In this document: positions 1 to 64,000 of the stretch, piece by piece
Layout: each line of letters starts with the position of its first letter
How positions within the stretch are numbered: position 1 is the first letter of the stretch
Origin: Urbifossiella limnaea
Lineage (GTDB): Bacteria; Planctomycetota; Planctomycetia; Gemmatales; Gemmataceae
Direction: 5' to 3'
Assembly (NCBI RefSeq): GCF_007747215.1
Contig: NZ_CP036273.1
Span: 1,410,322-1,474,321, forward strand
Length of the DNA stretch: 64,000 nucleotides
Made by a program: the position numbers and the translations under genes
Notes under the pieces: generated by a model
What the model saw: only the letters and a program-made list of their open reading frames with translations
Database searches by the model: none
What the model was told of the DNA's origin: nothing

Positions 1-178
1 GGGGTCGGGGAGGTGTTGCCACGCGCGGGAGGGACTCCGGGCGGGCGTCCGCGGCGGAGAGGCATCCGATTTGCATCGGAGCCGTTCCGTTTGGGTGTGT
101 TTTGGTGTCGTTCGTTCCCGAACCCGGGGGTAGTCCGAAGTGCTTGTGAATCCTGGCTTTTCTGCGGTTTTCCTTGAG
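1..178. other. Non-coding flank downstream of tRNA-Arg
   Basis: GC-rich leader of the window with no convincing coding frame. It holds a small dyad (CCGATTTGCATCGG near 66-79) and lies 3' of the minus-strand tRNA-Arg gene. I see nothing else that can be named. Confidence 0.4.
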
Positions 179-252
<74 letters not shown>

Positions 253-271
253 GGCCGTGTCTGCCACCGGA

Positions 272-299
272 ATTCTAGCGGCCGGCCGGACACTTTCAA
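272..299 (-). promoter_or_regulatory. Putative promoter of tRNA-Arg
   Basis: On the minus strand, TTGAAA (299-294) and TAGAAT (277-272) are separated by 16 bp, and the tRNA 5' end lies 19 nt further on. Hexamers and spacing fit a housekeeping sigma promoter. Inferred from sequence only. Confidence 0.45.
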
Positions 300-313
300 C
301 CGCCTTCCGCGAA

Positions 314-387
314 TAACCCGTCGGGGAGTCGAACCCCGTCCTCCGGTGTGAAAAACCGGCGTCCTCGGTCCGGTAGACGAACGGGTC
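314..387 (-). tRNA. tRNA-Glu (anticodon TTC)
   Basis: The minus strand gives a 74-nt cloverleaf. Acceptor GACCCGT pairs with ACGGGTT, discriminator A. The anticodon stem CCGGT/ACCGG has loop TTTTCAC, so the anticodon is TTC. The T arm is CGGGG-TTCGACT-CCCCG. The D-arm start TCGTCTA is typical of tRNA-Glu. Its 5' end is 43 bp from the divergent ribD start. Confidence 0.95.
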
Positions 388-430
388 GTACAGTGCCAGT
401 GACACCGCCCGCCGAACCCGGTTCGCGCCC

Positions 431-1546
431 GTGACGCCGCACCCCCTCGAACCCCACATGCGCCACGCCCTCGCCCTCGCGGCGCGGGGGCGCGGCGCCG
501 TCGAGCCGAATCCCATGGTCGGCGCCGTCGTGCTCGACGCCGCGGGCGCGGTCGTCGGGGAAGGGTGGCACCAGCGCTTCGGCGGGCCGCACGCCGAGGT
601 GCATGCGCTCGCCGCGGCCGGGGAGCGCGCCCGCGGCGGCACCCTCGTCGTCACCCTCGAACCGTGCTGCCACCAAGGGAAAACGCCGCCCTGCACCGAC
701 GCCGTGCTCGCGGCCGGCGTGGCGCGCGTCGTCGCGGCGATGGCCGACCCGTTCCCGCGCGTCGCCGGCGGCGGACTGGCGCGCTTGCGGGACGCGGGCG
801 TCGTCGTCGAGGTCGGGGTGTCCGAGGCCGAGGCGCGGCGGCTGAACGCGGCGTACCTCAAACTCCTCGCCACGGGCCGGCCGTGGGTGCATCTCAAGTG
901 GGCGATGTCGCTCGACGGCAAGACCGCCACCCGCGCCGGCGACTCGCAGTGGATCAGCGGCCCCGAGTCGCGGCAGCGCGTCCACGAGTTGCGCGGCGTG
1001 GTCGACGCGATCGTCGTGGGCCGCGGCACCGTGGAGGCCGACGACCCGGCCCTGACGGCGCGACCGCCCGGACCGCGGGCGCCGACGCGGGTGGTACTCA
1101 CGGCCGCCGGACGGCTTCCGGACCGCTGTCGGCTGCGCGACACGGCGCGGGCGGTGCCGGTGCTGGTCTTCACCGCCGCGGGAAATGAGGGTCGGATCGC
1201 CGGGTGGGCCGAGGAGGGGGCCGAGGTCGTGGCGCTGCCGGCGGGTGAGGGCGGGCTGTCCGTGGACGCGGTGCTGGCCGAGCTCGGGCGGCGGCGGATG
1301 ACGCACGTGCTGGTCGAAGGTGGGGCGGCGGTCCACGGCGCGTTCCTCGACGCCGGCGCGGCGGACGAGTTGCACGTGTTCGTGGCGCCGCTGCTGATCG
1401 GCGGCGCCGCGGCGCCGGGGGCGACGGGCGGGCGTGGGGTCGAGAAGTTGGTGGCGGCGCTGCGGCTCGGGGAGATGACGGCGGCGCCGAGCGGTGCGGA
1501 CGTGTACCTGCACGCCACCCGTACCGCCGGGGGCGTCAGTTCGTGA
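431..1546 (+). CDS. ribD: Bifunctional riboflavin biosynthesis deaminase/reductase RibD
   Basis: This protein catalyses two steps of riboflavin synthesis: deamination of diaminohydroxyphosphoribosylaminopyrimidine, then reduction of the ribose side chain. The 371 residues match the usual family length. The N-terminal cytidine-deaminase-like half carries the zinc and catalytic motif HAEVHAL and the second zinc motif PCCHQGKTPPC. The C-terminal reductase half contains WAMSLDGKTAT and a late VEGGAAVHGAFL segment. The GTG at 431 places the first helix at the usual distance; an ATG at 458 is the alternative. No other rib genes are nearby. The 3' end overlaps the convergent ABC gene by 11 bp. Confidence 0.95.
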   Translation: MTPHPLEPHMRHALALAARGRGAVEPNPMVGAVVLDAAGAVVGEGWHQRFGGPHAEVHALAAAGERARGGTLVVTLEPCCHQGKTPPCTDAVLAAGVARVVAAMADPFPRVAGGGLARLRDAGVVVEVGVSEAEARRLNAAYLKLLATGRPWVHLKWAMSLDGKTATRAGDSQWISGPESRQRVHELRGVVDAIVVGRGTVEADDPALTARPPGPRAPTRVVLTAAGRLPDRCRLRDTARAVPVLVFTAAGNEGRIAGWAEEGAEVVALPAGEGGLSVDAVLAELGRRRMTHVLVEGGAAVHGAFLDAGAADELHVFVAPLLIGGAAAPGATGGRGVEKLVAALRLGEMTAAPSGADVYLHATRTAGGVSS

Positions 1547-2468
1547 TCCCCTTCGTGATCTCCATGAACACGTTTTCCAGGTTCACTTCCTTCTCCTTGA
1601 ACGCCTTCAGCCGGTAGCCGTCGCGGATCAGCCGCTCGGGGAGGAAGCTGCCGTCCTCGTGGCCGTCCTTCAGCCGCACGTCCAGCATCCCCGTCTTCGC
1701 GTCCGCCTTGACCAGCAGCACCTCGGGGTAGGTCTGGAGCTTCACCGCGGCGTCGGCGTTGCGGTCGCCCACGCTCACGGTGAACGTCGCGTTGCCGCGC
1801 ACCTGCCGGATGGCGTCGTCCACCGACCCGTTGAAGATCAGCTTGCCGCGCTCGATGATGCCGATCTTGTTGCAGATGTCGGCCAGCTCCGGGAGGATGT
1901 GCGACGACACCATGATCGTCTTCGCCTCCTGCCGCAGCCGCTTGATGAGCTCCCGCATCTCGATCCGCGCCCGCGGGTCGAGGCCGCTCGCCGGCTCGTC
2001 CAGCAGCAGCACCTGCGGGTCGTGCAGCAGCACCCGGGCCAGGCCGAGGCGCTGCGTCATGCCGCGGCTCAGGCTCGTCACCAGCGCGTCGCGCTTGTAG
2101 CCGAGGTCCACGTAGTCGAGCACCTGCTCCACCTTCTTGCGGCGGGCCGGGCCCTGGATGCGGTACGCGGCGGCGAAGAACTCCAGGTACTCGGTCACCT
2201 TCATGTCGTCGTACACGCCGAAGAAGTCGGGCATGTAGCCGATGGCCCGGCGGATGTCCTTCGAGCCGGTGTAGATGCTGTACCCGCACACGCTGGCCTC
2301 GCCCCAGCTGGGGTTCAGGAGCGTGGCGAGGATGCGCATGGTGGTCGTCTTGCCGGCGCCGTTCGGGCCGATGAACCCGTACACGTCGCCCCGGCCGAGC
2401 TTGATCGTGAGCCGCTCGAGGGCGTACAGGTCGCCGTACTTCTTGGTCAGGTCGCTGGTTTCGATCAT
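1536..2468 (-). CDS. ABC transporter ATP-binding protein
   Basis: ATPase subunit of an ABC system, 310 residues. Walker A is GPNGAGKTTT near residue 38, the signature is LSRGMTQRLGLAR, Walker B is VLLLDEPASGLDP, and the H-loop is in MVSSHILPE. The C-terminal ~90 residues form the extra domain common in drug-export and gliding-type ATPases. It is the last gene of a minus-strand operon, 33 bp after a large two-helix membrane protein. No conventional multi-helix permease lies beside it, so its permease is either encoded elsewhere or absent. Substrate unknown. Confidence 0.9.
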   Translation of the reverse strand: MIETSDLTKKYGDLYALERLTIKLGRGDVYGFIGPNGAGKTTTMRILATLLNPSWGEASVCGYSIYTGSKDIRRAIGYMPDFFGVYDDMKVTEYLEFFAAAYRIQGPARRKKVEQVLDYVDLGYKRDALVTSLSRGMTQRLGLARVLLHDPQVLLLDEPASGLDPRARIEMRELIKRLRQEAKTIMVSSHILPELADICNKIGIIERGKLIFNGSVDDAIRQVRGNATFTVSVGDRNADAAVKLQTYPEVLLVKADAKTGMLDVRLKDGHEDGSFLPERLIRDGYRLKAFKEKEVNLENVFMEITKGITN

Positions 2469-2501
2469 GGGAACCTCAATCGCCCGGCCAGCCGGGGTGG
2501 G

Positions 2502-4802
2502 TCACTTCACCGGCAGGTACAGCCGCACGTAGGTCTCGGTCCGCCCGACGCCGGGCACCGCCGGCCGCGTCCCGCCGGGCGGCGCCTTCAGCCACAGTCG
2601 AGCGGCCGACCACGGGCCGCCGGTCAGGTCTGCGCCCGGCCCCGCGATCAGCGGCGCCCGCGCCACCACGATCACCTCGTGACGGTTCTCGGCGCTCAGC
2701 CGCCACGACTGGTCCAGCCGCCGCAGCGACGCGTTCCGCGGGATCACGCCCTCGTCGTTCCGCAGCGCCGCCTCGTGGAACAGCACGCCCCACAGCGGCA
2801 GCGCCTGCCCCGGCGCCGGCGGGGGCGGCGCCTTCGCGCCGCGGTCGGCGCCGGGCACCCGCGCCAGGATCTCCGGCAGCGTCGCCCGCTCCTGGAGGTA
2901 CTGCGTCGCCGGCTGGCCGCGGTCCAGCACCAGCCGCACTTCCTGGTCGGGCACGAGCGTGCCGAGCGGGAACGCCTGCCCGGCGTAGAACGCTACCGCG
3001 TCCATCAGCTCCGGCAGCGGCATCCGCGTCACGAACGTCCCCACCGCCTTCGACGGGTCGCCCGGCGGGTGTTCGAGCCGCGACTCGGCCACGGGTGCGG
3101 GCGCGTCCAGCGGGGCCGACCAGTTCCCGGCGAACGCCCGCGACGACCACACCGGGATCGGCACGCCCGCCAGCGACTCCGCGATTTCACCCGGTCCGGT
3201 GCGCACCTCGTAGCGGCGGCGTAGCAAACTCGCCCGGCCGCCGCGCGGGCCGCCGACCCAGCTTAGAACGGGGTCGCCGTCCGTGCCGGGGGCGGCCCAC
3301 TTCTCCGCCGGCGACACCGCGACCGAGTACGTGTCGATCCGCGGGCTGAACACGCCGTACCAGCCGGTGCCGTACACCCGGCCCGACTCGGGCACCACGT
3401 CGATCACCTCGACGGCGTTCACCCGCAGCTCGCGGCCCTTGATGGCGTCCGCCGTCAGGTACGCCAGCACGCACACCGTCAGCACGATGGCGGGGAAGGT
3501 GACCCAGGTCAGTTCGGCCCGGCCGATCACGCGGCGGAGCAGGTAGAACTCGACCGGCCCGACGAGCAGCAGGTAGAAGACGATGAGTACCGCCACCCAG
3601 CCGAACGACACCACCGGCACGCCGTCGAACGTGTCCACGTGCGTCCGCAGCGCGACGCCGAGCTCGTCCTCGTCGTCGGTGGGGCCGGTGCTCGGCGGCC
3701 GCGGCTTCCCCTCGGAGCCGACCGACGCCCGCGCGGCGCCGGCCTCGCGGAGCACCCAGTCCCAGAACTCGGCCCGCGACGCGAACTCGGTGTACGGCGC
3801 GCGGTCCAGGTCGAAGCCGATCAGCGTGACGCGGCCGAGGCCGAAGCCGCCCTGCGCCGCGATGATGTCCTTGTCGTCGGCCTGCCGGGCCGGCGGCGGG
3901 ATGAGGACGCGGCCGGGGCGGGTGAGTTCCAGATTCGCCACCGGGAAGCCGGCGCCGCGGGCGTTCAGGTTGCCGGCCATCGTGCTCGTCTGGCTCGACT
4001 CGCGCGCCGACCAGTACAGCGCCAGTCGGTTCGTATTCCGCGTCGGCTCCGCGGCCTTCGCCACCGCCGGCAGCAGTTCGCGGAGGCCGGCCAGCAGCCG
4101 GGCCTTCTCCCCGGCGCTGACGACGATCCGGCCGCCGCGGCGCACCCACTCCAGCAGCGCCGCCCGCTTTCGCTCGCCGGCCGGCGACAGCAGTTGCTCG
4201 AACAGGTCCCCGGTCGCGGTCGTCAGCACCACGAGGTCGGCGGCGTCGTAGCCGACCCAGTGGTCGGGGAGCAGCGCCAGCTCGGTGATCGCGGCCACGT
4301 CCACTCGCCCGCCGCGGAGCGGGCCGGTCGGCGGCGCCTCGTCGTCGGCGGTCGGCCGCGGCAGGTCGAAGCCAGGGAGGCGGCTGCCGAGGCCGAGCAC
4401 CACGTACGTCAGCGGGTCGCGCGGCCGCAGGCCGGTGACGCGGAACGGGGCCGACACCGCCACGCCGCTCCGCCGCACGAACACGACCGTGTCCGCGGCG
4501 CCGGCGGCGGGGCGGACGTAGGTGAGGTGCCGCCGCGCCGCCGGGTCGATTGGCACCGACAGCGCCGCCGTCACGCCGTCGGCGTCCGGCGACTCGACGA
4601 CAAGTTCGTCCCCGGCGGCCGCACCGGTCAGTTCCACGAATACGGGTGCCCACGTGGCGAACTTGGCGACGGGCGGGGCGTCGTCCGCTGCCGCCGGCAG
4701 GCCGACGCGCACGGCGGCGACCGTCGGCTGGTCGGCGCGAGCCGGGCCGGCGAGGGCGGCGAGGAGGGCGGCGGCGAGGAGCAAGCGGGGGGCCGCCGGC
4801 AT
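2502..4802 (-). CDS. Secreted/membrane protein of the ABC operon
   Basis: A 766-residue protein of unknown function. It opens with a clear signal peptide (LLLAAALLAALAGPARA). A long extracytoplasmic region contains a segment resembling a class-I amidotransferase-like fold (LLEWVRRGGRIVVSAGE, residues ~217-233). Two strong transmembrane helices follow near residues 405-460 (VLIVFYLLLVGPVEFYLL and VLTVCVLAYLTADA), then a second extracytoplasmic region. It lies between the mazG-like gene (24 bp upstream) and the ABC ATPase (33 bp downstream). Similar proteins accompany GldA-type ATPases in planctomycetes, so a role as ABC accessory or polymer-binding partner is plausible but inferred. Confidence 0.7.
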   Translation of the reverse strand: MPAAPRLLLAAALLAALAGPARADQPTVAAVRVGLPAAADDAPPVAKFATWAPVFVELTGAAAGDELVVESPDADGVTAALSVPIDPAARRHLTYVRPAAGAADTVVFVRRSGVAVSAPFRVTGLRPRDPLTYVVLGLGSRLPGFDLPRPTADDEAPPTGPLRGGRVDVAAITELALLPDHWVGYDAADLVVLTTATGDLFEQLLSPAGERKRAALLEWVRRGGRIVVSAGEKARLLAGLRELLPAVAKAAEPTRNTNRLALYWSARESSQTSTMAGNLNARGAGFPVANLELTRPGRVLIPPPARQADDKDIIAAQGGFGLGRVTLIGFDLDRAPYTEFASRAEFWDWVLREAGAARASVGSEGKPRPPSTGPTDDEDELGVALRTHVDTFDGVPVVSFGWVAVLIVFYLLLVGPVEFYLLRRVIGRAELTWVTFPAIVLTVCVLAYLTADAIKGRELRVNAVEVIDVVPESGRVYGTGWYGVFSPRIDTYSVAVSPAEKWAAPGTDGDPVLSWVGGPRGGRASLLRRRYEVRTGPGEIAESLAGVPIPVWSSRAFAGNWSAPLDAPAPVAESRLEHPPGDPSKAVGTFVTRMPLPELMDAVAFYAGQAFPLGTLVPDQEVRLVLDRGQPATQYLQERATLPEILARVPGADRGAKAPPPPAPGQALPLWGVLFHEAALRNDEGVIPRNASLRRLDQSWRLSAENRHEVIVVARAPLIAGPGADLTGGPWSAARLWLKAPPGGTRPAVPGVGRTETYVRLYLPVK

Positions 4803-4826
4803 GTCGGGGGCTCGGGGGTGGGTCGG

Positions 4827-5126
4827 CTACGGCTTCTCGGCGGTGCCGCAGGCGCAGGGGGTGCGGCCGCAGCCGGGGCAGCCGCCGCCGTACTTCTTGG
4901 CCATCGCCTCTTCCAGGTCTACGCCGGCGATGTTGGCGAGGGTCGCCAGCCAGGCGAGAACGTCGGCGAATTCCAGCACCCGCTCGGCGTGCGACCCGCC
5001 GCGCAGCGCCGCGGCCAGCTCGCCGACTTCCTCCATGAACCACATGAAGGTGCCGTCGGTGCCGCGGGCGCCGTCCTTGGAGCCGTACAGGTCGCGGATG
5101 CGCTGCTGCAACTGGTTCAGGGTCAT
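4827..5126 (-). CDS. MazG-like nucleotide pyrophosphohydrolase
   Basis: A 99-residue protein of the all-alpha NTP pyrophosphohydrolase superfamily, which hydrolyses nucleoside triphosphates to monophosphates. The metal-binding pattern is visible as EEVGELAAAL (residues ~32-41) and EFADVLAWLATLA (~52-64). The length fits a single-domain MazG/dCTPase-like enzyme. After the catalytic helices comes an unusual tail, CPGCGRTPCACG, with four cysteines that could bind zinc. It is the first gene of the ABC operon and follows a good promoter candidate. Confidence 0.8.
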   Translation of the reverse strand: MTLNQLQQRIRDLYGSKDGARGTDGTFMWFMEEVGELAAALRGGSHAERVLEFADVLAWLATLANIAGVDLEEAMAKKYGGGCPGCGRTPCACGTAEKP

Positions 5127-5156
5127 ACGGTTCGGCCGGGGGCGCGGGGCAAGGCG

Positions 5157-5186
5157 ATTCTACGCCCGGCCGCCGCCGCCGACCAA
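5157..5186 (-). promoter_or_regulatory. Putative promoter of the mazG-ABC operon
   Basis: On the minus strand TTGGTC (5186-5181) lies 18 bp from TAGAAT (5162-5157), and the start codon of the MazG-like gene is 30 nt downstream. The hexamer matches the -10-like element seen before several other genes here. Confidence 0.45.
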
Positions 5187-5336
5187 CCGGCCGCGACGTT
5201 CGCCGCGCGGTCATTGTGTGTCACCGACCCCCCCGGGGGGTCGAGGCACGCATTGAGTCCATGCCACAATAGAGGGTGAGAGCGATTCCGGAGGTGGGAC
5301 ACCGACGGGCTTACGGCGGGGGCGGGTCTCCTCTAG

Positions 5337-5353
5337 TCCTACAGCCGTAGTTG
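5337..5353 (+). repeat. IS left terminal inverted repeat
   Basis: TCCTACAGCCGTAGTTG, an exact complement of 6714-6730, preceded by the CTAG duplication. Confidence 0.92.
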
Positions 5354-5354
5354 G

Positions 5355-6673
5355 TCAGTCGGGCGGCTTGGCCCCCCGCTTCCGGTAGTGGTAGCAGCGG
5401 GCGCGGTGCTGGTGCGCCCGCCGCCACGCTGACCAGGCCAACACCTTCTCGGCGTCCGGCACCACCGCCCACACGAGTCGGAGCAGCAGCCTCCGCACCT
5501 CCGGGACGCTCACCCGGACCAGCCCCGCGCCCCCTTTTTCGGCCGACCCGACGGCCCGGCCGCCACCCGGATCGCCGCCACCACCGCCAGGGCGAGCAGG
5601 CTCAGGGTGACGTGTCGGTGCCACCCGACCCACGACCGCACCTCGTACTCGTCGAGGCCGCAGTCGCCCTTCGCCAGTTCCAGGCACTCCTCCACCCGCC
5701 ACCGGCTCCCCGCCACGCGGACGAGCTCGGCCGGGGCCGTCGCCGCCGGCCCGCGGGCGAAGTAGTAGGCCCGCTCGTCCGGCCGGTCCCGGTGCCGCCG
5801 GACCACCAGCCACAACTGCCACCCCCGCTCGTCCACCGGGCCGAACGCCCGGACCGCCCAGTCGTACTCCCGCGGCCCCTTCGACCCGTCCCCCGCACTG
5901 GCCCGCTCCCACGCGGCAACCGGGAACCCCTCGGCGACGGCCTTCACGGTCGAGCGCTGCTCCCCGTCGAACAGCGGCTGGTTGGCCGGGACCGCCAGCA
6001 GGTACGCCTGCCGGTGCCCCTCCAGGAACCGGCGGAACGCCCCGTCGTGCCCGTACACCGTGTCCCCCGTCACCCACCCGGCCGTCACCCCCCGCGCCCA
6101 CGCCCGCGCCAGCATCCGCTCGGCCAGCCGCGGCTTGGTGGCGAACCCGACGGCCGCCGGCACCCCGGCCGCGTCACACCGCGGCCGGTCGTCCGTCCAC
6201 TCCTTCGGCAGGTACAACGCCCGGTCGATCAGGGCGTGCCCCTTCGGCCCCGCGTACGCCAGGAAGACCCCGACCTGGGCGTTCTCGATCCGCCCGGCGG
6301 TGCCGGTGTACTGGCGGGCCACCCCGCACGACTTGGTCCCCTTCTTCAGGAACCCGGTCTCGTCCACGACCAGAACCGCGGCCGGGTCGCCGAGGTGCTC
6401 GTGGACGTACCCCATGAGGTCGTCGCGGACGGCGTCGGCGTCCCAGTCGGCCCGGGCGAGCAGGTGCTGGACCCCGTCCGGGGTCGGGTCGCCGAGCGCC
6501 TCGGCGAGTTGCCACCCGTTCTTCCGGTCGGCGTCGCCCAGCAGCCCGCGGATGTACCCGACGGCCCGGGCGCGGGGCTCGGACCGGGCGAAGTGCCGGC
6601 CGATCCGGTCGCCGACCGCCGTCACCTCGTCCGCCCAGGCCCGCACCTGGGCCGCCGTCGGTCGTCCTGACAT
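5355..6673 (-). CDS. IS701-family DDE transposase, frameshifted near its 3' end
   Basis: Transposase that cuts and joins the element ends. The first frame runs from ATG 6673 to a stop at 5510 (387 residues). It has the DDE motifs in order: first D in VLVVDETGFLKKG, second D in GWVTGDTVYG, E in RWRVEECLELAKGD. That frame ends early in GRPKKGARGWSG. The minus-1 frame continues with VSVPEVRRLLLRLVW and VLAWSAWRRAHQHRARCYHY to a stop at 5355, the tail normally found on this family. The join is at an A5G5 run (5530-5539). A shifted product would be about 439 residues. The element either uses programmed frameshifting or has an inactivating indel. Confidence 0.85.
5530..5539 (-). other. Possible -1 frameshift site in the transposase
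   Basis: The minus strand reads AAAAAGGGGG. In the zero frame the codons are AAA AAG GGG GCG. The heptamer A-AAG-GGG fits the X-XXY-YYZ slippery pattern, so tRNAs on AAG and GGG could slip back one base to AAA and GGG and enter the frame with the family's usual C-terminal tail. Confidence 0.5.
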
Positions 6674-6713
6674 CGCCCACCCTCGCCACAAGTCCTGGCG
6701 AGGGCTGTTGTAG

Positions 6714-6730
6714 CAACTACGGCTGTAGGA
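6714..6730 (-). repeat. IS right terminal inverted repeat
   Basis: Exact 17-bp complement of the left end, followed by the CTAG duplication at 6731-6734. Confidence 0.92.
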
Positions 6731-6734
6731 CTAG

Positions 6735-6945
6735 GCTGGACGACCCAAGAAGCCAGCGAAGCCGAAGCCAACACCGAGACATGACAACATCCACTTCGGT
6801 TTCACAGACTGCGACCTTCGCGGGTCGGTCGTCGTCCGTGACGGCGAAATGGTGCTGGACATAGTCGGCGGCGAAACCCCCTACCTGATCGTCGGGAGCA
6901 AGAAGGGCCACGACTACGAGGGCACGAACAGCGCAAGGGGTGGCC
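6735..6945 (+). pseudogene. Possible gene remnant beside the IS
   Basis: Immediately after the IS, one plus frame has no stop and a protein-like composition: NIHFGFTDCDLRGSVVV, then MVLDIVGGETPYLIVGSKKG and HDYEGTNSARGG. It has no credible start near the IS, only an internal ATG at 6849, and the frame then runs into DNA antisense to the kinase. It may be the 3' remnant of a lost gene. A 14-bp palindrome (6937-6950) lies at its end, 34 nt downstream of the kinase stop. Family not recognised. Confidence 0.25.
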
Positions 6946-6984
6946 ACCCCGTTTACCTGTGGGGGGTGCGGCGGGAGAAGCGTT

Positions 6985-8364
6985 TCACCCCGGCCGCGGC
7001 AGCGCCACGCGGAACGTGGTCCCTTTCCCCGGCCGGCTCGCCGCCCGCACCGTGCCGCGCATCGCCTGCACCAGGTGCTTCACGATCGCCAGCCCCAGCC
7101 CGGTGCCGCCGGCGTCGCGGCTGCGGGCCTTGTCCGCCCGGTAGAACCGCTCGAACACCCGCGGCAGGTCCGCCGGGCCGATGCCGATGCCCGTGTCCTC
7201 CACCTCGAACCACGCCTGCCCGCCCGCCGCCGACCACCGCACCGTGATCCGCCCGCCGTCCGGCGTGTACTTGATGGCGTTGTCCACCAGGTTGTCCAGC
7301 ACCTGCCGCAGCGCCCCGGCGTCGGCCAGCGCCTCCACCCCGGCCGGGCCGTCGGCCGGCGGCTTCTCCACCAGCGTCAGCGACTTCTCCTCCGCCCGCG
7401 CCGACAGTCGCTCCAGGCACTCGGCGATGGCCCGGTCGAGCCGCACCGGCACCGCCGCCAGCACCTGCCCCGCCGACTCGATCCGCGCCAGGCTCAGCAG
7501 GTCGGTGATGAGCGCCATCAGCCGGGCCGCCTCGTCGGCGACGCGGGCCAGGAACACGTCGCGCGTCTCGGCGTCGTCGGCGGCGCCGTCCTGCAGCGCC
7601 TCGACGGTCGAGCCGATGACGGCCAGTGGCGTCTTGAGTTCGTGCGACACGTTGGCCACGAACTCCTGCCGGAGGCGCTCGAGGCGGCGCAGCTCGGTGG
7701 TGTCGTGGACGACGACGACGGCCCCGGCCGCGGCCGGGGCGGGGAGGCGCGACACGTACACGGTGAGGCTGCGGCCGACCGGCCCCTTCCAGTCGAGCTC
7801 GGCCCGGTGCTCGTCGGCCGCGGCCAACCCCTGGTCCACGATCTCCTGAAAGCCGCGCTGCCGCACCACCTCCCACAGCCGGCGGCCGACCGCGGCGGCG
7901 GGGTCGAACTCGAGTAACACGCCGGCCCGCTCGTTCGCGAACCCGACGCGCTGGTCGGGGTCGATGGCGACGACGCCCTCGACCATGCCGGACAGGATGG
8001 CGCGGAGCTGCTCGCGGTCGTGGGCGAGCTGGTCGAACGTGTCGGCGACGCGGCCGCTCATGGTGTTGAGGGCGGCGGCCACGCCGGCGTGCTCGCGGCC
8101 GCCGGACACGCGGATGACGTGGCCGAGGTCGCCCTCGGCCAGCCGGCGGGCGCCGGCCGTGAGTTCGCCGAGCGGCCGGGCGAACCGCCGGGCCATGACC
8201 CACGCCGGCACCGCGGCGAGGAGCACGACGAGGGCGCCGGTGACGGCCACGTCGTCGGCCATCTCGAAGAGGAGGGTGCCGTGCCGGCGGAAGATGAGGA
8301 CGCCGACCAGCCCGACGGCGGTGAGGACGAGCAGCAGGTAGGTGGCGAACAGGCGCCAGAACAT
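6985..8364 (-). CDS. PhoR-like sensor histidine kinase
   Basis: A membrane two-component sensor of 459 residues. Two transmembrane helices (about 5-25 and 40-58) leave only a very short external loop. A HAMP segment follows (RRFARPLGELTAGARRLAEGD), then a PAS domain (~120-220), then HisKA with phospho-accepting H241 in VSHELKTPLAVI. The HATPase has its N box (NLVDNAIKYTPDGG), G1 (VEDTGIGIG) and G2 (GGTGLGLAIVKHLV). ATG 8364 is chosen because longer in-frame extensions run antisense to the crotonase gene. No response regulator is adjacent, so it is an orphan here. Confidence 0.92.
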   Translation of the reverse strand: MFWRLFATYLLLVLTAVGLVGVLIFRRHGTLLFEMADDVAVTGALVVLLAAVPAWVMARRFARPLGELTAGARRLAEGDLGHVIRVSGGREHAGVAAALNTMSGRVADTFDQLAHDREQLRAILSGMVEGVVAIDPDQRVGFANERAGVLLEFDPAAAVGRRLWEVVRQRGFQEIVDQGLAAADEHRAELDWKGPVGRSLTVYVSRLPAPAAAGAVVVVHDTTELRRLERLRQEFVANVSHELKTPLAVIGSTVEALQDGAADDAETRDVFLARVADEAARLMALITDLLSLARIESAGQVLAAVPVRLDRAIAECLERLSARAEEKSLTLVEKPPADGPAGVEALADAGALRQVLDNLVDNAIKYTPDGGRITVRWSAAGGQAWFEVEDTGIGIGPADLPRVFERFYRADKARSRDAGGTGLGLAIVKHLVQAMRGTVRAASRPGKGTTFRVALPRPG

Positions 8365-8469
8365 TTCAAGACCGGGGCCGGGGGTGCGGGCATTGTAGGG
8401 TCGGCCGATCCGGGTTGACCCGCGGGGCCGGATGCGGGACGATTGCCCGACGCGCACCACGGAGGGGGC

Positions 8470-9681
8470 ATGGGGCACGTCCGGGTTACGACCGAGTACG
8501 GCACCGCCACCGTCTGGCTGGACTTCCCCGGCGAGCCGGTCAACGCCCTCGACCGCGCCCGCCTCGCCGACCTCGACGCCGCCCTCGCCGGCGTCGCCGC
8601 GAACCCGCGCACCGACATCGTGGTCCTCCGCTCGGCCCGCGCCGCCGGCTTCTGCGCCGGGCTCGGCGCGAACCTCGGCCTGGCGCACCCGACCGACCGG
8701 GCCGCGTTCGCCGCCTTCGGCCAGCGCGTCGCCGAGCGCGTGGCGAGCCTGCCGCAGACCACCGTGGCCTTTCTCGACGGCCCCGTCCTCGGCGCCGGCC
8801 TCGAACTGGCGTTGGCGTGCGACCACCGCCTCGTGCTGTCGCGCGTCACCACGCACCTCGGGTTCCGTGGCCCCACGTGCCTCGGCGGCGCGGCCCGGGT
8901 GCGGCGGCTCGTCGGCCGCCGCGCCGCGGACGAGTTGCTGACGACGGGCCGAACGCTGTCCGGCCGCGAGGCGGTGCGGCTGGGGCTGGTCGATCACGCC
9001 TTCTGCGAGCGGCGCGGGAAGATCGAGTTGCGGACGTTTCTGGACACGCTCGAGCGCCGCGGGTGGCGCCCACGGCGGCGCGTGGAACAGACGGGGCTGG
9101 CGGACGAGCGGCGTGTCTTCGCGGCGGCGGAACCGGTGGTCGTGGTGCCGGCGGTGCCGCGGCCGATGCTCAACCCGCTGCCGCCGCTACCGGCCGTGGT
9201 CGGGTTGCTGACCGGCGTCGCCGAGGCGGCGCGGTTCGCGGCGGAGGCGGCACTGCGCGGCGGGCGTGTGGTGGCGCCCGACCGGAGCGCAGTGGACACG
9301 GCGATCGCGGCGGCGCTGGCCCGCGGGTTCGTGACGCCGTTGGAGGCCGAGCAGGCCCGCGCGCGGGTGACGGCCGACGGCTTCGGCCGGGCCGACCTGG
9401 TGTTCACCGACGGGGAGCTGCCGGCGGTCGGGCGGCGGTGCGTGGTCGCCGTCGTGAGCCCACACGCCTACCCGGCGCAACGGGTGGGCTTCGCCCGCAA
9501 CCGTCGCACGGTCGGCGTCTGCCTTGCGCCCCGGACGCTCCTCCCGCACGCCGACACTGACCCCGACGCCGTCGCCACACTGGCCGAGTGGCTGACCGCG
9601 TTCGGGCGCGGCCCGACCGTCCTTCCAGCGCCGCGGCCGGTCGCCGTCCGTACCCGCCGGCCCGCTACCATACCGGCATGA
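8470..9681 (+). CDS. Enoyl-CoA hydratase/isomerase-family protein with C-terminal extension
   Basis: The first ~200 of 403 residues form a crotonase domain, which binds acyl-CoA in an oxyanion hole. It is seen as GFCAGLGANLG (~60-70) and DGPVLGAGLELALACD (~100-115), followed by HLGFRGPTCLGGAARV. The last ~200 residues are not the NAD-binding dehydrogenase domain of FadB/FadJ, and I do not recognise them. The ATG at 8470 has a purine-rich GGAGGGGG just upstream. The stop overlaps the nth start as ATGA, which points to translational coupling with a DNA repair gene. The substrate cannot be told from sequence. Confidence 0.75.
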   Translation: MGHVRVTTEYGTATVWLDFPGEPVNALDRARLADLDAALAGVAANPRTDIVVLRSARAAGFCAGLGANLGLAHPTDRAAFAAFGQRVAERVASLPQTTVAFLDGPVLGAGLELALACDHRLVLSRVTTHLGFRGPTCLGGAARVRRLVGRRAADELLTTGRTLSGREAVRLGLVDHAFCERRGKIELRTFLDTLERRGWRPRRRVEQTGLADERRVFAAAEPVVVVPAVPRPMLNPLPPLPAVVGLLTGVAEAARFAAEAALRGGRVVAPDRSAVDTAIAAALARGFVTPLEAEQARARVTADGFGRADLVFTDGELPAVGRRCVVAVVSPHAYPAQRVGFARNRRTVGVCLAPRTLLPHADTDPDAVATLAEWLTAFGRGPTVLPAPRPVAVRTRRPATIPA

Positions 9682-10361
9682 CCGACCCCAAGCTGCCCCC
9701 CCGCGCCGAGCGCGTCGCGGCCGTGCTCGCGCTCCTCGACGCGCTCTACCCCGCGCCCGAAACCGCTCTCGACCACCAGAACCCGCTGCAACTCCTGGTC
9801 GCCACCATCCTGTCGGCGCAGTGTACCGACAAGCGGGTGAACCTCGTCACGCCGGCACTGTTCGCCCGCTACCACACCGCCGCCGACTACGCCGACGCCG
9901 AGCCGGCGGAGTTGGAGGAGTACGTCAAGACGACCGGCTTCTTCCGCAGCAAAGCGAAGAACATCCGGGCGTGCTGCCGGCTGATCGTGGACCGGCACGG
10001 CGGCGAGGTGCCGGGCACGCTGGAGGAACTGGTGGAGTTGCCGGGGGTCGGCCGGAAGACGGCGAACGTGGTACTCGGAAACGCCTTCGACACGCCCGGC
10101 ATCACCGTGGACACGCACGTCGGCCGGCTGTCGCGGCGGCTCGGGTGGACGCGGCACACCGACCCGGTGAAGGTGGAGCGGGTGCTGATGAAGCTGTGGC
10201 CGCGGGAGCGGTGGACGCTGGCGAGCCACCAGCTGATCCTGCACGGCCGGGCGGTGTGTCACGCGCGGAAGCCGCGGTGTGAGGAGTGCGCCGTGAGTGC
10301 GCTCTGCCCCCGAGTGGGAGTCTCCGGGAGTCGGTGGGAGTCTCCGGGAGTGGAGGAGTAA
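9678..10361 (+). CDS. nth: Endonuclease III (DNA glycosylase/AP lyase)
   Basis: Base-excision repair enzyme that removes oxidised pyrimidines and nicks AP sites; 227 residues. The helix-hairpin-helix with catalytic lysine is ELPGVGRKTANVVLG, followed by the catalytic Asp in ITVDTHVGRLSRRLGW. The four-cysteine 4Fe-4S loop is C-x6-C-x2-C-x5-C in CHARKPRCEECAVSALC. The ATG at 9678 overlaps the upstream stop. After the iron-sulfur loop, the last ~14 residues (VGVSGSRWESPGVEE region) are encoded inside a long inverted repeat, so the native C terminus has probably been replaced or extended by that repeat. Confidence 0.93.
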   Translation: MTDPKLPPRAERVAAVLALLDALYPAPETALDHQNPLQLLVATILSAQCTDKRVNLVTPALFARYHTAADYADAEPAELEEYVKTTGFFRSKAKNIRACCRLIVDRHGGEVPGTLEELVELPGVGRKTANVVLGNAFDTPGITVDTHVGRLSRRLGWTRHTDPVKVERVLMKLWPRERWTLASHQLILHGRAVCHARKPRCEECAVSALCPRVGVSGSRWESPGVEE

Positions 10362-10419
10362 AGCCTCGACGGGTCTGAACTCCTCCACTCCCGGAGACTC
10401 CCACCGACTCCCGGAGACT
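10319..10419. terminator. 41-bp inverted repeat between nth and nuoB
   Basis: Perfect 41-bp arms at 10319-10359 and 10379-10419 with a 19-nt loop. Each arm is a tandem array of GGGAGTCTCCGGGAGT-like units. The left arm contains the nth coding end; the right arm ends 2 nt from the nuoB stop codon. It lies between convergent genes and has no T tract. A bidirectional terminator or 3'-end stabiliser is the likely role. Confidence 0.8.
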
Positions 10420-10421
10420 GC

Positions 10422-11036
10422 CTATTTCGCCGGCTTCGCCCGTTCCTTGTTCTCCGCCGCGAACGCCGTCGCCAGCTCCGGCGTCGCCAGCTCGTCGGGC
10501 AGCATCACCGCCCCGGTCCGCGCCGGGACCGGCACCTCGACCGGTTGACCCTTGTGATAATCTTTCATCCGCCGCACCTTGTCCTGGATGCGCATCAGGC
10601 CTTCGAGCAGCGCCTCCGGCCGGGGCGGGCAGCCGGGGACGTACACGTCCACCGGAACGACCAGGTCGACGCCCTTGGCGACGTTGTAGCCGTACTTGTA
10701 GTACGGCCCGCCGCCGCAGGTGCAGGCGCCCATGGCGATGACGAACTTCGGGTCGGGCATCTGGTTGTAGAGCCGCCGCACGCGGTCGGCCATCTTCAGG
10801 TTGACGGTGCCGGCGACGATCATGAGGTCGGCCTGGCGCGGGCTGGCGCGGAAGGCGCCGGCGCCGAACCGGTCGATGTCGTAGCGGGGGGCGCCGGTGG
10901 CCATCATCTCGATGGCGCAGCAGGCGAGGCCGAACGTCATCGGCCACAGCGACGACTCGCGCGCCCAGTTCACCGCCTGCTCCAGGCTGGTGACCACGAA
11001 CCCGTCCTCGAACCGGTTCTCGAAAAGGCCCATCAC
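10422..11036 (-). CDS. nuoB: NADH-quinone oxidoreductase subunit B
   Basis: Peripheral-arm subunit of respiratory complex I that holds cluster N2; 204 residues. The four cluster cysteines are visible as the adjacent pair in [11 protein letters not shown], one in [12 protein letters not shown], and one in [13 protein letters not shown] basic C-terminal extension ([12 protein letters not shown] to the end) goes beyond the core. It is transcribed after nuoA but separated from it by a two-gene toxin-antitoxin-like pair. nuoC onwards is not in this window, so complex I genes are split in this genome. Confidence 0.95.
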
Positions 11037-11049
11037 GGCTCCCGGGAGG

Positions 11050-11310
11050 TCAGCGGCCGAACCGAATCACGTCGGTGACCCGGACCCGACGGGTCGTGAG
11101 GTTGACGTGGAACGTAATCATCAGCACCGACACGAACGCGACCCGATACCCTCCGACCCGTGACTCGCCGACGTCGAGCGGCTCGGAGGCTAGCCGGGCG
11201 TTGAACCCCTCGACCGCGCCGGCCATCCGGTCGCGCGACGGCACGTCGAGCGAGACGTAGATACGTGTGAGCTTGTCGAGGATCGGTTCGAGCCACTCGT
11301 ACTCGAACAT
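11050..11310 (-). CDS. RelE/ParE-like toxin candidate
   Basis: A small 86-residue protein with a pattern close to plasmid-stabilisation toxins: an N-terminal helix ([13 protein letters not shown]), a middle [17 protein letters not shown], and a beta-strand end [16 protein letters not shown]. The ATG at 11310 overlaps the stop of the upstream antitoxin-like gene by one base. The two genes sit between nuoA and nuoB on the same strand. Toxin identity is inferred from size, fold pattern and gene order; catalytic residues cannot be assigned with certainty. Confidence 0.55.
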
Positions 11311-11558
11311 TACGCCTCCCGCAGCGCGCGGAGGCGGGCCATCACCTCTTCTCCCGTGACCCACTTGGCATTCGGGTCGTTCAGCCGCCGGTCCATCTCT
11401 TCGTCGGTCACCCCGAGTTCCGGAAACATCATCCCGGGCCTTGGGGCCGGGGTGAACCGACCGAGCAGTTGCCCGTCCGCGTCGCGGAGCTCGACTTCGA
11501 CTCCGGTCGTCCGGGCGAGAATCGCGGCGCTTGTCGGGTCGGGAATGGTGACTGACAT
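11310..11558 (-). CDS. Putative antitoxin
   Basis: An 82-residue acidic protein. The N-terminal half has short beta-strand-like segments (GVEVELRDADGQLLGRF); the C-terminal half is helical (TDEEMDRRLND, EEVMARLRALREA), the usual layout of small antitoxins whose C terminus wraps the toxin. It precedes and overlaps the toxin-like gene. A TAGAAT element lies 26 nt upstream (11590-11585), so the pair may have its own promoter inside the nuo cluster. Confidence 0.5.
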   Translation of the reverse strand: MSVTIPDPTSAAILARTTGVEVELRDADGQLLGRFTPAPRPGMMFPELGVTDEEMDRRLNDPNAKWVTGEEVMARLRALREA

Positions 11559-11582
11559 CGCGAGAACCTCACGGGGCCGAAG

Positions 11583-12077
11583 TCATTCTACCGCTTGCTG
11601 TCCAGCGGTGCTACGGACCCACTCCAGGTCGCCGCGGCGCCACAGGTACGCGAACCCGACCAGCAGCACGCCGAAGAACACCAGGATGTCCGCGAACGCC
11701 AGCCACGCCAGGCTGTGCATCACCGCCGGGTCCGGGGCCGCGACCGCCGACGGGTCGAGCTGCGCCACCGCGGCGACGCGCTGATCCGCGGCGAGCGTCG
11801 GGTCGGCGGCGCGGCTGGCGGTGCCGAACACGACGGCCCACGGGAAGAAGAACGCCAGTTCCACGTCGAAGATGACGAACAGCAGCGCCACGACGTAGAA
11901 CCGCAAGTCGAACTGCACCCACGCCGAGCCGACGGCCGGCTCGCCGCACTCGTACACCTCGGCCTTCTCCGGGCTCGGCCGGTCGGGGCGCACGAGCCGG
12001 CCCATCACCAGCGGCCCGAGCAGCAGCGCCGCCCCGGCGGTGACGAAGATCACGACGAGCAGCACGAGGTCGGTCAT
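11583..12077 (-). CDS. nuoA: NADH-quinone oxidoreductase subunit A
   Basis: Membrane subunit of complex I near the quinone site; 164 residues. It has three predicted helices: LVLLVVIFVTAGAALLLGPL, then FYVVALLFVIFDVELAFFFPW, then ADILVFFGVLLVGFAYLW. The conserved loop YECGEPAVGSAWVQFDLRFY between the first two is diagnostic. The loop between helices 2 and 3 is longer than in many homologues and rich in Ala and Asp. ATG 12077 is preferred because the upstream in-frame extension lies in the inverted repeat. Confidence 0.93.
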   Translation of the reverse strand: MTDLVLLVVIFVTAGAALLLGPLVMGRLVRPDRPSPEKAEVYECGEPAVGSAWVQFDLRFYVVALLFVIFDVELAFFFPWAVVFGTASRAADPTLAADQRVAAVAQLDPSAVAAPDPAVMHSLAWLAFADILVFFGVLLVGFAYLWRRGDLEWVRSTAGQQAVE

Positions 12078-12100
12078 GAGGCGCTCAGCAAATCGAGGAC

Positions 12101-12191
12101 GATTGGCCGCAAAAAGGCACAAAAGACACAAAAATAAAATTCAAATTCCGGCGTTCTTTTTTGTGTCTTTTGTGCCTTTTTGCGGCCAATC
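12101..12191. terminator. 34-bp AT-rich inverted repeat between nuoI and nuoA
   Basis: Perfect 34-bp arms at 12101-12134 and 12158-12191 with a 23-nt loop. On the minus strand the arm begins directly after the nuoI stop codon. Arms carry repeated CAAAA units (AAAAAGGCACAAAAGACAC) and are much richer in A+T than the surrounding DNA. Probable 3'-end element of nuoI. Confidence 0.8.
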
Positions 12192-12728
12192 TCAGGTCTT
12201 GCTCGGTTCGCCGGCTTTCGTCCACACCGGCAGCGCCACGCGCTTCGACTCGTGCACGGCGGTCGGGTTCAGCGTCGCCTGGCCCCACGCCACCTCCAGC
12301 GGCAGCTTGGCGTAGTCCACGACGCAGCCGTCGCGGGTGTAGGTGCTGATGTCGTGGTTCGAGCCCATGAAGATGCAGTCCACCGGGCACGGGTCCACGC
12401 ACAGGGCGCAGAACATGCACTTCGTGTAGTCGATGGCGAACCCGGTGACGACGAACCCCTTCAGCGGCGGGGCGGCCTTCTCCTTGCCGATGTAGATGCA
12501 GTCCACCGGGCAGGCGCGGGCGCACTTGTCGCACCCGATGCAGGTGGTCAGGTCGTACCGGTGGAACCCGCGGTACCGCGGCCGCACCGGCACCGGCCGC
12601 TCGGGGTACTCGAAGTGTTCCGTGAACGCCCGCCGGCGGTAGCTCTGCACGAACGTCCGCAGGGTGACGTGCATCCCGGCGCCGAGCGTGGCGGCGGCGC
12701 GGAACACGTTCGACAGCCAGGTCCGCAT
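12192..12728 (-). CDS. nuoI: NADH-quinone oxidoreductase subunit I
   Basis: Ferredoxin-like complex I subunit carrying two 4Fe-4S clusters; 178 residues. The two binding motifs are [15 protein letters not shown] and [15 protein letters not shown], separated by about 45 residues. The N-terminal helix [20 protein letters not shown] matches the amphipathic start of NuoI. It is the first nuo gene of this strand group, upstream of nuoA, which is not the classical nuoA-to-N order. The stop abuts the AT-rich hairpin. A TACAAT element lies 33 nt upstream of the ATG (12766-12761). Confidence 0.94.
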
Positions 12729-12784
12729 GGCGGGGCGCCGGGGAGGGTGGGGACTTCGGGATTGTATGCGCCCGGCGGCCGGCG

Positions 12785-12813
12785 TTGCCGCTCCCCCGCC
12801 GGGCGGGTAGGAT
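12785..12813 (+). promoter_or_regulatory. Putative promoter of the TPR gene
   Basis: TTGCCG (12785-12790), a 17-bp spacer, then TAGGAT (12808-12813), 27 nt before the ATG of the TPR protein. Spacing and hexamers fit a sigma-70-type promoter. Confidence 0.45.
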
Positions 12814-12840
12814 TCGGCCCACCCACCGGAGGATTCGGAC

Positions 12841-13686
12841 ATGCCCGCCCGCGGACCCGTTCTCGCCGCGCTCGTCAGCCTCGGCGTCACCCTCACCGCC
12901 GCCGGGCAGGACGCGCCGGCGCTGCTCGAGCAGGCCCGCGCGGTGTACAAGGCCGGGCAGTTCAAGGAGGCCGCCGCGCTCGCCGAGAAGGCCGCCGCCG
13001 CCGACCCCAAGAGCTTCCACGCCCCCTTCGTCGCCGGCACCGCCTACGGCCAGCTCCGCGACAACCTCGCCGCCGTGAAGGCGTACACCACGGCCCTCGA
13101 GCGCAACCCGAAGCTGGCCGAGGCCCACGACCGCCGGGGCGACTCGTACCTCAAGCTCGGCCTGTTCAAGGAGGCCGTCGCCGACTTCGACGTGTACCTC
13201 GCGGCGAGCCCGAAGGACTCCGCCGACCACTGGCGGCGCGGCATCGCCCTCTACTACGTCGGCCGGTTCGACGACGGCCGCAAGCAGTTCGAGCACCACC
13301 GCTCCGTCAACCCCGAGGACGTGGAGAACTCGGTGTGGCACTACCTGTGCAACGCCAAGGCGAGCAGCCCGAAGCAGGCGCGGGCCGACCTGATCCCGGT
13401 CACGAAGGACACCCGGGTGCCGATGAAGGAGGTGCTGCAGCTGTTCGCCGGCAAGGTGAGCCCCGCCGAGGTGCTCGGCGCGGCCGAGGCGGCGAAGCTC
13501 GACGCCGAGGACCAGAAGGAGGCGCGGTTCTACGCGAACCTGTACGTCGCGCTGTACTTCGAGAGCGAGGGGAACGCCGCCAAGACGAAGGAGCACCTGG
13601 AGGCCGCGGTCGAGCGGTACAAGATCGGGCACTACATGTGGGACGTCGGGAACGCGCACCTGGAAATGATTCTGAAGAAGAAGTGA
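12841..13686 (+). CDS. Secreted tetratricopeptide-repeat protein
   Basis: A 281-residue exported protein with an N-terminal signal sequence ([14 protein letters not shown]). At least four TPR units follow, for example [53 protein letters not shown] and [19 protein letters not shown]. The C-terminal half is helical but more divergent. TPRs serve protein-protein contact; the partner is unknown. It is monocistronic, divergent from nuoI. GGAGGATTCGGAC precedes the ATG and supplies a good ribosome-binding site. Confidence 0.8.
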
Positions 13687-13695
13687 CCGGCGCGC

Positions 13696-13727
13696 AAAAA
13701 AAACCGGGGGGTGTTCCCACCCCCCGG
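13696..13727 (-). terminator. Intrinsic terminator (minus strand)
   Basis: A 10-bp GC stem (13704-13713 with 13718-13727), loop TTCC on the plus strand, followed on the minus strand by eight T residues (13703-13696). It lies just after the plus-strand TPR gene but is oriented to stop minus-strand transcription, where no protein gene exists. Confidence 0.8.
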
Positions 13728-13803
13728 GTGCCAGTCGAACGTACGGGTCCCGTCCATCCCTTCGGTAAGCCTGGCTGCCTTAACCGTTCCCCCCTCGGAA
13801 CGG
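13696..13803 (-). ncRNA. Candidate small RNA
   Basis: Roughly 108 nt on the minus strand between two terminator hairpins, ending in a textbook intrinsic terminator. It contains a hairpin near 13764-13786 (GGTTAAG with CTTACC). It matches no RNA family I can name; tmRNA, RNase P and SRP RNA signatures are absent. The call rests only on the terminator and the lack of a coding gene. Confidence 0.25.
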
Positions 13804-13821
13804 AAAAAGCCGACGCTCGGC
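13804..13821 (-). terminator. Small minus-strand terminator-like hairpin
   Basis: Stem GCCGA/TCGGC with loop GCG on the minus strand, followed by TTTTT (13808-13804). Confidence 0.5.
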
Positions 13822-13965
13822 GGGCCGGGGCTGCCGGACCGCCGGTGAGGCCGGACCGCACAAAAACTGCGGGCCGGTGCCGCCGGGAGGACTGCGTTTC
13901 GCTCGTACCCCCGCGGACACCCAATTCGTAGCCCACGAAGCGGTCGCACGCAAACCGGCGGGGCG

Positions 13966-13989
13966 AAAAAAGCGGGAAAACCCACCCGC
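13966..13989 (-). terminator. Minus-strand terminator-like hairpin
   Basis: Stem GCGGG/CCCGC with an 8-nt loop, followed on the minus strand by TTTTTT (13971-13966). Third of four such signals in the ORF-free stretch 13687-14114. Confidence 0.5.
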
Positions 13990-14046
13990 GCTCGCGCACC
14001 CGCACAGCATCCCCGTCACCGCCGGGCCGCGGCAAAAACTTCCCGG

Positions 14047-14090
14047 AAAAACTCACGGCCGGCGCCCTCGCGGTCGAGGGTGCCGGCCGT
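14047..14090 (-). terminator. Terminator of the DUF2203 gene
   Basis: A 16-bp stem with one wobble pair (14055-14070 with 14075-14090) and a 4-nt loop. TTTTT follows after three bases on the minus strand. It lies 24 nt after the stop of the DUF2203 gene. Confidence 0.75.
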
Positions 14091-14114
14091 TATTGTGTCG
14101 GGTTCGCGCCGCGG

Positions 14115-14612
14115 TCACGGGCTGCTGCGGAACCGAACGGGCGTCGCCGCGGGCGCGTCACCGTCGGCCTGCACCGGCCGCCGCTGCTGCTCGCCGGCGT
14201 AGTGCCAGTGGGCCAGGCCGTCCTCGCCGTGCTTCCAGCTGAACGCGGCCGGCCGGCCGTTGATGCGGGTCGGGAAGTCCACCTCCCCGGCGTCGGCGTC
14301 CACCAGCCCGACGCCCAGGGCGGACAACTCGGCCGAGGCGTTCGTCAGGGCCGTCTCGGCCGTGCGGATCTCTTCCGACAGTTGGTACCGCCGCTGCCGC
14401 TCCTGCCACACGAGGTCGCGGCGGTGGCGGTCGAGGCGCTCCTGCTCGGGGACGAGGCGGGAGAGGGCGGTGCGAGAGCTCACGATGTCCGTCACGATGC
14501 TCCGCACCAGGGGCAGCATGAGGCGGGCGGTCGGCAGGTCGAGGGTGGCCTCGTCCCGGGTCCGGCGGGGCTTCCCCGCCGAGTTGCCGGCGCGGTTCGG
14601 GGTGTTGCTCAT
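14115..14612 (-). CDS. DUF2203 domain protein
   Basis: A 165-residue cytosolic protein of a family without a settled function. Recognisable elements are the N-terminal TARLMLPLVRSIVTDIV, a coiled-coil centre rich in Arg, Glu and Gln (RLVPEQERLDRHRRDLVWQ), and the diagnostic end GVGLVDADAGEVDFPTRING then FSWKHGEDGLAHWHY. It is monocistronic, with a minus-strand TAGAAT (14664-14659) about 47 nt before the start and an intrinsic terminator after the stop. Confidence 0.8.
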   Translation of the reverse strand: MSNTPNRAGNSAGKPRRTRDEATLDLPTARLMLPLVRSIVTDIVSSRTALSRLVPEQERLDRHRRDLVWQERQRRYQLSEEIRTAETALTNASAELSALGVGLVDADAGEVDFPTRINGRPAAFSWKHGEDGLAHWHYAGEQQRRPVQADGDAPAATPVRFRSSP

Positions 14613-14916
14613 GTGGGCTCCCGGTTCGATGGGGACGTGTCACGGCCCCCGTATTGTCATTCTAGGTCGGGTTCCGCCCGACAGGGTGTCGCACGGACCC
14701 GGATTCCGGGCGGCGGGTTCGCCCCGGCCGCCCCTCTACGTTATTCGAGGAAGCCCCGGCCGGATTGGTGCGGGAATCCCCCCACCGGGAGATACCGCCG
14801 CCGCCGGGGAGTTTAAAGGCGAAACGCGCGCCGCTCCCGGCGGAATCGCGGCCCGGCCCCTACCCCCGGCGGCGGAAATGGGGGAGAATACTGCACACCC
14901 GTCGTGGAGGCCGCTC
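14613..14916. other. Divergent intergenic region
   Basis: 304 bp between the DUF2203 gene and the DUF1501 gene, which point away from each other. It holds the TAGAAT element of DUF2203 at 14659-14664, several GC dyads (such as GTCGGGTTCCGCCCGAC near 14665), and the GGAGG ribosome-binding site of the DUF1501 gene at 14906-14910. No gene is visible. Confidence 0.5.
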
Positions 14917-16272
14917 GTGACCACGCACCCCAGCCGCCGGGCCGTCCTCCGCGTCGGCGGCGCCGGCCTGCTCGGCCTCGGCTACCCGCAGTTGCACGAG
15001 GCCGCCGCGTCGCCGTCGGCCGCCCGGCGTGCCACGGCGAAGGCGGTCATCTTCCTTCACCAGTGGGGCGGCCCCGGGCAGCACGAGACGTTCGACCCCA
15101 AGCCGACGGCCCCCGACAACGTCCGCGGCTGGTTCGGCGCCACGCAGACGCGCCTCCCCGGCGTCATCTTCGGCGAGCGCATCCCGCGCATCGCCGCGCT
15201 CGCGGACAAGTTCACCGTCGTGCGCTGCCTCCAGCACGGCATGAAGAACCACAACTCGGCCGGCTACTACTCGCTCACCGGCGTCGCCCCGCCGACCGAC
15301 GACCAGCGCCTCCGCGACACGCTGGAACTGTTCCCCGCCTACGGCAGCATCGTGGACCGCCTCGCCCCGGCGCCGCGCGGCGTGGCCACGTTCGTGTCCT
15401 TCCCGCACGTCATCGCCGACGGCTCCGTCACGCCGGGCCAGCACGCCAGCTTCCTCGGCAAGGCCCACAACCCGCTGTTCGTGAACCAGGACCCCAACCG
15501 CGCCGACTTCCGCCTGCCGGAACTCACGCTGCCGGACACGCTCCCCGTCGAGCGGCTGGAGAACCGCCGCGACATTCTCCGCCTCATCGACGAGCAGTCG
15601 GATCTGCTCGAAACGTCGCTCGTGGCCCGCGGCCTGGACGAGACGTACCAGAAGGCCGTGGCGATGCTCACCTCCCCCCGCTTCAAGCAGGCGTTCGACC
15701 TCTCGAAGGAGCCGCAGGCCGTCCGCGACCGGTACGGCCGCACGACCTACGGCCAGAGTTGCCTGCTGGCGCGGCGGGCGGTCGAGGCGGGGGCGAAGTT
15801 CGTGAACGTGTACTACGCCCGCTCGATCGGCGGGTTCGGCCAGGGGTGGGACTACCACGGCTTCCGCGGCGAGGACACCGTTGGCCGGCTGAACGAACTC
15901 CTCCCGATTGCCGACCAGACGCTGCCGGCGCTGCTGACGGACCTGGAGGAGCGCGGGATGCTGAACGACGTGATGGTGGTGTGGGTGGGCGAGTTCGGGC
16001 GGACCCCGCGGATCAGCTCGAACGGCGGCCGCGACCACTGGCCGCAGTGCTACTCGGCGCTGATCGCCGGCGGCGGGGCGAAGCGCGGCTTCGTATACGG
16101 CGCCAGCGACCGACTGGGGGCGTACCCGACGCTCGGCCAGGCGCGGCCGGAAGACCTGGCGGCGACGATGTTCGCGGCGCTGGGTCTGGACCCGGAGGCG
16201 GAGGTGCGCGACAAGCTGAACCGCCCGCTGCCGATCGCCCGCGGCAAGCCGATCGCCGAGGTGTTCGCGTAG
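14917..16272 (+). CDS. DUF1501 family protein (Tat-exported)
   Basis: A 451-residue protein of the sulfatase-like DUF1501 family, abundant in planctomycetes and usually exported. The GTG at 14917 follows GGAGG at a 6-nt spacing. The N terminus has a twin-arginine signal (SRRAVLRVGGAGLLGLGY). Family hallmarks are FLHQWGGPGQHETFDPKP, VRCLQHGMKNHNSAGYYSLTG, WDYHGFR and the C-terminal VWVGEFGRTPRIS with GRDHWPQCYS. Its normal partner, a DUF1549/DUF1553 cytochrome-like protein, is not adjacent; one lies 36 kb away. The substrate is unknown. Confidence 0.9.
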   Translation: MTTHPSRRAVLRVGGAGLLGLGYPQLHEAAASPSAARRATAKAVIFLHQWGGPGQHETFDPKPTAPDNVRGWFGATQTRLPGVIFGERIPRIAALADKFTVVRCLQHGMKNHNSAGYYSLTGVAPPTDDQRLRDTLELFPAYGSIVDRLAPAPRGVATFVSFPHVIADGSVTPGQHASFLGKAHNPLFVNQDPNRADFRLPELTLPDTLPVERLENRRDILRLIDEQSDLLETSLVARGLDETYQKAVAMLTSPRFKQAFDLSKEPQAVRDRYGRTTYGQSCLLARRAVEAGAKFVNVYYARSIGGFGQGWDYHGFRGEDTVGRLNELLPIADQTLPALLTDLEERGMLNDVMVVWVGEFGRTPRISSNGGRDHWPQCYSALIAGGGAKRGFVYGASDRLGAYPTLGQARPEDLAATMFAALGLDPEAEVRDKLNRPLPIARGKPIAEVFA

Positions 16273-16298
16273 GATTCATTTAGCTGGGAGTGCGAGCG

Positions 16299-16589
16299 AT
16301 GACGTGCGAAGGGACCGTGGTGAACGGAACGATCGTGTTCGACAACCCGCCGCCGTTTCCGGAGGGAACGCGGGTCCGAGTCGAGTCGGCGGACGATGCC
16401 GACTTGTGGGACGAGCTGGCCCGCGTCCCGGCGCCGCCCGAGACGGAGACGCGCGAGGAGTTCTTGGCGAGTCTGCGCCAGTCGGTCGCCGACGTGCGGG
16501 CCGGAGCGAAGGGGAAGCCGTTGGCCGAGTTCGCCGCCGAGTTGAAGCGCGAGTTCGGTACGCCGTCCGAGCGACCGGAGGGGTCGTGA
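16299..16589 (+). CDS. Putative antitoxin of a type II pair
   Basis: A 96-residue protein. The N-terminal part (GTVVNGTIVFDNPPPFPEGTRVRVE) is a small beta fold seen in planctomycete antitoxin-like proteins. The C terminus is helical and charged (EEFLASLRQSVADVRAGAK). The ATG at 16299 follows GGGAG 8 nt upstream; a GTG at 16290 is the alternative. It overlaps the downstream toxin gene by 4 bp (GTGA). DUF1501 ends 26 bp upstream, so read-through is possible. Confidence 0.6.
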   Translation: MTCEGTVVNGTIVFDNPPPFPEGTRVRVESADDADLWDELARVPAPPETETREEFLASLRQSVADVRAGAKGKPLAEFAAELKREFGTPSERPEGS

Positions 16590-16906
16590 CCCACACCGTC
16601 GTGGTTCACCCGCCGGCCGAGTCGGCCGTTCTTCGCAACGCGAACTGGCTGCGCCGGAACTACTCGTCTCGTTCGGCGGACCGCTGGAACGACGGGATTG
16701 TGGCCGCGCTCGCCGGGTTGGCGACGAACCCCGATCGCTGCCCGGAGGCCGACGAGGCGTCTGACCTGGGGCTCGCCCTGCGGCAACTCTTGCACGGCCG
16801 CCGGCCGCACGTGTTCCGCATCCTGTTCACCATCGACGGCAACACCGTGAACATCCACCACATCCGCCACGCCGCCCAGGACCGGCTCACGGCCGACGCC
16901 CTCTGA
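16586..16906 (+). CDS. RelE/ParE-family toxin
   Basis: A 106-residue protein with the ParE/RelE layout: THTVVVHPPAESAVLR, the helical hairpin WLRRNYSSRSADRWNDGIVA, and the strand-rich end HVFRILFTIDGNTVNIHHIRH followed by AAQDRL. Toxins of this type act on ribosome-bound mRNA or DNA gyrase; which one applies cannot be told here. GTG start 16586 lies in the antitoxin stop region, typical of coupled pairs. This is the second such pair in the window and is not similar in sequence to the first. Confidence 0.75.
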   Translation: MTHTVVVHPPAESAVLRNANWLRRNYSSRSADRWNDGIVAALAGLATNPDRCPEADEASDLGLALRQLLHGRRPHVFRILFTIDGNTVNIHHIRHAAQDRLTADAL

Positions 16907-16912
16907 CGCTGC

Positions 16913-17497
16913 TCACGGCACCAGCCACGCGTACACCGCGACCCCCGCCGCGCCGCCGAGCAGCAGCAGCAGCGCGCCCCACTTCCCGCGCGACTTCAGC
17001 GACCACCACAGCACCAGGCCCGTCGCCGAGATCACCAGCATCAGCACGCACACCACGTCGATCAGCAGCATCCACGGCCGGCCGCTGTACTTCCCCTTGT
17101 GCAGGTCCACCGCCACCGCCGCCCAGCCGCGCGACTCCACCGTCACCGTCGCGCGGCCGTCGCTGCGGCGGACCTCGGCCAGCGTCCGCTCGCCGGGGCG
17201 GAGGTACTCCACCTCCACCGTCTCCTCGTCGGCCCGGTACGACTTCACCTCGCCGCGGGCGCCGAACGCCCGGCGCACGCCCTCGCTCACGTCCAGCCGG
17301 TCGGCCGACGGGTTCGTCGCCTCGGGAACGGTTCCCTCGGCCGTGCGGGTCGTCGGCTCGTCGGGGAGGAACCACGCCTCGTGGTTCAGCATGAACCCGG
17401 TGACGGAGAAGAACAGGATCAGCGCCAGCCCGGCCAGCGTGAGGTACAGGTGCGCGGCGCGGGCGACCTTCAGCAGCCGGCGGTAGGCGGGCGACAT
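16913..17497 (-). CDS. PepSY-associated transmembrane protein
   Basis: A 194-residue membrane protein. The first helix (AHLYLTLAGLALILFFSVTGFML) ends in NHEAWF. A periplasmic domain of ~100 residues resembles PepSY (SEGVRRAFGARGEVKSYRAD; LHKGKYSGRPWMLLIDVV). Two C-terminal helices follow. Proteins of this type pair with ApbE-like FMN transferases and take part in transmembrane electron transfer, for example to iron. Here it follows the ApbE-DUF2271 gene with a 3-bp gap, which supports that role. Confidence 0.8.
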   Translation of the reverse strand: MSPAYRRLLKVARAAHLYLTLAGLALILFFSVTGFMLNHEAWFLPDEPTTRTAEGTVPEATNPSADRLDVSEGVRRAFGARGEVKSYRADEETVEVEYLRPGERTLAEVRRSDGRATVTVESRGWAAVAVDLHKGKYSGRPWMLLIDVVCVLMLVISATGLVLWWSLKSRGKWGALLLLLGGAAGVAVYAWLVP

Positions 17498-17500
17498 CGG

Positions 17501-18982
17501 TTACTTCTTCCCCGGGCCGTACGTCACGACCGTCTCGCCGGTCTCCTCGTTGGCGGGCAGCTTCAGCGTCGCCGGCTCGCCCCTCAGCGCGATCTTGCCG
17601 GCCTGCCGGACGTGCTTGCCGTGCTCGCGGTGGACCTCGACGCGGACCGTGTACTCGCCGCGCGGCACCGGCACGCCCTTCTCGTCCTTGCCGTCCCAGC
17701 CGAGCTCGTACTTGCCGGGGCCGCGGGTGGCGCGGGTCACCGTCTTCACCAACCCGCCGTCGAGCTTGCCGATCTTCCACCAGTCGCTCAAGTCCTTCAG
17801 CCAGCGGCCCTCGTTGCCCCACACGCCGATGGTCTTGACCGCCTTCCCGCCGGCGTCCTCGACGTACACGGCGACGTAGGGCCGGCGGTACTTGCGGGCG
17901 TTCTCGATCTTCGGCAGTTCCAGCGCGACCGTGACGCCGTACCCGCCCGGCCACGGCTCACCCTTCGCGTCCTGGGCGACGGCGACGGCCGGGCCGAGCG
18001 GCGTGTCCGGGGCGCCGCCGGCGCCGAACAACGCCGCCGTGAGGGCGCCGGCGGCGACGGCCTTGCGGTAGCCCGGCCGCGCCCGCACGACGGCTTCGAG
18101 CGCGAAGCCGGGGCTGCGGAACCGCCGGCCGTCGGCGTCCACGATGAAGGCCGCGGCGCCGGGGAATTCGGCGACGAGCCGCAGGCCGGCGGCCGGGTCG
18201 AGCACGGCCAGTGCGGTCGCCAGTAGGTTCGCCGTCAGGCTGTCGGCGGCGATCACGGTCGCGGAGGCGACGCGGTCGGCAGGACGGCCGGTGCGCGGGT
18301 CGATGAGGTGCGACAGCCGGGCGTCACCGACGGCGTAGCCGCGCTGGTAGCCGCCGCTGGTGGCGACGGAGGCGTTCCGCAGCCGGACGGCGCCGAGCGG
18401 GCGGGCGGTCTCGGCCGGGGCGAACGGGTTCTGCACGCCGACGACGTGGGCCGCACCGCCCCAGCCGATCAGGTCGCCGCCGAGGTTCACGAGCCCGGCC
18501 GCGGCGCCGGCGGCGAGGGCGGCGCATTTCGCGCGGTCGAGGGCGAACCCCTTCGCGCCGGCGTTCAGGTCGAGCGGGTGCGGCGTGGTGCGGGTCACGG
18601 CGTCGGCCGTCGCCACCCAGCCCCGGCACTGGAGCTCCGCGGTCAGCCGGGCCAGCGCGTCGGCGGTCGGTTCGCGGCCCGTCGCTTCGGCGTCCGTCCA
18701 AACCCGGCCCAGCGCCGCGACGAGCGGGTTGAGCGCGCCGCCGGTCCGCGGGGCGACGCGGTCGTACCCGTCGAGCACGGCCCGAAGCGCGGTGGAACCC
18801 GGCACCGGCCCCCGGTTCAGTTGCTCCAACTCGCTGTCGGCGTTGCGGGGGCTGAACACGCGGCCGACGGCATCGACCTCGCCGAGTACCGCGGCCGCGG
18901 CGCGGTCCGGGTCGGCGGCCGTGAGCCACAGGTCGAGCGACGTGCCGAGGACGTGGTCGAAGTGAAACGCGAGTTGCGTCAT
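17501..18982 (-). CDS. ApbE-like FAD:protein FMN transferase fused to DUF2271
   Basis: A 493-residue fusion. Residues ~1-300 are an ApbE domain, which attaches FMN covalently to a Thr or Ser of a partner. Hallmarks are FSPRNADSELEQLNRG, LDLNAGAKGFALDRA, GLVNLGGDLIGWG and SHLIDPRTGRPA. Residues ~340-493 are a DUF2271 domain (GYGVTVALELPKIENARKYRRPYVAVYVE is its opening stretch, shown here only in part). A short basic-hydrophobic segment (~305-325) lies between them. It starts a two-gene operon with the PepSY membrane protein. Likely part of a flavin-based redox system at the membrane. Confidence 0.85.
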   Translation of the reverse strand: MTQLAFHFDHVLGTSLDLWLTAADPDRAAAAVLGEVDAVGRVFSPRNADSELEQLNRGPVPGSTALRAVLDGYDRVAPRTGGALNPLVAALGRVWTDAEATGREPTADALARLTAELQCRGWVATADAVTRTTPHPLDLNAGAKGFALDRAKCAALAAGAAAGLVNLGGDLIGWGGAAHVVGVQNPFAPAETARPLGAVRLRNASVATSGGYQRGYAVGDARLSHLIDPRTGRPADRVASATVIAADSLTANLLATALAVLDPAAGLRLVAEFPGAAAFIVDADGRRFRSPGFALEAVVRARPGYRKAVAAGALTAALFGAGGAPDTPLGPAVAVAQDAKGEPWPGGYGVTVALELPKIENARKYRRPYVAVYVEDAGGKAVKTIGVWGNEGRWLKDLSDWWKIGKLDGGLVKTVTRATRGPGKYELGWDGKDEKGVPVPRGEYTVRVEVHREHGKHVRQAGKIALRGEPATLKLPANEETGETVVTYGPGKK

Positions 18983-19068
18983 CGGTCGGCTTCCGGTCGG
19001 AGTGACGCCTCTGTCTTACGCCCCGCGGGCCGCAGGGGTGCGGTTTCTCACCCGTCGTTCATGCGGCG

Positions 19069-19074
19069 TAGAAT
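19069..19074 (+). promoter_or_regulatory. TAGAAT -10-like element
   Basis: TAGAAT within GCGTAGAATGCC, 24 nt before the ATG at 19099. No clear -35 element is seen. Confidence 0.35.
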
Positions 19075-19098
19075 GCCGCCCAGGAAGAGGGACTGCCA

Positions 19099-19530
19099 AT
19101 GCCCGCGTGGTTGCACGAGCTCCTGCCGGCCGGCTGGACGGGGTGGGAGGTGGCGGTCGCGGCCACGGTCGTCAGCGTGGCGTCGGCGGTGGTCAGCGTG
19201 TTCGCCGTGGGGGCGGTGCTGGCCCGGCTGCCGGCCGACTACTTCGTCAACCCCGCGGCCCGCGCCGGGTACGTGAAGCGCCACCCGGTCACGCACGTGC
19301 TGCTGGTCGTCGGCCGCAACCTGCTCGGCTACTTACTGCTCGTGCTGGGCGTGGTGTTGTCGCTGCCCGGCGTGCCGGGGCAGGGCGTGCTGACGGTCCT
19401 GATGGGGGTGATGCTGATCGACCTGCCGGGCAAGGACCGCTTCGCCTGGTGGCTCGTGGCGCGGCGCCCGGTCCTGGCGGCGGTGAACCGCATGCGGGCG
19501 CGGGTGGGGCGGGACCCGTTGATGGTCTAA
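19099..19530 (+). CDS. Small membrane protein (PGPGW-like)
   Basis: A 143-residue integral membrane protein with helices near residues 18-42 (VAVAATVVSVASAVVSVFAVG) and 70-115 (LLVVGRNLLGYLLLVLGVVL, then VLTVLMGVMLIDL). The segment LPGVPGQGVLTVLMG resembles the PGPGW membrane family, though the exact motif is altered. It is monocistronic. The stop lies 5 nt from an inverted repeat. Function unknown. Confidence 0.6.
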   Translation: MPAWLHELLPAGWTGWEVAVAATVVSVASAVVSVFAVGAVLARLPADYFVNPAARAGYVKRHPVTHVLLVVGRNLLGYLLLVLGVVLSLPGVPGQGVLTVLMGVMLIDLPGKDRFAWWLVARRPVLAAVNRMRARVGRDPLMV

Positions 19531-19534
19531 ACTG

Positions 19535-19614
19535 TCGAGTTTCGAGTTCGGAAGCAGGTAGAAGGCCATCGGACTGCCCCGGGCCTTCCCGCATCGTCAG
19601 AACTCGAAACTCGA
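19535..19614. terminator. Inverted repeat built of CTCGAAA units
   Basis: 15-bp perfect arms at 19535-19549 and 19600-19614. The right side continues with further ACTCGAAAC copies to 19634, giving a tandem look. It lies between the small membrane protein stop (19530) and the convergent TadE-like stop (19635). Confidence 0.65.
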
Positions 19615-19634
19615 AACGGCTCAACTCGAAACGG

Positions 19635-20201
19635 TTACCCCTCGCTCCCCATCACCGCGGTGACCTCGACCGGGATGTAGTCGGGGATGATGCTGAGCTT
19701 CAGCCGGCCGATGTCGATGTTCAGCGGGATGACCGGCCGGTACGTCCCCTTCACCGTCACCGCGATCCGGTCGGTGAACGTCGCCGCGTTCCAGTCGGCC
19801 ACCGGGTTCCCGGCGGAGTACGTCTTGAACGGGTCCACCGTCGACCCGGACGGGTTGGACTTGGGCACCACCTTCGGCGGGCTGCTGGCGAACCCCGACG
19901 AGTCGCACGAGTACACGGCGATCTGGCACCCCTGGACGTGCTTGTCGATGCCGCCGAGGCGGGCCTTCGTGTACGCCACGATGGCCGCCTGCTTCGCCGC
20001 GACCTGGTCCGACGGGCAGTGCACGTTCACCGCGGCGTACCGGGCGCCGTCGCGGGCCGCGTTGTTGGTGACGTGGAGCACCATCAGGAACCGGCAGTAC
20101 TCGAAGATGCCGAACAGCACCAGGAGGAACACGCCGATCACCAGCGCCGACTCGACCAGGGTGGAGCCGCGGCGGCGGGTCGGGCGGGTCGTGAGACGCA
20201 T
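19635..20201 (-). CDS. TadE/TadG-like pseudopilin
   Basis: A 188-residue protein with the TadE-like N terminus: a basic leader (MRLTTRPTRRRGS), then STLVESALVIGVFLLVLFG with the conserved Glu five residues into the hydrophobic helix, then FEYCRFLMVLHVTNNAARDGARYAA. The C-terminal part is extracytoplasmic. TadE-like minor pseudopilins belong to Flp/Tad pili. ATG 20201 is chosen because the upstream in-frame region is the repeat-rich spacer. It is the second of two such genes, but no prepilin peptidase, ATPase or secretin gene is near. Confidence 0.82.
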   Translation of the reverse strand: MRLTTRPTRRRGSTLVESALVIGVFLLVLFGIFEYCRFLMVLHVTNNAARDGARYAAVNVHCPSDQVAAKQAAIVAYTKARLGGIDKHVQGCQIAVYSCDSSGFASSPPKVVPKSNPSGSTVDPFKTYSAGNPVADWNAATFTDRIAVTVKGTYRPVIPLNIDIGRLKLSIIPDYIPVEVTAVMGSEG

Positions 20202-20204
20202 GGG

Positions 20205-20301
20205 AGCCTCGGGAGTCGGGAGACACGAGACGGGAGGCACGAGACGGGAGGCAGGGCACACCAGTTCGGACTGACTCCTGTCTCCTGGTCCCTGCCCCCT
20301 G
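20205..20301. repeat. Imperfect repeat-rich spacer between the two TadE-like genes
   Basis: The left part carries two copies of ACGAGACGGGAGGC and related GGGAG units; the right part (CTGTCTCCTGGTCCCTGCC) is its approximate complement. It resembles a decayed version of the tandem-arm hairpins found at other gene ends in the window. Confidence 0.5.
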
Positions 20302-20844
20302 TCAGAACGACGGCAGGGTCTCGTTCACGCTGAACGGGTCGTCCACGAGCATCCGCCAGGCCACCTTGAACGTCAGCTGTTGCGGCCGGATGAACCCCAG
20401 GTTCACCCACCGCACCTTGTCCCAGTTCACGCTCACGGTCACCTCGAACGGCTGGTTCTTGATCCCCTCGTAGGGCTCCGTCCCGCCGCCGGTGGTGAAC
20501 GCGAACGTGACCGTGATGTCCGACAACTGCAGGTTGCTCAGCCCGGCCGCCAGCAGGTACTGGTACACCACGTCGCGCACGTTCGGGTTGCCGGTGCTGG
20601 TGCGGATCTGGATGATCGTGCCGTCCGACCGGATGGTGGTGCCCTGGGCCGCCAGCCGGGCGCCCTCGCGGGCGGCGTTGCTGACGATCTGCTGGACCTG
20701 TACCATCCGCCCGACCTCCCAGATGCCGATCATCAGGGGGACGATGAAGACGGCGAACGTCCAGCCCATCTCGACGGCGGCGACCCCGGCCCGGACGACG
20801 GGGCTGGCGGTGCGGCGGCGGAGGCTGATCGGACGGAGGCGCAT
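20302..20844 (-). CDS. TadE-like pseudopilin
   Basis: A 180-residue protein. After a basic leader (MRLRPISLRRRTAS) comes VAAVEMGWTFAVFIVPLMIG with the family Glu at the start of the helix, then VGRMVQVQQIVSNAAREGARLAA, a close parallel of the downstream gene's NNAARDGARYAA. It is the first gene of a two-gene minus-strand unit. ATG 20844 is preceded by GGGAG. Probably a pilus-type or surface envelope component. Confidence 0.82.
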   Translation of the reverse strand: MRLRPISLRRRTASPVVRAGVAAVEMGWTFAVFIVPLMIGIWEVGRMVQVQQIVSNAAREGARLAAQGTTIRSDGTIIQIRTSTGNPNVRDVVYQYLLAAGLSNLQLSDITVTFAFTTGGGTEPYEGIKNQPFEVTVSVNWDKVRWVNLGFIRPQQLTFKVAWRMLVDDPFSVNETLPSF

Positions 20845-21078
20845 CGGAACTCCCTCGGCGGGCGGGGCGGGCGAACCGTCCCCGGAACAACCGTAGAACA
20901 GCCCACCCCCCGTGCAACCGCCGGCGGCCGAAAACCCAGGTCGGGCCGCCGACGAGCTCCCGGATTCGGCCGCGGCGCGAACCGCGGGGAATCCGCCCGC
21001 GGCGGCCGCCGGAGTACCAGCCTGTACTAGGTTTTTCCCACAGGCCGCCGTCGGCGGCCGCTCACCTGCCGCACCGCG

Positions 21079-22371
21079 ATGCGCCGGCCGGACACTCTCG
21101 ACGACGCCGTCGCCCTGGTCCGCAGCAGCGGGCTGGTGGACCCCGACGACCTGCGGCGGTTCCTCGACCTGTTCGCGCGAACAGGCCTGGGCGGCGGCCC
21201 CGCCGACGCCCGCTTGTCGCCGTCCGGCGTCCTCGACCTGATGGTCGAGGAGGGGCTCCTCACCCGGTTCCAGTCGCACGAGATCGGTGCCGGCCGGCCG
21301 TACCTGTGGGTCGGCCCGTACCGCGTCCTGGACGAGCTCGGCCGCGGCGGCATGGGCCGCGTCTTCCTCGCCGCCGCCCCGGACGGCGAGCTCGTGGCCG
21401 TGAAGGTGTTGGCCGCCGGGCTGCGCGACGACCCCGTGGCCCGCGCCCGGCTGCGGCAGGAAGCCCGCGCCGGGGCCGCGATCCGCCACCCCAACGTCGT
21501 CCGCGTCCTCGCCGCCGAACCGGACCACGACCCGCCGCACCTGGTGATGGAATTCGTGGACGGCGTCAGCCTCCAGGCGGCCGTCTCCCGCCACGGCACG
21601 TTCGCGGCCCCGGAAGCGGCCGCCGTCGGCGTCGCCGTCGCCGCGGCACTGACGCCGGCCGCGGCGGTCGGGCTCGTCCACCGCGACATCAAGCCGGCGA
21701 ACGTGCTGGTGACGCGGACGGGTGGCGTAAAGGTACTGGACCTGGGCGTGGCCCGGTTCGAGACCGACCCGGTCTCCCGCCGGCTCGAGTCCGCCGTGGT
21801 GGTGGGAACCGTCGACTACCTGGCCCCGGAGCAGGCCGAGGACAGTTCGGCGGTCGGCCCGGCGGCGGACCAGTACGGCCTCGGGGCGACGCTATACTTC
21901 CTGCTCGCCGGGCACCCGCCGTACCCGGAGGCGGACCTGGGGCGGAAGCTGGCGCTGAAGGCCGACGCCGACGCGCCGCGGCTGACGTCGCTGCGGCCGG
22001 ACGTGCCCGAAGGGCTGTCCGTGGTGGTGTCGAGGCTGATGGCGCGGCGGCCGGTCGACCGCTACCCCACGCCGGCGGCGGCGGCGGCGGCGCTGGCCCC
22101 GTGGGCCGACCCGGGGCCACGCTTCCCGGCCCGGCTGTTCCGCCCGCCGCCGACCGCCGGGGACGGCGCCGGTCCGCCGACCGAGTCGGGGGCGGAGCCG
22201 TCGATCACGCCGCCGCCGCCGACACGGCGGATCGTGCGGCCGCGGCCGCTGGCGGAGACGACTCCCGCGCCGGCTGTGGACGAGACGGGCGACTCGACGC
22301 TGGAAGTCCGCGTGCCGCGGCAGGCGGACCCGAGCTGGTGGGCGCGCTGGCTGGAAACCTGGCCTCGCTGA
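21079..22371 (+). CDS. Eukaryotic-type Ser/Thr protein kinase
   Basis: A 430-residue soluble kinase. An N-terminal module of ~75 residues (ALVRSSGLVDPDDLRRFLD, then MVEEGLLTRFQSHEI) precedes the kinase domain and is related to that of the second kinase here. Kinase motifs are LGRGGMGRVFLA (P-loop), VAVKVL (Lys), HRDIKPANVLV (catalytic loop), LDLGVAR in place of DFG, and YLAPEQ. The C terminus is Pro-rich and has no clear membrane helix. Substrates are unknown. A surface repeat protein follows on the same strand 155 bp downstream. Confidence 0.9.
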   Translation: MRRPDTLDDAVALVRSSGLVDPDDLRRFLDLFARTGLGGGPADARLSPSGVLDLMVEEGLLTRFQSHEIGAGRPYLWVGPYRVLDELGRGGMGRVFLAAAPDGELVAVKVLAAGLRDDPVARARLRQEARAGAAIRHPNVVRVLAAEPDHDPPHLVMEFVDGVSLQAAVSRHGTFAAPEAAAVGVAVAAALTPAAAVGLVHRDIKPANVLVTRTGGVKVLDLGVARFETDPVSRRLESAVVVGTVDYLAPEQAEDSSAVGPAADQYGLGATLYFLLAGHPPYPEADLGRKLALKADADAPRLTSLRPDVPEGLSVVVSRLMARRPVDRYPTPAAAAAALAPWADPGPRFPARLFRPPPTAGDGAGPPTESGAEPSITPPPPTRRIVRPRPLAETTPAPAVDETGDSTLEVRVPRQADPSWWARWLETWPR

Positions 22372-22526
22372 GACCCGCCGGCGCGGCCGGATCGCTCTTC
22401 CCAGTTTTCCCAGAGTTCCCATCCGGCTCCCCTTCCCCGGAGCCTGCTGTTCCACCATCTTCAATCCGTAAAATAGCCTGCCGAACCGCGGGGCCGTCGC
22501 GCCTCCTCGACCGACAGGACCGTCGC

Positions 22527-24851
22527 ATGACTTTTTCCGTCCTCCGCCCCGAACTGCTCGAAGCCCGGGAGGTGCCCGCCCTCGTCGGCGGCCTCGACCC
22601 GTCGTTCGGCACCGCCGGCGTCGCCACCGCCTCGTTCGGCGGCACCGACACCGCCGCCGCCGTCGCCGTGCAGCCGGACGGCAAGGTGGTCGTCGTCGGC
22701 ACCACGTCGGTGAACAACGACTTTGCCGTGGCCCGGTTCAACCCCGACGGCACGCCCGACACCACGTTCGCCGGTACCGGCAGAGCCCGCTTCTCGTCCG
22801 GCGGCCCCGGCATCCCCGGCGGCGTCGACACGGCGACGGCCGTCGCCGTGCAGCCGGACGGCAAGATCGTCGTCGTCGGCTCCACCGACGTGGGCGGGTC
22901 GATCGACTTCGCCGTGATCCGCGTCCTGGCCGACGGCACCGGCCTCGACGCCACGTTCAGCGGCGACGGGAAGCTCGGCATCCCGTTCGACCTCGGCGGG
23001 GCGAACGCCGACCGGGCCACCGGCGTCGCGCTTCAATCCGACGGCAAGATCGTGGTCGTCGGCTCCGTGCAGGTGAGCGCGACCGACTTCGACTTCGGCG
23101 TCGTCCGGCTCGGCGCCGACGGCACGCCGGACGCCGCGTTCGACGGCGACGGCCGCCGCACGGTGGCGTTCAACCTCGGCGGCGACAACGACGACCGCGC
23201 CACGGGTGTGGCCGTGGCCGGCGACGGGAGCATCGTCGTCGGCGGGTACGCGGAGGTGGCCGCGAACGTCCACGACTTCGCCGTCGCGCGACTGTCCAGG
23301 GCCGCGGGCGCGCTCGACGCCGCGTTCGACGGCGACGGCCGGGCAACGGTGGACTTCGGAGGGGACGACTCTGCGGCCGCGGTGGCGGTGCGGGCCGACG
23401 GCCGGGTGGTGCTGGCCGGGGCCGTGGTCGGCGGCGGGGCGACGGACGCCGGTGTGGCCCAACTGACGGCCGCCGGTGCGGCCGACGCCACGTTCGGCAC
23501 CTCCGGGCGGTTGGAGTTCGTCTTCAGCACCGCGAACAGCGCCAACCCGGCGACCGGCGTCGCCCTCGATTCCCGCGGGCGGGTCGTCGTCGTCGGCCGC
23601 ACCGCGGCAACGCTCGCCGGCCCGGGGAACTTCGGCGTCGCCCGCGTGCTCGCCGACGGGTCCGCACTCGACCCGTCGTTCGGCACGGCCGGTCACGTCG
23701 AGGTCGAGGTCGGCGGCGACGACGGCGCCACCGGCGTGGTGCTGGACGCGAACGGCCGCGTCGTCGTCGCCGGCAGCACGTCGGTGGACGGCAACATCGC
23801 CGTCGCCCGGCTCATCGGGTCGGTCGAGAAGGGCGAGCGCGTCGGCGTGGGCGGCCCGACCACCGGCGCCGCCGCGGTGTACGCGCCGGACGCGGCCGGC
23901 GCCTTGCCGAACACTGCGACGGCAACCCTGGCGGCGTTCGGCACCACGACGGCCAACGTCCGCACCGCGGTCGGCGACTACGACGGCGACGGCACCGACG
24001 ACACGATGCTGGTGACCGGGCCGGGCGTGCCGATCCGCGTCGCGGTGGTGAGCGGCAAGGACGACACGACGCTGTTGGCCGCGCCGTTCGCCCCGTACAC
24101 GGAGGAATTCAGCGGCGGCGGGTTCGTCGCGGCCGGCGACTTCGACCTCGACGGCAAGGCGGAACTGGTGCTGACGCCGGACCAGGGCGGCGGCCCGCGC
24201 GTGGTTCTGTACGGCCGCACGACCGCCGGCGCGACGGTGGTGAAGGCCAGCTTCCTGGGCATCGACGACGCCAACTTCCGCGGCGGCGCCCGCGCCGCGG
24301 TCGCCGACGTGGACGGCGACGGCCGGCCGGACCTGGCGGTGGCGGCCGGCTTCGGCGGCGGCCCGCGCGTGGCCGTGTTCGCCGGCCGAACGATTCTCGC
24401 CACGCCGACGCGGTTCGTGAACGACTTCTTCGCCTTCCCCGGCGACGACGCCGTGAACCTGCGCAACGGCGCGTTCGTGGCCGCGGGCGACGTGACCGGC
24501 GACGGGTTCGCCGACCTCGTGTTCGGCGGCGGCCCCGGCGGCGCCCCGCGCGTGTTCATCCTGAGCGGGCAACTGATCGCCAGCGGGAACGTGGCCGGGG
24601 CGCAGGCGGCGCCGGTCGCCAACTTCTTCGTGGCGAACAACGCCACCGACCGCGGCGGGGTGCGAGTGGCCGTCGCCGACCTGGACGGCGACAGCAAGGC
24701 GGACGTGGTGGCCGGTAGCGGCGAGGGGAGTCCGGCAAAGGTCCGGGCGTACCTCGGCAAGAACGTCACGTCGTCGGTTGAGCCGGCCGCGTTCCAGGAC
24801 CTGTCGCTGTTCGGCGGCGGGGCGCTTGCCGGCGGCGTCTTCGTGGGGTAG
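22527..24851 (+). CDS. Delta-60 and FG-GAP repeat surface protein
   Basis: A 774-residue, probably exported protein. The N terminus lacks a normal signal peptide but has LEAREVPA at residues 11-18, shared in form with three other proteins here. Residues ~20-430 hold about seven delta-60 repeats (AVQPDGKVVVVGTT, then FAVARFNPDGTPDTTF). The rest holds FG-GAP/VCBS-like repeats with Asp-rich loops (DYDGDGTDDT, DVDGDGRPDLAVA, DLDGDSKADVVAG) that probably bind Ca. The C terminus is ALAGGVFVG. TAAAAT lies upstream at 22469. Likely adhesive or structural; the ligand is unknown. Confidence 0.8.
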   Translation: MTFSVLRPELLEAREVPALVGGLDPSFGTAGVATASFGGTDTAAAVAVQPDGKVVVVGTTSVNNDFAVARFNPDGTPDTTFAGTGRARFSSGGPGIPGGVDTATAVAVQPDGKIVVVGSTDVGGSIDFAVIRVLADGTGLDATFSGDGKLGIPFDLGGANADRATGVALQSDGKIVVVGSVQVSATDFDFGVVRLGADGTPDAAFDGDGRRTVAFNLGGDNDDRATGVAVAGDGSIVVGGYAEVAANVHDFAVARLSRAAGALDAAFDGDGRATVDFGGDDSAAAVAVRADGRVVLAGAVVGGGATDAGVAQLTAAGAADATFGTSGRLEFVFSTANSANPATGVALDSRGRVVVVGRTAATLAGPGNFGVARVLADGSALDPSFGTAGHVEVEVGGDDGATGVVLDANGRVVVAGSTSVDGNIAVARLIGSVEKGERVGVGGPTTGAAAVYAPDAAGALPNTATATLAAFGTTTANVRTAVGDYDGDGTDDTMLVTGPGVPIRVAVVSGKDDTTLLAAPFAPYTEEFSGGGFVAAGDFDLDGKAELVLTPDQGGGPRVVLYGRTTAGATVVKASFLGIDDANFRGGARAAVADVDGDGRPDLAVAAGFGGGPRVAVFAGRTILATPTRFVNDFFAFPGDDAVNLRNGAFVAAGDVTGDGFADLVFGGGPGGAPRVFILSGQLIASGNVAGAQAAPVANFFVANNATDRGGVRVAVADLDGDSKADVVAGSGEGSPAKVRAYLGKNVTSSVEPAAFQDLSLFGGGALAGGVFVG

Positions 24852-25047
24852 CCGCACCCACCTCGCCCGTTTTCACCCGTCCGCGGCACAGTCCGGGCGG
24901 CGCGGCGGTCCGCGGGGGCTGGGCAACTTCGCCCGCCCCGGCGGCGGCAGCGCCGCCGACTTTTCCGTTTATTCCGCCGCCCCGCACGACCGATACGACC
25001 GGCACCGATTGCCGCGCCGCGCGCGGCGTACCGCCCGTGAGGTCGCC

Positions 25048-26823
25048 ATGTCCACACCCGCCGCCCGCGCCCGGCTCGCCCTCGACCGGCTCGACGAACG
25101 AGTCGTCCCCAGCACGGTCACCAGTACCACCACCGCCCGCCCGCTCGACTTCGCCGCCGTCGGCACGCTCACCACCACCGACCCCGTCGACGGCGGCACG
25201 CCCACCACCACCGACAACAAGGTCACCCTCACGGGCCACATCGACTACACCAGCAACACCGCCGGCACCATCGGCACCGTGGTCGTGGCCGGCAGCGGCA
25301 GCGGCGACGGGCTGGTCGTCACCGCCCCCGGCGGCTCCACGCCGAACGACACCAGCGTCAGCTTCGCGCAGATCATTCAGGCCCAGCTCGGGTTCGAGGA
25401 CGCCGGCGGCGTGATCGACGTCACCAGCCCGCTCACCGGCGGGGCCGCGTACTTCACCCCCAGCAGCGGCAGCGGCAACCGCCCGATCGGCCCGCTCGAC
25501 GGCGCCGGCTCGTTCGACGTGTCCGACCTGTCGCTCGGCGCCACGTTCACCGGCGCCGCGGGCAGCACCGCCGACCTGTCCGTCGTCCTCACCGACGCCA
25601 ACCCCGCCGCCACGGACCTGGCGTTCGTGTCGTCCGCGGCGGCGCGGGCGGCCGACGGCTCGGTCGGCGCCGACTTCACCGTCGGCGTCACCGGGAAGGT
25701 GATGAGCGCGGCGTCGCACACGGCCGCGGCCGCGCGGGTGACGGCGGTGTGGAGCGACGGCGCCGGCCGCACCCAGGCCGCCGACCTGGACGTGCCGCTG
25801 TACTGGAACACCGGCCAGCTCGTGGTGAGCGCCCGCGGCCTGACGGCCCCGACGTGGGCGACGCAGCTGAGCGTCCGCCTCGACGCCGCCGGCACCGTGC
25901 CCGAGGCGGACGAGACGAACAACTCCTGGACGGTGGACCTGGCGAGCCTGTCGGACACGCCGCTGCCGCCGCCGACCACCGACCCGACGAGCCCGCCGGC
26001 GTCGCCGCCCCCGCCGGCGTCGCCGCCCCCGCCGCCGGTCACGATGCCGGGCGGGGCGGCCACGAAGCCGGCCGGGTACAGCGTCACGCCGGGCGTCAAC
26101 CAGTCCACGCTGGAGTGGCGCGACACCTACGGCAAGGTGCTCCGCTCGACCGTCGCCTTCGCCGGGTTCGACGGCGAAGTGTCGGTCGCGGTCGGCGACG
26201 TGAACGGCGACGGCGTGCTCGACGCGGCGCTCGCGGCCGGGAAGGGCGGCGGCCCGCGGGTGCGGGTGCTCGACGGCGCCACCGGGGCCGAGCTGTCCAA
26301 CCTGTTCGCCTACGAGGAGGAGTTCCGGGGCGGCGTCAACGTCGCCGTCGGCGACCTGGACGGCGACGGCCTGGACGAGCTGATCGTCGGCTCGGGCGAG
26401 GGCGGCGGCCCGCGGGTGCGGGTGTTCGACGGCGTCGGCGGGTCGATGCGGTACGAGTTCATGGCGTACGAGGAGTCGGCCCGCGGCGGGGTGACGGTGG
26501 CGGCCGCCGACCTGGACGGCGACGGCACGGCCGAGGTGCTGACCGGCGCGGGCGTCGGCGGCGGCCCGGTGATCGCCGTCTTCGCGGGGCCGACCGGCGC
26601 GGAGTTGCAGCGGGTGCTGGCCGGCGCCGAGGACGACCGTGGCGGCGCCGACGTGCGGGCCGTGAAGGACGCGCAGCTCGGCTACTTCCTCGTGACGGCC
26701 GAGTCGGACGAGACGGGGTCGCTGAAGCGCTTCCGCCAGCAGTTGACGATCGGCGAGGGCTTCCTGGTGTCGCTCGACGACCCGGAGGTCTTCCCCGGCG
26801 AGTTGGTTAGCGACATCGTGTGA
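25048..26823 (+). CDS. CARDB-like and FG-GAP repeat surface protein
   Basis: A 591-residue protein. The N terminus carries LDERVVPS (residues 15-22), the recurrent signature seen in four proteins of the window. A Thr/Gly-rich region follows. A CARDB-like adhesion domain is suggested by the stretch ending in GTVPEADETNNSWTVDL (~284-300). A Pro-rich linker (~315-335) leads to FG-GAP repeats with Asp loops (DVNGDGVLDAALA, DLDGDGLDELIVG, DLDGDGTAEVLTG) and recurrent GGGPRVRV. It follows another repeat protein on the same strand. Probably cell-surface. Confidence 0.78.
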   Translation: MSTPAARARLALDRLDERVVPSTVTSTTTARPLDFAAVGTLTTTDPVDGGTPTTTDNKVTLTGHIDYTSNTAGTIGTVVVAGSGSGDGLVVTAPGGSTPNDTSVSFAQIIQAQLGFEDAGGVIDVTSPLTGGAAYFTPSSGSGNRPIGPLDGAGSFDVSDLSLGATFTGAAGSTADLSVVLTDANPAATDLAFVSSAAARAADGSVGADFTVGVTGKVMSAASHTAAAARVTAVWSDGAGRTQAADLDVPLYWNTGQLVVSARGLTAPTWATQLSVRLDAAGTVPEADETNNSWTVDLASLSDTPLPPPTTDPTSPPASPPPPASPPPPPVTMPGGAATKPAGYSVTPGVNQSTLEWRDTYGKVLRSTVAFAGFDGEVSVAVGDVNGDGVLDAALAAGKGGGPRVRVLDGATGAELSNLFAYEEEFRGGVNVAVGDLDGDGLDELIVGSGEGGGPRVRVFDGVGGSMRYEFMAYEESARGGVTVAAADLDGDGTAEVLTGAGVGGGPVIAVFAGPTGAELQRVLAGAEDDRGGADVRAVKDAQLGYFLVTAESDETGSLKRFRQQLTIGEGFLVSLDDPEVFPGELVSDIV

Positions 26824-26841
26824 GTGAGCGTCGTTTCACCC

Positions 26842-26923
26842 GGCGAGCGGCCCGCGTCAGCGGGCTGTTAACTGTGGCGCCGAGAGGCCCCAGGAAACAG
26901 CCCGCTGACGCGGGCCGCTCGCC
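26842..26923. terminator. 28-bp inverted repeat after the CARDB-FG-GAP gene
   Basis: Perfect 28-bp arms at 26842-26869 and 26896-26923 (left arm begins GGCGAGCGGCCCGCGTCAGC). It starts 19 nt after the stop at 26823 and lies before the ECF sigma gene. No T tract. Confidence 0.75.
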
Positions 26924-26977
26924 TCGCTTCCCGAATTCGTGTAATCCCTTCCCCGCCGCCGGCGACTGACGGGCACC

Positions 26978-27481
26978 ATGACCGACTGGCCCGCCGTCGT
27001 CGGCGAGTACGGCCCGCTCGTGTGGCGGACCGCGTACCGCCTCACCGGCAACCCCGCCGACGCCGCCGACTGCTACCAGCAGGCGTTCCTCGCCGCCGTC
27101 CGGCTCGCCGCCGCCGGCCCGGTCCGCCACTGGGGCGGCGCCCTCCGCCGGCTCGCCACCGCCCGCGCCCTCGACCTGCTGCGGGCGCGCCACCGGGCGC
27201 GCGCCGCGGAGTTCACCGACGCCCCCGACCCGCGGCCCGCCGACCCGCTCGGCGACCTCGCCGCCGGCGAGCTCGCGGCGCACCTCCGCGCCGCGCTCGC
27301 CGCCCTCGACCCGCTGCCGGCCGAACTGTTCTGCCTCGTCGCACTCGACGGCCTGACCAACGCCGAGGCCGCGGCCGCGCTCGGCATCACCGCCAACCAC
27401 GCCGGGGTGCTCTTGCACCGCACCCGGGCCACGCTCCGCACCCGGCTCCGCGCCTTCGACCCCGCGGGAGAACCGCCATGA
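26978..27481 (+). CDS. ECF-type RNA polymerase sigma factor
   Basis: A 167-residue group 4 sigma factor. Region 2 is seen as EYGPLVWRTAYRLTGNPADAADCYQQAFLAAV. Region 4 is seen as LDPLPAELFCLVALDGLTNAEAAAALGITANHAGVLLHRTRATLRTRL, here quoted in parts as LVALDGLTNAEAAAALG and GVLLHRTRATLR. The stop overlaps the next gene's ATG (ATGA), tying it to a membrane protein that is probably its anti-sigma factor. Confidence 0.88.
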   Translation: MTDWPAVVGEYGPLVWRTAYRLTGNPADAADCYQQAFLAAVRLAAAGPVRHWGGALRRLATARALDLLRARHRARAAEFTDAPDPRPADPLGDLAAGELAAHLRAALAALDPLPAELFCLVALDGLTNAEAAAALGITANHAGVLLHRTRATLRTRLRAFDPAGEPP

Positions 27482-28296
27482 CCGACCCGCTCGACCGCGC
27501 CGCCGCCGAAGTCCGCGACACGCCCGTGCCCCCCGTCCCGTCGGACCTTGCCGCCGCGACCGTCGCGGCGCTGGCGGCGGCCGAAGGTACACTCGCCACC
27601 CGGAGACGCCGAATGAAGCTGCTTCGCACCGTCGGGGCCACCGCCGCCCTGGCCGCCGCCGTCACCCTGGTCGTCGTGTTGGGTAGCGGCTCGCCGGCGT
27701 CCGCGCTCGAGGCCGCGCTCGACAAGGCGAGGAACGCCCGGTCGGTGAAGTTCGTCAGCGTGCTGCACGTGAAGCACCCGGAGATGACGCCGCAGACGAC
27801 GACCGTGTACTGGCAGGGCGCGAAGGTGCGGTTCGAGCAGGGCGACCACGTCCGCGTGGCGGACTACGCGGCGAACTGCGGCGTGTTCCTGTACCCGGCC
27901 GTGAAGTACGCCTGGCGGCTCAAGAACGTGGCGAAGATGGAGCCGCCGCTCGCGCAGTACGAGCGGTTCGTGGCGAGCCGCGGGGCGAAGGACGGCACCG
28001 ACGACGTCCGCGGCGTGAAGGCCGACCGCTACCGGCTGAAGGTGGACCGCAAGGACGACCCGCAGGACGTGCGGCTGTGGGTGGACCCGCGGACCGGCTG
28101 GCCGGTGAAGCTGGAGGCGACGGGGACAGTGCAGATGCCGGACGGCACGGGGAAGGACACGCCGGCGCCGTACACCCTGACGGACGACCGGTACGAGTGG
28201 GACGCGCCGCTGGACGCGAAGCTGTTCGAGGTGGAGGTGCCGGCCGGCTGGGAGGCCGGCGACGTACCCCCGGAACTGCGGCCGCGGAAGGAGTGA
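27478..28296 (+). CDS. Putative membrane anti-sigma factor with LolA/MucB-like domain
   Basis: A 272-residue protein translationally coupled to the sigma gene. A cytosolic N terminus of ~50 residues is followed by one membrane helix (VGATAALAAAVTLVVVLGSG, ~57-76). The extracytoplasmic domain (LEAALDKARNARSVKF, VYWQGAKVRFEQGDHV, LWVDPRTGWPVKLEATG) resembles LolA/MucB folds that bind lipids or regulate sigma E-type systems. The N terminus lacks an obvious zinc anti-sigma HxxxCxxC motif. The anti-sigma role is inferred from coupling and topology. Confidence 0.6.
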   Translation: MTDPLDRAAAEVRDTPVPPVPSDLAAATVAALAAAEGTLATRRRRMKLLRTVGATAALAAAVTLVVVLGSGSPASALEAALDKARNARSVKFVSVLHVKHPEMTPQTTTVYWQGAKVRFEQGDHVRVADYAANCGVFLYPAVKYAWRLKNVAKMEPPLAQYERFVASRGAKDGTDDVRGVKADRYRLKVDRKDDPQDVRLWVDPRTGWPVKLEATGTVQMPDGTGKDTPAPYTLTDDRYEWDAPLDAKLFEVEVPAGWEAGDVPPELRPRKE

Positions 28297-28357
28297 AAGC
28301 GTAGCCGGCTTCCGACCGGTCGTTGCGTTAGCCGGCCTGTTGGAAGTCAGCCGGGCC

Positions 28358-29260
28358 TCACGCCCCCTCCACCAGCCGCGCCGCCTGGCGGGCGGCGTCG
28401 CGGAGCGGGTCGGGGCCGTGCCGCGACGCGGCGGTCAGCTCCGGCAGCGCCGCCGCGGCCGCCGCGCCCATCTTCCCCAGCGCCTGCGCCGCGTACACCC
28501 GACACGTGTCGTCCGCCGTCGCCTCCGTCGCGGCCGCCGGGGCCGTCGGCGTCACCGCGCCGCTCCCGGCTCCGAACCCCGACAGGGAACTCCCCGGCGG
28601 CGGCGTGTCCGCCAGCCCCCGGCCGGACGAGCCCCGCACCAGCTTCGCCAGGTACGGCACCGCCGGCCGCGCCGCCGCCCCCATCCACCCCAGCGCCAGC
28701 GCCGACTCCCCCCGCACGAACGGGTCGGTGTGCTGCAGGTGGGTGATCAGCGTCGCCAGCGCGGGGAAGCCGATCTGGCTGAGCGCCTTCGCCGCCAGCC
28801 GGCACAGCACGATGTTGGTCCCCCGCATCGCCTCCGCCAGCGCCGGCACCGCGTCGGCCCCGTCGGCGCCCATGTTCCCCAGCGCCTGGGCCGCCCCGCT
28901 GGCCGTCCGCGGGTCGGCGTCGCGCAGGGCCTCGCACACTGCCGCCAGTGCCGGCCGGGCCAGCGGGCCGAGCCGGCCCAGCGCCCAAACGGCCTGCCGG
29001 CGGACGTACTTGTCGTCGTGCCGCAGCATCAGCTTCAGCGGCGGCAGCGCTTCCGGCCCCATCTGCCCGAGCGCCTGCGTCGCCGCCTCGCGGACCTTGC
29101 CGTCGGCGTCGTCGGCGGCGCGGACCAGCGCCGGGATGGCATCGCGGGCGAGCCAGCCGAGGCGGCCGAGGTCGCGGGCGGCACGGGCGCGGTCGATCGG
29201 TACCGCGGCGCGGAGCCGGCGGAGGAGATCGGGGAGCGGGTCGTCGGTCTGGGTCGTCAT
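28358..29260 (-). CDS. HEAT-repeat protein
   Basis: A 300-residue alpha-helical repeat protein. At least six HEAT units are visible, for example ARAARDLGRLGWLARDAIPAL, VREAATQALGQMGPEALPPL, VRRQAVWALGRLGPLARPAL and VYAAQALGKMGAAAAAALPEL. A Ser/Gly/Thr-rich insert (SGRGLADTPPPGSSLSGFG onward) breaks the array before the last repeat. Such proteins act as scaffolds or lyase-like modifiers; no catalytic residues are visible. ATG 29260 is chosen over an in-frame upstream Met because it begins the globular part. Confidence 0.78.
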   Translation of the reverse strand: MTTQTDDPLPDLLRRLRAAVPIDRARAARDLGRLGWLARDAIPALVRAADDADGKVREAATQALGQMGPEALPPLKLMLRHDDKYVRRQAVWALGRLGPLARPALAAVCEALRDADPRTASGAAQALGNMGADGADAVPALAEAMRGTNIVLCRLAAKALSQIGFPALATLITHLQHTDPFVRGESALALGWMGAAARPAVPYLAKLVRGSSGRGLADTPPPGSSLSGFGAGSGAVTPTAPAAATEATADDTCRVYAAQALGKMGAAAAAALPELTAASRHGPDPLRDAARQAARLVEGA

Positions 29261-29620
29261 CGGTCGCCGCGGCCCGTCCGGGAAGGGAAAGCCACGCACA
29301 ACTGTAGGACACCGGCTGTGTGCCGCAACCGTCGGTCAGTGTTTCGGTTGTGGCGCGAACCGGTTCGCGCCGGGCCGATTCGCGCTGCGACTGAATCGGC
29401 GTAACCCGTTTCCGGAGCAGCGTGTGCGACGAGGCGTAACTTGGATGGTCTTTCTTATCATTGACTCATTGCTTCGCGCGAGCCCCTGGGGCGGTGGCAG
29501 AGAAACAATGAACCGGACTGGAACGTGACACCGGGGCCGGGTAATTTCGGCGGGGTTGGCGAGGGGCGGGCGGGTCGTTGTCCGGTAGAATGGGAACCTG
29601 CACCTGGAGGCGGAGCAGTC
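29261..29620. other. Divergent intergenic region
   Basis: 360 bp between the HEAT-repeat gene and the sigma-like gene, pointing away from each other. It has lower GC than its surroundings, a dyad near 29352-29371 (GCGAACCGGTTCGC), and the TAGAAT (29586-29591) and GGAGG signals of the sigma-like gene. No gene is recognised. Confidence 0.5.
29586..29591 (+). promoter_or_regulatory. TAGAAT -10-like element of the sigma-like gene
   Basis: TAGAAT within CCGGTAGAATGGG, 29 nt before ATG 29621 and followed by a GGAGG ribosome-binding site at 29606-29610. No good -35 hexamer at the usual distance. Confidence 0.4.
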
Positions 29621-30214
29621 ATGAAGCGGTTCGTGCCGACGGCGGCGGGGCGGTCGCGGGCGATGATGGTGGCGGTGGTGCTGGGCACGGCGCTGACGGC
29701 CGGCGAGGCGTCGGCCGCCCCGGACGCCCGCGCCGTGCAGGACATCAGCCGCTACTGCCAGGCCTGCTGGCGGAACGCCCGGCTGCCCGCCGACCGCTGG
29801 GGCGACTGCACCCAGGAGGTGTTCACGCGGCTGCTGGAGCGCGTGGAGTCGGAGAAGTGGCAGACCGTGCTGAAGGACGACGAGACGCTGGAACGGCGCG
29901 AGTTCCTGCGGGCCATCGACGCGGTGAAGAAGCGGGTGCAGCGGGCGCGGAAGGTGTCGCCGCTGAGCCCGGAGGTGGCCGACCGGCGCGGGTCGAACAC
30001 GGTGCGCGACGACCGCGAGGCGGTGGCGCAGGCGGCGCGGCAGGTGCTGGGGCCGCGGCAGCGGCGCATCCTGGAGCTGACCGCCGCCGGGTGGGCGGTC
30101 CCCGAGATCGCCGGCGAGTTGGGGACGACGGCCGAGCGCGTCAGCGACGAGAAGTACAAGGCGGTGCGGAAGCTGCAGCACTACTTTCGGGGGGACGAAG
30201 GGGTGAACGGGTGA
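29621..30214 (+). CDS. Sigma-factor-like protein with a signal-like N terminus
   Basis: A 197-residue protein. Residues ~40-85 resemble sigma region 2 (DISRYCQACWRNARLPADRW, CTQEVFTRLLERV); the C terminus resembles region 4 (VLGPRQRRILELTAAGWAVP, then EIAGELGTTAERVSDEKYKA). Unusually, residues 1-33 look like an export signal or anchor (MMVAVVLGTALTAGEASA). GGAGG and TAGAAT upstream support the ATG at 29621, so the hydrophobic start appears real. The last codons (GVNG and stop) lie inside an inverted repeat. A kinase gene follows on the same strand. Confidence 0.7.
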   Translation: MKRFVPTAAGRSRAMMVAVVLGTALTAGEASAAPDARAVQDISRYCQACWRNARLPADRWGDCTQEVFTRLLERVESEKWQTVLKDDETLERREFLRAIDAVKKRVQRARKVSPLSPEVADRRGSNTVRDDREAVAQAARQVLGPRQRRILELTAAGWAVPEIAGELGTTAERVSDEKYKAVRKLQHYFRGDEGVNG

Positions 30215-30314
30215 AGGGGTGAAGGGGTGAGTTGAAGCGGCACGGCCCACCCGTTGCGACGGGTGGGCTTTCGTGTTTTCACACCCCTTCACCCCTTCAC
30301 CCGTTCACCCCTTC
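30197..30314. terminator. 33-bp inverted repeat with an inner hairpin
   Basis: Perfect 33-bp arms at 30197-30229 and 30282-30314, each a tandem array of GGGTGAA/GGGGTGAA units. The loop holds a second hairpin, GCCCACCCG...CGGGTGGGC (30245-30268), followed by CTTTCGTGTTTT. The sigma-like gene's stop (30212-30214) lies inside the left arm. Confidence 0.8.
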
Positions 30315-30333
30315 ATGCCCCCCCAGGATGCTG

Positions 30334-30339
30334 TAGAGT
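30334..30339 (+). promoter_or_regulatory. TAGAGT -10-like element of the kinase gene
   Basis: TAGAGT at 30334-30339, 31 nt before ATG 30371, with TTCATG (30312-30317) 16 bp upstream as a weak -35. Confidence 0.3.
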
Positions 30340-30370
30340 ACCCCCGACACCTACTCGCGCGGACCCCCTC

Positions 30371-31906
30371 ATGGCGACCCCGGTCTTGTCGGTCCGCGAC
30401 TTCTGCGCACTGCTGACCAAGAGCAAGCTCCTGACGCCCGACGAGGTGGACGCCGTCCGCCGCCGCTGGGAGGCCGACCACCCCGACGCCGACGGCGACG
30501 TGGACGGGTTCGTGAAGTCGATCTCCGGCCGCAAGGGCGTCATCACCCACTGGCAGGCGGCGCTCCTGAGCCGCGGCCGGGCCGACGGGTTCTTCGTCGA
30601 GGGGTACAAGATTCTGGAGCAACTCGGCAAGGGGCAGATGGGCGGCGTGTACAAGGCCGCCCACGCGCTGGGGCAGGTGGTGGCGCTGAAGATTTTGCCG
30701 GCCAGCCGCGCGAGGGACGCGCGGCTGCTGGCCCGGTTCCAGCGCGAGGCCCGGCTGCTGACGCAACTCGACCACCCGAACGTGGTCCGCGCCTACCAGG
30801 TCGGCGACAGCGGCGGCCGGCACTTCATCGCCATGGAGTTCCTCGACGGCGAGACGCTCGACGAGGTGCTCGACCGCCGCAAGAAGCTGCCGGTGCCGGA
30901 AGCCGTGCGGCTGGTGCGGCAGGCGCTCGACGGCCTCGGCCACCTGCACGAGCGGCGGACGGTTCATCGGGACATCAAGCCGAGCAACCTGATGGTGACG
31001 CCGCCGCCGCCGAAGCACGGCCCGGACACCACGCTCGACGCCACGCTCAAGATCCTCGACGTGGGCCTCGGCCGCGAGCTGTTCGCGGAGGCGCTCGGCC
31101 CCGACGACCAGACGGCGACGCAACTGACGGTGGAGGGTGCGGTGGTCGGCACGCCGGACTACATGAGCCCGGAGCAGGCGAAAGACGCCCGCACCAGTGA
31201 CATCCGCTCCGACCTGTACAGCCTCGGGTGCGTGCTCTTCCACCTGGTGTCGGGCCGGCCGGTGTTCACGGAGTCGTCGGTCACGGCGCAGCTGCTGCGG
31301 CACGCGACCGACGCCCCGCCGCCGCTCCCGCCCGACGCCCCGCCGGGCTTGCAGGCGGTGCTCGACCGCTTCCTGGCGAAGAACCCCGACGACCGCTTCC
31401 AGACGCCGGAGGAGGCGTCGAAGGCGCTGAAGCCGTTCCAGGCGGGCGGCGCGGCGCCGGCCAAGTCGGGCGTGAACCCGGCGTACCAGAAGTGGCTGGA
31501 CACCGAATCGCGGGCTGACGGTGACCTGCCCGCGCCGCCGCTGCCGAAACCAGGTACGCGGCCGGCGCCGGCGTTGAAGCCCGGTACCGGGACGGCGTCG
31601 GCCGTGCCGTCGTGGCAGCCGGCGGCGCGGGCGCCGGCCCTGCCCCCCCCACCCGGCGACGACGACGATTTGGTGGACGTGGAGCTGGTGACGGCCGCGC
31701 CGCCGCCGCCCGCGCTGCCGCCGCCGCCGGTGTACGTGAAGCTGCCGGACGACCGCTCACTGTTGGACCTGAACCGCCGCGACATGCTGATGCTGACGGC
31801 CGGCGGCGTCGGCGTGGTGGCGGCGCTGGCCGCGGGCTACGGGCTGGCCAAGTTGGTGCAGGGGCTCCGCGCGCCGAAGACGGACACGGACCCCCCGGAA
31901 GGTTAG
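30371..31906 (+). CDS. Membrane-anchored Ser/Thr protein kinase
   Basis: A 511-residue kinase. The N-terminal module (VRDFCALLTKSKLLTPDEVD, VITHWQAALLSRGRADGFF) matches that of the kinase at 21079. Kinase motifs are LGKGQMGGVYKA, VALKIL, HRDIKPSNLMV, LDVGLGRE in place of DFG, and YMSPEQAKD. A long Pro/Ala-rich linker (~400-475) leads to one membrane helix (MLMLTAGGVGVVAALAAGY) and a short tail. It lies downstream of the sigma-like gene; sigma-kinase pairs are known in planctomycetes, so phospho-control of that sigma is plausible. Confidence 0.9.
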   Translation: MATPVLSVRDFCALLTKSKLLTPDEVDAVRRRWEADHPDADGDVDGFVKSISGRKGVITHWQAALLSRGRADGFFVEGYKILEQLGKGQMGGVYKAAHALGQVVALKILPASRARDARLLARFQREARLLTQLDHPNVVRAYQVGDSGGRHFIAMEFLDGETLDEVLDRRKKLPVPEAVRLVRQALDGLGHLHERRTVHRDIKPSNLMVTPPPPKHGPDTTLDATLKILDVGLGRELFAEALGPDDQTATQLTVEGAVVGTPDYMSPEQAKDARTSDIRSDLYSLGCVLFHLVSGRPVFTESSVTAQLLRHATDAPPPLPPDAPPGLQAVLDRFLAKNPDDRFQTPEEASKALKPFQAGGAAPAKSGVNPAYQKWLDTESRADGDLPAPPLPKPGTRPAPALKPGTGTASAVPSWQPAARAPALPPPPGDDDDLVDVELVTAAPPPPALPPPPVYVKLPDDRSLLDLNRRDMLMLTAGGVGVVAALAAGYGLAKLVQGLRAPKTDTDPPEG

Positions 31907-32035
31907 CCCCGGCGGCGCCGCCCGCGCCGGCGTGCCCGGCACCGGCGTCGCCGGGCACGCCGGGTCGGCCGCGCCCTGCCGCCCGGTGGGCGGGGTCGCT
32001 ACCGTAACCCGGTCCCGCCCCGAGGGCCGCCGCCG

Positions 32036-33214
32036 ATGCCGCCGCTGGTTCTGCTCGTCCTCCTCGCCGTCCTCACGGCCGACGCCGTTTGCTGGTGGCG
32101 CGCCGACCGCCGCGCCCGCTTGTGGCCCCGCGCCGCCGCGTGGCGCGGGCTCGTCGCCCTGTTCGTCGGCGGGCAGATGACGCTCGTGTTCTGGGTGATC
32201 GGCGGGCGCGTCGAGCCGACCGTTGGGGTCGGCCGGCCGCCGCAGTTCCTCGCCGCCGTCGCCTTCCTCTGGCACCTCCTGATCCTGCCGACCATCGCCG
32301 TCGTCGCTACCGCCGCGGCCGCGGCTCGGTTGATCGCCCGCGCCGTGCCGCGCCCGGCGCCGCCCGCCGACGCCGGGGCGCCGACGCGCCGGCAGTTCCA
32401 CGGCCTGGTCGCCACCGCCGCACCGGCGCTGCTCGCCGGGAGTGGGGCGGTCGTGTCGCGGAGTCAGGTGCAGGGCTTCCGCGTCCGCGAGATGAGCGTG
32501 CCGCTGCCGACGCTGCCGCCGGAACTCGACGGCGTCCGCGTCGCCGTCGTGTCCGACCTCCACGTCGGCAGCTTCACCACCGGCGAGACGGTGCGGCGCG
32601 TCGTCGAGGGAACGAGCCGGCTCGACGCCGACCTGATCCTGCTCCCCGGCGACCTGATCGACAACGCCCTCGCCGACCTGGGGGCCGCGCTCGACGCCGT
32701 GAGCAACATGCAGTCGCGGCACGGGGCGTACCTGTGCGTCGGCAACCACGACTTGATTGAGGACGGCGTCGAATTCGTCCGCCGCACCCGCGCCCGGGTG
32801 CCGCTGCTGGTCGGCGAGTCGCGGACGGTTACGGTCCGCGGCGTGCCGGTGCAACTGCTCGGGCTGCCGTGGAACCGGGACGAGCGGCGGTCGGCGGAGG
32901 TGGTGCGTGAGTTGGCCGGTACGGTGGCCGCGGGGGCGTTCCCGATCCTGCTGGCGCACCACCCGCACGCGTTCGACGCGGCCGCCGAGGCGGGACTGCC
33001 CCTGACCGTGTCCGGCCACACGCACGGCGGGCAGCTGATGGCGGGCGAGTCGGTGGGGTTCGGGCCGCTGATGTTCCGCTACTGGTCGGGCCTGTACCGA
33101 AAGCCCGGCGACACCGCGCTGGTGGTGTCGAACGGTGTGGGGAACTGGTTCCCGCTGCGGGTCCGTGCGCCGGCGGAAATCGTCCACCTCACGCTGCGGG
33201 CGGCGCGGGCATGA
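32036..33214 (+). CDS. Membrane-bound metallophosphoesterase
   Basis: A 392-residue protein with an N-terminal membrane part of about three helices (LVLLVLLAVLTADAVCWW; GLVALFVGGQMTLVFWVIGG; LLILPTIAVVATAAAAARL). The calcineurin-like phosphoesterase domain has metal motifs in order: SDLHVG, PGDLID, GNHD, LLAHHPHAFD and SGHTHGGQL. The layout matches the YkuE/YaeI type. The stop overlaps the convergent rsmA gene by 26 bp. Substrate is unknown, possibly a lipid phosphate. Confidence 0.88.
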   Translation: MPPLVLLVLLAVLTADAVCWWRADRRARLWPRAAAWRGLVALFVGGQMTLVFWVIGGRVEPTVGVGRPPQFLAAVAFLWHLLILPTIAVVATAAAAARLIARAVPRPAPPADAGAPTRRQFHGLVATAAPALLAGSGAVVSRSQVQGFRVREMSVPLPTLPPELDGVRVAVVSDLHVGSFTTGETVRRVVEGTSRLDADLILLPGDLIDNALADLGAALDAVSNMQSRHGAYLCVGNHDLIEDGVEFVRRTRARVPLLVGESRTVTVRGVPVQLLGLPWNRDERRSAEVVRELAGTVAAGAFPILLAHHPHAFDAAAEAGLPLTVSGHTHGGQLMAGESVGFGPLMFRYWSGLYRKPGDTALVVSNGVGNWFPLRVRAPAEIVHLTLRAARA

Positions 33215-34124
33215 ACGCGGCGCACAGCCGCAGGTGCTGCTCCACGTCGAGCGCCTCCGAGCGGATGGTGCCGTCGATGCCAAGCTCCTTGAGCTTCGCG
33301 TCCACCTCGTCCTTGTCCTTGCGGCCGCTCGGCCAGCCGGTCAGCGCCTGCCGCAGGTTCTTCCGCCGGTGGACGTACAGGTCGCGGAGGAACACCCGGA
33401 ACCGGGCCACGTCGCCGACCTTCGCCCGCTTCTCGGCGCTCGGCACGATCTTCACGATCGCCGAGTCCACCTTCGGCCGCGGGTGGAAGTTGCCCGGCAG
33501 CACCTTCCGCACCACCTCCACGTCGGCCACCGCCTGCACCAGCACCGACAGGGCGTTGTAGTCCTTGGTGCCGGCCACCGCGCGCATCCGCTCGGCAATC
33601 TCCCACTGCACCATCACCACCATCCGCTCGATCGGCAGCCCCGCGATGAGCAGGTTGCTGACCAGCGGCGTGGCGATGACGTACGGCAGGTTCGCCACCA
33701 ACTTCCGGCGGGCGCAGCCGAACGCCGCCGCGGACGCGTCCCACGCGGCGAGCATGTCGGGGTTCAGCACGTTCTTGCCGGCCAGCGCGTCGCCGAGCAC
33801 GAAGTGGACGTTCTTGCGGGCGCCGACGATCTGCTTGGCGACCGGCTGCAGCGACCGGTCCACCTCGACGGTGGTGACGACGCCGGCGTGGTCGGCGAGG
33901 CGGGCGGTGAGGGAGCCGGTCCCGGTGCCGACCTCGAGCACCGCGTCGGTGCGGTCGAGTTCGGCGGCCCGGACGATGAGGTCGAGGAGGTTCAGGTCGA
34001 TGAGGAAGTTCTGGCCGAGCTTGCTCTTCGCCTCCAGGCCGAAGGCGTCGAACAGGCGGCGGAGGTACGTCAGCGTCTGCCGCTCGGCCGGCGTCGGCTT
34101 GGTGGGCTTCTCGGTGTCGCTCAT
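33189..34124 (-). CDS. rsmA: 16S rRNA dimethyladenosine transferase
   Basis: Dimethylates two adjacent adenines near the 3' end of 16S rRNA (also called KsgA), using S-adenosylmethionine. 311 residues. The SAM-binding motif is VLEVGTGTGSLT; the catalytic motif is NLPY (KLVANLPYVIATPL); the N terminus has the family segment KSKLGQNFLID. The C-terminal RNA-binding helices follow (VHRRKNLRQALTGW). rsfS lies 87 bp upstream on the same strand, so two ribosome-related genes sit together. Confidence 0.94.
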   Translation of the reverse strand: MSDTEKPTKPTPAERQTLTYLRRLFDAFGLEAKSKLGQNFLIDLNLLDLIVRAAELDRTDAVLEVGTGTGSLTARLADHAGVVTTVEVDRSLQPVAKQIVGARKNVHFVLGDALAGKNVLNPDMLAAWDASAAAFGCARRKLVANLPYVIATPLVSNLLIAGLPIERMVVMVQWEIAERMRAVAGTKDYNALSVLVQAVADVEVVRKVLPGNFHPRPKVDSAIVKIVPSAEKRAKVGDVARFRVFLRDLYVHRRKNLRQALTGWPSGRKDKDEVDAKLKELGIDGTIRSEALDVEQHLRLCAAFMPAPPAA

Positions 34125-34180
34125 GGTGCTCGGTCAGACCCCTGGTTCACGAACCCGAACCCCACGGCGGCGCGAGGGAA

Positions 34181-34202
34181 GCCGGGGGCTCCGGCCCCCG
34201 GC
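34181..34202. terminator. Hairpin after rsfS
   Basis: 9-bp perfect GC arms (34181-34189 and 34194-34202) with a 4-nt loop, 9 nt after the rsfS stop. No T tract. Confidence 0.6.
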
Positions 34203-34211
34203 TCGCCGGGC

Positions 34212-34622
34212 CTATTCCTCGTCCGCCCAGTCCACCTTCGGCGCGTCGGCCCACAGCTCTTCCAGCTTGTAGTAGTCGCGCGTGTCGGGGTCGAAGACGT
34301 GAACCACCACGTCGCCGTAGTCCTGCACCACCCACTTGCTCGCGTCGTACCCCTCGATCCCCTGCCGCGTGTCGCCCACGCCCCGGAGAACCTCGTCGAT
34401 CTCCTCGGCCACCGTGTGAATCTGCCGGCGGCTCGTGCCGGTGGCGATCACGAAGAAGTCGAACAGCGGGGTGAGGCCGCGCATGTCCAGGACGAGTACG
34501 TCCTGGCCCTTGTTGTCGGCGGCGGTGCGGGCGGCCAAACAGGCCCGCGACAGGGCGGGGGGGAGGGCGACGGGGGTAGACACCGCGGGGTCCGCGGTCA
34601 GCGTGGCGGCGGCGGCGTTCAA
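34212..34622 (-). CDS. rsfS: Ribosome silencing factor RsfS
   Basis: Binds uL14 and keeps ribosomal subunits apart during starvation. 136 residues with the family core: AARTAADNKGQDVLVLDMRG, LTPLFDFFVIATGTSRRQIH, then GDVVVHVFDPDTRDYYKLEELW. The start is TTG at 34622, supported by AAGGAG five bases upstream. An Ala-rich N-terminal extension of ~25 residues precedes the core. It is transcribed before rsmA. Confidence 0.93.
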   Translation of the reverse strand: MNAAAATLTADPAVSTPVALPPALSRACLAARTAADNKGQDVLVLDMRGLTPLFDFFVIATGTSRRQIHTVAEEIDEVLRGVGDTRQGIEGYDASKWVVQDYGDVVVHVFDPDTRDYYKLEELWADAPKVDWADEE

Positions 34623-35061
34623 GGAGGCTCCTTATGGCAGGGGTGCCTCCGGAAGCGGGTGCCGCGGGGGAACAGGTGTAAGGTGCCTGTTGCTCGTGGG
34701 TCGCCTCCGGGGGGACAAACCAGGCCGACGGGTGGGGGCACGGCCAGGTCCGCGCCCGCTACTCAATCGTCGCCCCGGTTCAGTCAATAATCAAGAAGCA
34801 CGTCGCGTTTCCTGCGTCGGGAAGTCGGGCGCTTCAGGTTGGGGGCGGAATACGCCGCCCGTCCGCTACAACCGGACCGGGCCGGCACGGGTTCTCGCCC
34901 CGCCCGGCCCGGTGTGGGGTTGGCGATCGGACACCGGCCGCTAGGACCGGGTTCGTCTCGCCCCACGTCCGTATTCTACCGGCGTCGCGCCCGGACAGGG
35001 GTGAACAACTGGTGTACACCCGGCCCGCTCCGCCGCCCACGCCTTTCCCAGAAACCTGCCC
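34623..35061. other. Intergenic region between rsfS and the dehydrogenase
   Basis: 439 bp between divergent genes. It contains the TTG-start ribosome-binding site of rsfS, an AACAGGTG...CCTGTT dyad near 34671-34694, a large GC dyad around 34878-34915 (CCGGGCCGGCACGGG with CCCGCCCGGCCCGG), and a minus-strand TAGAAT at 34979-34974. No gene is recognised; a structured 5' leader or small RNA cannot be excluded. Confidence 0.45.
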
Positions 35062-36057
35062 ATGAAGCCCCGCGTCCTCATCGCCCCCGCCCCGCTCCAG
35101 GACATTGAGCACGTCTACGGCCCGGCGATCACCGCCGCCGGCGCCGAGCTGGTGTTCCCGGGCAAGCCGCACCAACTGTCCGAGGCCGAGCTGCTGGAGG
35201 TGCTCCCCGGGTGCGTCGCGACGCTGGCCGGGTCCGAGCCGTACACCCGCGCCGTGATCGCGGCCGCGGCGGCGAAGGGGTTGAAGGTGATCGCCCGCGC
35301 CGGCGTCGGGTACGACGCGGTCGACCTGGCGGCCGCGACGGAGCACGGCGTGGCCGTGACGTTCGCCCCCGGCACGAACCAGGAGTCGGTGGCCGAGCAC
35401 ACGTTCACGCTGATCCTGGCGCTGGCCCGGCACCTGATCCGCCAGCACAACGGCATCGCCGCCGGCGGCTGGCCGCGGCAGACGAACCGGCCGATCCGCG
35501 GCACCGTCCTCGGCGTGCTCGGCCTGGGTCGCATCGGCAAGGCGGTGGCCCGCGTCGGCCGCAACTTCGGCATGACGGTCATCGGGCACGACCCCTACGC
35601 CGACTCCGCGTACTGCGCCGCCAACGGCATCGAACTGCTGCCGATGGACGACGTGTTCCGCCGGGCCGACTGGGTGAGCCTGCACATGCCGATGCTGCCG
35701 GAGTCGAGGCAGTGCGTGAACGCGCGGACGCTCGGGCTGATGAAGCCGACGGCGTTCCTGATCAACACCGCGCGCGGCGGCGTGGTGTGCGAGCCGGACC
35801 TGTTCGACGCGCTGAAGAACAACCGCATCGCCGGCGCCGGGCTGGACGTGTTCGAGAACGAGCCCCCGGGCGCGAACCCGCTCCTGACGCTGGACAACGT
35901 GGTGATGACGGCGCACACCGCGGGCGTGGACCTTCTCAGCCGCGACGACATGGCGCGCGCCGCCGGCGAGGCGATCGCGCGGCTGATCACGGGGGTGTGG
36001 CCGGCCGACTGGGTGGTCAACCCGGCGGTGAAGGCGGCGTTTGAGTCGCGGGGCTGA
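35062..36057 (+). CDS. D-3-phosphoglycerate dehydrogenase-like 2-hydroxyacid dehydrogenase
   Basis: NAD-dependent D-2-hydroxyacid dehydrogenase, 331 residues. The Rossmann motif is LGLGRIGKAVARVGRNFGM (near residue 155). The catalytic triad is visible as Arg in INTARGGVV, Glu in DVFENEPP, and His in MTAHTAGVD. It lacks the C-terminal ACT domain of long SerA proteins, so a role in serine synthesis is possible but another 2-hydroxyacid substrate is equally likely. It is monocistronic and convergent with the DUF1573 gene (11-bp gap). Confidence 0.87.
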   Translation: MKPRVLIAPAPLQDIEHVYGPAITAAGAELVFPGKPHQLSEAELLEVLPGCVATLAGSEPYTRAVIAAAAAKGLKVIARAGVGYDAVDLAAATEHGVAVTFAPGTNQESVAEHTFTLILALARHLIRQHNGIAAGGWPRQTNRPIRGTVLGVLGLGRIGKAVARVGRNFGMTVIGHDPYADSAYCAANGIELLPMDDVFRRADWVSLHMPMLPESRQCVNARTLGLMKPTAFLINTARGGVVCEPDLFDALKNNRIAGAGLDVFENEPPGANPLLTLDNVVMTAHTAGVDLLSRDDMARAAGEAIARLITGVWPADWVVNPAVKAAFESRG

Positions 36058-36068
36058 ACCGCTCGTCG

Positions 36069-37052
36069 TCAGGGGCTGCGCCCGGTGACGGTCCACGTCA
36101 CCGGGATGACCAACTCCTCACCCGGCGGCCGGTCGGCGAGCCGCATGCGCAGCCGGGCCGCCCCCGGGCGCGTCGCCGCCACCGTGACGCGAACCGCCGT
36201 CACCGGCGCGGCTGCGTCCGGCCAGCGGGCCGTCACCTCGGGCGAATCGCTCACCACCCCCAGCACGCGAATCGGCGTGCCGTCGGGGCTCCGCAGCTGA
36301 ACCAGCGCCGACACCTCCGGCGTCGCTGCGGTCAGCCGCACGGCCACCGCCTCCGGCGACGCCACGACGCCGGCGGCCGCCCGCTTCCGCACCCGCACCG
36401 GCACGCGGAACTCGGGATACGCCGCGTCGCCGGTCTGGAGCACCACCGTCTCCTCGCGCTCGCCGGCCGGGGCGTCCGCGGTCAGCGTCAGCGTCACCGT
36501 CTGCCGCCGCACGCCGTCCGCCCCCACCGCGGGTGGCGCCGCCGTGGCTGTCAGGTGCGGGCTGCTCGAAGCGGCCCGCAGCACCGTGAGCGGGGTCGGC
36601 CGGCTGTCGGTGATCGTGAGCGCCTGCGTGGCCCCGCCGGCGGTCGAGAACGCCACCTGCGGGGGGCTCACCACCACCTCGCGGGAAAGATTCGCGGTCA
36701 GCGTCAGCACGAGCTCGCCGGGCTGCGGGCCGCCCGGCGTGTCCACCTGATAGCCGACGGCGACCTGCCAGCGGTTCGGGCCGTCGGGCTGCGTCAGGGT
36801 GTTGATCTCGACCGCGAGCCGGGCCGTCTCGCCGGGCTGGAGTGCCTCGGCGCTCAGGCCGCGGCGGACGCAGCCGCAGCCGGCTTCGACCTTGAGAATC
36901 GTGAGTTTCCCGGCCGCGCCGCGGTGCGTCAGGTCGAACGCCTGCACCAGCGGCGGGCCGGCCTTGACGTCGCCGCGGGCGGCGACGGGCGTCGGGGTGT
37001 GGAGGGCCGGCGCGGGCTGCGCCGCCGCGAGCAGCGCGACGAGTGCGTACAT
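36069..37052 (-). CDS. DUF1573 domain secreted protein
   Basis: A 327-residue exported protein. The short N-terminal signal is MYALVALLAAAQPAPA. The DUF1573 core follows: VQAFDLTHRGAAGKLTILKV, then EAGCGCVRRGLSAEALQPGE with the family CGC. The rest consists of Ig-like beta domains (for example VVVSPPQVAFSTAGGATQAL and TWTVTGRSP at the end). ATG 37052 is favoured over an in-frame ATG 36 nt upstream because it gives a compact signal peptide. Function unknown; the family is common in planctomycete and Bacteroidetes envelopes. Confidence 0.78.
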   Translation of the reverse strand: MYALVALLAAAQPAPALHTPTPVAARGDVKAGPPLVQAFDLTHRGAAGKLTILKVEAGCGCVRRGLSAEALQPGETARLAVEINTLTQPDGPNRWQVAVGYQVDTPGGPQPGELVLTLTANLSREVVVSPPQVAFSTAGGATQALTITDSRPTPLTVLRAASSSPHLTATAAPPAVGADGVRRQTVTLTLTADAPAGEREETVVLQTGDAAYPEFRVPVRVRKRAAAGVVASPEAVAVRLTAATPEVSALVQLRSPDGTPIRVLGVVSDSPEVTARWPDAAAPVTAVRVTVAATRPGAARLRMRLADRPPGEELVIPVTWTVTGRSP

Positions 37053-37183
37053 AGCCGCGGGGATAGCGTCGGCTGCCGCGGCGGGCAATGCCGGCCGGAC
37101 CGGCCTTCCCGCGAGCGCCGCGGCGGGGTATACCCGACGGGTGACCGGTGTACGCCCTGTCAGGTCTGCCCCGCGAGCCGCCG

Positions 37184-38554
37184 ATGCCCGACCCCATGAC
37201 CGACCGCCTGCCGCCGCACAGCCGTGACGCCGAGGAGGGCGTCATCGGCGGCGTCCTGCGCGACCCCGACGTGCTGTCCACGGTCCTGCAGATCATCAAG
37301 GCCGAGAACTTCTACTTCGACGCCCACCAGAAGGTCTTCCAGGCGGTCGTCGACCTTTACAACGACAACCAACCGGTCGACCTGGTACTGATCCACGACC
37401 GGCTCCGGAAGAACAAGCAGCTGGACGACGTGGGCGGGCCGAAGTTCCTGGCCGACCTGTGGGAGCGCGTGCCGACCGGGGCCAACGCCGACTACCACGC
37501 CAAGATCGTCCGCGACAGCGCGATGATCCGCAGCCTGATCCACGCCGGCAACGAGATCCTCCGCGACTCGTACGACCGCACCCAGAGCGCCGACGAGCTG
37601 GTGGCGACGGCCGAGCGGAAGGTGATGGAGATCGCCCGCGCCGGCATGATCGGCGAGACGAAGACGCTGAGCGAGACGGTCCGCGAGGCGTTCGACCGGA
37701 TCGACGCGCGGGTGGGGAAGGAGAACCTGGCGGTCAGCGGCCTGGGGTCAGGGTATGTGGACCTGGACAACCTCACGGCCGGGTTCCAGAAGTCGGAGCT
37801 CACCATCATCGCGGCGCGGCCGGCCGTCGGGAAGACGGCGTTCGCGCTGAACGTCGTGCGGCACATGATCACGGAGGAGCAGGCGCCGGTCCTGTTCGTC
37901 AGCCTCGAAATGGCGCGGGTGGAGCTGGCGGAGCGCCTCCTGGCGTGTCAGTCGCGGGTGGACGCCCACAAGATTCGCAAGGGGCACCTCGGGGCCGACG
38001 ACATCCAGAAGCTGATGGACGCCGGCGACGTGCTCCGCAAGGGCCGGCTGTACATCGACGACACGCCGAACCGCACCATGCTCCAGATCGGCGCCACGGC
38101 CCGGCGGCTGATGAAGAAGGAGGAGAAGAACGGCGGTCTGCGGGCGGTCGTGGTGGATTACTTGCAGCTGATCGAACCCGAGAGCCGCCGCGACCCGCGG
38201 CAGGAGCAGGTGGCGCAGATCAGCCGGCGGCTCAAGATTCTCGCCCGCGAGCTGCTGATCCCGGTGGTGGCGCTGGCCCAGGTGAACCGCGGCTCCGAGG
38301 ACCGGCAGGACCACAAGCCGCGGCTGTCGGACCTGCGCGAGTCCGGGAGCATCGAGCAGGACGCCGACACGGTGCTGATGCTGCACCGGCCGGCGCTGTA
38401 CGACAAGAGCCAGCCGGAGCTGGAGCGGGTGCTGGAGATCATCATCGCCAAGCAGCGCAACGGCCCGACCGGCGAGGTGACGCTCACGTACCTCAAGGAG
38501 TACATGCGGTACGAGAACTACATCCCGGACGTGGGCTACGGCGGCGTCGTGTGA
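37184..38554 (+). CDS. dnaB: Replicative DNA helicase DnaB
   Basis: Hexameric helicase that unwinds DNA at the replication fork; 456 residues from ATG 37184. The N-terminal domain (SRDAEEGVIGGVLRDPDVL) is followed by a linker and a RecA-like domain. Walker A is ARPAVGKTAFALN, Walker B is VVDYLQLIEP, and the later motifs are VNRGSEDRQDHKPRLSDLRE and SGSIEQDADTVLML. No intein is present. An ATG 12 nt further on and a GTG at 37148 are alternative starts. Confidence 0.95.
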   Translation: MPDPMTDRLPPHSRDAEEGVIGGVLRDPDVLSTVLQIIKAENFYFDAHQKVFQAVVDLYNDNQPVDLVLIHDRLRKNKQLDDVGGPKFLADLWERVPTGANADYHAKIVRDSAMIRSLIHAGNEILRDSYDRTQSADELVATAERKVMEIARAGMIGETKTLSETVREAFDRIDARVGKENLAVSGLGSGYVDLDNLTAGFQKSELTIIAARPAVGKTAFALNVVRHMITEEQAPVLFVSLEMARVELAERLLACQSRVDAHKIRKGHLGADDIQKLMDAGDVLRKGRLYIDDTPNRTMLQIGATARRLMKKEEKNGGLRAVVVDYLQLIEPESRRDPRQEQVAQISRRLKILARELLIPVVALAQVNRGSEDRQDHKPRLSDLRESGSIEQDADTVLMLHRPALYDKSQPELERVLEIIIAKQRNGPTGEVTLTYLKEYMRYENYIPDVGYGGVV

Positions 38555-38566
38555 CGCGGCCGCGGC

Positions 38567-39529
38567 TCAGAACGTCAGGCCGTTGCCGGTGCCAGTGGCG
38601 GCCCCCGTCGTCGGGCCGCCCGGCCCGAACGAGCCGCTCGTCGTCGTAGTGCTCCCGCTGTCCTGGCTGATTGTGAATCCCGTCGCAACCGTGTTGAAGC
38701 CCGTCGTCCCGGTTTGGTTGAAGCCCGACGCGGCGGCCGCCAGTGCGGCGAGGATCGGGGCGTTCAGCCGGGCGCTCCGTTGCGAGAAGTCGTCCGCCGC
38801 CAGGTCGTAGCGGACCAGCCCGGTCACCACGTCGTACTGAAGGTTCACGCCGGCGGTCGTGGTCGGGGCGAAGGCGTAGAAGTCGTTGACCACGGTGCCG
38901 TCGCCGCGGAGCACGCGCACCCGCGGGCCGCCGCCGGGGCCGGCCGCCACGACCAGTTCGTCGCCGTTGGAAAGATTCCCGTCCAGCTCGCCGGCCGCGA
39001 CGCGCACCCCGCCGCGGAACTCCGGCTCGAACGCGAAGAAGTTGCCGAGCGGCGTCGTCAGCGGCGTCGGGGTGAACCCGTCGAAGCGGAACGCCCGCAC
39101 CCGCGGCCCGCCGTTCTGATCGGTGCCCACCACGATCTGGTCCAGCCCGCCGGCGACGCCGTCGATGTCGCCGACGGCGATCCGGACGCCGTCGCGGAAG
39201 CTGTCTTCGTAGGCGAAGAAGTCGCCGATCTTGGTGGTGGCGCCGGTGTCGATGCGGACGGCGTAGACCTGCACCCGCGGCCCGCCGCCCGGCCCCGGCG
39301 CGACGGCCACCTCGACCGTGGCGGGGTTGCCGTCGAGCTCGCCGGTGTCGGCGCGGACGCCGCCGGTGAACGTGCTCTCGAACGCCTGGAAGGTGCTGAT
39401 GACGATGCCGCCGGGGTTCACGACTTCGACCAGCGGCAGCCCGCCGGCGATGGCCCCGGACGCGACGAAGAACGACGCGGGGTTCTCGCGCGCCTCCAGC
39501 GCGCACAGCGACGGGCGGAAGCGGGTCAT
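38567..39529 (-). CDS. FG-GAP repeat surface protein
   Basis: A 320-residue protein with LEARENPA at residues 11-18, the same N-terminal signature as three other proteins here, and no ordinary signal peptide. The body has about four FG-GAP-like units, with recurrent GGGPRV and Asp/Gly loops (GELDGNPATVEVAVAPGPGG, GDIDGVAGGLDQIVVG, GELDGNLSNGDELVVAAG), likely a beta-propeller. The C-terminal ~80 residues are Ser/Thr/Gly-rich. It is convergent with dnaB (12-bp gap). Likely cell-surface; ligand unknown. Confidence 0.72.
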   Translation of the reverse strand: MTRFRPSLCALEARENPASFFVASGAIAGGLPLVEVVNPGGIVISTFQAFESTFTGGVRADTGELDGNPATVEVAVAPGPGGGPRVQVYAVRIDTGATTKIGDFFAYEDSFRDGVRIAVGDIDGVAGGLDQIVVGTDQNGGPRVRAFRFDGFTPTPLTTPLGNFFAFEPEFRGGVRVAAGELDGNLSNGDELVVAAGPGGGPRVRVLRGDGTVVNDFYAFAPTTTAGVNLQYDVVTGLVRYDLAADDFSQRSARLNAPILAALAAAASGFNQTGTTGFNTVATGFTISQDSGSTTTTSGSFGPGGPTTGAATGTGNGLTF

Positions 39530-39598
39530 GGGTGCGGCCTCGTGGGGTAATGACAGCGTACTGTCACACTGGGCCGCGTGCAACGGACGTTCCGCCGG

Positions 39599-40258
39599 TC
39601 ACGCCTCGGCCACCGGCAGGCGGACGCGGGCGAGCGGCAACTCGGCCTCCTGGCCGTCGTCGTACTCCACCGTCGCCTTGCCGCCGGCCGCGCGGACCAC
39701 CGCCGCCCGCTCGTACTTCTCGCCCAGCCGCTCCCGCCGCGCCCACACCAGCTGCCCCGGGATCAGTTGCAGCAGCCGCAGGTCGGGCACCATCACCTCG
39801 GCCGCGGTGCCGTCCTCGTACTCCACGTCGGCCACCATGCCGACGATGTCGCCGACCGTTGCCGGGTACAGCCAGCCGCGCTCCCGGGGGGCGAACACCC
39901 GCGCGCCCTGCGCCAGCGGCCCGGCCACCGGCACCCGCAGGTACACCACGGCCATCTGGTCCTTGCGGCCGTCCTCGTACTCGACGCGGACCGTCTCGCC
40001 GTCCACGTCCACGACGGTGGCCGGGTCGTACTTGTTCTTGTCGCGGTCGCGGCGGGCGGCGACGAACTCGCCGGGGGCCAGCGCGATCGGCCGCAGCAGC
40101 ACGAACGACGCCCGGCCGGCGTCCCCGTCGTCGAACGCCACGGCGGCGAGTTCTTCGTACTCGTCGGTGTCGGTGACGGTGGCCGGGTAGAGCCACTGCG
40201 GCTCCCACGGGGCCAGGACGCGGTCGCCGGGGGCGAACCGGCTCGGGGGCGGCGGCAT
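39599..40258 (-). CDS. Triple Tudor-like/SH3-like repeat protein
   Basis: A 219-residue soluble protein made of about three repeats of ~65 residues. Each has a WYPATV-type strand followed by an acidic YEDG turn: WLYPATVTDTDEYEEL with FDDGDAG; KYDPATVVDVDGETVRVEYE; WLYPATVGDIVGMVADVEYE; and a last AAVVRAAGGKATVEYDDG. The pattern resembles Tudor/Agenet or DUF4537-like domains, known mostly from eukaryotes. No catalytic residues are seen. Start ATG 40258 is chosen because the in-frame upstream Met precedes only a basic-Pro stretch. Function unknown. Confidence 0.6.
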   Translation of the reverse strand: MPPPPSRFAPGDRVLAPWEPQWLYPATVTDTDEYEELAAVAFDDGDAGRASFVLLRPIALAPGEFVAARRDRDKNKYDPATVVDVDGETVRVEYEDGRKDQMAVVYLRVPVAGPLAQGARVFAPRERGWLYPATVGDIVGMVADVEYEDGTAAEVMVPDLRLLQLIPGQLVWARRERLGEKYERAAVVRAAGGKATVEYDDGQEAELPLARVRLPVAEA

Positions 40259-40349
40259 CGGGGGTCCTCCGGGCGGACGACGGCGGAACACCCGATTGTT
40301 CCCAGAAGGGGGGGAGAAGTCCAGAGGGCACGGCGGGCCGCGCCTCGAA

Positions 40350-41714
40350 TCACCGGCGCCGCACCACCAGCACCCAGTCCTCGGCGTCCGGCGGCGGCGT
40401 GAGCACGGCCCGGCGGCTCTCGCCGGTGCGCGGGTCGAACCACGTCAGCTCCGCGCCTGCGGCCACCGGCGGCGCCACGAGCCCCTTCGAGCCGGCCGGG
40501 AAGTACAGCACCGTCACCTTCCGGTCCGGCGTCGCGGCGCAGCCGACGAACGTGAACGGGTCGCCCTTCGCGTCCTGCGTCACGAGCTCCGGGGCGGGCT
40601 TGAGCTGCGTCCACGGTAGCGACTCGAACAGCTTCCGGACGTGGCCCATCTGCGCCGCCCCGGGCAGGCTCAGCGCCTCCCTCCAAGTCTTGGCCGGGCC
40701 GGTCCCCTTGTGGTCGGTCGGCTCCTCGCCGGGCTTCGTGTGCCAGCTCCACACGCCGTGCCCGCCGTAGGTGAACCCGGCGACCGGCGTGCTGAGAAGG
40801 CTCCAGTAGACGGCCCGGCGGACGCTGTACGCCGAGTGTGGCCGGCGGCTTTGGTAGCCGAAGTGGTCCTCGTAAGGCGGCTCAAGGTTGATGATCGGCC
40901 GCACCGGCACGTCCGGCCGCACCACCGGCCGCGTGGGGTCTTCCTTCTTCACGTACGCGGCCACGGGGCCGGAGTGAATCCACTTCGCGGTGTTGGCGTC
41001 GTCGCCGTGGCCGCTCTGGTAGCCGAGCACGGTCAGCCACTTCTCGTCGGCCCAGTCCCTCCACGGCCAGTTCATGCCGGTCGGGTGCGTGGTGACGAGC
41101 GGGCCGCCGATGTTGCCGAACACGGCCCGGCCGACGGCCTTCCACTTCGCCGTCTCGGCCGGGGTGTAGCGGGCGTCGCCGGCCAGCACGAACAGGCAGT
41201 GAGCCCCCTTGAGCCGGTCCACCTCGAACTTCACGAGGTCGGTCACCTGCGGCTCGGTCAGCTCGACGCCGGCGTCGCCCTTCTTGTGCGCCCACACCAG
41301 CACCGGTACGGCGAGCAGGCCGTGGTCGTTGACCGCCTTGAGGCGCGCGTCGAGCTGCTCGAAGAAGGCGGCGTTCGGGACGAGCTTCCCGTCCTTGAGG
41401 TCGTAGGCGGTGCGGCCGGCGGCGTCGGTGGGGGCGGTGCGCCACGGGGAGACGCAGTTGAACTGGATCGCGGTGAAGCCCTTGGCCTTGCGGTCCTTCA
41501 GGTAGAAGTCCCAGTCGGCGGCGGTGCTGAGGGCGGGGCCCGTCCAGCAGGTGTCGGCCAGGACGAAGAACGGCGTGCCGTCGGCGTGCTCCAGGTGAGT
41601 GCCGGCCTTGGCGACGCGGAGCTTGCCGTGCTTGGCGAACGGCGTGTCGCCGTCGGCCGCGGTGGCGAGGGGCGGGGCGGCGAGAAGGGCGAGCGCGGCA
41701 ACCACTGAGCGCAT
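40350..41714 (-). CDS. Secreted DUF4038 (apiosidase-like) glycoside hydrolase
   Basis: A 454-residue exported protein with a signal peptide (VVAALALLAAPPLATAA). The domain begins HADGTPFFVLADTCWTGPAL and forms a TIM-barrel as in DUF4038/apiosidase-like hydrolases (FTAIQFNCVSPWR; VPVLVWAHKKGD; LVTTHPTGMNWPW; IINLEPPYEDHFGYQ, which contains a likely catalytic Glu; FTYGGHGVWSWH). The C-terminal beta domain (DRKVTVLYFPAGSKGL; WFDPRTGE) is the usual putative collagen/sugar-binding module. Likely acts on plant or algal glycans. It follows zwf on the same strand after a hairpin. Confidence 0.82.
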   Translation of the reverse strand: MRSVVAALALLAAPPLATAADGDTPFAKHGKLRVAKAGTHLEHADGTPFFVLADTCWTGPALSTAADWDFYLKDRKAKGFTAIQFNCVSPWRTAPTDAAGRTAYDLKDGKLVPNAAFFEQLDARLKAVNDHGLLAVPVLVWAHKKGDAGVELTEPQVTDLVKFEVDRLKGAHCLFVLAGDARYTPAETAKWKAVGRAVFGNIGGPLVTTHPTGMNWPWRDWADEKWLTVLGYQSGHGDDANTAKWIHSGPVAAYVKKEDPTRPVVRPDVPVRPIINLEPPYEDHFGYQSRRPHSAYSVRRAVYWSLLSTPVAGFTYGGHGVWSWHTKPGEEPTDHKGTGPAKTWREALSLPGAAQMGHVRKLFESLPWTQLKPAPELVTQDAKGDPFTFVGCAATPDRKVTVLYFPAGSKGLVAPPVAAGAELTWFDPRTGESRRAVLTPPPDAEDWVLVVRRR

Positions 41715-41737
41715 CGGGGGCTCCGGCGAGAAGAGGG

Positions 41738-41781
41738 GCCGCTTGCGGCATCGCGCGGGTCCGCGCGATGCCGCAAGCGGC
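41738..41781. terminator. 20-bp hairpin after zwf
   Basis: Perfect 20-bp arms (41738-41757 and 41762-41781) with a 4-nt loop, 25 nt after the zwf stop and just upstream of the DUF4038 start. No T tract. Confidence 0.7.
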
Positions 41782-41806
41782 AAAACCCGAGCCAATGTGC
41801 GATCGG

Positions 41807-43309
<1,503 letters not shown>

Positions 43310-43340
43310 GCTGGTCCCCGCGGGCGGAAGGCGGGGTCGG

Positions 43341-43380
43341 CCCGCCGTACCGGGTCCATCCTATGACCCGGTACGGCGGG
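43341..43380. terminator. 16-bp hairpin after the selenoprotein gene
   Basis: Perfect 16-bp arms (43341-43356 and 43365-43380) with an 8-nt loop, 8 nt after the stop of the Trx/PDZ gene. Confidence 0.7.
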
Positions 43381-43388
43381 GCGGGCCG

Positions 43389-44594
43389 TCAGTTCGACAG
43401 CATCAGTTTCACCTCGGCCCTGCGGCCGGCGCGGATCACGTCCACGGTCACGGTGTCGCCGACCAGGAAGTTGCGGCGCAGGTACCCCAACAAATCGCCG
43501 GTCGTGCCGTCGAGGGGGACGCCGTTGAACCCCACCACCACGTCGCCGGTGCGGAACCCGGCCTTCGCCAGCGACGGGTGGAGGTTGTCGCCGATCTGGA
43601 ACGCCGCCCGCGCGGCGGTCAGCCCGAGCCTCCGGCGGTCGTCGGCCGTGAGGTCGTCGCCGGCGAACGGGGCCGACGGCAGGATGTCGAGCAGCGACGG
43701 CCGCCACGTGATGTTCGTCTTCCGCCACCCGTCGGCGAGTTCCAGCGCCCCGGTCCGTTCCTTCCCCGCCTGCGACCACACGACGGGGATCGTCCCCTTC
43801 GCGGGCGCCTTGTGCAGCGCGTAGGAGGCGTCCGCGAACGACGCCACCGGCACGCCGTTCAGGCGCCGCAGCACGTCGCCCGGCTTGATGCCGACCTTGT
43901 CCGCCGGCGAGCACGCGGCGACGGCCTTCACCCGGTCGCCGGCGTCGAGATCGACGACGACGCCCACGTTGTCCGGCGGCGGGTAGGCCCACACGCTGGC
44001 GCGGTCCCAGTTCCCAATGGCCTTCGCGTCCGCCCGGCGGAACTCGTTGACGTTGTGGCAGTGGATACACCCCTTGTGCCGCTTGGCGGCGGGGATGTCC
44101 TCGGGGCGCAGCGGCGGGTCGGCCCGCTTCGCCGGCGGGGGCGCGGCCTGGTGCGCCTCCAGCGCCCGGCCCATGGCGTACCGAAGCCCCTTCAGGCTGA
44201 TGCGGCTCTGGTCGCCGCGCGCGTCGCGGCCGCCGTACCGGCCGTAGACCGTCTCGTCCGCGTTCAGGAAGAACACGTACCACGTCACGTCGTAGTCGAA
44301 GTCGAAGACGCGGAGGTCCATGCCGGCGATTTGCACGAGCCGGACCCGGACGAACCGGTCGGCGATGTCGGAAATGTCCTTGTGGAGACGGACAACCTGC
44401 CCGTCGACTTCGGCGCAGTCGAGTCAGGGGTTGCAGCGGAACACGAGCATCATCGGCTTGCCGGTCCGCCGCGCCTCGGCCTTGGCGGCGGCGTAGTCGG
44501 TGTGCCACCCGTGCTGCTTCGGGTCGACGTTCTGGGCGGCCGCGGCGGCCGGCAGGAGCACGGCCGCCGCGACGGCGGCGAGGGCGGATCGCAT
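43389..44594 (-). CDS. Trx/PDZ-domain protein with in-frame UGA (probable selenoprotein)
   Basis: 401 residues if UGA at 44426-44424 is read as selenocysteine. Signal peptide (LAAVAAAVLLPAAAAAQ), then a thioredoxin-like domain with KPMMLVFRCNP-U-LDC: C54-x-x-U57, a CxxU redox motif. Next come the conserved MDLRVFDFDYDVTWYVFF and a CIHCH motif (176-180) that could hold heme c. Two PDZ domains end the protein (GIKPGDVLRRLNGVPV; GFRTGDVVVGFNGVPLDG). The frame is intact on both sides of the UGA. From memory, a planctomycete family named Trx7/PDZ (seleno)protein has this layout. A SECIS-like hairpin follows the UGA. A conventional caller would start at 44336 and lose the redox site. Confidence 0.85.
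44387..44405 (-). promoter_or_regulatory. SECIS-like hairpin
   Basis: The RNA GACGGGCAGGUUGUCCGUC folds into a 7-bp stem (one G-U pair) with loop AGGUU. The GGU lies 27-29 nt after the UGA. Bacterial SECIS elements place a G-containing apical loop about 16-37 nt after the UGA, so position and loop fit. It overlaps coding sequence, as bacterial SECIS elements do. Confidence 0.65.
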
Positions 44595-44621
44595 AGCTGG
44601 GCTCCGGCGGACTTGGGTGGG

Positions 44622-44999
44622 TTACTTCTTCGGCGGGGCGCCCGACTTCAGCACCTCGATCTTCTCGACGCGCGGCCGCTCCTCGAACGTCCACTCCAGC
44701 CGGACCCGGCTCTTCAGCGGAATTTCCTTGAGCCGGGCGACCATCGCCTTGTCCGGGCCGCCGCCGGCGGCCGGGGCGCCGCCGCGCCAGTGCGGCACGT
44801 ACTTCCGGGCCTTCTCCTCGCCGTCGGCCTTCACCTCGATCCAGGCCTCACCCTTGCCGGTCACCTCGCCGGTGACCGTGCCCTTGCGGGCCTCTTCCTT
44901 CTTCTCTTCCTTCTTGTCCTGGCCGGCGGCCGGGGCGCGGCCGACGGCCACGACGAAACCGACGGCGAGGACGGCGACGAACAGGCGGCGGAGGAGCAT
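44622..44999 (-). CDS. Small secreted protein upstream of the selenoprotein
   Basis: A 125-residue exported protein with a signal peptide (LFVAVLAVGFVVAVGRAPAA), a Lys/Glu-rich stretch (KKEEKKEEARKG), then a small beta-rich domain (TVTGEVTGKGEAWIEVKADG, ARKYVPHWRGG, RVRLEWTFEERPRVEKIEVL) resembling an OB-type fold. It ends 27 bp before the selenoprotein ATG on the same strand, so the two are probably cotranscribed. Function unknown. Confidence 0.65.
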   Translation of the reverse strand: MLLRRLFVAVLAVGFVVAVGRAPAAGQDKKEEKKEEARKGTVTGEVTGKGEAWIEVKADGEEKARKYVPHWRGGAPAAGGGPDKAMVARLKEIPLKSRVRLEWTFEERPRVEKIEVLKSGAPPKK

Positions 45000-45097
45000 G
45001 AGAGGGTTCCTTGTCGGGAACAGGTGTCGGCCCGGGATGGCCGGCAGGTGGGACACGACGAGTATAGCCGCCGGCGGCCCGGCCCACGAGTGGTTTG

Positions 45098-45126
45098 TTG
45101 CGTCGCCGTCCGGCGGGTCTTACAAT
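45098..45126 (+). promoter_or_regulatory. Promoter of the zinc-ribbon gene
   Basis: TTGCGT (45098-45103), a 17-bp spacer, and TACAAT (45121-45126), 38 nt before GTG 45165. It is the best sigma-70-like match in the window. Confidence 0.5.
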
Positions 45127-45164
45127 CCCGCTGCCCGAACCCTGATCTTCCCGGACGCCCGCTC

Positions 45165-45908
45165 GTGAACAACACCTGCCCGACCTGCGGGGCCGTCTAC
45201 AACGTCGCCGCCAAGGACATCGGCCGCCGCATCCGCTGCAAGAAGTGCCAGACCGGCCTGACCGTGACCGACGCCGGGCTGGCGCTCGACGAGCCGCCCC
45301 CGCCGACGGCCTCGGGCCCCCGGCCGCCGCCCCCGCCCCGCCCGGTCGAGGAGATGGACGACCTCGACGACCGGCCGCGCCGCCCGCCGGCGCGCGGCGG
45401 GATGGCGTTCGACCCGTTGAAGGTGTTCAACGACTTCGGCGGGGTGGCGTCGCTGCTGTTCGGGTTCGGGGCGTTCCTGGTGATCGTGTTCCTCTTTCAG
45501 CCGATCATCGGGAACGCCGCCGTGAGCCGGGCCGAGGGGACGCGCGAGCGGATGGACCTCGAGTGGAGCGCCCAGGAGCGGAAGCTCCGGAAGGACGGCA
45601 AATCCCAGCCCGACATCGACGCCGCCCGCGAGAAGTTCGACAAGGACCACGACCGCCTGCGCGTGGAGGAGGCCGCGGCCTACGAGCGGGTGAGCACGAA
45701 GCGGGCCCGGTGGTTCGAGATGTACGGGATGATGTTCGGGTTCCTGTTCCTGATGGCCGGCAGCCTCGGCTACATGATGCCCGGGCAGACGACGGTGCGC
45801 CGCATCCTCGGCACTGTGGTGCTGGGGGCGCAGATGCTCATCATCTTCCTCGTATTCGGCGTCGGCGGCGGGTGCGGCGGCGGCGGCGTGCCGGGGGTGA
45901 AGGGGTGA
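45165..45908 (+). CDS. Zinc-ribbon membrane protein
   Basis: A 247-residue protein. The N-terminal zinc ribbon is CPTCGAVYNVAAKDIGRRIR followed by CKKC, typical of the MJ0042 type. A Pro-rich linker leads to three membrane helices (LLFGFGAFLVIVFLFQPI; MYGMMFGFLFLMAGSLGYMM; LGTVVLGAQMLIIFLVFGV) with a charged coiled segment between the first two. GTG start. The final residues GVPGVKG and the stop are encoded within a GGGTGA-type inverted repeat. Function unknown. Confidence 0.65.
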   Translation: MNNTCPTCGAVYNVAAKDIGRRIRCKKCQTGLTVTDAGLALDEPPPPTASGPRPPPPPRPVEEMDDLDDRPRRPPARGGMAFDPLKVFNDFGGVASLLFGFGAFLVIVFLFQPIIGNAAVSRAEGTRERMDLEWSAQERKLRKDGKSQPDIDAAREKFDKDHDRLRVEEAAAYERVSTKRARWFEMYGMMFGFLFLMAGSLGYMMPGQTTVRRILGTVVLGAQMLIIFLVFGVGGGCGGGGVPGVKG

Positions 45909-45945
45909 GGGGTGGCCTGGGGAGGCGTTCTCACCCCTTCACCCC
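45894..45945. terminator. GGGGTGA-unit inverted repeat after the zinc-ribbon gene
   Basis: Perfect 16-bp arms (45894-45909 and 45930-45945), each with two GGGGTGA units; imperfect pairing continues outward. The stop codon of the zinc-ribbon gene (45906-45908) is inside the left arm. Same sequence class as the repeat at 30197-30314. Confidence 0.7.
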
Positions 45946-46012
45946 ATCACCCCTTCAAGCGGTGCGGCAGAGTTCCTATTCCATCCGGATACCGAAGTGA
46001 GACGGATACCCC

Positions 46013-46747
46013 ATGCCCGACACCGACTGGACCCCGAAGTACAAGCGCGTGCTGCTGAAGCTCAGCGGCGAGGCGCTCGGCCACGGCGGCAAGAGCGGCA
46101 TCAGCCTGGATGAGGCCGCCGCCATCGGCGAGCAGTTGAAGCGCGTCGTCGCCCGCGGCGTGCAACTGGCCGTGGTCGTCGGCGGGGGCAACATCCTCCG
46201 GGGGGCGCAGTTCTCCGCCGGCGGCGAGACCATCAAGCCGGCCACCGCCGACTACATGGGAATGCTCGCCACCGTCATGAACGGCCTCGCCCTTCAGGAC
46301 ACGCTGGAGGCGATGGGGGTCGAGACGCGGTTGCAGAGCGCCGTGCGAATGGAGACGGTCGCCGAGCCGTACATCCGCCGCCGGGCGCTGCGGCACCTCG
46401 AAAAGGGCCGCGTCGTCATCCTGGCCGGCGGCACCGGCAACCCGTTCGTCACCACCGACACCGCCGCCGCGCTGCGCGGCACCGAGCTCGGCGTCGAGGT
46501 CGTGCTGAAGGCGACCCGCGTGGACGGCGTGTACAACGCCGACCCGGAGGTGAACGAGTTCGCCGAGAAGTACGACCGGCTGACGTACGACAAGGTGATG
46601 CGCGACGGCCTGCGGGTGATGGACATGGGCGCGTTCGACATGTGCCGCACCGCCAAGCTGCCGATCCTGGTGTTCAATTACAAGCGCGACCGGGCCATCG
46701 AGCGGGCCGTGGCCGGGGAGCCGATCGGGACGATCGTGGCCGGCTGA
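46013..46747 (+). CDS. pyrH: Uridylate kinase (UMP kinase)
   Basis: Phosphorylates UMP to UDP; 244 residues. Amino-acid-kinase fold motifs are visible: [46 protein letters not shown] with the nucleotide loop, and [14 protein letters not shown]. Followed 67 bp later by frr, the classical pyrH-frr pair; rpsB and tsf are not upstream here. Confidence 0.96.
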
Positions 46748-46814
46748 CGCCGCCGGCCCGCCAAATAGACTGACACCTCTGAACGGTTCCGAATCCCGCA
46801 CCGCAGGTGCCCCG

Positions 46815-47375
46815 ATGAGCAGCGCGCAAATCCTCAAGGACGCCGAGGACCGGATGGAGAAGGCGCTCGACGTCTTCCGCAACGACCTGAAAGGCCTGCG
46901 GACCGGCCGCGCCTCCCCGGCCCTCGTCAACCCGCTGCGGGTGGACTACTACGGCAGCCCCACGCCGCTGGAACAGATGGCGTCGGTGTCCTGCCCGGAC
47001 GCGGCGACGATCGTCATCAAGCCGTACCAGGCCGAGGTGCTGAAGGACATCGAGAAGGCGATCCGCTCGTCCGACCTGGGCCTGGCCCCGAATAGCGACG
47101 GGAAGACGATCCGCCTGTCGCTGCCGGCGATGAGCGGCGACCAGCGGAAGAAGCTGGTGGCGCAGATCAAGAAGCAGGCGGAGGCGGCGAAGGTCAGCTG
47201 CCGGAACATCCGCCGCGACGGGAACAAGCACTTCGACGACGCCGAGAAGGCGAAGACGATGACCGAGGACGACCGCGACAAGGGGAAGGCGAAGGTTCAA
47301 GACCTGCTCAAGCTCTACGAGGGCAAGATCGACGACCTCGGGTCGAAGAAGGAGAAGGAAGTGATGGAACAGTAA
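46815..47375 (+). CDS. frr: Ribosome recycling factor
   Basis: Splits post-termination ribosomes together with EF-G; 186 residues, normal length. Family segments are DLKGLRTGRASPALVNPLRV, YYGSPTPLEQMASV, and IRLSLPAMSGDQRKKLVAQI. The C-terminal helix ends in KIDDLGSKKEKEVMEQ. It lies downstream of pyrH. Confidence 0.97.
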   Translation: MSSAQILKDAEDRMEKALDVFRNDLKGLRTGRASPALVNPLRVDYYGSPTPLEQMASVSCPDAATIVIKPYQAEVLKDIEKAIRSSDLGLAPNSDGKTIRLSLPAMSGDQRKKLVAQIKKQAEAAKVSCRNIRRDGNKHFDDAEKAKTMTEDDRDKGKAKVQDLLKLYEGKIDDLGSKKEKEVMEQ

Positions 47376-47402
47376 CCCGGGGCGGTCCGTGCCCGCCGGC
47401 TC

Positions 47403-47462
47403 GGGGCTTCGCCGCTCGCGGCTTAGCGCTGGGCAGCGCGAAGCCGCGAGCGGCGAAGCCCC
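47403..47462. terminator. 22-bp inverted repeat after frr
   Basis: Perfect 22-bp arms (47403-47424 and 47441-47462), with inner AGCGCT pairing. It starts 28 nt after the frr stop. It shares GCTCGCGGC-x-TAGCGCT with the palindrome at 50969-50996. Confidence 0.75.
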
Positions 47463-47489
47463 CAATCCTTCCCCACGTTGAACCCCCCC

Positions 47490-50477
47490 ATGCGCTCCCT
47501 CCGCGACGTTGCCGACCTGTTCCCCAAGGCCCGCGACGCCGGCCTCACCCCGGACGAGGTGACCGCCAGCCGCGGCCGGTTCGGCGCCAACCGCCTCACG
47601 CCGCTCCCCAAAGAGCCGGTCTGGAAGAAGTTCCTCGAGAAGTTCGACGAACCGATCATCAAGATCCTCCTCGCCGCGTCGCTGCTGAAGATCGTCGTCG
47701 ACCTGTTTGACGCTTCCCCGGTGTGGGGCGGCCTCGGCCTCGCCGCCGTGCTGGCCGTCGTCGTCGCCGCCGCGGTCGTGAAGGGGCTCGGCGACTGGGT
47801 GCCCTCCATTCTGTTCGGCCTTGCCGCGGTCCTCGTCGGCGTCAGCGTGCTGGTCGGCCACCCGTCGTATGAAGGGCTCGCGGTGATGATCGCGGTCGCG
47901 CTGGCGACCGGGGTCGCGTTCTACGCCGAGTACCGCTCCGACAACGAGTTCGATAAGCTGAACGCCACCAAGGACGACGTTCACGTCAAGGTCACGCGCG
48001 GCGGCACGGTCCACGCCGTCGGGCTCGAAGACGTGGTCGTCGGCGACCTGGTCGTGCTGGAGATGGGCGACGAAATCCCCGCCGACGGCCGCGTCCTGCG
48101 GGCCAACGAGTTGATGCTCGACCAGTCGCTGATGACCGGCGAGAGCGAGCCGGTGAAGAAGACGGCGGCGCGCGACGACGACGCGGCCGACGGCCCCGAG
48201 CAGCCCGGCTGCGTCTACCGCGGCACCCAGGTCGTGGACGGCGTCGGCCTGATGGTCGTCGGCAACGTCGGCGACGACACGATGATCGGCCAGATCGCCC
48301 GCCGCCTGTCCGGCGAGCCCGAGGGCGACGAGGCCGCCGCCGAGACGGCCGAAGGCCGCGTGCAGCAGAAGCTGACCATCTCGAAGGCCGCGACGCCGCT
48401 CCAGGAGAAGTTGACGGTCCTGGCCGACCTGATCAGCAAGGTGGGCTACATCGCCGCGGTCGCCATCTTCGTGGCGCTGCTGGCCCGCGGGCTGTACGTC
48501 GGTGAGGTGCGCTGGCCCGGCGCCGACGAGGCCGCCGGCCCGGTGCTGCTCGGCAGCGTGCGGGCGCTGCTGTCGTACTTCGTGTACATGGTCATCATCG
48601 TCGTCGTCGCGGTCCCCGAGGGGCTGCCGATGAGCGTGACCGTGTCGCTGGCGCTGGCCATGCGGAAGATGACCCGCGCCAACGCCCTCGTCCGCCAGCT
48701 CGTCGCCACCGAAACGATCGGCTCCGCCACCGTCATCTGCTCCGACAAGACCGGCACGCTGACGCAGAACAAGATGACCGTCAGCCGCGTCGGCATCGGC
48801 GGCGACGTTCACGACACCGTCGCCGGCAGCAGCGCCGACCCGGGCACGCCGCTCGGGTGGCTCGTGCTCAACAGCGCCGTCAACTCCACGGCCAGCCTCG
48901 AGGAGAAGGACGGTAAGACGCTCACCGTCGGCAACACGACCGAGGGCGCGCTGCTGACGTGGCTCCGCGGCGGGGCGTGGGTGCCCGGCGGGCCGGCCCT
49001 CGACTACGCCACCCTGCGGGCCGACCACCCGGTGCTGTACCAGCTCCACTTCTCGTCCGACCGCAAGCGGATGACCACCGTCACCCGCGACGGCGACAAG
49101 CTGGTGTCACTGGTGAAGGGCGCGCCGGAGATGATCCTGGAGCACTGCGACCGCTACCTCGCGGCCGACGGCTCCGTGCGGCCCCTCGCCGACGTGCGCG
49201 AGCGGTTCATGATGGGCCTCCGGGGCGCCGCCGGGGACGCGATGCGGACGCTGGCGTTCGCGCACGCCGTGCTGCCGCCCGGCTTCCCGCAGGACGAAGA
49301 CGCCATCCACGAGCGGCGCGACGAGATCGAGAAGGGGCTCGTCTTCACCGGGTTCGTCGCCATCCGCGACCCGATCCGCCCCGAGGTGCCGCCGGCCGTG
49401 GCCCAGTGCCGCGGCGCCGGGATCGAGGTGAAGATGATCACCGGCGACAACATCGAGACGGCCCGCGCCATCGCCCGCGAGTGCGGCCTGCTCGACAGCC
49501 CCGACGCGCTGGCGATGACCTCCGACGAGTTCAACCAGCTGTCCGACGACGAGCTGAAGGCGAAGCTGCCGCACCTGCGCGTGCTGGCCCGCGCCCGGCC
49601 GCTGGACAAGTACCGCATGGTGAAGCTGCTCCAGGAGCAGCAGCACGTCGTGGCCATGACCGGCGACGGCACCAACGACGCGCCGAGCCTGAAGAAGGCC
49701 GACGTGGGCCTGGCGATGGGCATCGCCGGCACCGAGGTGGCGAAGGAGGCGAGCAAGATCGTGCTGCTCGACGACTCGTTCGGCACCATCGTGAAGGCCG
49801 TGAGCTGGGGCCGGTCGCTGTACGAGAACATCCAGCGGTTCGTGCAGTTCCAGCTGACCATCAACGTGAGCGCGCTGACGATCGCGTTCCTGGGGCCGTT
49901 CCTGGGGCTCAAGCCGCCGTTCACCGTGCTGCAACTGCTGTGGATCAACGTCATCATGGACACGTTCGCGGCCATCGCGCTGTGCAGCGAGCCGCCGCGG
50001 CCGGGGCTCATGCGGGCGAAGCCGAAGCGGCGCGACGACAGCATCGTCACCCGGGCGATGGCGGGGAACATCCTCATCACCGCGGCGTTCTTCGTGGTGG
50101 TGATGATCGCGCTGCTGATGGGGATGCAGCACTGGGGCTGGTTCGCGGGGGCCGGCGAGAAGTCGGGCGAGTTCCCCGAGCTGACGCTGCGGCAGGCGAC
50201 GATCTTCTTCTGCGTGTACGTGTTCTTCCAGGTGTGGAACCAGATCAACTGCCGGTCGCTCGACCCGCGCGAGAGCGGCTTCTACAAGCTGTTCGCCAAC
50301 CCGCAGTTCCTGCTGATCGCGTCGCTGACGGTGGTCGGGCAGGTGCTCATCGTGACCGTCGGCGGGGCGGTGTTCAACGTGGAGCCGCTGGGCGTGATCG
50401 ACTGGCTCGTGATCGCGGCGAGCACGGCGAGCGTGCTGGCGTTCGCGGAGGTCGCGCGACGGCTCCGCGGGAACTGA
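47490..50477 (+). CDS. Calcium-transporting P-type ATPase
   Basis: A 995-residue P2-type pump that moves cations, probably Ca, out of the cytosol. Actuator motif LMTGESEPV; phosphorylation motif CSDKTGTLTQNKM with Asp near residue 418; nucleotide-domain SLVKGAPEMIL; hinge VAMTGDGTNDAPSLKKADVG; cytosolic MITGDN. The membrane segment with VVVAVPEGLPMSVTVSLAL holds the usual ion-site Glu. The closing helices resemble PMCA-type pumps (LLWINVIMDTFAAIALCSEPP). ATG 47490 is preferred over a TTG at 47478. The stop is the first codon of a 34-bp inverted repeat. Confidence 0.9.
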   Translation: MRSLRDVADLFPKARDAGLTPDEVTASRGRFGANRLTPLPKEPVWKKFLEKFDEPIIKILLAASLLKIVVDLFDASPVWGGLGLAAVLAVVVAAAVVKGLGDWVPSILFGLAAVLVGVSVLVGHPSYEGLAVMIAVALATGVAFYAEYRSDNEFDKLNATKDDVHVKVTRGGTVHAVGLEDVVVGDLVVLEMGDEIPADGRVLRANELMLDQSLMTGESEPVKKTAARDDDAADGPEQPGCVYRGTQVVDGVGLMVVGNVGDDTMIGQIARRLSGEPEGDEAAAETAEGRVQQKLTISKAATPLQEKLTVLADLISKVGYIAAVAIFVALLARGLYVGEVRWPGADEAAGPVLLGSVRALLSYFVYMVIIVVVAVPEGLPMSVTVSLALAMRKMTRANALVRQLVATETIGSATVICSDKTGTLTQNKMTVSRVGIGGDVHDTVAGSSADPGTPLGWLVLNSAVNSTASLEEKDGKTLTVGNTTEGALLTWLRGGAWVPGGPALDYATLRADHPVLYQLHFSSDRKRMTTVTRDGDKLVSLVKGAPEMILEHCDRYLAADGSVRPLADVRERFMMGLRGAAGDAMRTLAFAHAVLPPGFPQDEDAIHERRDEIEKGLVFTGFVAIRDPIRPEVPPAVAQCRGAGIEVKMITGDNIETARAIARECGLLDSPDALAMTSDEFNQLSDDELKAKLPHLRVLARARPLDKYRMVKLLQEQQHVVAMTGDGTNDAPSLKKADVGLAMGIAGTEVAKEASKIVLLDDSFGTIVKAVSWGRSLYENIQRFVQFQLTINVSALTIAFLGPFLGLKPPFTVLQLLWINVIMDTFAAIALCSEPPRPGLMRAKPKRRDDSIVTRAMAGNILITAAFFVVVMIALLMGMQHWGWFAGAGEKSGEFPELTLRQATIFFCVYVFFQVWNQINCRSLDPRESGFYKLFANPQFLLIASLTVVGQVLIVTVGGAVFNVEPLGVIDWLVIAASTASVLAFAEVARRLRGN

Positions 50478-50559
50478 CCAATTACCAATGACCCACCAAT
50501 GACCACGGAAGCCACCGCTTTTCTCCCGTGGTCATTGGTGGGTCATTGGTAATTGGTCA
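50475..50559. terminator. 34-bp inverted repeat at the ATPase stop codon
   Basis: Perfect 34-bp arms (50475-50508 and 50526-50559) with a 17-nt loop. Arms are tandem ACCAATGA-type units in otherwise GC-rich DNA. The stop TGA (50475-50477) is the first three bases of the left arm. Confidence 0.8.
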
Positions 50560-50597
50560 TTCCGGGCTGTAGCGCGTTATTTGTCCCTGGTGTGGCC

Positions 50598-50966
50598 ATG
50601 ACCCCGGAAGAACGCCGAGAGCTCGCCGCCATCGCCGACAAGTTGCTGATCGGCCACTTCCACCGGCACGTCTTCCTGTGCCTCGGCCCGACGTGCTGTG
50701 CGTCCGAAGCCGGCGAGGCCGCCTGGGACGCACTGAAGCGCGAGTTGAAGGACCGCAACCTGTCGCTGGCGGCCGGCCCCGCCGCGTGCTACCGCACGAA
50801 GGTGGGCTGCCTGCGCGTGTGCAAGGGCGGCCCGGTGATGGTCGTGTACCCGGAAGGGACGTGGTACGCCGGCATGACTGCCGACCGCGTGCCGCGGTTC
50901 GTCGAGGAGCACCTGGTCGGCGGGCGGCCGGTCGAAGATTGGGTGTTCGCGCGGAACCCGTTGTAG
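50598..50966 (+). CDS. Thioredoxin-like 2Fe-2S ferredoxin
   Basis: A 122-residue protein of the (2Fe-2S) ferredoxin family with a thioredoxin-like fold. The first cluster ligands are in FLCLGPTCC; the second pair is in CYRTKVGCLRVCKGGPVMVV. The C terminus reads YPEGTWYAGMTADRVPRFVE, as in the family. ATG 50598 starts the helix TPEERRELAAIADKL. An upstream in-frame Met lies within the repeat and is not used. Its electron partner is unknown. Confidence 0.83.
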   Translation: MTPEERRELAAIADKLLIGHFHRHVFLCLGPTCCASEAGEAAWDALKRELKDRNLSLAAGPAACYRTKVGCLRVCKGGPVMVVYPEGTWYAGMTADRVPRFVEEHLVGGRPVEDWVFARNPL

Positions 50967-50968
50967 TT

Positions 50969-50996
50969 GCTCGCGGCGTAGCGCTACGCCGCGAGC
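50969..50996. terminator. 28-bp perfect palindrome after the ferredoxin gene
   Basis: Fully self-complementary 14+14 bp with no loop, 2 nt after the ferredoxin stop and 10 nt before the convergent phosphoesterase stop. Shares a core with the 47403 repeat. Confidence 0.75.
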
Positions 50997-51006
50997 GGCG
51001 GGCAAA

Positions 51007-51933
51007 CTACCGCCCCGCCATCTCGCCGGCCCCGCTGTACTCGACCGCGGTCACCTCGCCTGCCGGCCAGTCCACCCGCAACAGCCGCTTGAAGCCGTAG
51101 TCGCCGCCGACGTTGTACCCGCGCGTCGGGCCGAAGCTCGCCTCGCGGGCGAAGTGGGTGTGCCCGCAGAACGCCAGCGGAATCCGGCCGGCGTACTTCG
51201 CCAGCACGTCCTCCAGGTCGGCGTTGCCGCTGAACGCCTCCCACATGAGCGCGTCCAGGTCCGGCGGGTCCGGCTTCGGGTAGTTCAACCGGCGGAACGG
51301 CGGGTGGTGCGTCACGACCAGCGCCGCCGGCACCTGGCTCAGCGCCTCAGCGAGGTGGTCGTTCAGCGTTTCCACCGCCTCCTGCGCGAACCCGGCGTCG
51401 TCGAAGTGCCAGCGGACGAAGTTGGCGTCGTTGTGCCGGCCGCGGGTGAACCGCTTCGTGCGGAGGCGGTCGGCCCACTCCGGGGTGAACTCGCGGAGGC
51501 GGTCCACGCCCCACGAGTAGTCGTACCAGTTAATCGAGCCCACCACCGCGAACCGGGCCTCGGGCAGCACCAGCGGGCCGTGGTCGAGGTAGTGGAAACC
51601 GCGGGCCGCGGCCTCGGCCGGCAGGTGGTGCCGGTACACGTCGAGGGAGTCGCCGCGGGGGTCGTCGGAGCGGACCCAGATGTCGTGGTTGCCGGGCACC
51701 AGCGCCTTGTGGCACGGCAACTCGGCGAACAGGTCGAGGCACCGGCCGAACTCGTCGCCCGCGCCGACGTCGCCGGCGATGACGAACAGGTCGGGCGGGT
51801 CGCGGAACAGGTCGTCCGCGAGGGCGTGGGTTGCGGCGGCCCCGCCCGGGTGGCGCGGGCCGAAGTGGAGGTCGGCGGTAACGGCGATCCGGACCGGGCG
51901 GCCGGGTCCGGCGAGCCGCGGGGAGGTCGTCAT
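51007..51933 (-). CDS. Metallophosphoesterase
   Basis: A cytosolic calcineurin-like phosphoesterase of 308 residues. Metal motifs in order: TADLHFG, IAGDVGAGDE, PGNHDIWV, VVTHHPPFRR and FCGHTHFARE. No signal peptide or membrane helix. A TAGAAT element (51945-51940) ends only 6 nt before the ATG, so the mRNA may be leaderless. Substrate unknown. Confidence 0.87.
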   Translation of the reverse strand: MTTSPRLAGPGRPVRIAVTADLHFGPRHPGGAAATHALADDLFRDPPDLFVIAGDVGAGDEFGRCLDLFAELPCHKALVPGNHDIWVRSDDPRGDSLDVYRHHLPAEAAARGFHYLDHGPLVLPEARFAVVGSINWYDYSWGVDRLREFTPEWADRLRTKRFTRGRHNDANFVRWHFDDAGFAQEAVETLNDHLAEALSQVPAALVVTHHPPFRRLNYPKPDPPDLDALMWEAFSGNADLEDVLAKYAGRIPLAFCGHTHFAREASFGPTRGYNVGGDYGFKRLLRVDWPAGEVTAVEYSGAGEMAGR

Positions 51934-51939
51934 ACCCCC

Positions 51940-51945
51940 ATTCTA
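51940..51945 (-). promoter_or_regulatory. TAGAAT element very close to a start codon
   Basis: Minus-strand TAGAAT six bases before the phosphoesterase ATG. If it is the -10, transcription begins at or next to the start codon, and no ribosome-binding site could be used. Confidence 0.35.
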
Positions 51946-52153
51946 CCGCACTCTCCGGACCGGCGCGACCCGCACGAGGGGGCGCAGCCCGCAGATTCAT
52001 CCGATCTTCGCCATTACGTCCGGCGTAATCGATGCATTCGGGCGAGCTCAGAGTCGGGCGAAACCGCTTCCCCGTGAATGAGTTCGGACGAACGGAAAAA
52101 ATCACTGGACGATCCCGAAATCTAGCTAACACTTGTCCAGTATCGATGCCGTG

Positions 52154-52543
52154 CTACGAAGCCGTCCGCAAGCGGGCGGTCACCTCGATTTCGATCTTCA
52201 TCCGCGGGTCGGTAAGGCCGGCGGCGAACATGGTCGCGGCGGGGCGACTCTCACCGAAGTACTTCTTCAGCACCGGCCAGCACGGCTTGAAGTCCGAGGC
52301 CGTCGGCAGGATGTAGGTGACGCGTACCACGTCGGCGAGGGAAGCCCCGGCCTGGGCGAGCGCGGCGGCGATGTTCTTCAGGCACTGGTCGGCCTGCTCG
52401 GCCACGTCGTCGGAAATGGTCATGGTGGCGTAGTCGAACCCGGTGGTGCCGGAGACGAACACCCACTCGCCGTCCACGACCGCCCGCGAGTAGCCGATTT
52501 CCGCCTCGAACGGCGAGCCCGTGCTGATCAGCCGCCTGCCCAT
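52154..52543 (-). CDS. RidA family enamine/imine deaminase
   Basis: A 129-residue member of the YjgF/YER057c/RidA family, which hydrolyses reactive enamine intermediates. Recognised by GYSRAVVDGEWVFVSGTTGF, QADQCLKNIAAALAQAGASL, and the C-terminal ESRPAATMFAAGLTDPRMKI with the conserved Arg before PAAT, ending in IEIEVTARL. Not linked to an obvious metabolic operon. The 220-bp spacer to the phosphoesterase gene is AT-richer than its surroundings, with no gene seen. Confidence 0.9.
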   Translation of the reverse strand: MGRRLISTGSPFEAEIGYSRAVVDGEWVFVSGTTGFDYATMTISDDVAEQADQCLKNIAAALAQAGASLADVVRVTYILPTASDFKPCWPVLKKYFGESRPAATMFAAGLTDPRMKIEIEVTARLRTAS

Positions 52544-52698
52544 CGCGTGACCCCGAAAAGAAGTTGGACCCCCGGCAGGATACGAAATTCTCTCGCCCCC
52601 CGGCCGAGGATCGGTTAGGCTAACGATTGAATCGCACCCGCCAGCTTCGCTTTCCCACCCACCGGGGTTCGCCCCGGCTCGCCTCCCGCGAGGGCTCC

Positions 52699-55188
52699 AT
52701 GACCCGCCTCGTTCCGGCCGTCGCCGTCCTGCTCGCACTTGCGTCGCCCGCCGCCGCCGCCCCGCCGTCCGACCCCGCAAGCCGCGCCGAGGTCGCCGGC
52801 ACCCCAACCGCCGTGGAAGTGACGCCGGCCAGCGTCACCCTCGACGGCGTCCGCGACGCCCGGCAGTTGGTCGTCACCGGCCGGTACGCCGACGGCACGG
52901 TCCGCGACCTGACGACGCTCACCACCGCGACGGTGAACAACGCCGCGATCGTGGACGTGCAGGACGGCCTGTACCTGCGGCCGAAGGCCAACGGCGCCGC
53001 GACGCTGACGCTGGCCGTCGGCGGCAAGACGGTGCAAGTGCCGGTCGCGGTCGCCGCGATGGATCAGCCGTCGCCGGTGAGCTTCCGCAACCACGTCATC
53101 GCGGCGATGAACGTGGGCGGGTGCAACATGGGCGCCTGCCACGGCACCCCGAGCGGCAAGAACGGCTTCAAACTGTCGCTGCGCGGGTTCGACCCTGCGG
53201 CCGACTACCTGATGCTGACCCGCGAGCAGTTCGGCCGCCGCACCGACAAGCACAGCCCGGCCCAGAGCCTGCTGCTGCTCAAGGGCGTCGGCGCCGTGCC
53301 GCACGAGGGCGGCCAGCGCTTCGGCATGGCGAGCGTGCCCGGCGAGATGGTGCTGGCGTGGATCGCCGAAGGGCTGAAGGACGACGCCCCGACGGTGCCC
53401 GGCGTGAAGAAGGTGGAAGTCGCCGGCGGCGGTCGCGTGCTGAAGACGCCGGCCCGCTGGCAGCAGCTGGCCGTGGTCGCCACCTTCGCCGACAACAAGA
53501 GCCGCGACGTGACCCGGCTCACCAACTTCAGCAGCTCCGACCCGTCGGTCGCCGACGTGACGCCGAGCGGGCTGGTGGAGTTCAAGCGGCCCGGCGAGGT
53601 CGCCATCCTGTGCCGCTACCTCGAAGAGATGGTCGCGGTGCGGGTGACGTACCTGGAGCCGCGCGAGGGCTTCACCTGGCCCAACCCGCCGGCCACGAAT
53701 TACGTCGACACGCACACGTTCAACAAGCTGCGGATGATGAGCATCGCCCCGTCGGAGCTGTGCGCCGACGACGAGTTCGTCCGCCGCGCCTACCTCGACG
53801 CCGTCGGCCGCATCCCCACGCCGGACGAGAGCCGGGCGTTCCTCACGGACCAGGACGCGAAGAAGCGCGAGAAGCTGATCGACCGGCTGGTCGAGATGCC
53901 GGAGTTCGCCGACTTCTGGGCGCTGAAGTGGGCGGACGTGCTCCGCAGCAGCCGCAAGACGATCCAGATCAAGGGGAGCTACGGGATGCAGGCGTGGCTC
54001 CGCGGCCACTTCGCCCGCAACACGCCGTTCGACACCGTGGTGCGCGAGATCATCACGTCCACCGGCGACACCTACGCCAACCCGCCGGCCAACTACTACC
54101 GCATCGCCAAGGACCCGCAGAGCCTGGCCGAGACGACGGCCCAGCTGTTCCTCGGGGTGCGGATGCAGTGCGCGAAGTGCCACAACCACCCGTTCGAGCG
54201 GTGGACGCAGGACGACTACTACGGCATGGCGGCGTGGTTCGCGCGGGTGAAGCAGCGGCCCGCGGGCGTCATCGGCACCCGCCCCGCCGCGCCGGCCGGC
54301 GCCGCCGAGGTCGTGTTCGTGAGCCGCGACGGCGAGGTGACGCAACCGCGGACCGGCAAGACGATGCGGCCGCGGTACATCGGCGTCGGCGACGCGGACG
54401 TGCCGGCCGGCGTGGACCGCCGCGAGAAGCTGGCCGACTGGCTGACCGGCGCCGAGAACCCGTTCTTCGCCAAGTCGGTGGCCAACCGCGTGTGGTTCCA
54501 CCTGATGGGGAAGGGGATCGTGGACCCGGTCGACGACTTCCGCGAGTCGAACCCGGCCGCGAACGACGAGCTGCTCGACGCCCTGGCCAAGGACTTCGTG
54601 AAGTCGAAGTTCGACCACAAGGCGCTGGTGAAGACGATCATGAAGTCGCGGACGTACCAGCTGTCGGCCCAGCCGACCGACAGCAACCGCGACGATACGA
54701 AGTACTTCTCGCACGCCGTGACGAAGCTGCTGACCGCGGAGCAGCTGCTGGACGCGCTGTGCGACGTGACGGGGCTGCCCGAGAAGTTCCCGGGCCTGCC
54801 GGCGGGGACGCGGGCGATCCAGCTGCCGGACGGCGAGGTGAACAACGCCTTCCTGAAGACGTTCGGCCAGCCGGCGCGGGAGCTGGCGTGCGAGTGCGAG
54901 CGGGAGAGCGACGGCAACCTGGCGCAGGCGCTGCAGCTGATCAACGGCCCGACGGTGAACGACAAGATTCGCAACCCCGGCAACCGCCTCGGCAAGCTGC
55001 TGGACGCGAAGAAGTCGAACGACGAGGTGCTGACGGAGCTGTACTTCGCGGCGCTGTCGCGGGGGCCGTCGAGCGAGGAGCGGCGGCTGGCGCTGGCGCA
55101 CGTCGAGCGCGGGGCCGACAAGCGGAAGGCGTGGGAGGACGTGCTCTGGGCGCTGGTGAACACCCGCGAGTTCCTGTTCCGGCATTGA
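52699..55188 (+). CDS. DUF1549/DUF1553 secreted protein with Ig-like and heme-like motifs
   Basis: An 829-residue exported protein of the planctomycete family that normally partners DUF1501. Signal peptide (LVPAVAVLLALASPAAAA). Bacterial Ig-like (Big2) segments follow (VTGRYADGTVRDLTTLTT; VVATFADNKSRDVTRLTNFS). Between them, CNMGACHGTPSGKNGFKLS has a C-x4-CH cytochrome-like motif. DUF1549 (DEFVRRAYLDAVGRIPTPDE, CAKCHNHPFERW) and DUF1553 (NPFFAKSVANRVWFHLMGKG; LTAEQLLDALCDVTG) complete it. Start ATG 52699 gives the signal peptide directly. No DUF1501 gene follows. Confidence 0.9.
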   Translation: MTRLVPAVAVLLALASPAAAAPPSDPASRAEVAGTPTAVEVTPASVTLDGVRDARQLVVTGRYADGTVRDLTTLTTATVNNAAIVDVQDGLYLRPKANGAATLTLAVGGKTVQVPVAVAAMDQPSPVSFRNHVIAAMNVGGCNMGACHGTPSGKNGFKLSLRGFDPAADYLMLTREQFGRRTDKHSPAQSLLLLKGVGAVPHEGGQRFGMASVPGEMVLAWIAEGLKDDAPTVPGVKKVEVAGGGRVLKTPARWQQLAVVATFADNKSRDVTRLTNFSSSDPSVADVTPSGLVEFKRPGEVAILCRYLEEMVAVRVTYLEPREGFTWPNPPATNYVDTHTFNKLRMMSIAPSELCADDEFVRRAYLDAVGRIPTPDESRAFLTDQDAKKREKLIDRLVEMPEFADFWALKWADVLRSSRKTIQIKGSYGMQAWLRGHFARNTPFDTVVREIITSTGDTYANPPANYYRIAKDPQSLAETTAQLFLGVRMQCAKCHNHPFERWTQDDYYGMAAWFARVKQRPAGVIGTRPAAPAGAAEVVFVSRDGEVTQPRTGKTMRPRYIGVGDADVPAGVDRREKLADWLTGAENPFFAKSVANRVWFHLMGKGIVDPVDDFRESNPAANDELLDALAKDFVKSKFDHKALVKTIMKSRTYQLSAQPTDSNRDDTKYFSHAVTKLLTAEQLLDALCDVTGLPEKFPGLPAGTRAIQLPDGEVNNAFLKTFGQPARELACECERESDGNLAQALQLINGPTVNDKIRNPGNRLGKLLDAKKSNDEVLTELYFAALSRGPSSEERRLALAHVERGADKRKAWEDVLWALVNTREFLFRH

Positions 55189-55216
55189 TCCCAAGTCCGA
55201 CCTGACGCGCATCCTG

Positions 55217-55249
55217 ACCGGCCCCGGCGGCGACCCCGCCGGGGCCGGT
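55217..55249. terminator. 14-bp hairpin after the DUF1553 gene
   Basis: Perfect 14-bp GC arms (55217-55230 and 55236-55249) with a 5-nt loop, 28 nt after the stop. Confidence 0.65.
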
Positions 55250-55268
55250 GTCGTTCCCCGGAGGTGTC

Positions 55269-55709
55269 ATGCGTGCGGCTGCGTGGGCGGGGGTCGTGTT
55301 GCTGGCGTGGCCGACGGTCGCGGCCGCAAACGTGGCGGTGCTCTATTACCCGGGCGACCCCGGCTACGCGCGAGCAAGGTTGGCGTCGCAGGTGGTCCGC
55401 GGCGCGGCGGTCGGGGCGGTCGTGACAGGGATCGCGTGGTTCGTCCGGTCCCGGGGCTCCAATCGCGTGGCCGCGACGGCCGTGCTCGGCACCTTCCTGG
55501 TCGTCGCGCTCCTCTACTGGGGCGGCTCCTTGGTCGTCATCGTCCCGCCGGACGAGCCGAAGCTGCCGTTCGAGCGATTCGGCCGCCGGCCCGGCCCGGG
55601 GGAGGTGAGCGGTGAGGAGGTCACGCTCTACGCGGCCGTGGGTGCGATGGTCCTCGCGGCCGGCGGGGTCGCGGTCGCACGGCGGTCAGTCCCGAAGCGT
55701 GAGGGCTAA
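55269..55709 (+). CDS. Small membrane protein of unknown function
   Basis: A 146-residue protein with a signal-like first helix (AAAWAGVVLLAWPTVAAANV) and three further hydrophobic segments (GAAVGAVVTGIAWFV; AATAVLGTFLVVALLYWGGS; VTLYAAVGAMVLAAGGVAVA). GGAGGTGTC precedes the ATG. The stop overlaps the convergent TPR lipoprotein by 24 bp. No family recognised. Confidence 0.6.
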   Translation: MRAAAWAGVVLLAWPTVAAANVAVLYYPGDPGYARARLASQVVRGAAVGAVVTGIAWFVRSRGSNRVAATAVLGTFLVVALLYWGGSLVVIVPPDEPKLPFERFGRRPGPGEVSGEEVTLYAAVGAMVLAAGGVAVARRSVPKREG

Positions 55710-56345
55710 CTGCCGCCGCTCCGCGGCAGTCAGCCCCGCCGGCGACGCGGTCCGCGCCGCGGCCCGCGCCGCGGCCGCCGCACGAGGGTTCCCCGCCCGC
55801 TCGTGCGCCAGTGCCAGGTACGCCAGCGGCCGGGCGTCGCCGGGGCGCAGGTCTCGGGCCTCGGCCAGCGCCTTCACCGCCTGACACAGCACCTCCTCGC
55901 GCGACTCCACCTCGTCGGCCCCCGGCTGATCCGCGAGGCGCAACAACCCCGCGCCGCGGTGGAACGCCTCGGCCGCGCGGTCGCCGTCGTCGCGGGCGAT
56001 CTCCATCAGCCGGGTGTGACAGTGGACGAGGTGTCCGCGAACCGGGCCGGTCCCGTCCTGCGCCGCGGCGACGAACCGCTCGAAGTGGCCCCGCGCCTCC
56101 GCAGCGCGGTCGAGCTTCCACAACAGCTCGGCGAGGTGCGCCCGGAACATCGGCTGGTCCGGGTACCGGCTCACGTGCGCCTCGAGGTGCGTCGCCGCGG
56201 CGGCTTGTTCGCCACGCTGGAGGCACTCGGCGGCGAGCGTCAGCGAGTCGTCGTCGGCGGGTGTGGTCAGCTCCGGCGGCGGCGGGCCGAGGAGCGTCTG
56301 ACACCCGGCGGACGCGAGCAAACCGACGAGCAGCAGCCGGCGCAT
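55686..56345 (-). CDS. TPR lipoprotein
   Basis: A 219-residue protein with a lipoprotein signal (LLLVGLLASAGC, lipidated Cys15). TPR-like helices follow: LTLAAECLQRGEQAAAATHL, HLAELLWKLDRAAEARGHFE, and ARPLAYLALAHERAGNPRAA. Probably anchored in the envelope, where it serves as a protein-interaction scaffold. Monocistronic on the minus strand. Confidence 0.75.
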   Translation of the reverse strand: MRRLLLVGLLASAGCQTLLGPPPPELTTPADDDSLTLAAECLQRGEQAAAATHLEAHVSRYPDQPMFRAHLAELLWKLDRAAEARGHFERFVAAAQDGTGPVRGHLVHCHTRLMEIARDDGDRAAEAFHRGAGLLRLADQPGADEVESREEVLCQAVKALAEARDLRPGDARPLAYLALAHERAGNPRAAAAARAAARTASPAGLTAAERRQLALTLRD

Positions 56346-56473
56346 CCGTCGTCCTCCCCGGAGGGACGAATCGACGGCGCGGGTCGCACTAGTTCAGGCG
56401 GTTGGGGCGGACTGGGGAAGTGGCGTGGGAAGCTGGGCAAGGGTGACGGGTCGTGCCTGATGGATGGTCGAAC

Positions 56474-56497
56474 GCCCACCCGCCGCGGCGGGTGGGC
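56474..56497. terminator. 24-bp palindrome after the FHA gene
   Basis: GCCCACCCGCCG followed by its complement, 10 nt after the FHA-gene stop. Same class as the hairpins at 30245-30268 and 57397-57414. Confidence 0.65.
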
Positions 56498-56507
56498 TTC
56501 GCCGGGT

Positions 56508-57188
56508 CTAGCGCATCGGCTCCGGCTCGCTGATGGTGCGGCCGTACCGGGCCAGCAGCATCTGCACCGCCTGAACCGTCTGCCACTCGTTGAACCCGAG
56601 CTTGACCTCCGTCCCGTCCTCGTTGGCGTCGATGTTCTCGACGGCGTTCGTCAACCCGCGGTGGAGGTAGTCGAAGATCTCGCTCAGCCGGGCGGATTGG
56701 GCCGGGGTCAGCTTGTTCGGCAGCGGCGGTAGGTCGTCGTCGAACGCCGACCACTGCTTCGGCGTCGCCTCCGGGTCGAGCGGGGCGGCGGCCGGCACCC
56801 GGCCCGCGGCGGCGGCCAGCTCGTCGGCGCGAATCGTCTGGGCGTGGGCGCCGCCGTTGGCCGGCACCGACGTGGCCCGGCGGGCGGCGATCTCCTCCAT
56901 CGTGCCGAACAGCAACATGCTGCGGCCGATCGACACCTGATCACCCGGCCGCAGCCGGCGAATCTGCACCGCGGCGCCGTTGACCCGTGTGCCGTTGGTG
57001 CTGTCGAGGTCGGTCAGGATGATGTCCTGGTCCTCGATCTGAATCTTGGCGTGGTAGCGGCTGACGCGCTCGTCGTTGAGACGCAGGCCGTTCCCCTCCT
57101 CGCGGCCGATCGTGACCGGGATCGGCAGGTCCTTGTAGACACGCCCCTTGTCGACGCCCTCGAGTACGAGAAAGGTGACGCTGCGCAT
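56508..57188 (-). CDS. FHA-domain protein
   Basis: A 226-residue cytosolic protein. The forkhead-associated domain (residues ~1-100) binds phosphothreonine: PVTIGREEGNGLRLND, VSRYHAKIQI and LTDLDSTNGTRVNG show the conserved GR, SRxHA and NG residues. The C-terminal half is helical (TPAQSARLSEIFDYLHRG; NEWQTVQAVQMLLARYG) and unknown. It is a natural reader for the Ser/Thr kinases in this genome. A strong purine box is not evident before ATG 57188. Confidence 0.88.
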   Translation of the reverse strand: MRSVTFLVLEGVDKGRVYKDLPIPVTIGREEGNGLRLNDERVSRYHAKIQIEDQDIILTDLDSTNGTRVNGAAVQIRRLRPGDQVSIGRSMLLFGTMEEIAARRATSVPANGGAHAQTIRADELAAAAGRVPAAAPLDPEATPKQWSAFDDDLPPLPNKLTPAQSARLSEIFDYLHRGLTNAVENIDANEDGTEVKLGFNEWQTVQAVQMLLARYGRTISEPEPMR

Positions 57189-57396
57189 GAGCCGGGTCCT
57201 TGCGGCGGGGGCGCCGGCCGGGGCGAACCGGCCGGTAGTTTGGGTATAGCACAAACCGGCGATTGGGGGGCGGAGGTGTCGCGCCGATCCCTCCCCGCCG
57301 GCATTGTCACCGGGCGGACTGCCGGTGTCAATTCACTGTTTGCGTTTTTGTGTCTGGTGTCGGGCGGTTCGTGGGACTGGTCGCGGGGGCGACCCT

Positions 57397-57414
57397 CACC
57401 CGCCGCGGCGGGTG
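57397..57414. terminator. 18-bp palindrome after the superoxide dismutase gene
   Basis: CACCCGCCG with its complement, 15 nt after the SOD stop; related to 56474-56497. Confidence 0.6.
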
Positions 57415-57429
57415 GAGGCTTCGTGGGCG

Positions 57430-58143
57430 TCACGCCTTCGGCCGCCGGGTGTACTGCTCGTTCACGTGGTTCCAATTTACCACCTGGAACCACGCCTCGA
57501 CGTACTTCGCGCGAACATTGCGGTACTTCAGGTAGTACGCGTGCTCCCACACGTCGACGCCGAGCAGCGTGTGCTTCCCCTCCATCAGCGGGCTGTCCTG
57601 GTTCGGCGTGCTGCTCACGCCGAGCGGCTTGCCGTCGGCCCCGCCGACGACGAGCCAGGCCCAGCCGCTGCCGAACTGACCCAGGGCGCGGGCGGTGAAC
57701 GCCTTCTTGAAGCCGTCCATGCTGCCGAAGCTGGCGTCGATGGCGGCGCTGAGCTCGGCCGACGGCGCGCCGCCGGTGCCGGGCTTGGCCATCATCCGCC
57801 AGAACCACGTGTGGTTGAGGTGGCCGCCGCCGTTGTTGCGGACGGCGGTGCGGACCGCTTCCGGCACGGTGGCGATGTTGCGGACGATGTCTTCGATCGG
57901 TCGCGCGGCCCAGTCGGGGGCGCCGGCCAGAGCGGCGTTGAGGTTCGTCACGTACGCCTGGTGGTGGCGGTCGTGGTGAATGGTCATCGTCTCCGCGTCG
58001 ATGACCGGCTCCAGGTCGGTCGCCGGGTACGGCAGCGGCGCGAGCACGAAGGGGCCCTTCGGCTGGGCGGCGGCGAGGCCGGGGAAGGCCAGGCCGGCGG
58101 CGCCGGCGGTGGCGCTCTTAAACAGGTCGCGACGGGTCAGCAT
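57430..58143 (-). CDS. Tat-exported Fe/Mn superoxide dismutase
   Basis: A 237-residue superoxide dismutase with a twin-arginine signal ([20 protein letters not shown]), so it acts outside the cytosol. Metal ligands are visible as the His in [12 protein letters not shown], the His in NHTWFWRMM, and the Asp/His pair in [15 protein letters not shown]. The glycine/glutamine segment [10 protein letters not shown] is conserved. Iron or manganese use cannot be told. Monocistronic. Confidence 0.92.
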
Positions 58144-58728
58144 CGGTGGGTTCTCGGTGGCGTGGGGAGGGCGACGGTTCGCACGGCTGATCGTAGGCGC
58201 CGGCGGGACGGGTTGGAAGCAAAAAGCCCGCCGTACCGGAATCCCGCGGCCCGGGGCGGCAGTTCAACGACAGACGGACCACCCGTGCAGGCCGGCGGTT
58301 GAGCAGAAGTCGGTGAAAACCACTCGGGACGAAAATCGCTGGCGTCACAACCCGTCGTACAGCCACAGGGTCCGGACCGGGAATGACCCGAAGGACCGGC
58401 GCCACGTCCACGCGGAGGGGCGGGAACGCGGCGGTTCCGTACAGGCGGGCGTTGCACGGCGGGGCGGCGCGGGTAGTGTTCCCGACACGTACCCCCACGG
58501 ACGGGTTGCGCCTCAGGCGTGTCGGGCGGGTCGGGTTGCGCCGGAGGTGCAACCCGACCCGCGCGTGGGGGGTCTGGCCGGTTCCGGCCCAACCACGGGA
58601 AAACTTTGCGGGGTTCCGCCCCGTCGAGAAGTATGAGCGGCGGCCCCCGGGCCGCCCGCCGGCCGTTTACACCCCGGGCCGCCTCGGACGCGGTTCGCCA
58701 CAGCTGGCCCAGGTACAGGACGCGCACC
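58144..58728. other. Long intergenic region before the giant surface gene
   Basis: 585 bp with no convincing gene between the divergent SOD and giant-protein genes. A nested dyad occupies about 58491-58573: an inner 13-bp stem (CGGGTCGGGTTGC at 58527-58539 with 58549-58561), and an outer ACCCCCACG (58491) with CGTGGGGG (58564). The rest shows no recognised element; the plus frame contains stop-free patches of biased composition only. Confidence 0.45.
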
Positions 58729-61700
58729 ATGTCGAATAAGTCCAAGAAGTCGCTCGCCCAACTCCTCCGCAAGTGGGTCGCCCGCGGCAGCCGCGTGTCG
58801 GCGCCCCGGCCGACGGCCAAGTTGCGGGTGGAGCAGTACGAGGAGCGGGTGGTTCCGGCTACCACGCCGCCGGTGTCGTTCACCACCTACCCGACCGTCC
58901 CGGTCGTGTCCGTGACCGACGGGGACGGGGCGTACGCCCCGCAGGTGGTCGCCGACCCGACCAACCCGAACACCCTGGCGCTGATCGCCGCCGAGCCGAC
59001 CGGGATCCAGGCCCAGATTAGTTTCGACGGCGGGACGACCTGGACCGAGTTCCGGAACACCACGGATCCGTTCCGGAACAACACCACGTCCGGCGGCAAG
59101 CTCCGCGACCCGGACCTCCCCCTGGACCAGTCCAACAACTGGTACACCAACGTCTCCTCCCCGACCATTGCGTTCACCCGGTCGGGCAAGATCTACGTCT
59201 CGTACCTCGAGCACAACGCCCTCAAAACCAGTGGGTCGTTGGTGGTCGAACGGTTCACCGTGGACCGGGCGGCCCAGGCCACGACCCAGGACGACCTCGA
59301 GACCGCCGTCAGCACCGGGACCAACCCCCAGACGTACAACCTCCGGTCGAACGGGAGCGACAACCAAGCCGCGGTCCTGTACCGCTGGCAGGACAACGGA
59401 GGCACGGTCAACCGCCCGGCCAACATCTACCTGGCCGTCGACACCAACCTGCCCACCGTCACCGACCCGGTCACCGGCCTGACGTCGACCAACCCGTTCA
59501 CGAACGACCCCACCAACGGCGCGATTAACACCGAGACCGTGTTCGTGGCGTGGAACATGGTGTCCAGCACCCCGACCGTGCAGGACGGGGGTTCTCAGAA
59601 CCTCGGTTACACCCCGAACGCCGTGATGCTGGCCATCGGCCGGGACGACCCACTTGCGGCGGCCGCAGGGTTGGAGCCGTTCCAGTTCACGACCCCGCTG
59701 CCGGTGAACGACGCGATCTTCCTGGGCGACGGTGGCGCGTCGGTGCCCGCCGGCGGGCACTTCCTGGGGGCTGGCAACACCCAGGCCCAGGACAACACCG
59801 GTGGCATCGCCCCGCAGATCGTGTTCACCCCACCCCGGGTCGTTTCCGGGTACGACACCGACCCGACCACCCCGGGTTCCCAGCAGATCGTCACGACCCC
59901 CGGGCAGATGTCGATCGTCTGGAGCACCGTCGGAAACCGGTTCATCACCAGCACCGTGGACCTGGACGGGTCGCTGGCGTCTGCCGCCTACGAGTTCCGG
60001 AGCACGAACAACCCGACCGCGACTTCATTCTCCTCCCCCCCGGTCGGCGTTACTCCCAACTTCTACGACGGCACCCCTCTCATCCGCGACGCGATCCGGC
60101 CTGCGTCCGGTCCCGACATCGCGGTCACAACCAGCTACCAGTTGACTGTCGATCTGACTCAGTTCGCAGGGACGTTTACCAGTCTGGACGACCTGGACGT
60201 CGGGCTCGGCATCTCGAGTCCGAACCTGGCCCACCTGCAAATCGTGCTGCGGGCTCCCGACGGCACGGCCATCACGTTGGTGGACAATCGGATCAACACG
60301 TCCGGCGGGACCAACATCTTCGGCACCGGGGTCCCGCGGGGGATGACCGGCGTCGACATGGGCGTATTCCGGGGCGTGCAGGGTTCGGCCTCCCAGCAGA
60401 ACGGGACGGCGCGACTTGGGGGCGTGACCGGCACCGACTTCAGCCAGGAGGCGGCCCGTCAGATTCACGACCCGGTCAACAACGGCAGCGGGTACGGCGG
60501 GAGTTACCGTCCCCAGGGCGGCACCCTGAGCACCCTGTACGGCCTGAACGCCGCCGCGTTGTCCGGCACGTGGACGCTGGAGATCACCGACGCCCGGTCC
60601 GACGGGCTCACCGCCACCTTCGGCAACGTCACCATCCCGGACGCCCCGATCCAGATGCTCCGGTACTGGTCGCTCGACTTCGTGTCGGCCGCCGACAACC
60701 GCAACCTCGCATCGGACAGCAAGGGGTACGACGGGCGGTACGGGGCAGACACCTTCGCCCGGATCGGCGGCATCGCGGACATCGCCACACTCGTTCCGCC
60801 GAAGGCCGGGATCAATGACGTGGCGGGCGACCAGGTTTACCCGACCAACGCCGGGCCGGCGGGCACCGCGGCCGGGTCCGCGGCCGGCGTGTTCGGGGTC
60901 GGGTCGGGGCTGTCGGTCGCGTACGACAGCAGCTTCGGGAGTTACAGCCGGTTCGGCGGCCGGCTATACGCCGTGTTCACCGGCGGCGGCGGGACGAACA
61001 CCAACATCTTCCTCACCTCGTCCGACGACAACGGGGCCAGCTGGACCGCCCCGGTCCAGGTGAACGACGACCGGGCGAGCGACAGCTTCACCGAGGGGGT
61101 GCGGACCCAGTACCAGCCGACGGTGACCGTCGACCCGACCAACGGGATGGTCGTGGTGATGTGGTTCGACGCCCGGAACGACGCCAGCAACAGCCGGGTG
61201 CAGACCTACATCGCCACCAGCATCGACGGCGGCGAGACGTTCAGCCTCAACCAGTCGGTGAACGAGGAGAAGACGGCGATCGACGCCGTGACCGGGCGGA
61301 CCGTGGTGCTGGAGCAGGTGCCGACCAACGTCAACGGGCAACCGGTCTACGGGACCGGGCTGTTCCAGTACGGCGGGGTGGGCATCCGGCAGTCGCTGCT
61401 CGCCTACGGCGGGGTCATCCAGCCGTTCTGGTCCGGGAACCGGAACACCAACGCGTTGGGCGAGTCGGGCATCTTCACCGCCAAGGTGCTGAGTGCGGCC
61501 GGCCCGCGGGTGGTCGACAGCGACATGGGCGCGGTCAGCGGGATCAGCGTCGATCTCACCGCCTCCGGCGGGCAACTCCAGGTCGGCGCCATCCGCGTCC
61601 GCGACGAGAATAACAGCACCACCCCCCCGCTCTCCGCGGCGCCGTACACCATCCCTGAGCTGGGCACTAACGCCCCCCGGACCCAGTACAACGACCGCTT

Positions 61701-64000
61701 CGGCGCGGACGGGACCCGGCTGATCGACGGGTTCCGGGTGGTATTCGACCGGCCGGTCTACTTCACCGGTTTGGGTGTCGCGGATCCCGAGGCGTTCGAC
61801 CCGACCGACATCGAGGTCCGGTACCGGAGCCCGTTCGGCGGCATCCCGACCACCCAGGGCGCGCTCATCCCGATCGCCCGGATCGTGCCGATCGGCGGGT
61901 ACACGCTGGCCGACGGGTCGTTCTTCGCGACCGCCTACTTCGTCCAGTTCCAGACCCCGCAGTCGGCCGTCGGCACGTACAGCTACGCGGTCAAGCCGAC
62001 CCTGACCGAGCGAGTCCGCTCCCAGGTCGGGGCGTCGTTCGCCGCCGCCGACACCCCGCTCACCATCCCGGACACGATCAACAGCCCGGCCGTCTCGCAG
62101 ATCGTCGTCCCCCAGCTGGCCGGAAGCCCCACGACCGACCGGGTCCGGCTGACGCTTGGTTTTGACCACCCCCGGCCGACCGATCTGCTGGGCGAGCTAA
62201 TCACCCCGACCGGGCAGGTGATCGCTCTCAATCCAATCGTGGACCCACTCTTCGGGATCCTGAGCAACGGGGTGTTTACCCTGCCGCTCACCGCGGTCGC
62301 CACCGGCACCCCGCTGACCGGGCAGTGGACCCTGCGTCTGACCGACACCCAAAGCGGGCCGGTGTCCGCGACCGTTCCGATGCTGGTGCACTTCCAGCTC
62401 GACTTCGTGGACGCCGCCGGGGAGGTGGCCCAGGTCGTCCGGCTGGGGAACTGGATGGACCAGGACGCCGACGGCACCCAGCGCGAGCGGGGGCCGGCCG
62501 GGGCCGGGAACAACCTCGGGGCCGAGAACGACACGTACACCGCCCCCGGGACGGTCAACGACGTCCCGTTCGCCGGGCCGTACGACTCGACCACCCGGCC
62601 GCTCATCCAGCCCGGGGCGCACGTCACCGACGTGTACCCGGGCGGGCAGTTCGCGACCGCCGTCACCGTGACCCGGGACAGCGCCAGCCAGCTGACGGTG
62701 ACCCTGGACCGGGAGATCGACCCGGACACCCTCACCGTCGCCGGGCTGACCGTCCTCGGGCCGACCGGGTCGGTGCCCCTGACCGGGGCGACCATCACCC
62801 CGACCAACGTCGTGAACTTCGGCACCCGGACGTTCACCATCACCCTGACGAACGCCTTCGCCGCCGCCGGCCAGTACAGCGTCCTCCTCGGCAACTCGGT
62901 GTACGTGGCCGACAACACCGTCCTCAACGGGACGGTGAACGACGTGTACGTGCGGTTCGACCGGGACATCGACCCGGCCTCGTTCCGCCCCGGGAACGTG
63001 CTCCGGATGACCGGCCCGACCGGGGCGGTCCCGCTGGCCGTGGTGTCGGTCACCCCGGTGGCCGAGGACCGCAGCGCGCTCCCGGCCGGGACGGTGGCGG
63101 CCCGGCTGTTCCGGGTGACGTTCGACCAGCCGCAGCTGGTGTTCGCCCAGGCGGCCCCGGTGGCCGCCCTGACCGTCACCCTCACCCTGTCGTCCGCCCC
63201 GTCGGTCGGGCCGCTCGCCCTGGCCGACCTGCTGGTGACCGGGCCGAAGGGGAAGGTGGATCTGACCGGGGCCACCCTGACCCGGACCGCGACCAGCCCG
63301 CAGCACGTGTACACGCTGACGGTCCCGGCCGCCACCGCCGGGGCGTACGCGAGCGCTGCTTACCCGGCCGGCCAGTACACGGTCAACATCACCCCGACCC
63401 CGAACCGGGTAACCCGGACCGTCACCACCCAGACCCAGCAGCTGTCGTTCACCCTCGACCAGCCACCGCTGAGCGGCCAGCCGCTGACCATCGGGTCGAT
63501 CTTCCGCGTGTCCCGGCCGGACGGGGCGATGAGCCTGAGCGGCGTCACCCTCCAGGCGAACTCGCTGACCAGCTACACCCTGACGTTCCCCAACCCGCTG
63601 GACCAGGACACGTACACCATCGAGCTCACGCCGGCGGCCCTCCGCGGGGCGGCGGTGGCCGGGACCGGGGTCCGCGTGTCCGGGCCGTACATGATCGAGT
63701 TCGGGAACCTCCCGACCGCGGCGAACCCGGACACCGCCCCAATCCGGGCCGCCGACCGGCCGCAGCTGGTCACCGAGCTGGCGGCCGCCACGACCACGCT
63801 GACCGTCACCCTGTCGGCCGGGGCGCTGACCGGCCCCGCTAACGTCGTCCGGGTGTACGGGCCGACCGCGACGATCCCGGCGGTCATCGGGGTCACCCCG
63901 ATCGGCGGGAGCACGTATCAACTGACGTTCGCCGGCCTCCTGCAGCCCGGGCAGTACGTCGTCGACTTCACCGCGGGCGTCCGAGTGGCCTCGAGCCCCG
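58729..64000 (+). CDS. Giant secreted multidomain protein (3' end beyond window)
   Basis: Open from ATG 58729 to the window end: 1757 codons with no stop. The basic N terminus (MSNKSKKSLAQLLRKWVARG) leads to EQYEERVVPA (residues 35-44), the signature seen in three other proteins here. Sialidase-like Asp-box turns recur: SFDGGTTWTEF, SSDDNGASWTAPVQVND, SIDGGETF. Two proprotein-convertase P-like domains are suggested by LTQFAGTFTSLDDLDVGLGI with WTLEITDARSDG, and by TDLLGELITPTGQVIALNPI with QWTLRLTDTQSG. Later ~100-residue Ig-like repeats carry LTVTLDREIDPDTLTVAGL and VYVRFDRDIDPASFRPGNVL. Probably a surface or extracellular adhesin or enzyme scaffold. Confidence 0.8.
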   Translation, partial: MSNKSKKSLAQLLRKWVARGSRVSAPRPTAKLRVEQYEERVVPATTPPVSFTTYPTVPVVSVTDGDGAYAPQVVADPTNPNTLALIAAEPTGIQAQISFDGGTTWTEFRNTTDPFRNNTTSGGKLRDPDLPLDQSNNWYTNVSSPTIAFTRSGKIYVSYLEHNALKTSGSLVVERFTVDRAAQATTQDDLETAVSTGTNPQTYNLRSNGSDNQAAVLYRWQDNGGTVNRPANIYLAVDTNLPTVTDPVTGLTSTNPFTNDPTNGAINTETVFVAWNMVSSTPTVQDGGSQNLGYTPNAVMLAIGRDDPLAAAAGLEPFQFTTPLPVNDAIFLGDGGASVPAGGHFLGAGNTQAQDNTGGIAPQIVFTPPRVVSGYDTDPTTPGSQQIVTTPGQMSIVWSTVGNRFITSTVDLDGSLASAAYEFRSTNNPTATSFSSPPVGVTPNFYDGTPLIRDAIRPASGPDIAVTTSYQLTVDLTQFAGTFTSLDDLDVGLGISSPNLAHLQIVLRAPDGTAITLVDNRINTSGGTNIFGTGVPRGMTGVDMGVFRGVQGSASQQNGTARLGGVTGTDFSQEAARQIHDPVNNGSGYGGSYRPQGGTLSTLYGLNAAALSGTWTLEITDARSDGLTATFGNVTIPDAPIQMLRYWSLDFVSAADNRNLASDSKGYDGRYGADTFARIGGIADIATLVPPKAGINDVAGDQVYPTNAGPAGTAAGSAAGVFGVGSGLSVAYDSSFGSYSRFGGRLYAVFTGGGGTNTNIFLTSSDDNGASWTAPVQVNDDRASDSFTEGVRTQYQPTVTVDPTNGMVVVMWFDARNDASNSRVQTYIATSIDGGETFSLNQSVNEEKTAIDAVTGRTVVLEQVPTNVNGQPVYGTGLFQYGGVGIRQSLLAYGGVIQPFWSGNRNTNALGESGIFTAKVLSAAGPRVVDSDMGAVSGISVDLTASGGQLQVGAIRVRDENNSTTPPLSAAPYTIPELGTNAPRTQYNDRFGADGTRLIDGFRVVFDRPVYFTGLGVADPEAFDPTDIEVRYRSPFGGIPTTQGALIPIARIVPIGGYTLADGSFFATAYFVQFQTPQSAVGTYSYAVKPTLTERVRSQVGASFAAADTPLTIPDTINSPAVSQIVVPQLAGSPTTDRVRLTLGFDHPRPTDLLGELITPTGQVIALNPIVDPLFGILSNGVFTLPLTAVATGTPLTGQWTLRLTDTQSGPVSATVPMLVHFQLDFVDAAGEVAQVVRLGNWMDQDADGTQRERGPAGAGNNLGAENDTYTAPGTVNDVPFAGPYDSTTRPLIQPGAHVTDVYPGGQFATAVTVTRDSASQLTVTLDREIDPDTLTVAGLTVLGPTGSVPLTGATITPTNVVNFGTRTFTITLTNAFAAAGQYSVLLGNSVYVADNTVLNGTVNDVYVRFDRDIDPASFRPGNVLRMTGPTGAVPLAVVSVTPVAEDRSALPAGTVAARLFRVTFDQPQLVFAQAAPVAALTVTLTLSSAPSVGPLALADLLVTGPKGKVDLTGATLTRTATSPQHVYTLTVPAATAGAYASAAYPAGQYTVNITPTPNRVTRTVTTQTQQLSFTLDQPPLSGQPLTIGSIFRVSRPDGAMSLSGVTLQANSLTSYTLTFPNPLDQDTYTIELTPAALRGAAVAGTGVRVSGPYMIEFGNLPTAANPDTAPIRAADRPQLVTELAAATTTLTVTLSAGALTGPANVVRVYGPTATIPAVIGVTPIGGSTYQLTFAGLLQPGQYVVDFTAGVRVASSP

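Follow-up and report, generated by a model that had tools for sequence, protein, structure and literature searches.

A minus-strand gene in the Urbifossiella limnaea DNA analysed here (a stretch of 64,000 nucleotides, hereafter the window) very probably encodes an exported thiol/selenol-disulphide oxidoreductase of the trx7_PDZ_seleno family (NF041199), with an in-frame UGA decoded as selenocysteine at residue 57 (Sec57). Sequence comparison shows this UGA (44426-44424) to be conserved in the way that a catalytic cysteine is. Standard annotation would split such a gene, leaving a 56-residue stub and a 315-amino acid fragment devoid of the active site. The gene and its parts are as follows:

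43389..44594, minus strand: trx7_PDZ_seleno gene, NF041199 member, with a signal-peptide-like N-terminus (translation, NF041199, Pfam and AlphaFold model)
44433..44435, minus strand: Cys54, first CxxU position, occupied by a second UGA in 75 relatives (UxxU)
44424..44426, minus strand: Sec-UGA codon, residue 57, second CxxU position (UGA or Cys in 238/238 relatives)
44415..44417, minus strand: Cys60, third cysteine of the redox motif (CxxUxxC), kept in most members
44387..44405, minus strand: bacterial SECIS hairpin, 7-bp stem and AGGUU loop (covariation, synonymous recoding and bacterial SECIS criteria)
44057..44071, minus strand: CIHCH motif (CxxCH), approximate place, in the region of residues 175-180; possible haem-c site by motif

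Translation of the frame from 44594 to 43389 with readthrough gives 401 residues and bears out the description in the first-pass annotation: a lone in-frame TGA lies in the context VFRC-NP-U-LDC, at the redox position C54-x-x-U57, and is followed by 344 open codons without further interruption before the frame ends in another TGA (43391-43389). The domains that had been reported as intact around the TGA are likewise found, with a Pfam Thioredoxin_7 match (residues 30-111, 47.5 bits) running across it, two PDZ domains and the CxxCH motif. In an AlphaFold (AF2) model built with input from 31 relatives (mean pLDDT 94.9), residues 1-125 resemble the DsbD-like thioredoxin domain 3f9u (Z 14.1 over 114 residues) and the remainder comprises a helical stretch bearing CxxCH and a pair of PDZ domains resembling those of DegQ/DegP. 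First and second codon positions are less diverged than third positions on both sides of the UGA in four of five relatives; in the fifth, L022, the stretch before the UGA shows no excess of third- over first-position divergence. The CxxCH motif is invariant across the family (238/238) and may bind haem or a metal; the Pfam matches of the window protein include no cytochrome c family.

The list of open reading frames does contain a 315-amino acid frame starting from GTG at 44336 (43389-44336), and the locus could on that basis be read as two genes, one whose short secreted product stops at the TGA and one for a PDZ protein. Homology, the Thioredoxin_7 match and the fold all cross the TGA, however, and the second piece would have neither a signal peptide nor a redox motif, so that we give this arrangement hardly any credence.

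The full-length protein scores 439.3 bits against the NCBIfam model NF041199 (trx7_PDZ_seleno; cut-off 300) and has the arrangement that marks membership, a CxxU or CxxC motif within Thioredoxin_7 followed by PDZ. The Trx/PDZ selenoprotein family that the first-pass annotation had referred to does exist, and is tabulated in a 2026 review (PMC13188914) as Trx7/PDZ domain-containing (seleno)protein, CxxU, with one Sec. A 2022 paper has the entry 'PDZ domain-containing protein, pfam13899, CxxU' (PMC9312934) and the 2008 GOS study a 'putative secreted serine protease MucD', also CxxU (PMC2398784); going by the descriptions in these papers, the latter is probably the earliest sighting of the family. 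As NF041199 is already catalogued, the window gene adds a member to a known family, and by sequence it is a new member of a group that itself so far consists of predicted selenoproteins. Domains, the CxxU motif and the position of that motif are identical, and there is no essential difference between the window gene and the catalogued family. Identity with the protease MucD/HtrA/DegP was considered and rejected: there is no trypsin-like protease domain, only the PDZ parts match, and in profile comparison of the window protein the DegP model gave 50.9 bits versus 416. The structural neighbours of model residues 1-125, namely DsbD C-terminal-like/Thioredoxin_7 proteins (PDB 3f9u), ERp19 and AGR2/3, share the thioredoxin fold (Z 10.7-14.1) but, judged by titles and lengths, these chains lack Sec, PDZ and the CxxCH domain.

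Homologues were sought in 95 Gemmataceae genomes and 76 loci were read. An in-frame TGA is present in 58 of these, without exception at the column of residue 57 and usually within FRC-x-P-U-x-D-C; the other 18 are paralogues with Cys in place of the UGA. One such Cys-type paralogue (CxxCxxC; C1:331440-332726, L047) lies in the same genome as the window gene and has no SECIS hairpin, whilst four other genomes (G061, G066, G033 and G374) carry three or four UGA-bearing copies each, a marked expansion of trx7_PDZ_seleno genes. Enlarging the set to 238 distinct sequences, from Gemmataceae, the rest of the phylum and a few others, gave 103 CxxU, 75 UxxU and 60 CxxC proteins, that is one-Sec, two-Sec and no-Sec members, and makes the family a natural experiment. 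Position 54 is Cys or UGA with no other residue seen, and in the residue-57 alignment proposed by the first-pass annotation every sequence has UGA (178, from many genera) or Cys (60).

The evidence for a SECIS element is of several kinds. The stem-loop that the first-pass annotation had described, a 7-bp stem with an AGGUU loop 19-37 nt past the UGA, was confirmed at 44405-44387 (GACGGGC-AGGUU-GUCCGUC, -10.5 kcal/mol). Published criteria for bacterial SECIS elements specify a loop of 3-9 nt, a stem of 4-16 bp and a spacing of 16-37 nt, together with a G in the first two loop positions and a minimum free energy of -7.5 kcal/mol or below (PMC13188914); the window hairpin, with its 5-nt AGGUU loop, 7-bp stem, energy of -10.5 kcal/mol and 25 nt from UGA to loop, falls within all of these. 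A search of window positions 43300-44700 returned no Rfam family above threshold, and Rfam is therefore no help with this element.

Numbering from the T of the UGA as 0, the stem pairs positions 21-27 with 33-39. Across 54 Gemmataceae sequences 95.8% of cells are paired, with 23 double changes, a level reached in none of 500 shuffles, and sliding the register by one to three columns lowers pairing to 31-62%. Pair 25-35 is standard in 57/57 sequences and occurs as GC, AT, CG and GT. Its partners are a second codon position and, three codons on, the wobble position of a Val/Ala codon; with four pair types and no exception among the 57, it is hard to account for by protein constraint. Measured against synonymous recoding, the hairpin has a mean z of -2.79 in CxxU and -2.78 in UxxU genes versus -0.24 in CxxC genes; it is not conserved in the Cys forms. 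In the window gene itself the value is -11.7 kcal/mol versus -5.5 for synonymous recodings of the same residues (z -3.7). For the wider region 12-51 the synonymous signal is weaker than for the hairpin alone, probably because GC-rich synonymous recodings fold in other ways.

An otherwise normal frame broken by a single TGA, in a family with Cys-type paralogues (that at C1:331440 included), is also what a sequencing error, an assembly slip or a nonsense mutation newly arisen in a Cys-type gene would leave behind. This reading is refuted by the conserved UGA column, the same codon being shared by 178 distinct sequences across many genera, and neither the confinement of hairpin conservation to UGA forms nor the 344 intact codons past the UGA fits a pseudogene; we regard it as wholly implausible.

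The machinery for selenocysteine insertion, which the first-pass annotation had suggested looking for, is complete in the host genome (one contig of 7.8 Mb): all four components were found, namely tRNA-Sec with anticodon tca (UCA) at C1:161043-161136 (78 bits), SelB at C1:2734446 (329 bits, or 370 counting a neighbouring match in the same frame), SelA at C1:3820659 (542.6 bits) and SelD at C1:7318234 (384 bits). The SelD match (C1:7318234-7319157, L098 in genome G000) sits inside a 649-amino acid open frame, double the normal length, probably a case of the Ndh-SelD fusion that PMC2398784 reports. Amongst the Gemmataceae, SelB is present in 82 and tRNA-Sec in 76 of the 95 genomes. Of the 46 genomes with a UGA form, 43 have SelB or tRNA-Sec; the other three are 59-75% complete, and the absence is probably a matter of missing sequence. 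Those genomes at least 88% complete that have neither SelB nor tRNA-Sec (G050, G068, G083 and G094) carry Cys forms only, or no family member.

An open frame by itself is silent on which residue is inserted, and readthrough of the UGA might yield Trp or some other amino acid, or TGA might be reassigned, with no selenium involved. Yet the selenoprotein frame itself terminates in TGA, the alternative at column 57 is always Cys and never Trp, and a covarying SECIS is accompanied by SelA, SelB, SelD and tRNA-Sec, all of which makes such a reading very improbable. The first-pass proposal of a selenocysteine codon in an exported redox protein is instead supported by column 57, the SECIS and the Sec machinery, and at the level of sequence the window UGA almost certainly inserts selenocysteine into such a protein. 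Of the outcomes that the first-pass annotation had named as refuting it, neither a lack of selA, selB or tRNA-Sec nor homologues devoid of Cys/U at this position was observed. On the model of the established pathway, the AGGUU loop would be bound by SelB together with Sec-tRNA(Sec), and the UGA would be decoded as Sec57. Motifs and fold suggest that Cys54 and Sec57 would form a selenylsulphide redox centre on the DsbD-C-terminal-like thioredoxin domain; Cys60 may assist in resolution of the selenylsulphide and the two PDZ domains may hold a substrate or partner.

The review lists the family with one Sec and CxxU only (PMC13188914), whereas 75 of the 238 members here are UxxU, with two UGAs 9 nt apart. 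The phylum search returned many members with two in-frame TGAs, and of 40 two- or three-TGA loci that were read every one has FRU-x-x-U or LRU-x-x-U. UxxU members include metagenome-assembled genomes (MAGs) labelled Planctomycetota, Poribacteria and Actinomycetota. UxxU selenoproteins elsewhere (Prx-like thiol:disulphide oxidoreductase, putative mercuric reductase and FmdB; PMC13188914) likewise have two Sec three positions apart but belong to families other than trx7_PDZ_seleno. The family opens the question of how bacteria decode two UGAs within one ribosome footprint. With the residue-57 UGA as reference, the SECIS lies at the same position in CxxU and UxxU forms; the distance to the SECIS loop is 25 nt from the second UGA (UGA2) and 34 nt, toward the top of the published range, from the first (UGA1).

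A further hairpin, here called HP1, occupies offsets 3-20 in UxxU genes, after UGA2 and ahead of the SECIS; AAGGAC-UGCAA-GUCCUU is one instance. Its mean energy is -5.39 versus -2.44 kcal/mol for synonymous recodings in UxxU genes, the same test of this region giving -1.67 versus -1.56 in CxxU and -1.64 versus -1.26 in CxxC genes. Swapping 3' halves among UxxU genes abolishes HP1, the energy going from -5.47 to -2.27 (sd 0.20), and has little effect in CxxU genes. Pairing is 60% in UxxU genes, with double changes in five of six pairs, and 33% in the mostly-CxxU Gemmataceae alignment; HP1 stems vary in register, so that such fixed-register counts are too low. The window gene, with its one UGA, has a hairpin in this region at chance level only (z -0.7). 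The UxxU loci are L030, L085, L086, L090, L112, L127, L133, L156, L157, L167, L170, L173, part of L182-L250, and L275-L293, the majority with the extra covarying hairpin. One of them, L086 (genome G049), has lost two codons after UGA2; its SECIS stem lies 6 nt nearer as a unit and HP1 is absent.

Does HP1 track the second UGA beyond kinship? When the active-site and SECIS columns are removed before tree building, U at position 54 changes at least 25 times, and the one-Sec and two-Sec states interchange some 25 times. An initial phylogenetic pair test, limited to 8 pairs, did not reach significance (median p 0.125), and loci were added afterwards. Among 16 independent pairs separated by supported branches, HP1 changed in step with the second UGA in 12.5 and against it in 0.8 (median p 0.002), as against 2.9 versus 3.8 for a downstream control stretch; a FastTree version gave 9.8 versus 1.0 in 14 pairs, all these figures coming from quick trees of mostly MAG sequences. 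The HP1 pattern was first spotted by eye, and for that reason the 59 loci obtained afterwards were used as a check: HP1 at or below -3 kcal/mol, a threshold of our own choosing with which several others agree, is found in 17/19 UxxU versus 3/24 CxxU genes (Fisher p 4e-7).

On balance we favour the view that the second Sec codon and HP1 are gained and lost together, with HP1 perhaps acting on behalf of UGA1, whether by bringing the shared SECIS loop closer to that codon or as a second SECIS. While UGA1 occupies the A site, HP1 would sit right at the entrance of the ribosome, where it could fold and draw the SECIS nearer; once UGA2 has taken that place, HP1 would be melted, leaving the SECIS to act alone. 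Alternatively, HP1 might itself be a second SECIS, its loop about 15-16 nt from UGA1. Judged as a classical SECIS, HP1 has two shortcomings: its loop is without the GGU found in the SECIS loop and, at -5.4, its mean energy misses the -7.5 criterion. No description of an extra hairpin accompanying a second UGA was found in the selenoprotein literature searched, and its presence makes the two-UGA decoding question directly testable. If HP1 does serve the upstream UGA, the arrangement would amount to a modular two-hairpin rule for the insertion of two closely spaced Sec in bacteria, with the window gene representing the one-Sec state.

As to the neighbours of the selenoprotein gene, a conserved link to zwf (41807-43309, downstream) was considered and rejected, zwf being beside the gene in no relative within the flanks examined. 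Directly upstream lies a further gene:

44622..45056, minus strand: secreted protein of ~144 amino acids, with a homologue in this place in 24 of the 30 nearest loci

This protein has no Pfam match and is a candidate partner of the selenoprotein. Its homologue sometimes appears as two tandem matches (L018, L019, L023, L029 and L030).
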